This document shows, one piece after another, positions 1 through 37,086 of a stretch of DNA of 37,086 nucleotides (positions are counted from its first letter, which is position 1; each line of letters begins with the position of its first letter). The notes under the pieces are model-generated. The model ran no database searches. It saw only the letters and a program-made list of their open reading frames with translations, and was not told where the DNA came from. A program made the translations under genes and the position numbers. The stretch is from a virus: positions 1 through 37,086 of the IMG/VR virus record IMGVR_UViG_3300047551_001442; one strand, given 5' to 3'.

Positions 1-1
1 A

Positions 2-220
2 CTTAACCAACGCCCTATAGCAGTTTACCCTATATATATAAAGATAACTGGCAGTGTAACATCTGGATTATTGCTTGACCCAGCCTTTGACATAGAATGG
101 GGACACATCAACATTAAGCAGAAGGAGGAATGGATAGCATTGTTTTATAGTCATGGCTTTGATTATTTACAGGATGCGAAGGATGTGTGCAGCTGGGGAA
201 TGATTTTTAAAAAGGTGTGA
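2..220 (+). CDS. C-terminal piece of a class I methyltransferase-like protein (5' end outside window)
   Basis: An open frame enters from the left edge and stops at 218-220, giving 72 residues. From about residue 26 it reads DPAFDIEWGHINIKQKEEW, nearly the same as the protein entering the right edge of the window (36596-37086), which has class I SAM-methyltransferase motifs. The first 25 residues do not resemble that protein, but another frame upstream (LPYIYK near 37-54) faintly does, so a frameshift or recombination joint near position 75 is possible. It is either the tail of the same gene on a circular molecule or a second, partly damaged copy. Function is inferred only from the right-edge homologue. 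Confidence 0.6.
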   Translation, partial: LNQRPIAVYPIYIKITGSVTSGLLLDPAFDIEWGHINIKQKEEWIALFYSHGFDYLQDAKDVCSWGMIFKKV

Positions 221-222
221 TT

Positions 223-621
223 ATGGAAAAATATAAAGATTGGGATATTTTAGATGAAATTCCAGAAAATTGGATTATTGACAAAACTGTCGGCTCTCCA
301 CTTGCGCATACTGTTTTTATTACTAACGGCAAAAGTGTATTAAATGGGCAAAAAAGAGCCTTGTTAAAAGTAAATCCAAAATTTGATAGTTATATTAAAC
401 AAAGCGAATCTATTAAAATTGATAATTTACCTAAATTAGATGAAGACATTGTTCATTATGAATTTCCTGCAAAAACAGTCAACGACTTAGCAAGATTAAA
501 ATTTAAACAATTTCTTTTAAATGAAATTTTATTTGATTTGTCGGTATGCGAGATTGAAAAATGGGATAAAAAGGAGTACATAAATGAATTACAAAATTTA
601 CTAAACGAATTTAAAGTTTAA
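223..621 (+). CDS. Hypothetical protein, 132 aa
   Basis: I do not recognise this gene. It starts at ATG 223 in an A-rich leader just after the methyltransferase stop; a GTG two codons upstream is a weaker alternative. The protein is acidic and soluble-looking, with no membrane segment or signal peptide. A Trp-rich start (WDILDEIPENW) is followed by a C-terminal helix that looks amphipathic (about residues 90-130, rich in Leu, Lys and Glu). It is followed after 4 bases by another small gene, so the two are probably co-transcribed. It belongs to the small-gene region of the rightward arm. Confidence 0.7.
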   Translation: MEKYKDWDILDEIPENWIIDKTVGSPLAHTVFITNGKSVLNGQKRALLKVNPKFDSYIKQSESIKIDNLPKLDEDIVHYEFPAKTVNDLARLKFKQFLLNEILFDLSVCEIEKWDKKEYINELQNLLNEFKV

Positions 622-625
622 AAAC

Positions 626-760
626 ATGGCAAATTTTATTAAGGAAGCATTGGACAAGGTTTTGACATACGAAACGCCGCCAGCCGTTGTAAAATACATG
701 GAGTTTCAGAGCGCCATTGGGAATCCGCCTTGGAAAAAAAAGAAGAGGAAAGTAAAATAA
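626..760 (+). CDS. Small basic protein, 44 aa
   Basis: This short frame starts at ATG 626, four bases after the preceding stop, and ends at TAA 758-760. The protein has a helical first half (MANFIKEALDKVL), a central stretch around PPAVVKYMEF and a strongly basic tail (PPWKKKKRKVK). The basic tail suggests nucleic-acid contact, but this is inference from composition. No family is recognised. Tight spacing to the upstream gene and codon use like its neighbours support it as real. It lies directly before the structured RNA at 779-874. Confidence 0.55.
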   Translation: MANFIKEALDKVLTYETPPAVVKYMEFQSAIGNPPWKKKKRKVK

Positions 761-766
761 ATTTTT

Positions 767-774
767 TATATTTG
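767..774 (+). promoter_or_regulatory. Possible Bacteroidetes -7 box (TATATTTG)
   Basis: TATATTTG matches the Bacteroidetes -7 consensus TAnnTTTG. A start about 6 bases downstream would begin right at the first hairpin of the RNA at 779-874. No TTTG is visible at the expected -33 position, so the call is tentative. Confidence 0.35.
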
Positions 775-778
775 TATA

Positions 779-874
779 TCCTTTGGACGGAGTGGAAGCT
801 ATCCAAAGGAACATGAAGCAAAATTATTTTGTTTCACCCTAAGCCAAGTAGTCTTCCACCTGCTTGGCTTTTTT
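779..874 (+). ncRNA. Structured leader or small RNA with two hairpins and complementary (kissing) loops
   Basis: Hairpin 1 pairs TCCTTTGGA (779-787) with TCCAAAGGA (802-810), 9 perfect pairs around a 14-base loop. Hairpin 2 pairs AAGCCAAGTAG (841-851) with CTGCTTGGCTT (860-870), 11 pairs including one G-U, with an 8-base loop, and runs into T869-T874, so it looks like an intrinsic terminator. Loop 2 contains CTTCCAC (853-859), the exact complement of GTGGAAG (792-798) in loop 1, so a 7-bp loop-loop interaction is possible. Between them lies an AT-rich segment with a weak stem (CAAAAT/ATTTTG, 819-831). The RNA ends 6 bases before the replication gene at 881, so it could be an attenuating leader or a separate RNA of about 95 nt. 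Confidence 0.6.
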
Positions 875-880
875 ATTTTA

Positions 881-1828
881 ATGCTTATGAATAAATGTAC
901 TAATAAAACTAAAAAGTACTTTACTCAAATTCCAAACGACTTGATAAGAAATTCTAAAATTTCAGACAGAGCAAGATTTTTATATTGCTATATGTCTTCA
1001 ATGTCTGAAAATTGGGAATTTTATCAGGGGAAAATGGCAAAGGATTTAGGATATTCAAAAGATACTTTACGAAAATATCTTGATGAATTAATATCAACTG
1101 GATATCTTAAAAGAACACAAAGAAGAGGAGAAAAAGGTAGGTTTGATAGTTATGATTATGAGATAGATTTTATACCAAATGAAGATTATACCGTATCGGA
1201 AAAAACCCGACACGGTGAAAATCCGACACGGGAAAATTCTACACTTAAGAATAAAAACTTTAAAGAAGAACAAATTAATAAGAATAAAAACTATAAAGAA
1301 GGTTGTGAAAATGATTTTTCACTCCCCGATCCCGAAGTTATCAATCCTTTCTCCCGCCAATCCTACCATGATTCTCTGACCTATGAGCAAGGTTTAAAAG
1401 AAAAAGAAAAAACTTCGGGTAAAAAAGAAAAAGAAAATGAGCCGAGCCGAGCCGATCGCCATCCTTCCGAAACCTACTCCGCCTTCGCCACTTTCTGCTC
1501 TACCTATGAACGCCTTGCCGGTGTAACTTATCCATCTGATAAAGGCAACTATATTATGACTGCCAAGGATGGTGCTAACTGTAAAAAGTTGGTGCAATGG
1601 CTAAAGAAGGTAAGCGCATCGGAGGAAAGTGCGGAAGCGATGATGAAAACATTTACCACGGCAGCATGGCAGATTGGGGATAAGTGGCTGAAGGCTAATT
1701 TTACTATAAGTAACATTTATTCCCAGGCAAATAATATTTATACTAAATTCATGTATGACAACCCGGTAGCAAAAGAGAAAAGAAGGCAGGCTGAGATTGA
1801 TAAACTTGTAAACGAATTTACGTTATGA
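881..1828 (+). CDS. Phage replication initiator-like protein with N-terminal winged helix, 315 aa
   Basis: Likely replication initiator or replisome organiser. Residues 10-90 have the form of phage helix-turn-helix replication proteins (YFTQIPNDLI, ISDRARFLYCYMSS, then KMAKDLGYSKDTLRKYLDEL as the recognition part, then GYLKRTQRR as the wing). Residues 110-190 are a polar, Lys/Glu/Asn-rich linker. Residues about 195-315 form a second helical domain with several Trp residues. The DNA for the start of the linker carries 16-bp direct repeats and an AT-rich stretch, as the lambda O gene carries its origin. ATG 881 is used; ATG 887 is also possible. A terminator-like RNA lies just upstream. The family assignment rests on the N-terminal domain only. 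Confidence 0.65.
   Translation: MLMNKCTNKTKKYFTQIPNDLIRNSKISDRARFLYCYMSSMSENWEFYQGKMAKDLGYSKDTLRKYLDELISTGYLKRTQRRGEKGRFDSYDYEIDFIPNEDYTVSEKTRHGENPTRENSTLKNKNFKEEQINKNKNYKEGCENDFSLPDPEVINPFSRQSYHDSLTYEQGLKEKEKTSGKKEKENEPSRADRHPSETYSAFATFCSTYERLAGVTYPSDKGNYIMTAKDGANCKKLVQWLKKVSASEESAEAMMKTFTTAAWQIGDKWLKANFTISNIYSQANNIYTKFMYDNPVAKEKRRQAEIDKLVNEFTL
1191..1310 (+). other. Candidate replication origin: 16-bp iterons plus AT-rich segment inside the initiator gene
   Basis: Three direct repeats start exactly 16 bases apart, at 1191, 1207 and 1223, with consensus CCGACACGGnGAAAAT; a degenerate fourth may start at 1239. Sixteen is not a multiple of three, so the period is not caused by a protein repeat. 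The repeats are followed by about 70 bases of nearly pure A/T with two 21-base near-identical copies starting AGAATAAAAACT (1248-1268 and 1281-1301), which would suit DNA unwinding. The layout matches the lambda O/ori arrangement. Confidence 0.5.
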
Positions 1829-2088
1829 CACAAGATATTAGCAAAAAGGCAATGGAACTTTTTAATGATTACTATGATGTTTTGAAAAGTACAGGTGTAT
1901 GTATTTCTAAATGTAAAGATAAGAATTGCAGAACATACGACAATGATTGCGGAGCATGGCAAATATATGCCAGAATTTCTGCAACGATGGCTGTTGAATT
2001 TGCAAGGGAAAATTCTTTAAATACATCTGATAATAACGATTATTTTAATGAACTTGAAAAAGAGGTAAATAACATTATAAGATTATGA
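1825..2088 (+). CDS. Small protein of a tandem paralogous family, copy 1, 87 aa
   Basis: It overlaps the end of the initiator gene through ATGA, so translation is probably coupled. It opens with MTQDISKKAMELFNDYY, has a central AWQIYARISATMAVEFA helix and ends YFNELEKEVNNIIRL. The same plan (MT..KA.EL at the start, an Ala-rich helix in the middle, Y-[WF]-x-x-[VL]-x-x-E-[IV] at the end) recurs in the next three reading units, so this is the first of four tandem paralogues. This copy alone has a Cys cluster (CISKCKDKNC, then C) near residues 27-42 that could bind metal. No function is known to me. Confidence 0.7.
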   Translation: MTQDISKKAMELFNDYYDVLKSTGVCISKCKDKNCRTYDNDCGAWQIYARISATMAVEFARENSLNTSDNNDYFNELEKEVNNIIRL

Positions 2089-2150
2089 GACTATGACAGC
2101 CAAAGAAAAGGCAAATGAATTATTAGATAATTATTGGTTGATGGATCTCA

Positions 2151-2663
2151 TAAATCCATCTTTATCGTTTTGCGGCTTGTGGTTCGTTAGCGAAGCAAAG
2201 CCTTGTGTGGTCGGGCTAATGACCACAAACCGCTGTTACCTGCTGGGCGGTTTATCAGTAGGAACTTAAATTGAAAACGAAATGATTTATTGTTTAAAAC
2301 CTGAACTTTATCCAACACCCGAACAAACGCTTGAAGAAATAAGCTATCGGGATGAAAACGACTTTGAGTGGAAAATCGCTCGTGTTGAAAATGGCTTTTT
2401 TGTGAAATACTTTGGTGAGCCATATTTCAAAGAAACATATTTCAGTTGCGACCTTAAAAGCGGTGAACATATCTTAATCAACAATACTAACTGCATATTT
2501 ATTCAAGACACCGATTTTGAAACATTCGCAGAAGTTCGCAACGTGATTAAAATAGGTTACACCGATGACATTTGGGAAACATTCCAAGAAATGTTTGAAG
2601 AGCGATTTGAACACGATAAAGGATTACTTGAATCGGAGCTTGTCAAGTAGCCTTGCAGGTAAC
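2151..2663 (+). mobile_element. Cassette-like insertion of about 510 bp carrying one gene
   Basis: This segment interrupts a family gene. Its left part is more GC-rich than the surroundings and holds a long imperfect hairpin, GCGGCTTGTGGT (2172-2183) against ACCACAAACCGC (2222-2233), 12 positions with one mismatch. Next comes GTTACCTGC (2235-2243), whose exact inverse GCAGGTAAC lies at 2655-2663, just after the carried gene. An inverted pair flanking a promoterless single gene, plus an imperfect palindrome at one side, resembles an integron-type gene cassette with its recombination site. No integrase or transposase is present, and exact edges cannot be set without an empty relative. Confidence 0.45.
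2282..2650 (+). CDS. Hypothetical protein carried by the insertion, 122 aa
   Basis: I do not recognise this protein. It starts at ATG 2282 and ends at TAG 2648-2650, five bases before the right inverted repeat. It is acidic (many Asp/Glu), has no membrane segment, and looks like a compact soluble protein of mixed beta and alpha type, with a helical end (WETFQEMFEERFEHDKGLL). It has none of the family signature of the small proteins on either side, in keeping with being an inserted passenger. Small single-gene cassettes often carry toxins, antitoxins or immunity proteins, but nothing in this sequence points to one of these. Confidence 0.65.
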   Translation: MIYCLKPELYPTPEQTLEEISYRDENDFEWKIARVENGFFVKYFGEPYFKETYFSCDLKSGEHILINNTNCIFIQDTDFETFAEVRNVIKIGYTDDIWETFQEMFEERFEHDKGLLESELVK

Positions 2664-2783
2664 TAAACAACAAGCGAAAAAATGTGCATTGATTGCGGTA
2701 AACGAGATTTTAAACAATGATAAAGTGATGCCTTACATTATTATATCATATTGGAAGGAAGTTAAAAAAGAAATAAAAAAACT

Positions 2784-3032
2784 ATGACACAATCACCCAA
2801 AGAAAAAGCAGAGGAATTAATAAAAAAATTTAGTGAAAGAAGAAAAATTTTAACTGAAACAAAAGGCTGGGTGGAATACATTAATTCATCCATGGCAAAA
2901 ACACACGCCTTGGTTGCCGTGGATGAAATAATAGATATACTTGAATTAAATGGATTTACATTGCAGGAATATCATGACAAAGGAACTTTAGAATATTGGC
3001 TTCACGTTAAAGACGAAATACAAAACTTATGA
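2784..3032 (+). CDS. Small protein of a tandem paralogous family, copy 3, 82 aa
   Basis: The ATG overlaps the stop of the split copy (ATGA), showing that the original genes were coupled. It begins MTQSPKEKAEELIKKF, has a central AKTHALVAVDEIIDILEL helix and ends EYWLHVKDEIQNL. It shares with copies 2 and 4 the N-terminal KEKA-type helix, the A-x-x-x-A-V helix and the C-terminal YW-x-x-V-x-x-E. It is predicted to be all-helical and soluble. The function is unknown. The next copy overlaps its end in the same way. Confidence 0.75.
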   Translation: MTQSPKEKAEELIKKFSERRKILTETKGWVEYINSSMAKTHALVAVDEIIDILELNGFTLQEYHDKGTLEYWLHVKDEIQNL

Positions 3033-3259
3033 CACCAAAACAAAAAGCAAACGAAATTTTCACCCATTACCACAACCTCATCCAGGAACAAGGTGGTGAA
3101 CTTGGGCAGGAGATACTTGTATCGATCCTGGCAAGGCAATGCGCTATGTATGCGGTAGGGTTAGTAGTAAAAGAAACATTAGAACTTTCAAAAGAATATT
3201 CTAATAATTTTATATACATATACTGGTTAAGGGTACAAGAAGAATTTGAAAAAATATAA
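3029..3259 (+). CDS. Small protein of a tandem paralogous family, copy 4, 76 aa
   Basis: This last copy of the tandem array starts by ATGA overlap with copy 3. It begins MTPKQKANEIFTHYHNL, has the central ARQCAMYAVGLVVKETLEL helix (compare KKCALIAVNEIL in the split copy) and ends YIYWLRVQEEFEKI. The middle helix is the best conserved part between copies 2 and 4. It is all-helical by appearance, with no catalytic motif. The function is unknown. The array as a whole probably arose by local gene duplication. Confidence 0.75.
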   Translation: MTPKQKANEIFTHYHNLIQEQGGELGQEILVSILARQCAMYAVGLVVKETLELSKEYSNNFIYIYWLRVQEEFEKI

Positions 3260-3274
3260 ATAAACATCAAAACT

Positions 3275-3469
3275 ATGAACAGAACGGAATACCTTAAAAA
3301 CTATATGCGTAAATGGTACGCAAACATCAAAGAAAACCAACCTGATCGCTACAGGGCTATGCGAGACCGTGAAAACAAGGTAAGGAGGGATAAGTGGAGG
3401 GATGACAAAGAGTACCGGGACAAGGTGTATGGATATTTGAGAATGTGGAGAAAATTAAATAAGAAGTAA
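3275..3469 (+). CDS. Small very basic protein, 64 aa
   Basis: The protein is dominated by Arg, Lys, Tyr and Trp (LKNYMRKWYANIKENQPDRY, then RDRENKVRRDKWRDD). It looks like a single long charged helix of the kind seen in small phage nucleic-acid-associated proteins. The spacing of aromatic and basic residues repeats in the next gene (YHREYRQRPGIKEKLNQYY), so the two may be distant paralogues. It overlaps the next gene by one base at TAATG. No family can be named. Confidence 0.65.
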   Translation: MNRTEYLKNYMRKWYANIKENQPDRYRAMRDRENKVRRDKWRDDKEYRDKVYGYLRMWRKLNKK

Positions 3470-3672
3470 TGACACGAGAAGAAAACACAGCCTATCACCG
3501 CGAGTATAGGCAGCGGCCAGGCATCAAGGAGAAACTTAACCAGTATTATCGTTTGTACCGTATGCTAAACAGGGAAGACCTGCAAAAGAGCGCAACGGAA
3601 AGGTACCATCTTCGTAAACAAAAAAAATTAAACAATGACCAATCTAACGAAGTACCAACCACGCAACAATGA
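3469..3672 (+). CDS. Small basic protein, 67 aa
   Basis: The start is coupled to the previous gene (TAATG). The sequence is rich in Arg, Tyr and Lys (YHREYRQRPGIKEK, YYRLYRMLNREDL), resembling the preceding protein in composition and in its Y-x-R/K spacing. The C-terminus is polar and low in complexity (NDQSNEVPTTQQ). It overlaps the next gene by 38 bases, which is long, so its own tail may be unimportant. The function is unknown; DNA or RNA association is inferred from charge alone. Confidence 0.6.
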   Translation: MTREENTAYHREYRQRPGIKEKLNQYYRLYRMLNREDLQKSATERYHLRKQKKLNNDQSNEVPTTQQ

Positions 3673-4372
3673 TGAGTTAACCATTATTGAGCAAAGAGCT
3701 AACCGCATTGCTAACATTGAGCCGAAGGAGGCTTACAGGGATGTATTGAATACTATCTCCTCACTCTTCCCTCTTTATGGCATTGATGGCGATGTAACGT
3801 TTTACTCATCTGTTGCTAAAGAAATTATCCAGACTTTTGGACAAATTTCGTCCAAAGAAATTGAGATAGCATTTAGATTATTTTCCGCTGAATCATTAGA
3901 ACTTGATGATGATATTAAATTCTACGGCAAAATAAATATGCACACAATCGGCAAGATATTAAACGCATACATGGTATTTAGGCGCAGGATCATTGCAGCA
4001 CACGACTCAGAGCAGGAAGCTATGCGGCTAAATGCCGACCTTGAAGAGAGAGCAAAGAAAACAAAGGAAGATATATATACTAACTTCCCTCAGATGGTAA
4101 AAGAATTTAAAGGAAAAACCTACGATGATCTGCCATTGTACTGGTTTGACATTGCCACAAACTTAGGCTTAATAAACTACGAAGAAGGAGAAAAGGCAAT
4201 AATATGGGAGAAGGCAAAGGCAGTAGCATTAGAAGAGCCGCCAGAGGCAATGGACTTGATAAGCATTAGAAGCCATAAGCGGCTAATAGAACAAGGCAAC
4301 ACATCAAGGGCAGTTGTCATCGCTAAGAAGATGGTAATGTGGAGGAAGTTGTTTGACAGGGAGATTGGTTAA
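3635..4372 (+). CDS. Hypothetical protein, 245 aa, possible replication accessory
   Basis: I do not recognise a named family. The protein is helical, with an N-terminal part (residues 15-110) ending at a MHTIGKILNAYMVFRRRI helix, a charged coiled-coil-like stretch (about 125-160) and a C-terminal helical part with several Trp/Lys pairs (WEKAKAVALEE, MVMWRKLFDREIG). Its place after the initiator and small basic proteins would fit a helicase loader or similar, but no Walker motif is visible, so this is only context. A strong intrinsic terminator follows at 4406-4436, which makes it the last gene of the first rightward transcription unit. Confidence 0.65.
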   Translation: MTNLTKYQPRNNDELTIIEQRANRIANIEPKEAYRDVLNTISSLFPLYGIDGDVTFYSSVAKEIIQTFGQISSKEIEIAFRLFSAESLELDDDIKFYGKINMHTIGKILNAYMVFRRRIIAAHDSEQEAMRLNADLEERAKKTKEDIYTNFPQMVKEFKGKTYDDLPLYWFDIATNLGLINYEEGEKAIIWEKAKAVALEEPPEAMDLISIRSHKRLIEQGNTSRAVVIAKKMVMWRKLFDREIG

Positions 4373-4405
4373 ATCTGGTTTATAGTTTAGGTTTACGATG
4401 GTGAG

Positions 4406-4436
4406 GTGTGCGGAATTGACTGCACACTTTTTTTTT
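4406..4436 (+). terminator. Intrinsic terminator after 3635-4372
   Basis: GTGTGC (4406-4411) pairs with GCACAC (4422-4427) around a 10-base loop and is followed at once by nine T residues. Confidence 0.75.
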
Positions 4437-4489
4437 ACTTTTTTTTAATTATTTTTTATAAAATATATACAAGTTATATTTTTTATTAT

Positions 4490-4497
4490 TATCTTTG
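4490..4497 (+). promoter_or_regulatory. Possible -7 box (TATCTTTG) upstream of 4547
   Basis: TATCTTTG matches TAnnTTTG and lies 50 bases before the start at 4547, after the terminator. The AT-rich sequence between terminator and box resembles the one before 9606, so a terminator-plus-promoter module is likely. No clear TTTG at -33. Confidence 0.4.
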
Positions 4498-4546
4498 ATA
4501 TGTCGTTAAGACAAAAGCAATCATTCATCATCAAAAACCAACTAAA

Positions 4547-5170
4547 ATGACAACACTTAATTATTCAGCACCAAAATCAGAATTAAGATTATCTTGCAAG
4601 TCTTTGATGACTGCAAAAAACAACCAGCCTGTTATCTTCAAAAAAACTGCTAAAAAATTCCTTGCTGAGAATGGCATTGAGCTGCAAGATGCACCTATTG
4701 TTATCCTAAAAAATGGTATTTACTATCACCTTAACCATACATCTTACACCGGATACAGAGGCAGAAAAATAGAAAATGCCTGGTACGCTCCAATAGTTGA
4801 CGTACAGGAAGAAGTAACTTCTACACCAGTAAGCGCAAAAGAAGTGTTTAATTCAATTAATTTTATTAACCCAACTAAAAATCATGTAAGTTCAGTAGGT
4901 TCTTATGTTAGCGAAGCAAGACTTGATGCGATAGCCACAAAGGTAAGCGAAATCAAATCTTACCTTACAGAAGGATCTTTAGCTTATAATATTTTAACAA
5001 GCCAGTCAACTTTTACAGATAAGCAACTTTGGGTAATTGCCTATGCTTTGGTAAAAACTGATTACCGTCCATCTGCAACATCAAAAAAGTCAAACATAGA
5101 AGAATTGCCAACACGCAGATTAAAATATATCGACGGCAAATTTTTTACTGAAGAAATTGTTTACGCTTAA
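4547..5170 (+). CDS. Hypothetical protein, 207 aa
   Basis: First gene of a new unit, after terminator and putative promoter, with a leader of about 45 bases. The first 100 residues contain a possible small mixed alpha/beta domain (FKKTAKKFLAENGIEL, then IVILKNGIYYHLN, YTGYRGRKIENAWY). A Ser/Asn-rich linker follows, then a helical domain (residues 115-175) with a compact KQLWVIAYALV helix. No catalytic motif or membrane segment is visible and no family is recognised. Its last codons and the following hairpin are duplicated downstream at 5417-5490, so this gene was next to a local duplication event. Confidence 0.7.
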   Translation: MTTLNYSAPKSELRLSCKSLMTAKNNQPVIFKKTAKKFLAENGIELQDAPIVILKNGIYYHLNHTSYTGYRGRKIENAWYAPIVDVQEEVTSTPVSAKEVFNSINFINPTKNHVSSVGSYVSEARLDAIATKVSEIKSYLTEGSLAYNILTSQSTFTDKQLWVIAYALVKTDYRPSATSKKSNIEELPTRRLKYIDGKFFTEEIVYA

Positions 5171-5233
5171 TAATTGTTTCACAGGGCAGTCCCCCAGCTG
5201 CCCTATTTTTACCACTAAAACACATTATCATGA
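5161..5233 (+). repeat. Duplicated terminator/leader module, copy A
   Basis: About 73 bases nearly identical to 5417-5490: TTACGCTTAATAAT, a GTTTCAC box, a GGGCAG/CTGCCC hairpin, a T-run, then ACCACTAAAACA and ATG ACA. In this copy the first bases are the final codons of the upstream gene (Tyr-Ala-stop). Confidence 0.8.
5184..5210 (+). terminator. Terminator-like hairpin in module A
   Basis: GGGCAG (5184-5189) pairs with CTGCCC (5198-5203), loop TCCCCCAG, followed by TATTTTT. It lies only 20 bases before the start at 5230, so it may act as an attenuator as well as an end. Confidence 0.6.
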
Positions 5234-5415
5234 CAACTTCAAAAAAAACAGCTTTACAAATTAGAAATTTACTACGCATCACTAAAAAGTATGCGGTTAT
5301 TGGAGAAAACGAATTTAGAAACAAGGATGCAAGAGAATATCTTCATGGTATGTACGATGATGATTCTATTTTTAACATCATTGATAATGGCAGCCATTAT
5401 CTTATTTGGAAATGA
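5230..5415 (+). CDS. Hypothetical protein, 61 aa
   Basis: The start at ATG 5230 follows the duplicated leader. The protein begins MTTSKKTALQIRNLLRITKK and ends FNIIDNGSHYLIWK, with an acidic centre (YDDDSIF). Its final NGSHYLIW resembles the KNGIYYHLN segment of the preceding 207-aa protein, and both start MTT, so it may be a shortened paralogue of that protein's N-terminal domain created with the leader duplication. That relation is inferred from short similarity. No known family. Confidence 0.6.
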   Translation: MTTSKKTALQIRNLLRITKKYAVIGENEFRNKDAREYLHGMYDDDSIFNIIDNGSHYLIWK

Positions 5416-5416
5416 A

Positions 5417-5490
5417 TTACGCTTAATAATGTTTCACCGGGCAGTACCCCAGCTGCCCATTTTTTTTATCACTAAAACATTAACCATGAC
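5417..5490 (+). repeat. Duplicated terminator/leader module, copy B
   Basis: Second copy of the module at 5161-5233. It still contains the TTACGCTTAA that encodes Tyr-Ala-stop in copy A, but here it lies after the TGA of the 61-aa gene and is non-coding. This shows the direction of duplication. Confidence 0.8.
5439..5467 (+). terminator. Terminator-like hairpin in module B
   Basis: GGGCAG (5439-5444) pairs with CTGCCC (5453-5458), loop TACCCCAG, followed by a run of eight T residues. It lies 18 bases before the start at 5486. Confidence 0.6.
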
Positions 5491-5737
5491 ACCAGAACAA
5501 CGCTCCTACGCCATTAGCAAGGCTTTCTTTGAAATTGCAATTTATTGCATAGTTCAGAATCAAAATACATTGCCACATGGACTTGCACGATTAAAACACA
5601 TCAAAAAAATACTTGACAGAATAGAGGAAATTATTGATTATGATAGATTGAACTACGATCATAGATTTATCAAAGATGTCTGTCAAACGGCAATTATTGA
5701 AACAGAGGCATTCACCAAAAAAATAGAAGAAAAATGA
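5486..5737 (+). CDS. Hypothetical protein, 83 aa
   Basis: I chose ATG 5486 because it sits in the same position after the duplicated leader as the start at 5230; a longer frame reaches back into the previous gene and module and is unlikely. The protein begins MTPEQRSYAISKAFFEIAIY and is all-helical by appearance, ending with a charged helix (TEAFTKKIEEK). It has no membrane segment and no known family. The next gene overlaps its stop (ATGA), so they are coupled. Confidence 0.65.
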   Translation: MTPEQRSYAISKAFFEIAIYCIVQNQNTLPHGLARLKHIKKILDRIEEIIDYDRLNYDHRFIKDVCQTAIIETEAFTKKIEEK

Positions 5738-5997
5738 ACGACGCAAACTACGCAGTTTTAAACTATCTTACAAATGAATACGGCATTAAGGATGTCAGCA
5801 TTGAAGGTGTTGAGGATGCTATTGATTTAATCTTCAACTTTAATGACCTACTGCCAACAGAGCAGCACTTGTTTAACTCAATAATGCTCCAGGCACTTGA
5901 CTTTGAATGGATATCTGAACAACTTACCAGTTATTTAATGGAGGAAGAAATGAAAAAATTAGACGCTCAAAGAGAAGATTATTATGATAATAAATAA
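5734..5997 (+). CDS. Hypothetical acidic protein, 87 aa
   Basis: Starts by ATGA overlap with the preceding gene. It is strongly acidic (DVSIEGVEDAIDLIFNFND, then MEEEMKKLDAQREDYYDNK at the end) and helical. Small acidic phage proteins can be host inhibitors or DNA mimics, but nothing here identifies a target. It overlaps the next gene by 14 bases. The function is unknown. Confidence 0.65.
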   Translation: MNDANYAVLNYLTNEYGIKDVSIEGVEDAIDLIFNFNDLLPTEQHLFNSIMLQALDFEWISEQLTSYLMEEEMKKLDAQREDYYDNK

Positions 5998-6409
5998 AGC
6001 AAAAGTTAAATATGCTGCTGGGCAGCCAAGGGAAGGACAGTATGGCCCATCTATTAACATCCTTGTCGTTTTCTCCGACGGCAAGGAAGCCAGGATATAC
6101 GGTAAGCCTGGCGATCCTATTCAATCACTAAAACAAGGGGATGTCATTGATGTACTAGATGACAAGGGAAAGTTAAAGTATGTTCAATCTGAACCAACTA
6201 CTGAGATGGCAATTGCCAGTATGAAGGAACACGAGGCTACAAATGCGGAGAAGCCTGACCTATCTAAGATGGTATTTGATTTGTCAGCCGTATATACACA
6301 AACCTACATTGACATTTATAACAAATTAATTGATGCAAAATTGCCGCATGAGAATGCAACTGCGGCAACTTCTACTATCTTTATACAGGTCTTTAATAAA
6401 TTGAGATGA
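5984..6409 (+). CDS. Hypothetical protein, 141 aa, possible OB-like fold
   Basis: Residues 1-65 have alternating strands and turns (INILVVFSDGKEARIYGKPG, then GDVIDVLDDKGKLKYV), a pattern that could be a small beta-barrel of OB type. Residues 85-141 are helical. It directly precedes the RecB-like nuclease, so a part in recombination or single-strand binding is possible; this is inference from position and a loose fold guess. A terminator-like hairpin follows at 6422-6448. Confidence 0.65.
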   Translation: MIINKAKVKYAAGQPREGQYGPSINILVVFSDGKEARIYGKPGDPIQSLKQGDVIDVLDDKGKLKYVQSEPTTEMAIASMKEHEATNAEKPDLSKMVFDLSAVYTQTYIDIYNKLIDAKLPHENATAATSTIFIQVFNKLR

Positions 6410-6421
6410 ATGACTCTATAT

Positions 6422-6448
6422 GTAGCAGCATCTGCGCTGCTACTTTTT
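6422..6448 (+). terminator. Terminator-like hairpin before the nuclease gene
   Basis: GTAGCAGC (6422-6429) pairs perfectly with GCTGCTAC (6436-6443), loop ATCTGC, followed by TTTTT. The next start is 22 bases downstream, so it may attenuate the nuclease gene. Confidence 0.7.
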
Positions 6449-6470
6449 AAAAAATTTTAAAAACTAAACA

Positions 6471-7376
6471 ATGCTTACATTACCAAAAGAACACATTTCG
6501 GTCAGTCAAGTTCAACTCTGGGAACAGGATCCAATTGCCTACCAAAAAAAATACTTTATAGGCATACCGGACAAACCTTCTCCATTCATGGACTTTGGAA
6601 AACAATTTGCCACAGATATAGAAGATTATAGAAATGGTGTACAAAGAGATTTTAATTTCCCAAATCAATTCCTTGAAACAACACATATCTATCCCTATGT
6701 TGAATATAAGTTAGAGCATGATTTTACTACTTTCAAATTTCTTGGCTTTATTGATAATATGTCAGAAGATTATGAAATAGTTGTTGACTTTAAGACTGGC
6801 ACCGCTCCATGGACGCAGGCAAGGTTAGAAGAGTCATTGCAAATGCAGATTTATTCAACCGTAATATTTTATCAATTCCAGGTACTACCTACCTGCTTTA
6901 TCAACTACTGGCAAACACGGTTAAAAGGCAAAGAGGTGCTATGGACAAATGTCAACGAAATTTACCGACATACATTTGGCTTTAAAGAACTTGCAGCAGC
7001 GGAGATGCGTGTGAGGAGAGCAGCCACGGAGATAAGTGAGGCTTATGATAAATATTTAAACGATGATTTAAATGAACTATTTCATACATACAGTGAATGG
7101 GTTGAACTTGAAAAGACAGTAACTAAGGAAAAGGAAATTATTAAAGGAAAAATATCATCTATATTAAAAGATGAAAAATTAGCCTTAAAGGTAAATGAGA
7201 AACTAATAACCTATTCTACTTATCAAAGAAAAAGCTACCAGTTTTCCGAAAACATTCAGAACAAGGAAAGCGAACTAAAAAACTTGCAATTGCAGGAGAT
7301 AAGCAGCGGAGAAGCAGTAGAAGAGATAAAAACGGTAACCTTGATAAATGTGAGAGATGAAAGAGTGGAACAGTAA
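6471..7376 (+). CDS. RecB/Cas4-like PD-(D/E)XK nuclease, 301 aa
   Basis: A DNA exonuclease of the PD-(D/E)XK superfamily, of the kind paired with phage recombination and replication proteins. Key motifs: an N-terminal SVSQVQLWEQDP segment (as in RecB-like domains, ISVSQ then a Trp), the conserved Asp in FLGFIDNM (about residue 95), the D-x-K core in VVDFKTG (about 105-111), and the motif Q-x-x-x-Y in LQMQIYS (about 123-129). The C-terminal third is a charged helical tail, possibly coiled coil. The length is normal for single-domain phage members. It is the first gene after the hairpin at 6422-6448 and overlaps the next gene by 20 bases. Confidence 0.75.
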   Translation: MLTLPKEHISVSQVQLWEQDPIAYQKKYFIGIPDKPSPFMDFGKQFATDIEDYRNGVQRDFNFPNQFLETTHIYPYVEYKLEHDFTTFKFLGFIDNMSEDYEIVVDFKTGTAPWTQARLEESLQMQIYSTVIFYQFQVLPTCFINYWQTRLKGKEVLWTNVNEIYRHTFGFKELAAAEMRVRRAATEISEAYDKYLNDDLNELFHTYSEWVELEKTVTKEKEIIKGKISSILKDEKLALKVNEKLITYSTYQRKSYQFSENIQNKESELKNLQLQEISSGEAVEEIKTVTLINVRDERVEQ

Positions 7377-7767
7377 GATGTTAGAAATACAATCTTTCTG
7401 CGAAGAAGTAAATGCCTGGATCACAACTGCTCCATCTGCGGAGCATTTGGAAGAATGTGACGAGTTCCTCCGCCAACTTTCCGCCTACTATTCAAGGTAT
7501 ACCGTAATCAGCGGCATTAATGAGAGCATATACTCTCAGATGCTAATGAGTTGCATTCGTGATATGCCAGAGGAAGAGTATAAAAGAGTTAAGCATTCCT
7601 CCACCTTAACCGACTATTATGTCAAAGGCAAATACCCAAAAGCAACTGCCATTTTTGAGCAATGTAGAGCCGTTAAGCAATTGTTATTAATAACCAGCGA
7701 CAATTACCGGACATTATTAAGTAGCTTTAGGCAAGAAAGAATATTAGTAGGACACATGACTACATAA
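7357..7767 (+). CDS. Hypothetical protein, 136 aa
   Basis: ATG 7357 overlaps the end of the nuclease gene; ATG 7378, two bases after that stop, is an equally good start (MLEIQSFCEEV). The protein is helical and Tyr/Ser-rich (LRQLSAYYSRYTVISG, IYSQMLMSCIRDM). It contains scattered Cys residues without a clear metal-binding pattern. Overlap with the nuclease gene suggests a joint role in DNA processing, but no family is recognised. Confidence 0.65.
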   Translation: MKEWNSKMLEIQSFCEEVNAWITTAPSAEHLEECDEFLRQLSAYYSRYTVISGINESIYSQMLMSCIRDMPEEEYKRVKHSSTLTDYYVKGKYPKATAIFEQCRAVKQLLLITSDNYRTLLSSFRQERILVGHMTT

Positions 7768-7777
7768 TAACTATAAA

Positions 7778-8005
7778 ATGAAACAGAAAAGACAAATTTT
7801 TAAAGTTAATTATAGTATAACCTATAATTCTGGAGCAAATTATAAAGCTACAAGGGATGTACTTGCTATTTCAGAAAATGGTGCAATAGATGTTATAAAA
7901 TGGTTGTTTAAAACAAGAAATATTAATATAATTTCAGTAAAACCAACTTTTGAATATATAGGACAACCTATAATAGCAGATTATGAAGTTTTAGGAGATT
8001 ATTAA
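7778..8005 (+). CDS. Hypothetical protein, 75 aa
   Basis: A small protein with an N-terminal strand-rich part (IFKVNYSITYNSGANYKATRD), a central helix (NGAIDVIKWLF) and a C-terminal strand (PIIADYEVLGDY). The beta-alpha-beta plan resembles small phage proteins that start with a beta hairpin, but no family is recognised. The same plan, strand then an EALEEF-type helix, is seen in 9275-9466. It is the last gene before 474 bases of non-coding structured sequence. Confidence 0.6.
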   Translation: MKQKRQIFKVNYSITYNSGANYKATRDVLAISENGAIDVIKWLFKTRNINIISVKPTFEYIGQPIIADYEVLGDY

Positions 8006-8091
8006 AAACATTTGCAGACCTCGGAGTAAGATGTTTTGTTTACTGATTAAACATTTCTTTCCATCTTATTGCGTCAGAGGATGAATTGGCA

Positions 8092-8107
8092 GCCTGGAAA
8101 GACAGGC
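8092..8107 (+). ncRNA. Hairpin H1 before tRNA-like element 1
   Basis: GCCTG pairs with CAGGC around loop GAAAGA. The tRNA-like element starts 6 bases further on. Compared with H2 (GCTTG/CAAGC) one base pair is changed on both sides, so the stem is conserved by compensatory change. Confidence 0.55.
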
Positions 8108-8113
8108 AAATTT

Positions 8114-8207
8114 AGCAAGGTGGCGGAATTGGTAGACGCTATACGTAGAACACAACCGATAATTAACAGGGCGTGTGTTCATGCAGGTTCGAATCCTGTC
8201 CTTGCTA
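8114..8207 (+). tRNA. tRNA-Leu-like element 1, non-canonical anticodon region
   Basis: Acceptor stem AGCAAGG (8114-8120) pairs fully with CCTTGCT (8200-8206), discriminator A. The D arm 8123-8139 contains AATTGGTAGA, typical of leucine tRNAs. The T arm GCAGG-TTCGAAT-CCTGT (8183-8199) is standard. Between D and T arms lie 43 bases that do not form a 5-bp stem with a 7-base loop. Two exclusive pairings exist: ATACG (8141-8145) with CGTGT (8172-8176), leaving a 26-base loop, or GAACACA (8148-8154) with TGTGTTC (8174-8180), 7 perfect pairs and a 19-base loop. No anticodon can be assigned. CCA is not encoded. Confidence 0.6.
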
Positions 8208-8276
8208 CAATCATATTGTGATTAATTGCCTTACCCTGACAGGAACGAAAACCTAGAGGCTTGAAAGTGGGTGACA

Positions 8277-8292
8277 GCTTGGAAAGACAAGC
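8277..8292 (+). ncRNA. Hairpin H2 before tRNA-like element 2
   Basis: GCTTG pairs with CAAGC around loop GAAAGA, 5 bases before the second tRNA-like element. It has the same loop and place as H1, with a C-G pair replaced by T-A. Confidence 0.55.
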
Positions 8293-8297
8293 AAAAT

Positions 8298-8391
8298 AGC
8301 AAGGTGGCGGAATTGGTAGACGCTATACGTAGAACACAACCGATAATTAACAGGGCGTGTGTTCATGCAGGTTCGAATCCTGCCCTTGTTT
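8298..8391 (+). tRNA. tRNA-Leu-like element 2, non-canonical anticodon region
   Basis: Nearly identical to element 1: across 93 bases only two changes are seen, in the T stem (CCTGC here, full pairing) and in the acceptor 3' strand (CCTTGTT here, one G-U). Both keep the stems. The unusual 43-base region between the D and T arms is unchanged, so it is either very recent or under constraint. Base 8391 would be the discriminator (T). CCA is not encoded. Confidence 0.6.
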
Positions 8392-8440
8392 ACGAAGCAA
8401 CATAGCGATTAGTTTTATAGGAATACAATGGTTGTTGACA

Positions 8441-8456
8441 TTCTGGAAAGACAGAG
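8441..8456 (+). ncRNA. Hairpin H3, third copy of the GAAAGA-loop hairpin
   Basis: TTCTG pairs with CAGAG (one T-G) around the same GAAAGA loop. No tRNA-like element follows; instead the small gene at 8480 begins 23 bases later. Confidence 0.45.
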
Positions 8457-8479
8457 CCTTACCACCCGAAGGTTGAGCA

Positions 8480-8632
8480 ATGCGGCATCTTGAAGCCATC
8501 CGACTTGGCGAGGACATTGACCAGGAGAGCGGATTATTACACGCTGCACACCTGCAATGCAATGCAGCAATGTTGACTGAATATTATTTTACTAAAAAAG
8601 AATTTGATAACCGTAAAAAATACGACAAATGA
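8480..8632 (+). CDS. Shortened dATP/dGTP diphosphohydrolase-like protein (DUF5664-type C-terminal half), 50 aa
   Basis: The protein reads MRHLEAIRLGEDID then ESGLLHAAHLQCNAAMLTEYY. The motif R-H-L-x-A-x-x-x-G-E-D-x-D-x-E-S-G-L-x-H-x-A-H is characteristic of the phage nucleotide diphosphohydrolase-like family DUF5664, in which Glu and His/Asp residues bind metal. Family members usually have a further N-terminal half with a K-Y-x-x-x-N-W segment; that half is missing, and the frame meets a stop two codons before this ATG. It overlaps the dCTP deaminase start (ATGA). It may be a remnant broken by the tRNA-like block or a minimal functional form; I favour a remnant. Confidence 0.55.
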   Translation: MRHLEAIRLGEDIDQESGLLHAAHLQCNAAMLTEYYFTKKEFDNRKKYDK

Positions 8633-9168
8633 TTTTAACCGACCACACTATTATTGACGAGATGAACGAAGGTAATATTAAGATTGAACCTTACAACCCT
8701 GCTAACCTTGGCACAAACAGTTATGACTTAACGCTTTCAAATACATTGGTATTATACACCGATAGGGTATTAGATGTAAAAAAGAAAAATCCATCCGCTC
8801 CAATGATTATCCCTGCTGAAGGAATTATTCTTCAGCCTAATATGCTATATCTTGCATCTACAATTGAATATACTGAAACATTGCGTCATGTGCCATTAAT
8901 ACAAGGAAAAAGTAGCCTTGGAAGATTAGGACTATTTGTCCATGTTACGGCTGGATTTGGCGATGTAGGCTTTAAAGGGCATTGGACATTGGAATTGGTT
9001 TGTGTACAACCAATTCGCATTTATGCAGGAATGAAAATTGCCCAGTTAGTGTACAATGACATCAGCGAGATGCCAAAGATAAGCTATGATAAGAAAGTTG
9101 ATGCAAAATACGCTAACCAAGGGATTGATCCGCAACCATCACGTTATCACAAAAATAAATTTATATGA
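8629..9168 (+). CDS. dcd: dCTP deaminase (Dcd/dUTPase superfamily), 179 aa
   Basis: Converts dCTP to dUTP (or directly to dUMP if bifunctional) and feeds phage thymidylate supply. The family core is clear: GTNSYDLTL (about 28-36), the nucleotide-binding QGKSSLGRLGLFVHV (92-106) and the catalytic Glu in HWTLELV (about residue 122), followed by GMKIAQLVY (about 134-142), as in Dcd proteins. The length is normal. The start overlaps the diphosphohydrolase-like gene, so the two form a nucleotide-pool pair. Mono- or bifunctionality cannot be decided by eye. Confidence 0.9.
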   Translation: MILTDHTIIDEMNEGNIKIEPYNPANLGTNSYDLTLSNTLVLYTDRVLDVKKKNPSAPMIIPAEGIILQPNMLYLASTIEYTETLRHVPLIQGKSSLGRLGLFVHVTAGFGDVGFKGHWTLELVCVQPIRIYAGMKIAQLVYNDISEMPKISYDKKVDAKYANQGIDPQPSRYHKNKFI

Positions 9169-9284
9169 CAGAGCATGAAAAAGAACTATTTCTAATATCC
9201 GTTAGAAAAATCATTGTCACGATTGGCGGAGTGTTGACTGCCGCATGGATTATTTACTATCTATACGACTTGTTATGGAGGTAG
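9165..9284 (+). CDS. Small single-pass membrane protein, 39 aa
   Basis: A short frame starting by ATGA overlap with dCTP deaminase and ending at TAG 9282-9284. A charged N-terminus (MTEHEKELF, then VRK) is followed by one hydrophobic helix (IIVTIGGVLTAAWIIYYLY, about residues 16-34) and a short tail. The overlap on both sides with neighbouring genes and the clean membrane segment support it. Its role is unknown; small phage membrane proteins may act in superinfection exclusion or lysis, which is only a possibility here. Confidence 0.6.
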   Translation: MTEHEKELFLISVRKIIVTIGGVLTAAWIIYYLYDLLWR

Positions 9285-9466
9285 AATTGAAAAAATACAT
9301 GATTAAGTATGAAAATGGAAACAAAGTACTGGTGAGCGCGAAGAACCTGGAAGAAGCATTGGAGGAATTTAAGGCATTACGAATCGAAACGGCAACTAAG
9401 GAGATACGAGTGTTGAGCAACTACGAAGTATATCACAAACACAAGAAGGAAAGTAATGACGGTTAA
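9275..9466 (+). CDS. Hypothetical protein, 63 aa
   Basis: ATG 9275 overlaps the end of the small membrane gene and gives MEVELKKYMIKYENGNKV; a longer frame from 9245 would overlap more and ATG 9299 is also possible. The protein has a beta hairpin followed by the helix NLEEALEEFKALRI and a further strand (KEIRVLSNYEVY), a plan common in small phage proteins. No function is known. It ends 27 bases before a strong terminator. Confidence 0.6.
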   Translation: MEVELKKYMIKYENGNKVLVSAKNLEEALEEFKALRIETATKEIRVLSNYEVYHKHKKESNDG

Positions 9467-9492
9467 TGTGTGCATAGTAAGTGTTTAGTCAG

Positions 9493-9523
9493 GTGCGGAG
9501 ATTTGCCTCCGCACTTTTTTTTT
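9493..9523 (+). terminator. Intrinsic terminator
   Basis: GTGCGGAG (9493-9500) pairs perfectly with CTCCGCAC (9507-9514), loop ATTTGC, followed by nine T residues. Confidence 0.85.
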
Positions 9524-9564
9524 AAATTATTTTTATAAAAATATACATTGTATTTATTTTATAA

Positions 9565-9572
9565 TATATTTG
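9565..9572 (+). promoter_or_regulatory. Possible -7 box (TATATTTG) upstream of 9606
   Basis: TATATTTG matches TAnnTTTG, 34 bases before the start at 9606 and just after a terminator. The AT-rich spacer resembles the one before 4547. No TTTG at -33. Confidence 0.4.
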
Positions 9573-9605
9573 CAGTATTAAATCACTTTTTAAACACACA
9601 TTACA

Positions 9606-10490
9606 ATGAAAAAGAATTTTAACAATCAAAAATTTGAATGGCTATTTGATGATATCACATCCTCAATGCCTAAGATTATTTTTGTAGGTATTATTTTAAC
9701 CTACGCCATCACCGCAGCGTTAAACGTGTATTTTTTACCTCTTCCCCTATTACTCTCGATTCCTGCAAGCATCATGCTCCAGTTTGGCAGGTTTGCAATT
9801 GTCTTTATTGACTTTCTTAACCCTTCCACTAAACGCTCACCTTATCCGCCAAAGGTAGCTGCCATTGCTACTGTTATAGCATTATTGGAATTATGGTTTT
9901 CAATTCAAGGCCATGCAGAAGGGGCAGAATTTTACGCTATGTTCTTTTTTATCGGAACAATTATCTGCTTTGGCTATGTGCTGGAGATACAATTCATTGA
10001 CAAGGGCATAGAAGCCTACGGTATTGGCGTTAAACAACCAAGGAGGCGCAATGTATCAAAGGCAAAGGAAAACACCGTTAAAATGAACGCTACAATGTCT
10101 CAGCCTATTAAGTTCACAATGGCAGTTTGTTTGGTATTATCTGTAACCATGGCAACTGCGCAGGAGAACCATTTTATGGCTTATAACTATATGAGTCTGG
10201 AGAAAATTGGAGGCAATAGGCTGGAAAGGACATATTATGATGTCATTGAAGAAAAGCATTTCATTGACACTATTACAACAGATTACCTTGATTCATGGAA
10301 TTTCTGGGATGGTTACAGTAGAACATCTATGGATAATGATTTATTTATGACATTTGGGACCCAAACATTGAAATATAATAAAGCATTGCAGTTGTGGTAT
10401 TACGATAAAAAGTACTACGATTATCCAGGCTTGTTAAAATTTCTTTGTAAATATGTAAAAAGGAATTTCATTAATAAAGAAGTTGAATGA
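9606..10490 (+). CDS. Membrane protein with an internal signal-peptide-like segment, 294 aa
   Basis: Residues about 18-145 contain four hydrophobic helices (starting IIFVGIILTYAIT, LLLSIPASIMLQF, VAAIATVIALLEL and FFFIGTIICFGYV). A basic cytoplasmic-looking loop follows (KQPRRRNVSKAKENTVK). Then MNATMSQPIKFTMAVCLVL, ending MATAQ-EN, has all features of a Bacteroidetes signal peptide with Gln after the cleavage site, followed by about 110 polar, Tyr/Asp-rich residues. So it is either a fusion of a membrane protein with an exported protein or two products, the second starting at ATG 10083 or 10095. The gene overlaps the RuvC-like gene by ATGA. The function is unknown. Confidence 0.65.
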   Translation: MKKNFNNQKFEWLFDDITSSMPKIIFVGIILTYAITAALNVYFLPLPLLLSIPASIMLQFGRFAIVFIDFLNPSTKRSPYPPKVAAIATVIALLELWFSIQGHAEGAEFYAMFFFIGTIICFGYVLEIQFIDKGIEAYGIGVKQPRRRNVSKAKENTVKMNATMSQPIKFTMAVCLVLSVTMATAQENHFMAYNYMSLEKIGGNRLERTYYDVIEEKHFIDTITTDYLDSWNFWDGYSRTSMDNDLFMTFGTQTLKYNKALQLWYYDKKYYDYPGLLKFLCKYVKRNFINKEVE

Positions 10491-10975
10491 AGTACGTCGG
10501 CATTGATCCTGCCATGCGGCTGAATGGATTGGCGGTTTGCGTGATAGATGATAATAAAGTCTATTTTGGAAGATACAAAAACCTTGCAGCCTGGATAATG
10601 GACAGTTTAAATTATGACAAAGACATTGCCGTGATTGTGGAAGATAGTAGCTTACAAAATATTACCTTCCGCAAACACGCCAACGTCAAGGCATCTAATA
10701 AAATTAGCCGCAACGTAGGCATGAATCAATGCGCCAGCAGAATAATTATAGATTTACTAACTTTGAATGGATATAGGGTGACCGGTATATCTCCACAGCA
10801 GAAGGGCAGCAAATGGACATTAGATTACTGTATGTCGGTGATCAAAGGATGCAAATTAGAGGTACACGGAAATAAAAAGCTATCTCAGGATGAAATAGAC
10901 GCTTTTACTCTTGCCCTTCACGCTAAAACCTTTTACAATGATGCAAGAACTGGTTATAAAAAAACGAATACATAA
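10487..10975 (+). CDS. RuvC-like Holliday junction resolvase, 162 aa
   Basis: A junction-resolving endonuclease of the RNase H fold, used to clear branched DNA before packaging. Motifs in order: GIDPA with the first catalytic Asp (residue 7), VIVEDSS with the catalytic Glu (about 52), a central helical part with a G-x-N-Q-x-x-x-R segment (about 78-86), and LSQDEIDAFTLAL with the final acidic pair (about 135-138). The length fits the RuvC family. It follows the membrane protein by ATGA overlap and overlaps the small coiled-coil gene at its end. Confidence 0.8.
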   Translation: MKYVGIDPAMRLNGLAVCVIDDNKVYFGRYKNLAAWIMDSLNYDKDIAVIVEDSSLQNITFRKHANVKASNKISRNVGMNQCASRIIIDLLTLNGYRVTGISPQQKGSKWTLDYCMSVIKGCKLEVHGNKKLSQDEIDAFTLALHAKTFYNDARTGYKKTNT

Positions 10976-11102
10976 GCTGCAACAGTTGCAGTTGGAAGAA
11001 ACATTAAGGAGTAAAAAAGATTATTTATTTCTTGATTTACTGAAAGAGAGAATTAAGCAAGAAGAAACAAAACTAAAACTTTTAAAAATAGGACAATGCT
11101 AG
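10938..11102 (+). CDS. Small coiled-coil protein, 54 aa
   Basis: ATG 10938 (or the next codon, also ATG) lies within the end of the resolvase gene in another frame. The protein is one long charged helix (HKLQQLQLEETLRSKK, then LKERIKQEETKLKLLKI), probably a coiled coil. It overlaps the next gene by ATG within its last codons (10938-11102 and 11096). The overlap of 38 bases with the resolvase gene is large, so the call rests mainly on the coupled downstream start and the helical regularity. Confidence 0.5.
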   Translation: MMQELVIKKRIHKLQQLQLEETLRSKKDYLFLDLLKERIKQEETKLKLLKIGQC

Positions 11103-11365
11103 ACTTAACAAAACAACAAAGAGAGTATATGGAGGAAATGTATTTAAAATTTCCTAAACCAATTAAATTTAATAATGTCATTCAAACAAATCTTGGATTA
11201 TTGCAGTTTTATAATTCTAAGAATGAGAAGAATGCTCCTTTTTGGCAGTATATGACAAAGGGCAGGATGGCATCTATTTTATATCAAATAATATCATCGA
11301 AAATTGAAAAGGATGAAACAAAGAAGAAAGCAGCATCAATGTTTAAAAAAATATTCAGTGAGTAA
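11096..11365 (+). CDS. Hypothetical protein, 89 aa
   Basis: The last gene of the rightward arm. It starts MLDLTKQQREYMEEMYLKFP and continues with a mixed alpha/beta centre (KFNNVIQTNLGLLQFYNSK) and a C-terminal basic helix (KKKAASMFKKIFSE). The KGRMASILYQIISSKIE segment looks like an amphipathic helix. No family is recognised. A strong terminator follows 30 bases after its stop, where the two arms of the genome meet. Confidence 0.65.
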   Translation: MLDLTKQQREYMEEMYLKFPKPIKFNNVIQTNLGLLQFYNSKNEKNAPFWQYMTKGRMASILYQIISSKIEKDETKKKAASMFKKIFSE

Positions 11366-11394
11366 TGTTTAATTAGTGGTTTTCCAAATTTTGA

Positions 11395-11422
11395 GCCGCA
11401 GGTACATACTTGCGGCTTTTTT
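11395..11422 (+). terminator. Terminator between the convergent arms
   Basis: GCCGCAGGT (11395-11403) pairs with ACTTGCGGC (11408-11416), 9 pairs with one G-U, loop ACAT, followed by six T residues on the + strand. The same hairpin forms in leftward RNA but without a good U-tract. Confidence 0.8.
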
Positions 11423-11423
11423 A

Positions 11424-12083
11424 TTACCACTCAACACCATTCACAATGGCATATTCAAGAATACCTTTAGCGTGTGCCTTAGCTATTGTTTCCTGCCATT
11501 CTTTGTCAATCATTAGCAGAGCATCTTGGTAATTAGTAAAGAATCCATTTTCCGAAAGCACGGCAGGCATATTTGTATTTTTAATTATCTGAAAGTTTGC
11601 CTCTCTATCCAAATCCCCATCTGTCCTATCCATTCTATGCACCCATCCTGGAGTAGCACTCTTCACTTGCTCACCTATACAAGTTGCAAGAATATCCGCT
11701 TTAGTTTCACCTGGTGTTGTAAATATCTCCCAACCTCTGGCAGTTGTTGTTGCAGCCGCATTGCCATGTATAGAAACAAGTATAGAATGTTTAGCTAACG
11801 ATGCGTAAGAGTTGGCAAGTTGGCAGCGTTTATTTAAAGAGGTATCATTAATAGGATCGTATATCTTTTTTACTTGGAAGCCATAATCAAGCAAATACTG
11901 CTCTAAATAATTAGCTAAGGAGCGATTAAACACACCCTCGAAAAACCATCCATAGGAATGAAATTTACCGACTCTGTGCTGATAACACTTTGAAGGATAG
12001 GTAACATATTTATCTGGCCCTGTGCCATTCTTCATGCCACCATGCCCGGCATCAAGGCATATTAAAAATTCATTAGGTTTCAT
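11424..12083 (-). CDS. N-acetylmuramoyl-L-alanine amidase (Amidase_3), endolysin, 219 aa
   Basis: Cuts the bond between MurNAc and L-Ala in peptidoglycan to release progeny. Zinc ligands and catalytic residues of the Amidase_3 family are in place: LDAGHGG (His about 14), Glu in GWFFEGVFN (about 49), His in VSIHGNAA (about 106) and the catalytic Glu in VLSENGFFTN (about 178). There is no signal peptide, so release through the holin two genes upstream is expected. There is no separate wall-binding domain. It is the last gene of the leftward arm. Confidence 0.9.
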   Translation of the reverse strand: MKPNEFLICLDAGHGGMKNGTGPDKYVTYPSKCYQHRVGKFHSYGWFFEGVFNRSLANYLEQYLLDYGFQVKKIYDPINDTSLNKRCQLANSYASLAKHSILVSIHGNAAATTTARGWEIFTTPGETKADILATCIGEQVKSATPGWVHRMDRTDGDLDREANFQIIKNTNMPAVLSENGFFTNYQDALLMIDKEWQETIAKAHAKGILEYAIVNGVEW

Positions 12084-12152
12084 ATATTATTTTTTAAGGG
12101 CAACAGAAATACATCCATTGCCCCGGCACAAAGGTAGCAAACCAAATAAAGC

Positions 12153-12449
12153 CTATAACTTAAAGCCTATAAGGGCAAAAGCTGCGGAAATCAAAGATAG
12201 CTTAGGAGGTAATTTTACCTCTATCTGTTTGTTAGCACATTCCTTGCTGGTTTCTTTAATTTTATCCCAGATTATTTGTGCCAATTTAATATATTCTCGC
12301 CATGTAAATTTTACTTTGTTGCCCTCAAGGAATACATTTACCTCTCCAGCAAGTTCAGCAAAGTTCATAGAATAACAAGCGATATCTCCAATTGGACTTT
12401 TAGGAGTTTCTGCGTTTTTTAACGCACTTTTTAAATTTGTTTCTATCAT
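12153..12449 (-). CDS. Hypothetical protein in the lysis cassette, 98 aa
   Basis: Lies between holin and amidase. It is helical and polar, with a hydrophobic C-terminus (SLISAAFALIGFKL). The central part reads FTWREYIKLAQIIWDKIKE. A spanin or antiholin role could be imagined from position, but there is no N-terminal membrane anchor or lipobox, so no function is assigned. Twelve bases separate it from the holin gene upstream. Confidence 0.55.
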   Translation of the reverse strand: MIETNLKSALKNAETPKSPIGDIACYSMNFAELAGEVNVFLEGNKVKFTWREYIKLAQIIWDKIKETSKECANKQIEVKLPPKLSLISAAFALIGFKL

Positions 12450-12460
12450 TTTATTTGTTT

Positions 12461-12865
12461 TTAACGTCTGAAAAATCTAAGAATAATTGTACCGATGTTT
12501 GTTCCAGTTATCGATTTTATGTTCTCCGAAATACTAAACAATTCCGTTGCTGCAATGATGAAACTTACAGAATAGGTTATTTGAGAAGGCAAACCAAAAG
12601 TAATACTTGCTCCATGAAAAATCATAATGCCACAGAAATACGTTACTATCTTTTGCGATGTGCGATATAGTCCTTTGCTCGTTATCGGCTCTCCCCTTTT
12701 CCTTGCAGCCATGATTCCCGTGACTGTGTCGGAAAAAACTACAAAAATTGTAAAAATCAGAAAATGTTGGATGGGAAGGAAAAACGAAAATATAACTCCG
12801 CAGCAAATGGAATAGGCAATGCCTTCGTAACCAAGTTTTAAAATGTTTAGGATTACTGTTTTCAT
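12461..12865 (-). CDS. Phage holin (Phage_holin_4_1-like), 134 aa
   Basis: Forms membrane lesions that let the amidase reach the wall. Three hydrophobic segments are visible (about residues 15-50, 67-90 and 93-112), and between the first and second lies FSDTVTGIMAARKRGEPITSKG, which carries the family pattern of Asp-Thr-x-Thr-Gly followed by a basic loop and S-K-x-x-x-R. The end is basic (LRFFRR). It is directly upstream of the 98-aa protein and the amidase in a typical lysis cassette. Confidence 0.8.
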   Translation of the reverse strand: MKTVILNILKLGYEGIAYSICCGVIFSFFLPIQHFLIFTIFVVFSDTVTGIMAARKRGEPITSKGLYRTSQKIVTYFCGIMIFHGASITFGLPSQITYSVSFIIAATELFSISENIKSITGTNIGTIILRFFRR

Positions 12866-12866
12866 C

Positions 12867-13469
12867 CTATTCCTTTTTTATAAGTTTAACATCACCATCC
12901 ACGGTTGAAAATTTGCTATTGGCAAACTTGTACAAATCATATTTCACACCGTTAAATGAAAATGTAATTTGATTAGTAAATGTCGAGAGTAATAGATTGG
13001 ATGAAATCGTGTACACCTTGCCATTGTCAGGGTTAAAGATTAATCGGTTGTTATTATTCAGCTGAATTTCACCTAAAATAATTTCACCGTTAAAATTTAA
13101 ATTCCATGTTCCAAGGAAAGCCGTTGTGTCCCTTATTGCCGTTGACGTGTAAACAGGTCTTCCGCTTATTTGCTGGTGCAAATCATTTTGCAACTTAATC
13201 AACTGATTAATTTTTCCACGGCCAATATAACCTCTTGCTATTTCTGCTATTTTATCAGAATAATTATTTGCTAAATATACTATTCTTTTAATAGCTGACA
13301 AACTATCCCCATAATTATCAACCGTTTCGATTAAACTTGAATCAGTAAATAAAGTTTGTTTAACAGCAAAATATGTATTATTTGTTTTCCTTACAAAAAT
13401 CGTATCAGATATAACATCTTGACAATAAGTGATAGAAGGAAATAGGAATAAAAAAAGTATTTTTTTCAT
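12867..13469 (-). CDS. Exported hypothetical protein, 200 aa
   Basis: The start at 13469 gives MKKILFLFLFPSITYCQD, a short signal peptide with Cys then Gln at the probable cleavage site, following the Bacteroidetes Q-rule; it also falls one base after the preceding stop. An upstream ATG at 13484 is possible. The mature part is polar, with a helical region (KIAEIARGYIGRGKINQLIKL) and a C-terminal beta-rich domain (LGTWNLNFNGEIILGE, ITFSFNGVKYDLYKF) like a small lipocalin-type or secreted beta sandwich. No family can be named. It sits between fibre and holin genes, so a host-surface or lysis-related task is possible. Confidence 0.65.
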   Translation of the reverse strand: MKKILFLFLFPSITYCQDVISDTIFVRKTNNTYFAVKQTLFTDSSLIETVDNYGDSLSAIKRIVYLANNYSDKIAEIARGYIGRGKINQLIKLQNDLHQQISGRPVYTSTAIRDTTAFLGTWNLNFNGEIILGEIQLNNNNRLIFNPDNGKVYTISSNLLLSTFTNQITFSFNGVKYDLYKFANSKFSTVDGDVKLIKKE

Positions 13470-13470
13470 G

Positions 13471-14859
13471 TTATTTGTTTTCAATAATTAATAATCTTTG
13501 TTCAAGTGACTTTATTTTTTCATTTGCCTCTTGCAATGCTTTGACAATAATAGGTAAAAGTACACCGTATGATGCTTCAAGTTTTTCATCTACACCACTT
13601 ACAAGGTTAGGAATATTTATACCTGTGTCTATTTGCGCTTGTTGCAAATCTTGTGCAATAAAGCCTATTTCAGGAATGCCTATTTTACCTCCATCCCTCA
13701 TATCCCAAACAAACGAAACAGGTTTTAATTTGTTTATGAAATTCATACCGTAATTTAATGGCGACACTTCTGTTTTATCCCTAATATCCGATAGTGAAGT
13801 TATTGTAGTTACTTGAGCGCGAATAGTAGCTATTGAGCTATTTCCAAGTGTTATAACATTTGATTCCGTAGCACTTGATCCAACTGCTTCATTACCAATA
13901 AAAGTGTTATTTGAACCAGTTGTATTTGCATTTGTCCCTGTTCCATACCCTGCACTTCTACCTATTGCAGAGTTATAATTTCCTGTTGTATTTGAGTACA
14001 GTGCATCTAATCCTGTTGCAATGTTGTAATACCCTGTTGTATTTGAGTACAGTGCACTAAAACTTATTGCAGCATTAAAAAATCCTGTTGTATTTGAGTA
14101 CAGTGCATTCATACCTATTGCAGCATTATTATATCCTGTTGTATTTGAGTACAGTGCATTCATACCTATTGCAGAGTTCCTATACCCTGTTGTATTTGAG
14201 TACAGTGCATCATAACTTATTGCAGAGTTACTATACCCTGTTGTATTTGAGAATAGTGCATTTACACCTATTGCAGAGTTACTATACCCTGTTGTATTTC
14301 TGTAAAGTGCATTCATACCTATTGCAGAGTTGTAATATCCTGTTGTATTTGAGAATAGTGCATTTACACCTATTGCAGAGTTGTAAGAGCCTAAATAAGA
14401 TGCTCCCCCGTTAGTTGTTGAATTATTTCCACCGCCACCGATAAAAATATTAACTCCATCACTACCTGATGGATAAAATGTTGAAATAGTTCTTGACTGA
14501 CCAGATGTATTAATAGCAATATTTGATGTAAATGTTTTAGCACCATTTACCGTTTGCGTGCCATAGGTGTTAACGTAATTAAATGAAGTTGTATCGGCTA
14601 ATCTAAGATTAACCCGTGTCCAAGCGTTATTTGTTGCCTTTTTATATTGCCAAATAATATTTGTATTTGTATCAAGTAAAATATACGCCATAGTATCAAC
14701 AGAAGGTTTTCGAGTGGTATCAGAAGCCAAACCGCGATAGACCAGCCCGTCGGCTGTCGTTTGTTCGCCCAGCGTTATCTTTTGGTTGCCATTGCTCGGA
14801 TACTGTGCCCAGGCAAGGCAAGGCAACAAGGCAAGGGCAAGGGAAAGGAGTTGTTTCAT
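13471..14859 (-). CDS. Tail fibre-like protein with signal peptide, 17-residue repeats and S74 chaperone domain, 462 aa
   Basis: The N-terminus MKQLLSLALALLPCLAWAQ is a clear signal peptide with Gln at the junction. Then comes a module (QTTADGLVYRG, residues about 32-42) shared with the 1276-aa neighbour. Residues about 155-290 are eight 17-residue repeats of type ALYSNTTGYxNSAIGxN, beta-helix-forming repeats seen in fibres and adhesins. The C-terminus (about 355-462) is a peptidase_S74 intramolecular chaperone: SLSDIRDKTEV holds the self-cleavage Ser/Asp, followed by KLKPVSFVWD, IGFIAQDL and a coiled-coil end. Such domains trimerise fibres and then cut themselves off. Export signals on a fibre are unusual. 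Confidence 0.85.
   Translation of the reverse strand: MKQLLSLALALLPCLAWAQYPSNGNQKITLGEQTTADGLVYRGLASDTTRKPSVDTMAYILLDTNTNIIWQYKKATNNAWTRVNLRLADTTSFNYVNTYGTQTVNGAKTFTSNIAINTSGQSRTISTFYPSGSDGVNIFIGGGGNNSTTNGGASYLGSYNSAIGVNALFSNTTGYYNSAIGMNALYRNTTGYSNSAIGVNALFSNTTGYSNSAISYDALYSNTTGYRNSAIGMNALYSNTTGYNNAAIGMNALYSNTTGFFNAAISFSALYSNTTGYYNIATGLDALYSNTTGNYNSAIGRSAGYGTGTNANTTGSNNTFIGNEAVGSSATESNVITLGNSSIATIRAQVTTITSLSDIRDKTEVSPLNYGMNFINKLKPVSFVWDMRDGGKIGIPEIGFIAQDLQQAQIDTGINIPNLVSGVDEKLEASYGVLLPIIVKALQEANEKIKSLEQRLLIIENK
13984..14391 (-). repeat. Eight tandem 51-bp repeats in the fibre gene
   Basis: The + strand motif TGTTGTATTT starts at 13984 and every 51 bases to 14341. Repeats encode the 17-residue unit of the fibre. 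Differences are mostly in the variable middle of the unit. Confidence 0.9.
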
Positions 14860-14875
14860 GTTTTTGTTTTTTAGT

Positions 14876-17800
14876 TTATTTTATTGCAAACCATTGAATT
14901 GCTGGTACATTTTGAGCATTTAAAACGTTATTAGTTGCTCCATCTCTTACAACAAATAATATGTATGTAGCATCTATAAGAGCAACATTAACAATATTTG
15001 TATTTGAATCTGGTAAATTAGCAAATGCAATTGCTGGTGTCCATGATAAACCATGCGTAAGAGTAACAACGCCTCCAGAACTTGTAGTTTGATTAGTAAT
15101 AACTCCTCTTGCAAAAATACCAGTTTGTTCAACTGTTGTAACATCACCAATAACATTACTGGCATTTATTCCTAATAAACCAGTCGGAGTTGCAGATGTA
15201 GAAGACATAGTAACCGTTCCACTCATTGTTGTATTACCAGATAAAGTTTTATTCCCAGCCACCGTTTCATTGCCAGTCAAACCTACTTTCCCATCAATAC
15301 GACTACTTAAACTAACTGTGTCAAGGTTAGTCATTACATTGTTTCCACCTTCAGTTATTGCACCTGTAACCGCAAGAGTGCTTGACAATGTGGCTGCGCC
15401 TGTTGCTCTAAATGTGCCTGTAACATCTAATTGATGAGAAGGTGAATCGTTGCCAATGCCAACTGCTCTTGCTGGTGAATTACCATTATTTGCAATTGTT
15501 AATCCGCTTGTGCCATTTAAAGTAAATCTAATATCTCGAATATTAGATGAATGTCCTATTTTTAACCCTGTATCATCATGGCTAAAGGTTGTTCTATAAC
15601 CTGACCCTGCTGCACTACCATCAAATCTAAAATAATGGTCGTTATCTCTTATTACAAATTTATGAGTCAAAAAACCACTTTCAGTAGAAGCATCTATTCC
15701 TATACCTACTCTTCCACCACTTACATAAATAATAGATGAATCTAAAGTTGATGTGCCTGTAAATCTTGGAACGTGCTTACTTACGCCTGTCCCTGTAACT
15801 GGGTTTGTTAAAGAACTTTGTTTATTATTAAACGTCGTCCAATCTGTACTTGTCAAAAAACCTTTTGCACTTCCTGATGCTGCTTGACCATTTGTATAAT
15901 CTATACTAATATTACCACTACTTGCATTAAAGTCTGCGGCTGTAAATGATGCCGCCCCTTTGGTTGAACCATCTGCATCAGCATTCGCAATACTTAACGT
16001 TCTATTTGCTGATAAATCACCGCCACCAGATAAAGGAGATGTTGTGGATATTGACCTTGTTAATGGTGTATAAGTTGATGATGCAGAAGATGTGGTTAAA
16101 TAAGTAGAATTATCATAACTTATACTTGTACCACTTGCCTTCACAAAGCCTGTGCCGTTTAATTGTGTTTGTTTTCCATTAAACGTATTCCAATCTGTAC
16201 TTGTTAAGTAACCATTTGTATTTGTACTTGCTTGTGCAATTGATAATGTTTTATTTGAAGATAAATCCCCACCCCCAGACAATGGTGCTGTAGTGGAAAT
16301 AGTTGTGGAACTATTTGCAGGTGTGTAACCTATGGCATTTTGTTTATTATTAAAAGTAGTCCAATCTGTACTTGTCAAATAACCATTTCTTGCACTTGTT
16401 GCGCTTAATATATCAATTGTTGGAGTGGAACTTATATCAGTTATTGATATTGGGTTTCCAGATGTTCCTGCAGCCGTTACGCTTGTCACAGTTCCAGCGC
16501 CAATTGCACTACGAAAGTTTGCAGCTGACAAAGCGGATACAGAGTTATCAGCGTTAAACCTTGGAAAGGTAATGGCTGAAGGATTGGTTAAAGTAAATAA
16601 TGACTGCCCTATGGTTGTGCCTCCAAGGCTCGTTCGCCCAGTCGCTGCGACAAGGCCAGTGCTGCCACCATCCCATTTTAATCTATCGGTAAATGCAGTA
16701 TTCCAATTACTTGAATTATTTGTAATTGATGTTGTCCAGGTTGTACCTGTGCTCAGTGCAATGCCTGCCTCTGGATATACTGGATTGCCTTGAGCGGATC
16801 CTACAGAACCGATGCCGCTAACTGTGGCAATGGTATAGTTTGCACCTGATTTAAACGATGTCGATACAAGGGTTATTTGAGCCGTGTCTGTAATATCGTA
16901 TTGATTATTGTTTAGCAATTGACCATTTCTAAAAACTAAAATATATGCCTTTAATTGAATTGGAAATTTAGAGGTAACTGTCCAGTTAAGAATAGAAGAA
17001 GATTGTGCAGGATATTCTTGTTTTAAAATTTTAATTGTGTCATTACCTATGGCTACATCAACAATACTATCTCTTATTCTTGTAAATACGGTAGCGCTAT
17101 CTAATACTAAAGTACCAGTTGTCGTTATTGTACCTCCGCTTAAACCATAGCCAGTTGCTACGCTTGATACAGTACCTTTGGCATTTATTCTATTTGATAA
17201 TGAAGCCGTATCAGCTGCGTTTAATTTACTTGCAAATCTTGTATTAAGATTTAATAAACTTGTATCTGTTAATTCCATTAATACTGATAAATCAGCCGAT
17301 ACTGTACCTGTTGTTGTGATAGGATTAGGTGATACTGTAATTCCCGTTCCTCCTGAAATAGAAGTTAAAGAACCACTACCACCACCTGAACCAGCACCAC
17401 CACCACGAGGAAATATTACAGTATAATTCTCACCTACTTTATAAGCCGTTGCACCAATAACAACAGAGGCATTAGTTGGTATAGTATATTGAGTAGGTAA
17501 AAGTATTTGACCATTTCGATAAACCTGAACCACGTTTACCCCACCGACAACTAACGTATCGCTTTGCGTCCAAGTCAAAGTAGCTGATGAAACATTAGTA
17601 AAATCTTGCCTTGCATAAAATCTGCCGCTTGTATCTGCGTAGGCTTTAGTTGCGTAATTAGATAACATGGATGCCGTGTCACTTACTAAAAGTGCTGCGG
17701 TTGTGTCTCGCCATAAACCACCATTATAATATAAAGAGGCATTTGTAATAGGTGATGTTATTCGAACGTCGTGTAATTCGTCTAATTCTTGACCATTACG

Positions 17801-18706
17801 AATCTTAACAAATAATTCGCCAGAACCAGCATTACTTTTAACACAAATGCCAATAAATACCGTGTGTTGAGGCGCTTGCGGCTTTGTTGAGGTTAATTCA
17901 CCTGCCACTGTTGGGGATAAATAAACTGCAGAATCCTGTACTAATGCAGATGTATTAATTCCTGTTATTAATCCTTCTGTTATAACGTATCCGCTTTGAT
18001 TATCCGCTATGCTTTCAGCTACTATGCCAAAAGTATTAGCAGAAAAAGCATCTGTAATTGCTAAGGCTTTTGCAACGGTTATTCTATTTCCCTGACTTCC
18101 TGACAAATAAACTGCCGTACCTTTTGCCAACGTTGCACCCGTGCGATTGTTTACGCGTTGATGTAATTGTTGCCCAATGACATTGGTAACATTACCTCCT
18201 TTTAAGCCTTGTATTAAACTTCCTTGCGTATCATTATATTCAACTTCACCAACGCCAACACTTCCATCTTTTGCCGTATTAAAAGTAATAGAATCAAAAG
18301 GCATAGTTAAACCTCCGCCTCCACCAACTAAGCCCCAAACGTTAGAAGTAAAATCAAATGAGTATATTTTTAGGTTAACAGTGTCAATAATTAACCATGC
18401 GTTTTGATTAGTGGTTGGTTGAATGGCTGCTGTGTCGGAAATTGAACCGCGCCAGACAAGACCGTCCGCCGTGGTTTGGAAACCTAATCTTTGTTTATTT
18501 GTATTTGTAGGAAATTGAGCAAAAACAAAAGATGAGGCCAAGATAATAAATGCAATAACAAGCCCTTCACGTTTTTTGTTAACTACTTTGTCAACTACTT
18601 TTCCAATATACTTTCTGCCAATGCCAAGAACTAATTCTTCTCCTAATGTTTTGGCTATTTTAGCAATAGCTTTTAAAAACTTTCTTTCTTTTTTAGGCTT
18701 TTCCAT
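14876..18706 (-). CDS. Large tail fibre-like protein with internal signal segment, 1276 aa
   Basis: The N-terminal 47 residues are basic and amphipathic, followed by a hydrophobic signal-like segment (GLVIAFIILASSFVFAQ) with Gln at the junction, then the same QTTADGLVWRG module as the 462-aa fibre. The body is Ser/Thr/Gly-rich: beta modules of type RNGQ-x5-QY-x-I ending in G-x-N-Y-T (two copies, near residues 400 and 600), then several units containing YLTSTDWTTFN and PLSGGGDLS (about 730-960), then VGIG-type fibre repeats. There is no S74 domain at the end. It is probably a receptor-contact or surface protein; the signal segment leaves its location open. Confidence 0.8.
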   Translation of the reverse strand: MEKPKKERKFLKAIAKIAKTLGEELVLGIGRKYIGKVVDKVVNKKREGLVIAFIILASSFVFAQFPTNTNKQRLGFQTTADGLVWRGSISDTAAIQPTTNQNAWLIIDTVNLKIYSFDFTSNVWGLVGGGGGLTMPFDSITFNTAKDGSVGVGEVEYNDTQGSLIQGLKGGNVTNVIGQQLHQRVNNRTGATLAKGTAVYLSGSQGNRITVAKALAITDAFSANTFGIVAESIADNQSGYVITEGLITGINTSALVQDSAVYLSPTVAGELTSTKPQAPQHTVFIGICVKSNAGSGELFVKIRNGQELDELHDVRITSPITNASLYYNGGLWRDTTAALLVSDTASMLSNYATKAYADTSGRFYARQDFTNVSSATLTWTQSDTLVVGGVNVVQVYRNGQILLPTQYTIPTNASVVIGATAYKVGENYTVIFPRGGGAGSGGGSGSLTSISGGTGITVSPNPITTTGTVSADLSVLMELTDTSLLNLNTRFASKLNAADTASLSNRINAKGTVSSVATGYGLSGGTITTTGTLVLDSATVFTRIRDSIVDVAIGNDTIKILKQEYPAQSSSILNWTVTSKFPIQLKAYILVFRNGQLLNNNQYDITDTAQITLVSTSFKSGANYTIATVSGIGSVGSAQGNPVYPEAGIALSTGTTWTTSITNNSSNWNTAFTDRLKWDGGSTGLVAATGRTSLGGTTIGQSLFTLTNPSAITFPRFNADNSVSALSAANFRSAIGAGTVTSVTAAGTSGNPISITDISSTPTIDILSATSARNGYLTSTDWTTFNNKQNAIGYTPANSSTTISTTAPLSGGGDLSSNKTLSIAQASTNTNGYLTSTDWNTFNGKQTQLNGTGFVKASGTSISYDNSTYLTTSSASSTYTPLTRSISTTSPLSGGGDLSANRTLSIANADADGSTKGAASFTAADFNASSGNISIDYTNGQAASGSAKGFLTSTDWTTFNNKQSSLTNPVTGTGVSKHVPRFTGTSTLDSSIIYVSGGRVGIGIDASTESGFLTHKFVIRDNDHYFRFDGSAAGSGYRTTFSHDDTGLKIGHSSNIRDIRFTLNGTSGLTIANNGNSPARAVGIGNDSPSHQLDVTGTFRATGAATLSSTLAVTGAITEGGNNVMTNLDTVSLSSRIDGKVGLTGNETVAGNKTLSGNTTMSGTVTMSSTSATPTGLLGINASNVIGDVTTVEQTGIFARGVITNQTTSSGGVVTLTHGLSWTPAIAFANLPDSNTNIVNVALIDATYILFVVRDGATNNVLNAQNVPAIQWFAIK

Positions 18707-19083
18707 TAGTTTATTATGATTGCAAAGATTATATAATTTGCGCCATCGTAGTGCGTGTTGGCATCAATGGTTATAGTGTCTGGCTGTGTAATGGTATATT
18801 GAGATGCAATTAACTTTTGCCCATTTTGGTACACTTGGATAGATGCATCTGTATTTGTTGTTGGCAATACTCCACTATTTTTAGTATATGTCAATACATT
18901 TGATGAGGTTGCCAAAAATTCCTCTGAAAATATAGATATTAAAGAACCTGTTACAGTTACATTGGTTATGCTTTCATTAACATTATTATTTACAACTCCT
19001 CCGCTTCCTGCGTTGTTGGCTACTAATTGATAATCGCGAGGCTTAGATATTACCGTTCTCTCTGTATAACTAGGCATGCTCAT
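18706..19083 (-). CDS. Tail-associated protein with a fibre-type NGQ module, 125 aa
   Basis: The C-terminal 55 residues read VYQNGQKLIASQYTI and end HYDGANYIIF, the same module found twice in the 1276-aa fibre (RNGQILLPTQYTI; RNGQLLNNNQYDI). The N-terminal part is polar (Asn/Val-rich) without known domain. It overlaps the tail-tip gene by 14 bases with this start, or 8 with ATG 19077. Its stop shares a base with the 1276-aa gene's start. It may link the tail tip to the fibre, which is inferred from position and shared module. Confidence 0.65.
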   Translation of the reverse strand: MSMPSYTERTVISKPRDYQLVANNAGSGGVVNNNVNESITNVTVTGSLISIFSEEFLATSSNVLTYTKNSGVLPTTNTDASIQVYQNGQKLIASQYTITQPDTITIDANTHYDGANYIIFAIIIN

Positions 19084-21292
19084 CTATTTTAAAGTAATCA
19101 CCTCTCCAAATATCTGTGTTTAAGTCGTATAAACCACGTTCAAATACATAGTATCCAGAGGAGTATTCAATTACTTTGTGAGGTAAATAAACATCATCTA
19201 TGCTTAGATTTTGAAATGGCATATCAATCATTCTTGGTAAAGGTCTTAGTTGTCCTTTTATAACTTCATTAACAAGAAGCTGCGTCACTTTGTTAAAACC
19301 CTGACCATTTGCAACATCCCAGGTATTACTTAGTTTAAATGTGCCAGCGTCCTCTTTAACCTTTAACGCACCATTTGTTGTTGCTGATATTCCATCGCCT
19401 AAATATGTATCTAAATCAAATACTACAGAAGATTTTTCATCGTTATCTGATCCGTATTCTTTTATATCTGCTTGTCCGCCAATAGTACCATCCGGCAAGA
19501 ATTCTAAATAATTATTATTAATAGTATATGAAAGAGCGTAATTGCTTATAATATTTGTTCCTGCCTCATTGCGCATCTCCTTTAAACGCATTGACCAAAC
19601 ATATTCAGCAGTGTCAGGAATATCTAAAGTGTCAAATGAAATAGTCTTATTAACTACAAAAGCATTATCGGAAAAAACTGTTTCGACGTTAAATTCGTAT
19701 TCGGAAGCCGTTGTTTCCCAACTTGCAGCATCTAACTGAAAATTAAAACCAGTTGTATAATTGACATTTCTTTTTAAATATTTATTTTCTTGTTTTACTT
19801 GTAAGGATGTTATTTTACCAGTAAAGTTAGGTGTAGAAATTGAATCTAATTTTAATGTATTTGTGTTTGTTGATTCAATAATATATTCATAATCGCCACT
19901 TTCAGTTATTGTTTTTGTAACACCTCCCAAACGCAGCCTTAACTCTCCAGTATTATCTAATTTTACTTTTATATTAACGTAATATTTTCTATTAGCCGTT
20001 ACGCTAAAAGTAGTATAATATGCTTCTGTAGCAGCCAATGTTCCCTCCAATATACCATCAGCAATCAACCAACCACTGCCCAATGTCCAGTTAGCAGATG
20101 CAAAGCCTTGTAAAGGAAATGAATTAATTATAGATGCTAATTTAATAGCAAATACAAATTGATAAGGCTCAAAAGTAGCAGGAGCAATTACCGCAGCGTA
20201 AAAATTTAATATTCCGGTATAGCTTAACCTTGCCTCTACGTTTGTGCTATCTAATGTCGGAGTGATAACTTGCTCAGGAGTTGCATTTGTAGCGTATGTA
20301 TATTCTTTCCCGGCAAGTAAATTTTGTTTTCCAAAATAGTTATAGCGTATAACTGCATTTTTTAAGGGAGGATAATATGACCATCTGCCACCGCTTAAAC
20401 GCATTAATTTACTATTAGCTAAATCTGTTTGCAGATTTAAAGTAGTAAAATCTAAATTAAACGTACCTGAACTTTGTATTCCAAAACCATTATATTTAAA
20501 ATACCTGTGATTCTTTGGATTAAGATATTCGTTAACTTGAATAAACCAATATTGATTTCCACTAAATAAAAGCCTTGCTCCAAATGTCTGGCATATTTTC
20601 TTTAAAACATCGTAGCAACTTTGATAGGTGTAATTATTCTTTGTATCTCTGTGATAAAATGCTCTGTGACTTATAACTGTGCGAAGAGCAAAATCATTGT
20701 TAGCTGAATAAGTAATACTATTTTCATGCCAGTTAAATACTGTATGTAATATTGGCAAGCTATTAGCCACTAAGTTTTCCTGGACAAAATCCAGTTGATT
20801 TAAACAATTGCAAATATGCTGAACAACTGTATCCTGCCCAAGATAAGGACCAACTTCACTTTTATACAACAATGTTTTTAACCATGCCAAGCCATCAACT
20901 GCCTCAATTTGTGCAGTAAATCCTATATCAGTTGTGACATCTTCAAACTCTACTAAATCAGTGACAATATATCCATACCATTTAAATAGTACCGTTGTAT
21001 TATCATCTTCATAACTTGTCAACTCCATGCTAAACCTACCTTCAACGGCAAAGCCTATATCATTAAGCAAAGTTTGTAAAGCTGCAGAATTTATAATTAA
21101 ATTTAATCTTAATCGAGATCCGATAATAGGAGCAAAACGCTCCATGCCCTGGCTTGTTTCACTATCATATTGAAGCTGAATATTAATAGTATCAAAAGAA
21201 CCGACTGCGCCAGAATAATCTTTATCTTTAATAGATATAGTTATCTTCCTTTGTTTCTCGTTATATACAGTCGTTTGATACCTTACCGCCAT
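19070..21292 (-). CDS. Tail tip / baseplate-type protein, 740 aa
   Basis: It follows the tape measure gene directly (one shared base), where siphophages place distal tail and tail-tip proteins. The first 250 residues are beta-rich (RKITISIKDKDYSGAVGSFD, FKWYGYIVTDLVEFED) and contain a helical part (AVDGLAWLKTLLY) seen in several Bacteroidetes phage tail proteins. The middle (about 370-510) looks like a carbohydrate-binding beta sandwich (FTLGSG-like segments, RKYYVNIKVKLDNTGELRLRL). The C-terminus is compact (LPHKVIEYSSGYYVFERG). I cannot name a Pfam family with certainty. Confidence 0.7.
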   Translation of the reverse strand: MAVRYQTTVYNEKQRKITISIKDKDYSGAVGSFDTINIQLQYDSETSQGMERFAPIIGSRLRLNLIINSAALQTLLNDIGFAVEGRFSMELTSYEDDNTTVLFKWYGYIVTDLVEFEDVTTDIGFTAQIEAVDGLAWLKTLLYKSEVGPYLGQDTVVQHICNCLNQLDFVQENLVANSLPILHTVFNWHENSITYSANNDFALRTVISHRAFYHRDTKNNYTYQSCYDVLKKICQTFGARLLFSGNQYWFIQVNEYLNPKNHRYFKYNGFGIQSSGTFNLDFTTLNLQTDLANSKLMRLSGGRWSYYPPLKNAVIRYNYFGKQNLLAGKEYTYATNATPEQVITPTLDSTNVEARLSYTGILNFYAAVIAPATFEPYQFVFAIKLASIINSFPLQGFASANWTLGSGWLIADGILEGTLAATEAYYTTFSVTANRKYYVNIKVKLDNTGELRLRLGGVTKTITESGDYEYIIESTNTNTLKLDSISTPNFTGKITSLQVKQENKYLKRNVNYTTGFNFQLDAASWETTASEYEFNVETVFSDNAFVVNKTISFDTLDIPDTAEYVWSMRLKEMRNEAGTNIISNYALSYTINNNYLEFLPDGTIGGQADIKEYGSDNDEKSSVVFDLDTYLGDGISATTNGALKVKEDAGTFKLSNTWDVANGQGFNKVTQLLVNEVIKGQLRPLPRMIDMPFQNLSIDDVYLPHKVIEYSSGYYVFERGLYDLNTDIWRGDYFKIDEHA

Positions 21293-23418
21293 TATTGAAC
21301 TCTATTTAAAGTCTTTTGTGACCTATTTAATAATATAATTAAATCATTGCCACTTATTCTTGTCTCCAATGTTCCACCCATGCCTCCAACATCGCTAAGC
21401 ATATTTTTTAATTTAGAAAGTGGAGCAATTACTTCTGGATCAACTCGTGCATTTCGGTTATCTCCAACCGTTGCCATGGTAGGGCCAAAGGCTAAGCCTC
21501 CTTCTGCAAGTTTGGGAGCAGCAAGGCTATTTTTAACTAATGTACCTAAGGCAACTAATGCTATACCTCCAGCAATGGCAATAGCAGGATTTAATGATTT
21601 TAAAGCCGTTTTTATACCTAATGCCGCAATACCAACTTGTATTGCTAATTTCCCAAAACTAATTACCGCTTCAGCTACTGGTAATAAAAAAGATTTTATA
21701 TTAAATCCTGCGCCCGATAAAGCGTTAGCTAATTGTTCACCTAATGCTACAGATAAATCAGTTAATGTACCTTCTATAATATTTTTAAAACCTGTATTTA
21801 AATCTTCTATACCTTTTTTTAATCTAGTTATATTATCGTCAGTTACTTGTATGGCTTTACCAGCAGCATCTTGAGCTTTTGTAAAAGCATCTGTTTCTTC
21901 TTTAGCTCTTTGCGTTTCAGCTGTTAGGCTTCTTAATTGGTCTGGTAATTTACCAATAGTAGGTAGTAAATTAGTGGTTGGCATTAATTCATTCACAGGC
22001 TGCAATTTTACTTTTTCTCTTGCAACTCCTGCCGTTCTACTGACTGTTGGTGCGCCACCATCACCAAACACCAATTCTCCAGTACCTGTTGCACCACCTC
22101 CACCTGTACCACCTTTGCCGGGTGTGGCCATGAATAGACTGGCTAATTTTCCTTTAAGACTATCTACTGTTTCTCCTATGCTTTTAAATCTTGTTTCAAC
22201 TACCTTTTGTTCTTCCTGATACTTTGTCATTCCTGACAAATCAAATAACTCTAATCCTAATGCCTTTTGAACACTATCAATGCCTTGCATTAATTTTGCA
22301 ACATTGGAAAGAACTGCATTTTTTATGCTTATCCAAATATTTGTGAATCTATCTTTAAATGCTTTCCAGTTATCATACACATATAAAGAAATAGCACCTA
22401 TGGCGGCGATAGCAGCGGTAACGGCAAGAATAGCAGGATTGGCAAGGATGGCTGCAAAGGCTTTACTTATAACACCTGCCATGCTTGCAACAGTTGTAGA
22501 TATAAGTCGAATAGTGCCAACCATTGCACCAAAAGTAGTAATCAATTTTCCTACTATAAATATTGCAGGACCAATTGCAGCAACAATTAAACCAGCCTTA
22601 ACAATAAAGCTTTGTGTTTCTGGATTTAAAGATTTAAAGCCATTTACTAATCTTTGTATTCCGTCGCTTAATGAAGCTGCTACGGCTTCTAAATTTAAAC
22701 TTTCATTTATTGCTTTGCCAAGTTCAGCAAGTGATGCGACTACATTATCTTTAAGATTCTCAAATGTATTAGCTAAACCACCATTAGCCCTTTCTAATTC
22801 ACCTAATGCTCCAACTGTTCTTTCAATAAATATTTGACTACTTATTCCTGCGTCTCTTAATGCTTCAGCCGTCACTACACCAAATTCTTGCTTCATTACT
22901 TCAGCAAATTCTGGCAACCTTTCTTTTATTTGATTTAAATCCTCCTGCGTAACTTGACCAACGGCACTTATTTGACCTAATGCCCTAATAACACCATCAA
23001 ATGTATCCGCACCTTTTCCTGCCCTTGCTACGGCATTGCCAAATTGGGTAATTGTTTCACGCGCAGCATTAGCATTCATGCCAACACTTTGCAAAGTTGA
23101 TGAAGCCTTAACTACCTCAGGAAGTGCCAAGCCTGGATTTTCAGCAACTTTCCTTAACTTCTCCATTTCAATAGCTGCATCCTGGCTACTGCCCATAATA
23201 GCAGTTAATCCATTTTGCAACTTCTCCATGTCGGCAAAGGATTTGAGGGCAGCGGTGCCAAGGCCAATAATAGGAAGCGTTAACGACTGGGTTAGATTGC
23301 TGCCAATGTTCTGCATATTTTGCCCAAACTTAGACATTGACTTTTCTACCCTACCAAGCTCCTTGTCAAGGTTGGTAGTGTCAATGCCAAGTTTTAAGAG
23401 TAATTTACCTATTGCCAT
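21292..23418 (-). CDS. Tape measure protein, 708 aa
   Basis: Sets tail length and enters the host envelope with the DNA. The N-terminus has the tape-measure signature (LDKELGRVEKSMSKFGQNMQ, SLTLPIIGLGTAALKSFADM, MEKLQNGLTAIMGSS, then GVIRALGQISAVGQVTQEDL). Residues about 270-355 contain hydrophobic segments (LIVAAIGPAIFIVGKLI, AILAVTAAIAAIGAISLYVY) as usual. A Gly-rich linker lies near 430-445 and a second hydrophobic region near 595-640. It is short for the family, predicting a short tail. It follows the frameshifted chaperone genes. Confidence 0.9.
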   Translation of the reverse strand: MAIGKLLLKLGIDTTNLDKELGRVEKSMSKFGQNMQNIGSNLTQSLTLPIIGLGTAALKSFADMEKLQNGLTAIMGSSQDAAIEMEKLRKVAENPGLALPEVVKASSTLQSVGMNANAARETITQFGNAVARAGKGADTFDGVIRALGQISAVGQVTQEDLNQIKERLPEFAEVMKQEFGVVTAEALRDAGISSQIFIERTVGALGELERANGGLANTFENLKDNVVASLAELGKAINESLNLEAVAASLSDGIQRLVNGFKSLNPETQSFIVKAGLIVAAIGPAIFIVGKLITTFGAMVGTIRLISTTVASMAGVISKAFAAILANPAILAVTAAIAAIGAISLYVYDNWKAFKDRFTNIWISIKNAVLSNVAKLMQGIDSVQKALGLELFDLSGMTKYQEEQKVVETRFKSIGETVDSLKGKLASLFMATPGKGGTGGGGATGTGELVFGDGGAPTVSRTAGVAREKVKLQPVNELMPTTNLLPTIGKLPDQLRSLTAETQRAKEETDAFTKAQDAAGKAIQVTDDNITRLKKGIEDLNTGFKNIIEGTLTDLSVALGEQLANALSGAGFNIKSFLLPVAEAVISFGKLAIQVGIAALGIKTALKSLNPAIAIAGGIALVALGTLVKNSLAAPKLAEGGLAFGPTMATVGDNRNARVDPEVIAPLSKLKNMLSDVGGMGGTLETRISGNDLIILLNRSQKTLNRVQ

Positions 23419-23760
23419 TTATATCTCTTTATCCCATTTGTTAAATATTATTTTGTCATTATTTGTCAAAGGTCTGTTAGTTTCTTTTTTAACCGGTGTT
23501 TCCCATCGAAATTCAATCAAATCTGTTGGCTTTAAACTTTTATCTTTTGCCGTATGGACATTTAGTAAAAGTGTTGTTTGCCATCGGATGCGCTCCCATT
23601 GAAATTGTTCTTCAAGTTCAAATTGCTTATTATAACCTTGCATGGCTATAACAACCTCTCTGAAGCTCATGTCGTAATATTGCGAAGGAGGAAACCTTAA
23701 AACTCCGAAACAAAATTGTTCGATAAATTCAAGTGTGAGTTCTCCTCCTTCGCCACTACG
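23419..23760 (-). CDS. Tail assembly chaperone, frameshifted C-terminal part (gpT-like)
   Basis: This frame is open from the slippery site at 23760 to its stop at 23419-23421 and includes an internal ATG at 23670 that could be mistaken for a gene start. Read by -1 frameshift from 23697-24065 it gives a fusion of 102 + 113 = 215 residues. The added part has a GGELTLEFIEQFCFGVLRFP start and a charged helical segment (NKQFELEEQFQWERIRWQT). In lambda-like phages the gpGT-type fusion binds tail tube subunits and tape measure during assembly. It is placed just before the tape measure gene, as expected. Confidence 0.75.
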   Translation of the reverse strand, partial: RSGEGGELTLEFIEQFCFGVLRFPPSQYYDMSFREVVIAMQGYNKQFELEEQFQWERIRWQTTLLLNVHTAKDKSLKPTDLIEFRWETPVKKETNRPLTNNDKIIFNKWDKEI

Positions 23761-23766
23761 TTTTTT
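23682..23766 (-). promoter_or_regulatory. Programmed -1 frameshift site: A AAA AAC slippery heptamer plus 13-bp stem
   Basis: In the leftward RNA the heptamer A AAA AAC lies at 23766-23760 in the frame of 23697-24065 (codons GAA AAA AAC). After a 6-base spacer, GCGAAGGAGGAGA (23753-23741) pairs with TTTCCTCCTTCGC (23694-23682): 13 pairs with one G-U, loop of 46 bases. The zero-frame stop at 23699-23697 falls at the loop edge. Confidence 0.85.
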
Positions 23767-24065
23767 TCATTCTCGTTTTCTGGTGGTGAAATCTCGTTTG
23801 ATATCATTTCCATAATGCGAGTTATACCTCCCATATCTGTATCTACAAGATCGCAGAAAGATTGTAAGGTATAAGGGCATTTCTCCCCTTTAGCCTTGTA
23901 ACCATATTCAACGCCTGTGTAGGCAAGCTCAAGGGCAAGTAAAAGGTCTTCGCCAAGTTGGGAAAGGTCGCTTAATTTTAGCTTCCTTTCCCTTAAAAAT
24001 GTACCTAACACGAACATTCCAAATTTAATCGGAATAGTCGTGTTGGCAATTGTTATTGTTTTCAT
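23697..24065 (-). CDS. Tail assembly chaperone (gpG-like), 122 aa
   Basis: The short product of the chaperone pair that holds the tape measure protein ready for tail tube polymerisation. The sequence is small and helical (MFVLGTFLRERKLKLSDL, DLLLALELAYTGVEYGY), like the tail-chaperone families of siphophages, with a charged tail (SPPENENEKNVVAKEE) whose codons hold the slippery site. It lies between the major tail gene and the tape measure gene. Most ribosomes should end here at 23697; a minority should shift into the 23419-23760 frame. Confidence 0.8.
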   Translation of the reverse strand: MKTITIANTTIPIKFGMFVLGTFLRERKLKLSDLSQLGEDLLLALELAYTGVEYGYKAKGEKCPYTLQSFCDLVDTDMGGITRIMEMISNEISPPENENEKNVVAKEENSHLNLSNNFVSEF

Positions 24066-24080
24066 GTTAGGTAATTTTTA

Positions 24081-24506
24081 CTATTTAGTTGTTTTTGTAA
24101 TTGCACCAGTAACCTCAAATGAAGCTGAATAGCTTGTGTTTTCTTCTACTGCTGCGTTTAAATCCAATGATGTACAAATGGCTTGCATTGTAAACACATT
24201 GTCGCCTGATACATCTGTTGTAAACTTAATCGTCAGAGCTGTACCGCTAATTAGATCGGTAAACAAATCATCAAACAAATAATTAGTTGATGAATCACCA
24301 GGCCCAGCGTACAATGCCTCCGTTGAAAGAGTGCCTGATAGTTGACCTTTTTTAACTTCTCTCCATCCACCTGATGCGCTATCTTTTGTCAAAATTTCAC
24401 GCATTGCGGCTGTAACGTTCATTTGGCAGGAAGTTGCGTAACCGATCGCGGTATTATCTTTATAAAGACGCATCAACGTACCATTAATAATGCCAGTAGT
24501 TGCCAT
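24081..24506 (-). CDS. Major tail tube protein, 141 aa
   Basis: Forms the tail tube. The sequence has the typical start MATTGIINGTLMRLYKDNTA, a central WREVKKGQLSGTLSTEAL segment and the C-terminal pattern SLDLNAAVEENTSYSASFEVTG, all typical of TP901-1-type major tail proteins of siphophages. It is mostly beta strands. Length and position (after the tail terminator, before the chaperones) fit. Confidence 0.85.
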   Translation of the reverse strand: MATTGIINGTLMRLYKDNTAIGYATSCQMNVTAAMREILTKDSASGGWREVKKGQLSGTLSTEALYAGPGDSSTNYLFDDLFTDLISGTALTIKFTTDVSGDNVFTMQAICTSLDLNAAVEENTSYSASFEVTGAITKTTK

Positions 24507-24512
24507 GTTATT

Positions 24513-24770
24513 TTATTTTTTTGGTTTATTAATTTTTACTTCTTCTTCATTGCTATCCTGACCTTGGAAATAATCCATGGGTACTGGAATTGGAATGTAT
24601 ACTGGTTCTTGCTGAGCCTCGGCTTTCTTAGGCATCTCCTCCACGACATAGCTCTCATCAAGTAGTTCTGCAATGCCATCTTTCACCAATTGTTCTCCAT
24701 ATTCAGAAAGAAAAACACCAACCTTGCCAGGTGCCTTTCCGTTCCATTCTTTTAATAATCTTAACTTCAT
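24513..24770 (-). CDS. Hypothetical protein, 85 aa
   Basis: A small protein between tail terminator and major tail genes, overlapping the former by 4 bases. The first half forms a short domain (RLLKEWNGKAPGKVGVFLSE, then LVKDGIAELLDE) similar in look to small phage proteins in which a strand-rich motif with G-x-x-x-x-V precedes a helix. The second half is acidic, Pro-rich and disordered (QQEPVYIPIPVPMDYF), with a basic end. The role is not known; it is probably linked to head-tail joining or tail initiation by its position. Confidence 0.6.
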   Translation of the reverse strand: MKLRLLKEWNGKAPGKVGVFLSEYGEQLVKDGIAELLDESYVVEEMPKKAEAQQEPVYIPIPVPMDYFQGQDSNEEEVKINKPKK

Positions 24771-25156
24771 CGTTTCATTTTTGCGTTAAAATCAATGCTC
24801 ATCCAATATACATTCAAATCAGCATTATATACTTGGCTATCGCTGCTGACATAGGTTATTGTTTGAACACTAACATTATTTACTGTACCGGTAAATCTAT
24901 CTAACCTATTTCTAACATTATTAGCAAGTGTTTGCGTAGTCTCGTAATTGTTAGTATAAACATCAACCTGCACATTTATTTCTTCTAAATTACTTTGACC
25001 ATCTTTAAAATCAACTGGTGTGCTATTTACGATTGTGTAAACCATAAAAGGATATTGCACATTTTGCGGAGCAATGTCAGGGAATATATTTAAACCGCAT
25101 ACACCTGTGATGGCTGCGTCAGTTGTTAATCTTCCGTATATTACTTTACCTATCAT
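24767..25156 (-). CDS. Tail terminator/completion protein (DUF3168-like), 129 aa
   Basis: Caps the tail tube and joins it to the head. Family pattern: an N-terminal helix (IYGRLTTDAAITGVCG), then NIFPDIAPQNVQYPFMVYTI with the conserved PQ-x-x-x-x-P, a strand-rich middle (EEINVQVDVYTNNYETTQTL) and a helix ANNVRNRLDRF. I chose ATG 25156, which overlaps the preceding stop as ATGA; ATG 25165 is possible. Position between the gp10-like and tail genes agrees. Confidence 0.75.
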   Translation of the reverse strand: MIGKVIYGRLTTDAAITGVCGLNIFPDIAPQNVQYPFMVYTIVNSTPVDFKDGQSNLEEINVQVDVYTNNYETTQTLANNVRNRLDRFTGTVNNVSVQTITYVSSDSQVYNADLNVYWMSIDFNAKMKR

Positions 25157-25722
25157 AACTCCCAAAATTTACGCGGATATTGTTGAGCCATTTTAATTGC
25201 TTCTCCCGACATCTTTTGAAATACTGCCATTTGGCTTGCCTTCTCTGCTTTATTTTTTACTTTTCTCACCCATGCTTTTGTACTACCATATACCATGTGT
25301 GCGTAAAAGCCATCTGTTTTTCCATCACTTGACAATGTAGCACCTTTGCCAGCATCTTTATATAAGGGACCAATTGCTGATGCAACTCTTTTAAAGTTTT
25401 TCTCATCAGATACTATTTTAATTGACCTCTGTAAATTACCTGGTAATATTGTATATTTTAATCCTTTACCTCCAACATAAAATTTATGTTCTTTATTAGA
25501 TTTTGGAACAAGATTTTTATATGCAGACAATGCTATTGGTTCTGCTGCTTTTGATATTTCTTTTCTTTTTTCTATTGTAATTCTTTGCATTATATTATCC
25601 AGTTCAATAACTGATTCCGCAAAGTTATATATTGCTAATAATTGACCTTTTTTATTAGTTCTTTTCTGTGTTTCTGCTTGTATCCTACGCAGTTTATCTA
25701 ATTTGGCTTGTGATATAAACAT
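25153..25722 (-). CDS. HK97 gp10-like head-tail connector protein, 189 aa
   Basis: The start at 25722 overlaps the previous stop as TGATG, preferred to an ATG nine codons upstream. The protein begins MFISQAKLDKLRRIQAETQ, is basic, and contains the gp10-like C-terminal pattern (HMVYGSTKAWVRKVKNKAEK, then a helix to QYPRKFWEL). Members act in joining head and tail. It is slightly longer than usual, because of a basic helical N-terminal part. Confidence 0.7.
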   Translation of the reverse strand: MFISQAKLDKLRRIQAETQKRTNKKGQLLAIYNFAESVIELDNIMQRITIEKRKEISKAAEPIALSAYKNLVPKSNKEHKFYVGGKGLKYTILPGNLQRSIKIVSDEKNFKRVASAIGPLYKDAGKGATLSSDGKTDGFYAHMVYGSTKAWVRKVKNKAEKASQMAVFQKMSGEAIKMAQQYPRKFWEL

Positions 25723-26066
25723 CAGACATAATTTTGAGCGTATGAACAAAATAAATGCAGATACAAGTTATCTTCTGATATCTGCACATTTTCAATTTGA
25801 TAATATTTATTCATCCAGATAATTCTCTGTTGCTCGTTTATGTCTGTTCTATATCTGCAAATAACTTTGATTTGACTTAGGGCAGTTATCTTACCTCCCT
25901 CAACTTCTTCCCTATTTGTACCTTTATAATCCACATATCCCCACACTTCCGCATAATTACTCCAGCTTTCAGCACCATAACCAGTTGCGCCAATTGTCCT
26001 TGTCACACTTTGAACAATGATCCTTTCTCTTAACTTTCCAATCTCTTCTTTTTTATTAAACTTCAT
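25722..26066 (-). CDS. Phage head-tail adaptor (Phage_H_T_join-like), 114 aa
   Basis: A head-closure protein of the SPP1 gp16/HK97 gp7 type. The sequence follows the family: LRERIIVQSVTRTIGATGYG, then ESWSNYAEVWGYVDYKGTNRE, then a strand (SQIKVICRYRTDINEQQRI, IWMNKYYQIENVQ). It is a small beta barrel. The start overlaps the preceding stop by one base and its end overlaps the next start as TGATG. Confidence 0.8.
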   Translation of the reverse strand: MKFNKKEEIGKLRERIIVQSVTRTIGATGYGAESWSNYAEVWGYVDYKGTNREEVEGGKITALSQIKVICRYRTDINEQQRIIWMNKYYQIENVQISEDNLYLHLFCSYAQNYV

Positions 26067-26626
26067 TAGAATAGTTGTACGCGGTATTGGTCAAGTAAAT
26101 ATTCTGAGGCAGTTGGTAATTTCTTAATATAATCTTCTCTATTATCATAACTGTCGGCAACCATCATTAAAATGGCTTGTCTTATTTGGTAAGGTACACC
26201 CGATGGCTGATTTGAATATCCAGCCGTATAAGTAATTGTTACGTCATTTATATTTCCGTATAAAGTAGGCCATGATTTTCCATAAGCAAGGCTTAACCTT
26301 GCAGGTTTAGTAAATGTATCAACAACATAATTGGAAGCATCAAATGTTTGTGTGGTATTTTGACTATCTGCGTATTGAAATGAACTTACTGAAATAACTG
26401 GAGATACAGATAAGTAAAGCAATGGATTGTTTAACCTATCTAACTTCTCTGTAATTGTTTGAGTAATTAATGCCTGATTTAAATAACTTTCAGCTGCCTG
26501 CCTTGCACTTTGGATTAAATTAGTAATAAGTGTGTCATCTGCCGATGTGTCCACCTTCAAATAATTCTTAACTTCACTAACTGTCCAAATTTCTGTTACT
26601 GGTGCTGTTGTTACCTTCCAAGCCAT
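26066..26626 (-). CDS. Head-tail connector (gp6-like / QLRG family), 186 aa
   Basis: Binds beneath the portal. The family pattern is clear: WTVSEVKNYLKVDTSADD, LITNLIQSARQAAESYLNQ, a strand-rich middle with ASNYVVDTFTKPARLSL, and a late helical part with PYQIRQAILMMVADSYDNRE. It is the first gene after the capsid gene and 58 bases away from it; the gap holds a hairpin at 26643-26669. Confidence 0.8.
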   Translation of the reverse strand: MAWKVTTAPVTEIWTVSEVKNYLKVDTSADDTLITNLIQSARQAAESYLNQALITQTITEKLDRLNNPLLYLSVSPVISVSSFQYADSQNTTQTFDASNYVVDTFTKPARLSLAYGKSWPTLYGNINDVTITYTAGYSNQPSGVPYQIRQAILMMVADSYDNREDYIKKLPTASEYLLDQYRVQLF

Positions 26627-26642
26627 GTTAAATTATTTTAGA

Positions 26643-26669
26643 AGGGATGGACAATTAATGCCCATCCCT
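26643..26669 (-). terminator. Hairpin between capsid and connector genes
   Basis: AGGGATGG and CCATCCCT form an 8-bp perfect stem with an 11-base loop. There is no clear U-tract after it in the leftward RNA, so it may stabilise the capsid message or cause only partial termination. Confidence 0.45.
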
Positions 26670-26684
26670 AAACACTATCCCTAT

Positions 26685-27911
26685 TTACAGATTCTTAAGG
26701 TGCTTAATTGCAGCAGTATTTAACAACTTGCCGTCAAATCTTGCATACATTAAGAAGCCAAGCTCCATCTCATCCATAAACCTCTCACGCAAAGGCACAA
26801 GCACATTGTTAGCCACCTGGCGTATGATGTACTTAGACCAATCACCGAAAAATATAATCTTTGCATCGGCAGCCTGTGCAGATGGAAGGTCATTATTCAC
26901 AAAGAAATTGTATCCTAATAATCTATCAGGTGTACCTTCTCTTAATGATGGCTGGAATAAACCGTTATAATCATTGTCAACGTTTAACTTTCTAACCGCG
27001 CTCAAAATCTGGTCATGCATCATGAATGCAGCAGATGGAGAGTTACGGTAAGCAATGTCAACAGAATGTACAAGGTTAATAAGATCACTTGCGGTAAATG
27101 CACCGGTAGATGCAGATTCAACGCCCGAAGGTGCTACATCTCTAAATCCAGTTGGCTTGCCTGATCCGTCACCAGTTGTGAAGGCAGTATTTAAGCCACG
27201 GCCTAAACGCTCACCTAACATAATAGGTAATTCTGTATTTAATAAGCCAAACTCGTCATTTGCCCATTCAACAGATACCTTAACAAGTGTATTAATGACG
27301 TGAGCAGCAAATGTCTCTCTTGTGAAAGTCATGTCCTGTACAGTCACCGCTCCACCTTCTGTATGCCAGTTGCCTGATGTGCCTGTGTCATTTACCTTTG
27401 GCCAATACAATGTACCTGCCTGAGGTGTAGTAATTACACGAGATACCTGGAGCATTGGGCCGTAGTAAGCCATTGTCTTTTCCAATTCATATGAAAATTG
27501 GTAAGGAATGACATAACCACCTGCAAGACCTGTCTCAGCAGTTGTGATTGTAGCAGTACCACGCATCTCTCGAAGCATTGATTGCTCATTGCTTGTCAAG
27601 TCACGCTTTGCAAGAGCTTTCATAAATGCTGTGTGATACTCAGGTGATTTTACAATTTCCCTGGCATTCGTTGGCATTGCTGAAATGCTTTGCTCAACTT
27701 GGCTAACAGAGCGGCTTTCAGAGTTAATTTCATTCCACCTTTCAAGTCGTGAAATTTGCTCTGTATAATTTTTAAAAGAGGCATCTGCTGCATCCCATTG
27801 GGATAACTCGTCGGAGGTCATTAACCTTCCTTCGGCTGTTGCTCTCTTTTGTAGGTCTTCCATTATTGCATAGTCGGAAGCCCGCTTTTCTCTTAACTCT
27901 TTAGAAGTCAT
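26685..27911 (-). CDS. HK97-type major capsid protein, 408 aa
   Basis: Main shell protein. Residues 1-95 form a helical delta domain (SKELREKRASDYAIMEDLQ), expected to be cut away by the protease. The mature part begins near 100 and contains classic HK97 features: GGYVIPYQFSYELEKTM, SRVITTPQAGTLYWPKV, WHTEGGAVTVQDMTFTRETF, a spine helix, a GDGSGKPTGF motif and a final LGYNFFVNNDLP with RERFMDEMELGFLMYARFDG. The length is normal. Confidence 0.92.
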   Translation of the reverse strand: MTSKELREKRASDYAIMEDLQKRATAEGRLMTSDELSQWDAADASFKNYTEQISRLERWNEINSESRSVSQVEQSISAMPTNAREIVKSPEYHTAFMKALAKRDLTSNEQSMLREMRGTATITTAETGLAGGYVIPYQFSYELEKTMAYYGPMLQVSRVITTPQAGTLYWPKVNDTGTSGNWHTEGGAVTVQDMTFTRETFAAHVINTLVKVSVEWANDEFGLLNTELPIMLGERLGRGLNTAFTTGDGSGKPTGFRDVAPSGVESASTGAFTASDLINLVHSVDIAYRNSPSAAFMMHDQILSAVRKLNVDNDYNGLFQPSLREGTPDRLLGYNFFVNNDLPSAQAADAKIIFFGDWSKYIIRQVANNVLVPLRERFMDEMELGFLMYARFDGKLLNTAAIKHLKNL

Positions 27912-27913
27912 TT

Positions 27914-28849
27914 TTAAATTGTTTTAAGTTTGTTTAAATGCAGGGCATTCCTGCGTAATTCTTGCTGTATTCTAATATCTGACTTAACAGAAATTTCAAT
28001 AACCTTTTTTAAATCTTCATCTATATCCTTTGTAGCCTCATAACTTCTTTTTGCAACCATTGTATCAGGATTAGCTGGATAGGTTACAGGAGAAACATCA
28101 TATACCTTTTTAATGCTTGTGATAATTCTTTTTGGTTTATTACCAGTTCTTTCTTCCCACTTCTCTTTATCTACAGTAAAAGCAAAGCTACTTTGGTACA
28201 CATCACCACGCCTAACCATCTCTAACAAGTCATTGCCTAATGTTGTATTTGGTGCTTCAAATTCATACTCCATAGCATTACCAGTTACATTTAGTTTTAA
28301 TGTACCGGATGATGTTCTTGCCAGTACCATGTTTTCATCATGGTTGAATAATGCAACTACGTCATTCATATCTGCATTTTTTAACGCCTCTGTGTCCATC
28401 TCCTCCTCATACCAACCCATATCATAGGCAGAGTTGAAAACAGTAGCCGTGCCAAAAATAGTGCGGCTTTCTGGTTTAGCTCTTAGTTCAAAATTTATGC
28501 TTCTCTTTTCCATATCTGTTGATATACTATTTTCTTCCTTTATTTCATTTATCTTTCTTTCTGCCCATCCTTTCATTGTCTCTCCTCCCCATGCGTCGTA
28601 CATTATTGAACCGCAAATTTCTGAACCGTCCTCATCAAAATATTTATTTTGATTATATACTTCTGCACGCGATAAAAAGCTAAATGTTCTTTTGATTTCT
28701 AATAAATCTAAACCTTCCTTATTTGCAATTTGATTTGCACGAAACCAACCTACGCGAGTGCCACATGAAGAGCCATTTTCCTCTTTGTGTTTCAGAGCCT
28801 TTTTTGCTGCTCTGACTGCTGATTGCGGATAATCGTTATATGTTGGCAT
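27914..28849 (-). CDS. HK97-type prohead protease with N-terminal extension, 311 aa
   Basis: Matures the capsid by cutting scaffold domains. Residues about 113-265 are the protease: FGTATVFNSAYDMGWYEEE, the catalytic His in ALFNHDEN (170), the catalytic Ser in YQSSFAF (220 or 221), and VSPVTYPANP at the end. Residues 1-105 form another domain (YPQSAVRAAKKALKHKEENG, CGTRVGWFRANQIAN, AWGGETMKGWAERKI) that phages of this kind also carry in portal-protease regions; its task is unclear. The gene overlaps the portal gene by 14 bases. Confidence 0.85.
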   Translation of the reverse strand: MPTYNDYPQSAVRAAKKALKHKEENGSSCGTRVGWFRANQIANKEGLDLLEIKRTFSFLSRAEVYNQNKYFDEDGSEICGSIMYDAWGGETMKGWAERKINEIKEENSISTDMEKRSINFELRAKPESRTIFGTATVFNSAYDMGWYEEEMDTEALKNADMNDVVALFNHDENMVLARTSSGTLKLNVTGNAMEYEFEAPNTTLGNDLLEMVRRGDVYQSSFAFTVDKEKWEERTGNKPKRIITSIKKVYDVSPVTYPANPDTMVAKRSYEATKDIDEDLKKVIEISVKSDIRIQQELRRNALHLNKLKTI

Positions 28850-30074
28850 CTTGCGTTATATCGTTTGTTTGTTCTGTCTTTATATTAGATGCTAATGGCA
28901 ATTCATAACTATCGCCACCTTCGTAAGGATTCATATTTTCTTTAATCCTAATTTCGTTTGGTGACATCGCCAGTACATTTCTCATCGTTGTATAATAAGA
29001 TGATCTCGCAGCAATATCTCCACGAAGTAAGCCATCAAGATTAAAGCGTGTGCTATATCTATCCTTTTCTACTTCAAAAAATATCTTTCTATTAAATTCT
29101 GCCTCTATGATTTCGCACAAAGGCATAATCGTATAGTTGACAAACATCTGGCTCAATTGCTCCATATTGCCAAATGTCGCTTTGTCCATATCTTCCAATA
29201 GAATGCCAGGTACACCTGTAATCCTTGCAATGTCGGAAATGGTAGCCTTTTTTGTTTCATTAAAAGAAGCATCGTTTGGATTTAAACCAACTTTCTGAAA
29301 GTCCATTCCTTCCTCAAGTATCGCAGTTCCTCCTGCGTTTTGACTACCGCCAAATGCACGGTTGAAGCTACTTTTTAATCTGTCGTATGCCTCATTTGTT
29401 AACCTGCCAGGATGTTTAAGAACACCGTTCAAATGTGCGCCATTCTTATAAAAGTTAGCACCATAATTTCTGTTTGCTAATGCTAAACCAAAATTGTCAC
29501 GGTGAAGATCAGGTATAAGTAATGATTTTACGCCATCCCAGGCAAGGTTAGGAATGTATATAATATTTTCGCTTCTATATGTTTTATTTGTTTCCTTGTT
29601 TTTAAATACAAGTTCATTCCTACTGTTATACCCTATTTCTACTTTTGTAGGATTAAGAATAGTAAGGCTGTTAATTCTTGTAGTTATACTATTCCTGTTA
29701 ATAGCTGCGTAAAATGCACCATGTGCAAGATAATGCAACACCATTGTTTTATAAAAGGTGTGCGAAGTGTAAAGTTCGGATGGTTCACGACTAATTATTT
29801 TATAATTAGGATGATCCTTTGCAATCCTGATACCTCCGTTATCTTGCTTCTCAATAATGTCAAATGGAATAGATGCTATAACACCTCCTAGTATCTGTGT
29901 TGCCCGGTAAAACGCTGGAAGACCAACAATTGAATACTCATCAACTGCTACACCTGCGGCAGAGCCACGCTGAAACAAGGCACCTAATGTATCACCATTT
30001 ATTGGTGTAGATGGATTTTCCAGGCTGCTTTTACGCGTGGAAAAAAAAGACCGCATGGTGTCAAGTATAGCCAT
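28836..30074 (-). CDS. HK97-type portal protein, 412 aa
   Basis: The dodecameric ring through which DNA is pumped. Typical sequences: LPAFYRATQILGGVIASIPF, LVLHYL-like helix with HGAFYAAINRN, PTKVEIGYN, a clip-region around LKHPGRLTNEAYDRLKSSF, and ARITGVPGILLEDMDKATFG. The length is usual. The N-terminus has a Gly/Ala-rich loop after a short basic leader. It is followed by the protease gene with a 14-base overlap. Confidence 0.9.
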   Translation of the reverse strand: MAILDTMRSFFSTRKSSLENPSTPINGDTLGALFQRGSAAGVAVDEYSIVGLPAFYRATQILGGVIASIPFDIIEKQDNGGIRIAKDHPNYKIISREPSELYTSHTFYKTMVLHYLAHGAFYAAINRNSITTRINSLTILNPTKVEIGYNSRNELVFKNKETNKTYRSENIIYIPNLAWDGVKSLLIPDLHRDNFGLALANRNYGANFYKNGAHLNGVLKHPGRLTNEAYDRLKSSFNRAFGGSQNAGGTAILEEGMDFQKVGLNPNDASFNETKKATISDIARITGVPGILLEDMDKATFGNMEQLSQMFVNYTIMPLCEIIEAEFNRKIFFEVEKDRYSTRFNLDGLLRGDIAARSSYYTTMRNVLAMSPNEIRIKENMNPYEGGDSYELPLASNIKTEQTNDITQDANI

Positions 30075-30125
30075 GCGGTAAAATTAAACGAAATAGTATG
30101 AAAAATCTGAACCTTTAGTAACAAG

Positions 30126-30356
30126 TTAAACAAACTTAACATCCATATACATTTTTTTAGCCTTTCTAAAAGAATTATAAGATGTGTATTTGTCATCTAA
30201 GCCTAACTCATTCCTTTCCTCTTCCAATCGCTGCCATGCTTCTTGATGTGTCTGTGTTTCTGCCGTTAACTCATAAAACCTATGAAAATATCCGGATGTT
30301 GAATTAATTTGTCTAACCTGCTGAGCGTACTCATGTTTTCTCATTAAATTCTCCAT
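30126..30356 (-). CDS. Hypothetical protein between terminase and portal genes, 76 aa
   Basis: A helical, charged protein (MRKHEYAQQVRQINSTSGY, then QEAWQRLEEERNELGLDDKY). It is basic at both ends. I do not recognise a family. It lies 33 bases after the large terminase stop and 51 bases before the portal gene, so it is not overlapping its neighbours as most genes here do. A transcription-factor-like or packaging accessory role cannot be supported. Confidence 0.6.
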   Translation of the reverse strand: MENLMRKHEYAQQVRQINSTSGYFHRFYELTAETQTHQEAWQRLEEERNELGLDDKYTSYNSFRKAKKMYMDVKFV

Positions 30357-30389
30357 AATTAAAAGGTTTTTATTTTAATTAGGTACATT

Positions 30390-32057
30390 TTATAGCATTA
30401 ATAAACCACTTTCTCTTTCTTTACTTTCGTATATGGTTGGTCTATCACCTTGCATTATCTGTGCGTATGCCATTACCATTGCTACCGCTCCATCCACTTT
30501 CTCTGTGCTTTTTGCCTTATCTATCTTTATATTTCCAGCAGGATCGAGTCGCAAAATAACATTGCTCATCATCCATTCCAATACAGGGTTTCCATCGTGC
30601 GTAATTTCATTAGATAAAAACAACTTTTCTACTTCTTTAGTTGGAGCAGACATTGAAATAAAGCCTTGCCCAAATGGTTTCATATTTGCTCCATCATTTG
30701 TTAATTGAATAACTAACTGAGATGCATTCCATCTGTCAAATGCTATACATTCTATTTTGTACTTAGCCGTTATTTCAATTACTTTATTTTTAATGTAATC
30801 GTAATCCGTTACGTTACCATCTGTCATAATCAAATGGCCATCTTGCTGCCATTGCAAATAAGGTACACCATCACTAAGAGATCGCTCCCTTACATTGTCT
30901 TCAGGACAAAAATAATAACTTTTTATATGTGGCTTAGATAATCCTTCTTGGATTGGAAAACACAGTACAAGTGCGCAAATGTCACGCGTTGAGGCAAGGT
31001 CTAATCCGGCATAACACTTTTTATTATACAGCGTAGCATCATCAATATATAACCTTGTTGCATCAATGTAGCTTTGAGAAATCCAAACGGAGGAGGTAGA
31101 TGTCCATACGTTTAAATTTTTTGTCATGAATTGTATCTGTTTTGCCGCTCCTTCGTTTAATGCCTTTTGGTATTGGTTATCCATGTAGTCCATGTATGGA
31201 GTTACACCAAGATTTGGATTGCTCTTTGTCCAATTCCTTTTATCCTGCCAGTCATCGCCTTCATCCAGGCAGAAAAGCAATGGAAAGACACTATTATCTA
31301 TTTTCCTACCTTCAAGTATATCCACCATTACTTTGCGGAATTGATAACAAGGTGATTCACGGTTAAAGCCTGCGGTAGTGGTTATCAATAACAATGGCTG
31401 AGTTCTTGATCCCATACCAGTTTCCATCACTTCTAAAACATCACTTGTCTTGTGCGCGTGGTATTCATCAATAATTGCACAATGTGGATTTAAGCCGTCC
31501 AAGGTGTCCGCATCGGCAGATACAGATTCCATTTTAGAATTTGTGTTAGGTACATTGCAGTTGTATTTTAGTACATTGACTAATTTGTTAAATGTCTTGG
31601 AATCTGTTTTAAGTTGTTTTAAAAATACCTTGCTAGTTTCAAATGCTATCCTTGCCTGGTCTCGCGTAGTTGCTGCTGTGTATACCTCCGCACCTGTTTC
31701 ATTATCGCAAAGGAAACAATACACGGCAATGGCTGCGGCTAACTCTGTCTTCCCATTCTTTCTCGCTATTTCAAGGTATGCTTTCCTAAATCTTCTGCCT
31801 CCATCTTTACGCTGCCATCCAAACAACACTTTTATAAAAAACTCTTGGAAAGGCTGGATGTTAAACCTTTGCCCGGCAAACTCGCCCTTGGTGTGGCGGA
31901 GTGCAGAAATAAAGGAGAAAGCCCTGGTTGCCTTCTCCTCTGAAAAATAATACTCCCAATCGTTAACCTGTAAATCTTTTAAATGTCTTTCAACTGCCAA
32001 CCTTGCATAGTTGCCAATATGTAACCTCCCCGAAACAACATCCTCTATAAATTTCAT
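30390..32057 (-). CDS. terL: Terminase large subunit (Terminase_1 type), 555 aa
   Basis: The motor and nuclease that packages DNA. ATPase: Walker A-like RKNGKTELA (about 99-107), Walker B CAIIDE (193-198), followed by LLITTTAG (C motif, about 223-230). Nuclease: GLDLAST (351-357, first catalytic Asp), a CIAFDRWNA segment in the middle, and a late Asp near DPAGNIKIDKA-KSTEKVDG. The P27-type small subunit upstream and HNH gene suggest a cos-type or related packaging scheme, an inference from family company. Confidence 0.92.
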   Translation of the reverse strand: MKFIEDVVSGRLHIGNYARLAVERHLKDLQVNDWEYYFSEEKATRAFSFISALRHTKGEFAGQRFNIQPFQEFFIKVLFGWQRKDGGRRFRKAYLEIARKNGKTELAAAIAVYCFLCDNETGAEVYTAATTRDQARIAFETSKVFLKQLKTDSKTFNKLVNVLKYNCNVPNTNSKMESVSADADTLDGLNPHCAIIDEYHAHKTSDVLEVMETGMGSRTQPLLLITTTAGFNRESPCYQFRKVMVDILEGRKIDNSVFPLLFCLDEGDDWQDKRNWTKSNPNLGVTPYMDYMDNQYQKALNEGAAKQIQFMTKNLNVWTSTSSVWISQSYIDATRLYIDDATLYNKKCYAGLDLASTRDICALVLCFPIQEGLSKPHIKSYYFCPEDNVRERSLSDGVPYLQWQQDGHLIMTDGNVTDYDYIKNKVIEITAKYKIECIAFDRWNASQLVIQLTNDGANMKPFGQGFISMSAPTKEVEKLFLSNEITHDGNPVLEWMMSNVILRLDPAGNIKIDKAKSTEKVDGAVAMVMAYAQIMQGDRPTIYESKERESGLLML

Positions 32058-32711
32058 TTATTTTAATTCTAATTTCAACTGCGCAATGTGTGCCTTGTAT
32101 CTTTTTTCCTGAGCCTCAAAGTATTCTTTATCCAATTCAAAAGCCGTGAAATCAAATCCCATATCATAAGCTGCAATGCGACTGCTTCCAGAACCTAAAT
32201 GAGTATCAAGTATTTTATCTCCTTGCTTTGCGTAGTTATGTAAAAGCCATTTGTAAAGGGCAACTGGTTTTTGTGTTGGATGTATGCTACCACCGTTTTT
32301 TGCAATAAATCCTCTATTTAAATTAATCATTCTTGTAGCGCGTTCAAAACTTGTAAATGCAATTTCTCCGTCGCTCATTGTTAATCCGTCTTGTCCTTTA
32401 TACCAAAATATCCAACCCATCGTCCCTTTATTTAAATATTTAACAAAGTAATTTGCACCCCAAATAATTTGGTTTTTACTAACTCTAAATAACTCTATAA
32501 AATATTGTTCTTCTGGTATTTTATTATCCCAATCTTTTTGTAAATGTAATTTTCTTTTGTGTTTTTTATTTTTGGTAAAAGTTTCAATTTGCCCTCCTCT
32601 TTGTATCCCATAAGGCGGGTCAACAATAGCCAAATCAAAGTATTTGTCTGGATACCGTGCCATGCCTTCCATACAATCCTCGTTTGTTACCTCGCTTATA
32701 TACTTATTCAT
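32058..32711 (-). CDS. DNA adenine/cytosine-N4 methyltransferase, 217 aa
   Basis: Transfers methyl from SAM to an exocyclic amino group in DNA. The catalytic motif DPPYG is at residues 31-35 and the SAM-binding motif DTHLGSGSS at 168-176, the beta-class order; HPTQKP (143-148) is also family typical. The DPPY form suits N6-adenine. No restriction enzyme gene is next to it, so self-protection against host restriction is likely. It is unusual in lying between small and large terminase genes; it overlaps the upstream gene by 4 bases. Confidence 0.85.
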   Translation of the reverse strand: MNKYISEVTNEDCMEGMARYPDKYFDLAIVDPPYGIQRGGQIETFTKNKKHKRKLHLQKDWDNKIPEEQYFIELFRVSKNQIIWGANYFVKYLNKGTMGWIFWYKGQDGLTMSDGEIAFTSFERATRMINLNRGFIAKNGGSIHPTQKPVALYKWLLHNYAKQGDKILDTHLGSGSSRIAAYDMGFDFTAFELDKEYFEAQEKRYKAHIAQLKLELK

Positions 32712-32917
32712 TTATTTACTCTCGCATCTATCATTAAAAATCTAAGCATAATAAGCAAGGCTATAAAACCCATGCTTTCCAAGAAATCTATATAGTCAAA
32801 CCAAAAAAATTTAACAAATAGCCAATTCCAGAGATAGTAAAAAGGTATAGACAAACTTACATCAATAATGCCAAGCACAATTATAAATGTAATAAACTCA
32901 TAAATACTTTGTTTCAT
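32708..32917 (-). CDS. Small membrane protein, 69 aa
   Basis: Two hydrophobic segments (FITFIIVLGIIDVSLSIPFYY about 8-28; MGFIALLIMLRFLMI about 50-64) with aromatic residues between them (WNWLFVKFFWFDY). The start overlaps the small terminase stop by one base and the stop overlaps the methyltransferase start by 4, so it belongs to the late operon. The function is unknown; membrane proteins in this position are not usual for packaging. Confidence 0.65.
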   Translation of the reverse strand: MKQSIYEFITFIIVLGIIDVSLSIPFYYLWNWLFVKFFWFDYIDFLESMGFIALLIMLRFLMIDARVNK

Positions 32918-33366
32918 TAATTCATTTTTAAAAGTTTAGCTATTTCATCATCTTCATTATCATTACTGTCTCTAAAATAATCTAATTTTAAACGGCTACC
33001 AGGATCCAAGCCTAAACTCTTTGAAATCTCTAAAAACATATCCATAGATTGCTTAAATGCAGTCCATTCGGCACTTACCTGCCTTGCACCGTTTGGATGC
33101 ACCATAACTGCGCCCGAAACTGCAAGAACCTCGGCATTGTAAAGCAAATGGCCAATAGCACGCGTAGCAATGCTCAAGAAAATGTCATCAACATCCTTGC
33201 TTGCCTTGTGCGCTTGAAGATGCTCCTTTAATTTCTCATAAATCTTTACCTCATCCTCATTCAACTGCAACAATGCTTTGCCAACAGGGCTGCCGGAAAA
33301 GGTTTTAATCCTGGAAGGGATCAGAGTGCCTTGCAACTCTTTTGTTTTCAATGTCTTTGCTCTCAT
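32917..33366 (-). CDS. terS: Terminase small subunit, P27 family, 149 aa
   Basis: Recognises packaging sites in phage DNA. The C-terminal pattern WTAFKQSMDMFLEISKSLGLDPGSRLKL is typical of the P27 (Terminase_4) family; only key parts are given here: WTAFK, SKSLGLDPGSR. N-terminal residues 1-45 are basic and variable. The middle helix region (IFLSIATRAIGHLLY) includes the region for oligomer formation. It lies between the HNH nuclease and the small membrane protein. The assignment is firm from the C-terminal motif. Confidence 0.85.
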   Translation of the reverse strand: MRAKTLKTKELQGTLIPSRIKTFSGSPVGKALLQLNEDEVKIYEKLKEHLQAHKASKDVDDIFLSIATRAIGHLLYNAEVLAVSGAVMVHPNGARQVSAEWTAFKQSMDMFLEISKSLGLDPGSRLKLDYFRDSNDNEDDEIAKLLKMN

Positions 33367-33456
33367 TTTGTATGTTTTTTATGTTTTGTTATAACCCCCT
33401 CTTTGGGGACTGAATTGATGCGAAGAAAATTGGGCAGCACGATTCTTTGGCAATCG
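33367..33456 (-). other. 90-base gap between HNH and small terminase genes
   Basis: No gene is visible. The leftward strand has a short CCCC/GGGG hairpin near 33402-33415. In phages with HNH next to small terminase this neighbourhood is a usual place for the packaging start (cos), but no other sign of one is seen. Confidence 0.25.
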
Positions 33457-33915
33457 TCAAAGTTTCGACCTAGGCCCGTCTATTCCCTTCCTTCCTCCCT
33501 CTTCCTCCTTCCTTCTCACCTTGTCTGCCAACCATGCAATGACCTTGCCTTTGTCAGCAGGTATGTACTTACCATCGGCATCAATGTGAATGGTGACAGG
33601 TGCAATGGATGTTCTTTCATGTATTGATTTAGTATCATGACATGACTTGCACAGGGCAAGAAGATTGTTTAAGTTATACATCGAACCTCCTCGTGTGATT
33701 GGTATCATGTGATCAACGCATCCCTTGTAATCACCTGGTGTTATGTCTGTCATAATACCTAAAGTTATGCAGCATTCGCATAATGGATTAGTGCGACGAT
33801 AAGCCTTGCTCATCCTTTCCCATGCGCTATTATAGTTGCCTTGCTCACCGCTTGGTGTACGGTGTAGCTTGGCTTTATGTATTGTGCTGCTTGTTCCCTT
33901 GCTTATGTATGGCAT
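33457..33915 (-). CDS. HNH endonuclease, 152 aa
   Basis: An HNH nuclease that often works with terminase in cutting phage DNA. Zinc-finger Cys pairs CECC (about 46-49) and CKSC (about 87-90) surround the catalytic segment VDHMIPITRGG (about 66-76) and NNLLALC. The C-terminal tail is basic and disordered. It is located directly before the small terminase gene, as in HK97-like phages. The start is next to the stop of the glycosyltransferase gene. Confidence 0.85.
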   Translation of the reverse strand: MPYISKGTSSTIHKAKLHRTPSGEQGNYNSAWERMSKAYRRTNPLCECCITLGIMTDITPGDYKGCVDHMIPITRGGSMYNLNNLLALCKSCHDTKSIHERTSIAPVTIHIDADGKYIPADKGKVIAWLADKVRRKEEEGGRKGIDGPRSKL

Positions 33916-34905
33916 TTATATTCCCTTTAATATCTCCCATCGTTTACGGTTAAGTAAATCTATGTGTAGTGTTTCACGAATGTATGACCTTCCTGCTTTA
34001 ACGTAATCGGCTTTGTCTATGTTGCCTTTAACTATATCTGTTACAAATTCCAAGAACTCAGCAGGATTAGTATATTTAATCACACCAGGCATATTAAATT
34101 CTGGAAAGTAACTGTCTGCTAAGACAGGCATACCGTTTGCAATACACTCAATAGCAAATATATTACTTTTAGATAAATTAAAATCATTGCGTACTAATGG
34201 ATAAAATCCAAAGTCACCTTCTATTCGCTGCATGAATGTAAAATAAACAAACATAGATGACCAGTCAACATTGATAGCCTTTTTATTTAAGTCATACATC
34301 ATAAACTTATTTAAGCCAAAGAAAGTAACTTCGGTATCCATTTCAAGCATCTGATTTATTTCAGCCTTTACCGTGTGTAAATCCGCAAAGTGTGTAGATC
34401 CACCTCTCCAAACAAACCTTGTAGGCGTGTGCCTTTCTTTTACCTCAAACATTGGTAAGTCAGTAGGATTCCAACCATTAGGTATGACAAACATTGGTAT
34501 TTTGCCATGGCACATTGGATAGTAAAGGTCATATAACTTTTTAGTAGAAACAATGACTGCATCTGCAAATAAGAAAGTATCTTGTATTTGTTTTTGTACT
34601 TTCGGATTGCTAAAGTAGTGTGCTGCTGGATTGTCATCCGGAACATCTAAAAGATGATCGTCAAAATCTATAATAACATTCTTTCCCATCCGCTTTGCAT
34701 CTGCCATAATGCCAAGGCTTGCCGTTGAATTGGGCCGCTGAATCAAAACAATGTCAGTATTATAAATGTCATACCACATTGCTTTTTCCTGCTGGCAAAT
34801 AATGTGTTCAAATTTCTTTTGTAATGCTAACCTTGTAAATGGGCCTATTGACCGGTAATAATCGGTAGCCTGGCTTTTAGATGATGTAAATGTAGTTAAC
34901 TTCAT
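33916..34905 (-). CDS. Glycosyltransferase-like protein (GT-B, GT4-like), 329 aa
   Basis: Possibly attaches sugars to virion or host surface. The N-terminal half has a Rossmann-like arrangement (DIVLIQRPNSTASL, NVIIDFDDHLLDVPDD, ADAVIVSTKKLYDLY, then VIPNGWNP), the pattern of GT4 glycosyltransferases between the two domains. The C-terminal half contains RFVWRGGSTHFADL and FGFYPLVRNDFNLSKSNIFAIE, with ANGMPVLAD as in the GT4 donor site (E-x-x-A-x-G-x-P). Substrate unknown. It starts by ATGA overlap with the small RHH-like gene. Confidence 0.75.
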   Translation of the reverse strand: MKLTTFTSSKSQATDYYRSIGPFTRLALQKKFEHIICQQEKAMWYDIYNTDIVLIQRPNSTASLGIMADAKRMGKNVIIDFDDHLLDVPDDNPAAHYFSNPKVQKQIQDTFLFADAVIVSTKKLYDLYYPMCHGKIPMFVIPNGWNPTDLPMFEVKERHTPTRFVWRGGSTHFADLHTVKAEINQMLEMDTEVTFFGLNKFMMYDLNKKAINVDWSSMFVYFTFMQRIEGDFGFYPLVRNDFNLSKSNIFAIECIANGMPVLADSYFPEFNMPGVIKYTNPAEFLEFVTDIVKGNIDKADYVKAGRSYIRETLHIDLLNRKRWEILKGI

Positions 34906-35060
34906 TTTGTAAAATTATCTAAAATGTGTTCAACTGTTTTCTCAAGGCTAACACGTTTCGATGAATTGTAACTAAGATTTAACTGTATCTTCAACAGCTT
35001 ATCATACACCTCAGGCTTAAGTAATACCCCTTTCTTTTTAGGCACATTTTCTTTTGACAT
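34902..35060 (-). CDS. Small ribbon-helix-helix-like regulator, 52 aa
   Basis: A short gene at the head of the leftward arm, starting at ATG 35060 and ending by ATGA overlap with the glycosyltransferase gene. After a basic N-terminus (MSKENVPKKK) comes GVLLKPEVYDKLLKI, a strand followed by a helix as in ribbon-helix-helix proteins, then a loop and RVSLEKTVEHILDNF as second helix. RHH proteins bind DNA as dimers, using the strand. Its promoter overlaps that of SSB and contains two TTGCAA sites, so self-regulation and control of both arms is plausible. It is inferred from fold pattern and position only. Confidence 0.6.
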   Translation of the reverse strand: MSKENVPKKKGVLLKPEVYDKLLKIQLNLSYNSSKRVSLEKTVEHILDNFTK

Positions 35061-35078
35061 ATTTTTTTATCATTTTAT

Positions 35079-35109
35079 GTTGCAAATATATATAAATAAT
35101 ATAACTTTG
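35079..35109 (+). promoter_or_regulatory. Overlapping promoter for the rightward arm
   Basis: Rightward strand: GTTG (35079-35082; one mismatch), 19-base spacer, TAACTTTG (35102-35109). Start expected near 35115, about 12 bases before SSB. It occupies nearly the same bases as the leftward promoter, so the two cannot easily fire together. Confidence 0.6.
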
Positions 35110-35113
35110 CAAA
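35083..35113 (-). promoter_or_regulatory. Bacteroidetes-type promoter for the leftward arm
   Basis: Leftward strand: TTTG (35113-35110), 19-base spacer, TATATTTG (35090-35083). This fits TTTG-N19-TAnnTTTG exactly. Transcription would begin near 35077, about 17 bases before the RHH-like gene. Confidence 0.75.
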
Positions 35114-35126
35114 TAAAAATAAATTT

Positions 35127-35513
35127 ATGATTAAACTTATCGTATCAGGAAGAGTTGGAAGCGACGCACAATTAAAAAGTGTTGGTGATAGTATGGTATG
35201 CTCCTTTTCCATTGCCCACACCGAAAAGGTTTACGGTGCAAATCCATCAGAGAAAACTATTTGGGTAGCTTGTAACATTTGGGGAGAGCGTGCCGAAAAA
35301 CTGTCTCCGCACATTACCAAAGGTAGTTTTCTTGTAGTTGAAGGTAGTGGCGGAGTAAATGCATACCTGAAAGACGGCCAGGCTTCAGCTATGATAAATT
35401 GTCGTGTTACTTCCTTAGAATTTGGTGGAAAGCCTGCTACTGAAACAACAATAACTACTCCGCCAACTGGTAAAGTCACATTTGAAGGAGTAGATGGTGA
35501 CTTACCATTTTAA
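35127..35513 (+). CDS. ssb: Single-stranded DNA-binding protein, 128 aa
   Basis: Coats single-stranded DNA during replication and recombination. The OB-fold pattern is clear: LIVSGRVGSDAQLKSVGD, FSIAHTEKVYG, TIWVACNIWGERAEKL and GSFLVVEGSGGVNAYLKDG, ending in the acidic tip GDLPF that docks partner proteins in SSB proteins. Its size is typical for phage SSB. It is the first gene of the rightward arm, 67 bases from the opposite RHH-like gene, and probably one of the earliest expressed. Confidence 0.85.
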   Translation: MIKLIVSGRVGSDAQLKSVGDSMVCSFSIAHTEKVYGANPSEKTIWVACNIWGERAEKLSPHITKGSFLVVEGSGGVNAYLKDGQASAMINCRVTSLEFGGKPATETTITTPPTGKVTFEGVDGDLPF

Positions 35514-35531
35514 TTTTTAAAAACGAATAGT

Positions 35532-36326
35532 ATGAAAAATCAATTTGAATGGGAGATATACTCCCCAATCACGCAAAGCCGTGACCGCAGGAAAGCATGG
35601 CTATTACTTGTAATAATGATAATGGTGTTGTGTGTTTCTTTCATGGGTAATGCCTCACCAAAGCGCACCAAAGACATACCTGATCCCTATAAAGAATATC
35701 CGCAGGAATTTCCGCAGATAGATATGAAAAACCTACCGGGCAAAGAGATAAAAAACCTTGATAAGCAAGAATTATTAGAATATTTAGATGTTAGAGGCTT
35801 TAGAAGGTTGCAAGGAAAAAACATTGTCGAATTAAGGCGTATATGGTTGGCATATATGTATGACAACTTTTTTTTCACCATGCACAAAAAAACAAACCTT
35901 CCCATCTCCGTTATCTATGCCTTCTTTATCATTGAAGCAACTAACAACGGCATTGAAAGTAATCTAATGGCTAAAGCCTTAAATCCTGGCGGTATTAAAT
36001 ACCGAGGCACAGGCAGCAAAGTAAAAGCGATGGATGACTGTTACAAAAATGGCGTAAAAGTTCCCTGCTCGTTTCAAGCATATAACTCATACAATGCCAT
36101 GGTGCAAGGCTGGGCAGATGTGTTGAATTTGCCGAGATACAAGAATTGCAAGAGATTTGTGTTTAGTAAATATAACAGAGGAATGAGTGCTAAGGACATT
36201 GTAAATGCAACTTGCAAATGCTTTTATAAGTCCGGATACCATACAAGTAATCTATGGAAAGTAAGATCTAATTTATCAACAGAATACTGGACAGTAAAAG
36301 CCAGTTTTCCCGAAATGGAATATTAA
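35532..36326 (+). CDS. Membrane-anchored glucosaminidase-like lysin (GH73), 264 aa
   Basis: Likely cuts peptidoglycan glycan strands. One membrane segment (AWLLLVIMIMVLCVSFM, about 22-38) follows a cytoplasmic N-terminus and may act as anchor or signal. Residues about 120-255 match GH73/FlgJ-type glucosaminidases: ISVIYAFFIIEATNNGIES with the likely catalytic Glu (about 135), NPGGIKYRG and FQAYNSYNAMVQGWADVL. The linker (residues 45-110) is charged. It is not in the lysis cassette but next to SSB, unusual for an endolysin. Confidence 0.65.
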   Translation: MKNQFEWEIYSPITQSRDRRKAWLLLVIMIMVLCVSFMGNASPKRTKDIPDPYKEYPQEFPQIDMKNLPGKEIKNLDKQELLEYLDVRGFRRLQGKNIVELRRIWLAYMYDNFFFTMHKKTNLPISVIYAFFIIEATNNGIESNLMAKALNPGGIKYRGTGSKVKAMDDCYKNGVKVPCSFQAYNSYNAMVQGWADVLNLPRYKNCKRFVFSKYNRGMSAKDIVNATCKCFYKSGYHTSNLWKVRSNLSTEYWTVKASFPEMEY

Positions 36327-36345
36327 TATGATTAAGATAATAAAA

Positions 36346-36606
36346 ATGACACCTGTTGAATGGCTTGAAATGGATTTTAAAGAATGCTATGATTGGGATC
36401 AAAGTGTAGAAGATACTTTTAATAAAGCTAAACAGTTTGAATTTGATATTATGGATGAATTTGGTAAATTTATTTATGACAAGAAATTTATTTATAACTA
36501 TGAAAACAAATACTGGGAAAGTAAATATCACACTTGGAAATATGAAAAACTAAGCGAATTGTATAAATATTTTTTAAGAGAAAGAAACAAATACAATGAT
36601 AGATAA
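36346..36606 (+). CDS. Hypothetical acidic protein, 86 aa
   Basis: ATG 36346 gives MTPVEWLEMDFKECYDWDQ; ATG 36328, two bases after the previous stop, would add six residues. The protein is helical, rich in Glu, Lys, Tyr and Trp (ENKYWESKYHTWKYEKL). The MT-x-VEWL start is common among small proteins of Bacteroidetes phages in my recollection, but no function is known. It overlaps the next gene by 11 bases. Confidence 0.6.
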   Translation: MTPVEWLEMDFKECYDWDQSVEDTFNKAKQFEFDIMDEFGKFIYDKKFIYNYENKYWESKYHTWKYEKLSELYKYFLRERNKYNDR

Positions 36607-37086
36607 CAAATTTTTCTTTGATAAATCCGTTGAACTTGGATTTACAACGCGTGACTATTTGTCACTTGTTAACCTACATGAAAATGGTGCATGGACATTA
36701 AAGATAATGGGATGTACATCTGTTTTTGAATTTGGTAGCGGATTAGGTTTCTTTTTATCTGCCTGCCAGCGCATTGGCTTATATAAACACGTTGGCTTTG
36801 ACATTAATCCCTATGAACGTGATTTTGCAATTAGCAAAGGTGTTGCACCTGAAAAATATTTAATTGGTGATTTTGCGAAGATAAAATTAGGCAAGTATGA
36901 TGCCATCTATTCAACAGAAGTATTTGAACACATGACAGATGAGGAATTGAATAAAGTTCTGCCAAAGTTATATAAAGCTTGCAACAAGTACTTTTATTTC
37001 ACCTCCACGCCTTTATACTCCGCTGACCCAGCCTTTGACCTTGAATGGGGACACATCAACATTAAGCAGAAAGAGGAATGGATTGC
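36596..37086 (+). CDS. Class I SAM-dependent methyltransferase, partial (runs off right edge)
   Basis: Starts at ATG 36596 and is open to the window end (163 residues). Motif I is SVFEFGSGLGFFLSA (about 44-58), the next acidic strand is VGFDINPYERDFA (about 69-81), and the motif IV-like part is YDAIYSTEVFEHM (about 110-122), followed by YFYFTSTP. This is a small-molecule, sugar or protein methyltransferase type rather than a DNA one (no D/N-PP-Y/F). The end DPAFDLEWGHINIKQKEEW is almost repeated at the window start (2-220). Confidence 0.8.
   Translation, partial: MIDNKFFFDKSVELGFTTRDYLSLVNLHENGAWTLKIMGCTSVFEFGSGLGFFLSACQRIGLYKHVGFDINPYERDFAISKGVAPEKYLIGDFAKIKLGKYDAIYSTEVFEHMTDEELNKVLPKLYKACNKYFYFTSTPLYSADPAFDLEWGHINIKQKEEWI

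Follow-up and report, generated by a model that had tools for sequence, protein, structure and literature searches.

tRNA-like shells without an anticodon arm lie between phage genes and may act as RNA-processing units

The window analyzed here, the whole 37,086-nucleotide IMG/VR phage record IMGVR_UViG_3300047551_001442, carries two tRNA-like elements, which we call shells, each preceded by a small leader hairpin and both lying upstream of a dCTP deaminase gene (Table 1). The two hairpin-plus-shell units form a tandem duplication with a period of 184 to 185 nt, and in both copies five to six nt separate the hairpin from the shell. The two shells carry the parts expected of a tRNA (a 7-bp acceptor, D arm, T arm and A15/U48), and pairing at 8114-8206 and 8298-8390 confirms the first-pass annotation, made from the sequence alone, in its statement that neither copy lacks any part of the acceptor, the Leu-type D arm or the T arm. 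In shell 2, acceptor strand AGCAAGG pairs with CCTTGTT and the T arm reads GCAGG-TTCGAAT-CCTGC, while D arm TGGCGGAATTGGTAGACGC does not differ between the copies. The two base differences between them preserve pairs, as had been noted: a T-stem G.U becomes G-C, and an acceptor G-C becomes G.U. The 3' end of shell 2 (CCTTGTT, then TAC) matches that of two relatives, L355 and L356.

Table 1. Features of the shell locus in the analyzed window
Feature	Position	Strand	Description
Window (phage record)			37 kb, IMG/VR; terminase, portal, capsid and tape-measure genes present
Leader hairpin 1	8087-8107	+	TGGCA-GCCTG-GAAAGA-CAGGC; 5-bp stem, GAAAGA loop; fold z -3.1
tRNA shell 1	8114-8206	+	No anticodon arm; discriminator A73 at 8207
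Shell 1 acceptor, 5' strand	8114-8120	+	AGCAAGG; 7/7 pairs with 8200-8206
Shell 1 D arm	8121-8139	+	Leu-type, TGGCGGAATTGGTAGACGC; carries A15
Shell 1 core	8140-8182	+	43 nt in place of anticodon and variable arms; last base U48
Shell 1 core stem	8148-8154 / 8174-8180	+	GAACACA / TGTGTTC
Shell 1 T arm	8183-8199	+	GCAGG-TTCGAAT-CCTGT
Shell 1 acceptor, 3' strand	8200-8206	+	CCTTGCT
Leader hairpin 2	8272-8292	+	TGACA-GCTTG-GAAAGA-CAAGC; stem covaries with hairpin 1
tRNA shell 2	8298-8390	+	Core same as shell 1; 3' end CCTTGTT, next TAC
Leader hairpin 3	8436-8457	+	TGACATTCTGGAAAGACAGAGC; no shell 3' of it; 22 nt 5' of the 50-aa ORF ATG
50-aa ORF	8480-8632	+	C-terminal half of dATP/dGTP diphosphohydrolase N-terminal domain
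dCTP deaminase gene	8629-9168	+	Anchor used for finding 80 relatives

The 43-nt core is the odd part of these elements and, as the annotation had it, is the same letter for letter in both copies (8324-8366 in shell 2) and makes no anticodon arm: a 5-bp anticodon stem with a 7-nt loop and U33 is absent from both shells, and ARAGORN made zero tRNA calls on the whole window. Both foldings that had been put forward for it are available: ATACG/CGTGT can close a loop of 26 nt, or GAACACA/TGTGTTC one of 19 nt. The minimum-energy fold contains the latter, 7-bp stem, which ends two nt 5' of the T arm, at the site of a class II variable arm. In the covariance-model scan that the annotation had proposed, Rfam RF00005 scored shell 1 at 39.7 bits and shell 2 at 36.6 bits (gathering score 29), accepting both with an anticodon-region stretch of 30 nt left out of the alignment. 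Neither ARAGORN nor Rfam found a tmRNA in the window, and the shells have a full Leu-type D arm. An exact 50-nt core search of viral contigs gave 0 matches, as did a core-stem pattern; one phage core (L038) shares the GAACACA/TGTGTTC stem with the window and has a different inner loop. Over 84 nt, the inter-shell spacer (8207-8271) shares 89% identity with sequence 3' of another phage's shell (L068), and the cores of the two differ.

Two further observations concern the window itself. Positions 8458-8632 hold TTACCACCCGAAGGTTGAGCAATG joined to the 3' half of a gene for a dATP/dGTP diphosphohydrolase domain; TTACCACCCGAAGGTTGAGCAATG also occurs in L310, L311 and L345, the domain gene stands separate in relatives, and the 50-aa ORF is probably a deletion fusion. 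A putative tail protein (ORF 13471-14859, minus strand) contains, at ~14.0-14.4 kb, tandem repeats of ~51 bp in its coding sequence that resemble SAIGVNALFSNTTGY.

The leader hairpin, which the annotation had not mentioned, follows the 21-nt consensus TGRCA-GNNNG-GAAAGA-CNNNC, and its conservation ends abruptly on both sides. Scanning viral contigs with the pattern TGACAGNNNGGAAAGACNNNC gave 123 distinct matches, and all three free pairs were formed in 116 of them, against ~6.5 expected by chance. A tRNA-like shell lay 3' of 29 of 132 unbiased hairpins, compared to 0 of 213 shuffled downstream sequences; hairpins without a shell stand before terminators, start codons or structured RNAs of other kinds, and a few of the elements that follow a hairpin are normal tRNAs (Leu, Gly, Gln, Tyr), as in Microcystis phage Mvi-JY20, where the hairpin lies 5' of tRNA-Leu. 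In a scan of genome contigs, most matches were ordinary tRNA-Leu genes in which GGAAAGAC occurred by chance and formed no stem; paired hairpins were few, with one per genome in the two genomes checked. This element of 22 nt appears to be undescribed and is common to phages of several bacterial phyla.

Several hairpin sites have a setting of their own. In the lambdoid phages mEp390 and vB_EcoS-733R5, the hairpin lies directly 3' of the CI repressor gene, near the start of the leftward operon (L305 1515-1535 and ~1722; L307 ~1519), where it adjoins another conserved-looking structured leader and is possibly an antitermination element. HK022 put is likewise a small structured RNA, but it comprises ~70 nt and two stem-loops, whereas the leader hairpin is a single stem-loop of 21 nt. 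Comparison with the HK022 leftward leader and put gave no sequence similarity, and we rejected identity with put after viewing the one 14-nt match, which we judged to be chance. On a 322-kb phage contig (L136 8885-9119, minus strand), the hairpin starts each of a series of tandem ~78-nt repeats resembling those of RNA antitoxins. In six other contigs (L144, L162, L163, L221, L227, L244), it is followed by other RNAs, apparently closed by a long helix; Rfam at gathering score found no family except tRNA in the four scanned (L144, L163, L221, L227). In L190 (minus strand, hairpin at 411), a tRNA-like acceptor and T arm ending in ACCA surround a 198-nt insert, giving an element between a shell and tmRNA in size.

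Scans of public phage contigs found the hairpin-plus-shell arrangement in dozens of phages, with 79 viral contigs matching a pattern of hairpin plus Leu-type D arm; such patterns favor Leu-type D arms and exact hairpins, and these counts are not natural frequencies. The hairpin is absent from some shells, and D arms of other types are found in shells as well. Some of our shell sets were chosen by pairing, and the unbiased tests are the pairing of the 116 hairpins and that of acceptors located by the T loop: when the T-loop motif alone located the shells, 24 of 33 distinct acceptors paired at 7/7 positions, compared to a mean of ~1.3 with permuted 3' ends. ARAGORN detects 21 of 93 hairpin-led shells. 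A canonical anticodon arm is present in only 3 of 51 distinct Leu-type hairpin-led cores and absent from the other 48, and the insert that stands in for the anticodon and variable arms is as short as 9-10 nt (L211, L224) and as long as ~200 nt. An extra hairpin sits inside the D loop of some shells (L392 2244, L393 6021, L252 1997), so the D loop also tolerates inserts.

That the shells are intron-containing or decayed tRNA genes, the former having been offered in the annotation, would accord with the few hairpin-led normal tRNAs but is in our view highly improbable. The intron reading fails because the arms of several shells are just 9-22 nt apart, too little to house an anticodon arm, because canonical arms are rare, and because the cores show no enrichment of Leu anticodons (100 seen versus 100.2 expected); the last result also led us to reject a hidden anticodon. 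Decay is contradicted by acceptor pairing, stems, elbow and end signals that are all intact, and normal tRNA genes share contigs with several shells and adjoin them.

The elbow of the arm-less shells is conserved at the level of its tertiary contacts, which comprise 15-48, G18G19 and T54T55C56. A15 is matched with U48 in 93 of 96 Leu-type shells, and across arm-less shells the Levitt pair is A15-U48 in 141, A15-C48 in 3, G15-C48 in 13 and G15-U48 in 0 (Fisher p 1.7e-16), in a table that takes in a few near-canonical tRNAs. This covariation indicates that the elbow is under selection despite the loss of the anticodon arm, and the annotation's term "tRNA mimic" is valid as a description. The signals at the ends of the shells are also retained: among 142 arm-less shells, U occupies position -1 in 73% (flank T, 26%), A73 is present in 79% and C74 in 87% (flank C, 16%), rates close to those of canonical tRNAs on the same contigs. 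In the window, shell 1 has the full set of RNase P substrate signals (acceptor-T stack, U-1, R73 and C74), while shell 2 has a partial set, without C74.

An elbow with A73 and no anticodon could also be a decoy, another of the annotation's readings, that is neither cut nor takes part in translation and that ties up synthetases, anticodon nucleases or defense toxins. Leu-type tRNAs can be charged without recognition of the anticodon, which would suit such a role. However, the 65 different acceptor sequences of the arm-less shells and the G15-type D arms imply no single amino-acid identity, the position of shells at gene boundaries is not predicted, and nothing speaks specifically for a decoy; we think this explanation quite unlikely.

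The position of the shells among genes is most regular in arrays. One contig (L024) holds eight shells that share the acceptor AGTCAGG and each have a core of their own. They lie between small co-oriented genes, and a short A-rich leader separates each shell from the next ATG; L280 and L281 share this layout and its alternation of gene and shell, and the L052 record contains 12 T-arm ends of the AGTCAGG type. In Bacteroides phage BS-TP2, the stop codon, hairpin, shell and ATG follow in immediate succession. The ATG of a 40-codon ORF lies no more than 40 nt 3' of 30 of 71 long-core shells, compared to 20 of 119 elements of normal size (p 1.7e-4), a moderate effect obtained with simple ORF calls that include many spurious ORFs overlapping shells; an ORF-based strand test was noisy. 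The window shells lie farther from neighboring genes, with a 5' gap of ~80 nt. The dCTP deaminase gene led to relatives of the window in which the hairpin and the sequence upstream of it are kept and what comes next varies: some have an AGCAAGG shell whose core differs, some a shell whose D arm differs, and some lack a shell, its place being taken by what we take, from reading the translated start, to be a ThyX-like start.

This presence, absence or swapping of shells after the same hairpin, together with AGTCAGG shells that have near-identical ends, differing cores and up to 12 copies per contig, might be explained by mobile or recombining cassettes, whose conserved ends would serve recombination from one phage to another and spread along with small genes. 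Against this, the compensatory changes in acceptors, the covariation of 15-48 and the retention of C74 are constraints at the RNA level, for which DNA homology has no need, and we consider cassettes an improbable account of the shells.

The cores themselves are mostly unrelated. All-against-all comparison of hairpin-led shell cores gave similarity mostly at chance level, and in a larger set 33 of 176 cores clustered, leaving 143 singletons. Between BS-TP2 and its relative L029, the flanks are 84.6% and 77% identical and the hairpin and arms are conserved with compensatory changes, while the cores are unrelated. Core type A, on the other hand, occurs in nine phages at 82% identity with compensatory pairs (GC/CG, AU/UA) on differing acceptors (AGTCAGG, AGCAAGG, GGCTGAG and a CGCAG type), and families F (L233/L274/L286) and G (L035/L060) each span different acceptors as well. 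Cores fold better than shuffled sequences (mean z -0.84, 120 cores). The better folding and the conservation of type A suggest that some cores are more than filler, and type A inserts are probably functional cargo.

These same results bear on a reading in which the core is a regulatory or structural RNA that differs by phage and the tRNA scaffold provides stability and defined ends. The many singletons in the sample, the shortness of some inserts (9-22 nt) and the lack of above-chance antisense matches between cores and their own flanks (mean z 0.32; the window core is at chance) count against it, and we regard it as doubtful, even with the type A, F and G families in its favor.

With the elbow and end signals kept, the decoding part lost and the position intergenic, the reading that fits best is that the arm-less shell is a tRNA-fold RNA-processing unit in phage operons, to which we give a probability of about 0.5 from sequence comparisons. 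Of the four readings offered by the annotation, which did not choose among them, a processing signal is the one best supported by U-1, A73, C74 and position; the cutting itself we infer. In this model, the transcribed shell would fold like a tRNA, host RNase P would cut at its 5' end (8113/8114 for shell 1), and tRNA 3' maturation would act downstream of position 73. The cuts would split adjacent mRNAs, giving the next gene a short A-rich leader, and would set free a stable non-decoding small RNA. The anticodon domain could vanish or be swapped because cutting would need only the elbow and acceptor. On the other side stand the moderate ATG-proximity effect, the longer gene gaps of the window and the missing C74 of shell 2; moreover, some shells lie close to tRNA clusters and might in that setting be tRNAs that have degenerated, and the folding z and type A conservation indicate that some cores are more than filler. 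A broader proposal, also drawn from sequence, is that of a phage-wide device in which an arm-less tRNA chassis punctuates operons through tRNA-type processing and releases stable small RNAs with exchangeable functional cargo in the former anticodon domain, the core families seen so far being candidates for such cargo; this we advance tentatively, as a possibility with the odds somewhat against it.

Known systems offer partial parallels. Canonical tRNA-Leu (RF00005) and the shells are alike in their acceptor, D arm, T arm, tertiary contacts, A73, C74 and U-1, but the shells lack the anticodon arm, carry an unrelated insert of variable length and are missed by ARAGORN. M3 RNA and C4 antisense RNA of P1/P7 are non-decoding, tRNA-like phage RNAs cleaved by host RNase P (PMC11143913), as is proposed for the shells. 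Whereas these are individual cases, the shells are a large family with full D and T arms, intergenic arrays and exchangeable inserts, and their cleavage is predicted only. Our literature search, on punctuation of phage transcripts by tRNAs and on tRNA-like phage RNAs that lack an anticodon, returned nothing relevant, which is weak evidence, as most subscription papers lie outside the search. In mitochondrial transcripts, tRNA-shaped units between genes set mRNA ends. Those units are decoding tRNAs, whereas the phage shells have no decoding capacity and separate genes encode the normal tRNAs.

If the processing-unit model is true, phages would have put the tRNA fold, minus its coding part, to new use as scaffold and signal for cutting, comparable to the mitochondrial tRNAs that separate messages, and many phage "pseudo-tRNA" stretches would be working RNAs that gene finders skip. 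The shells would also be a natural catalogue of the inserts that the tRNA fold tolerates instead of an anticodon arm.
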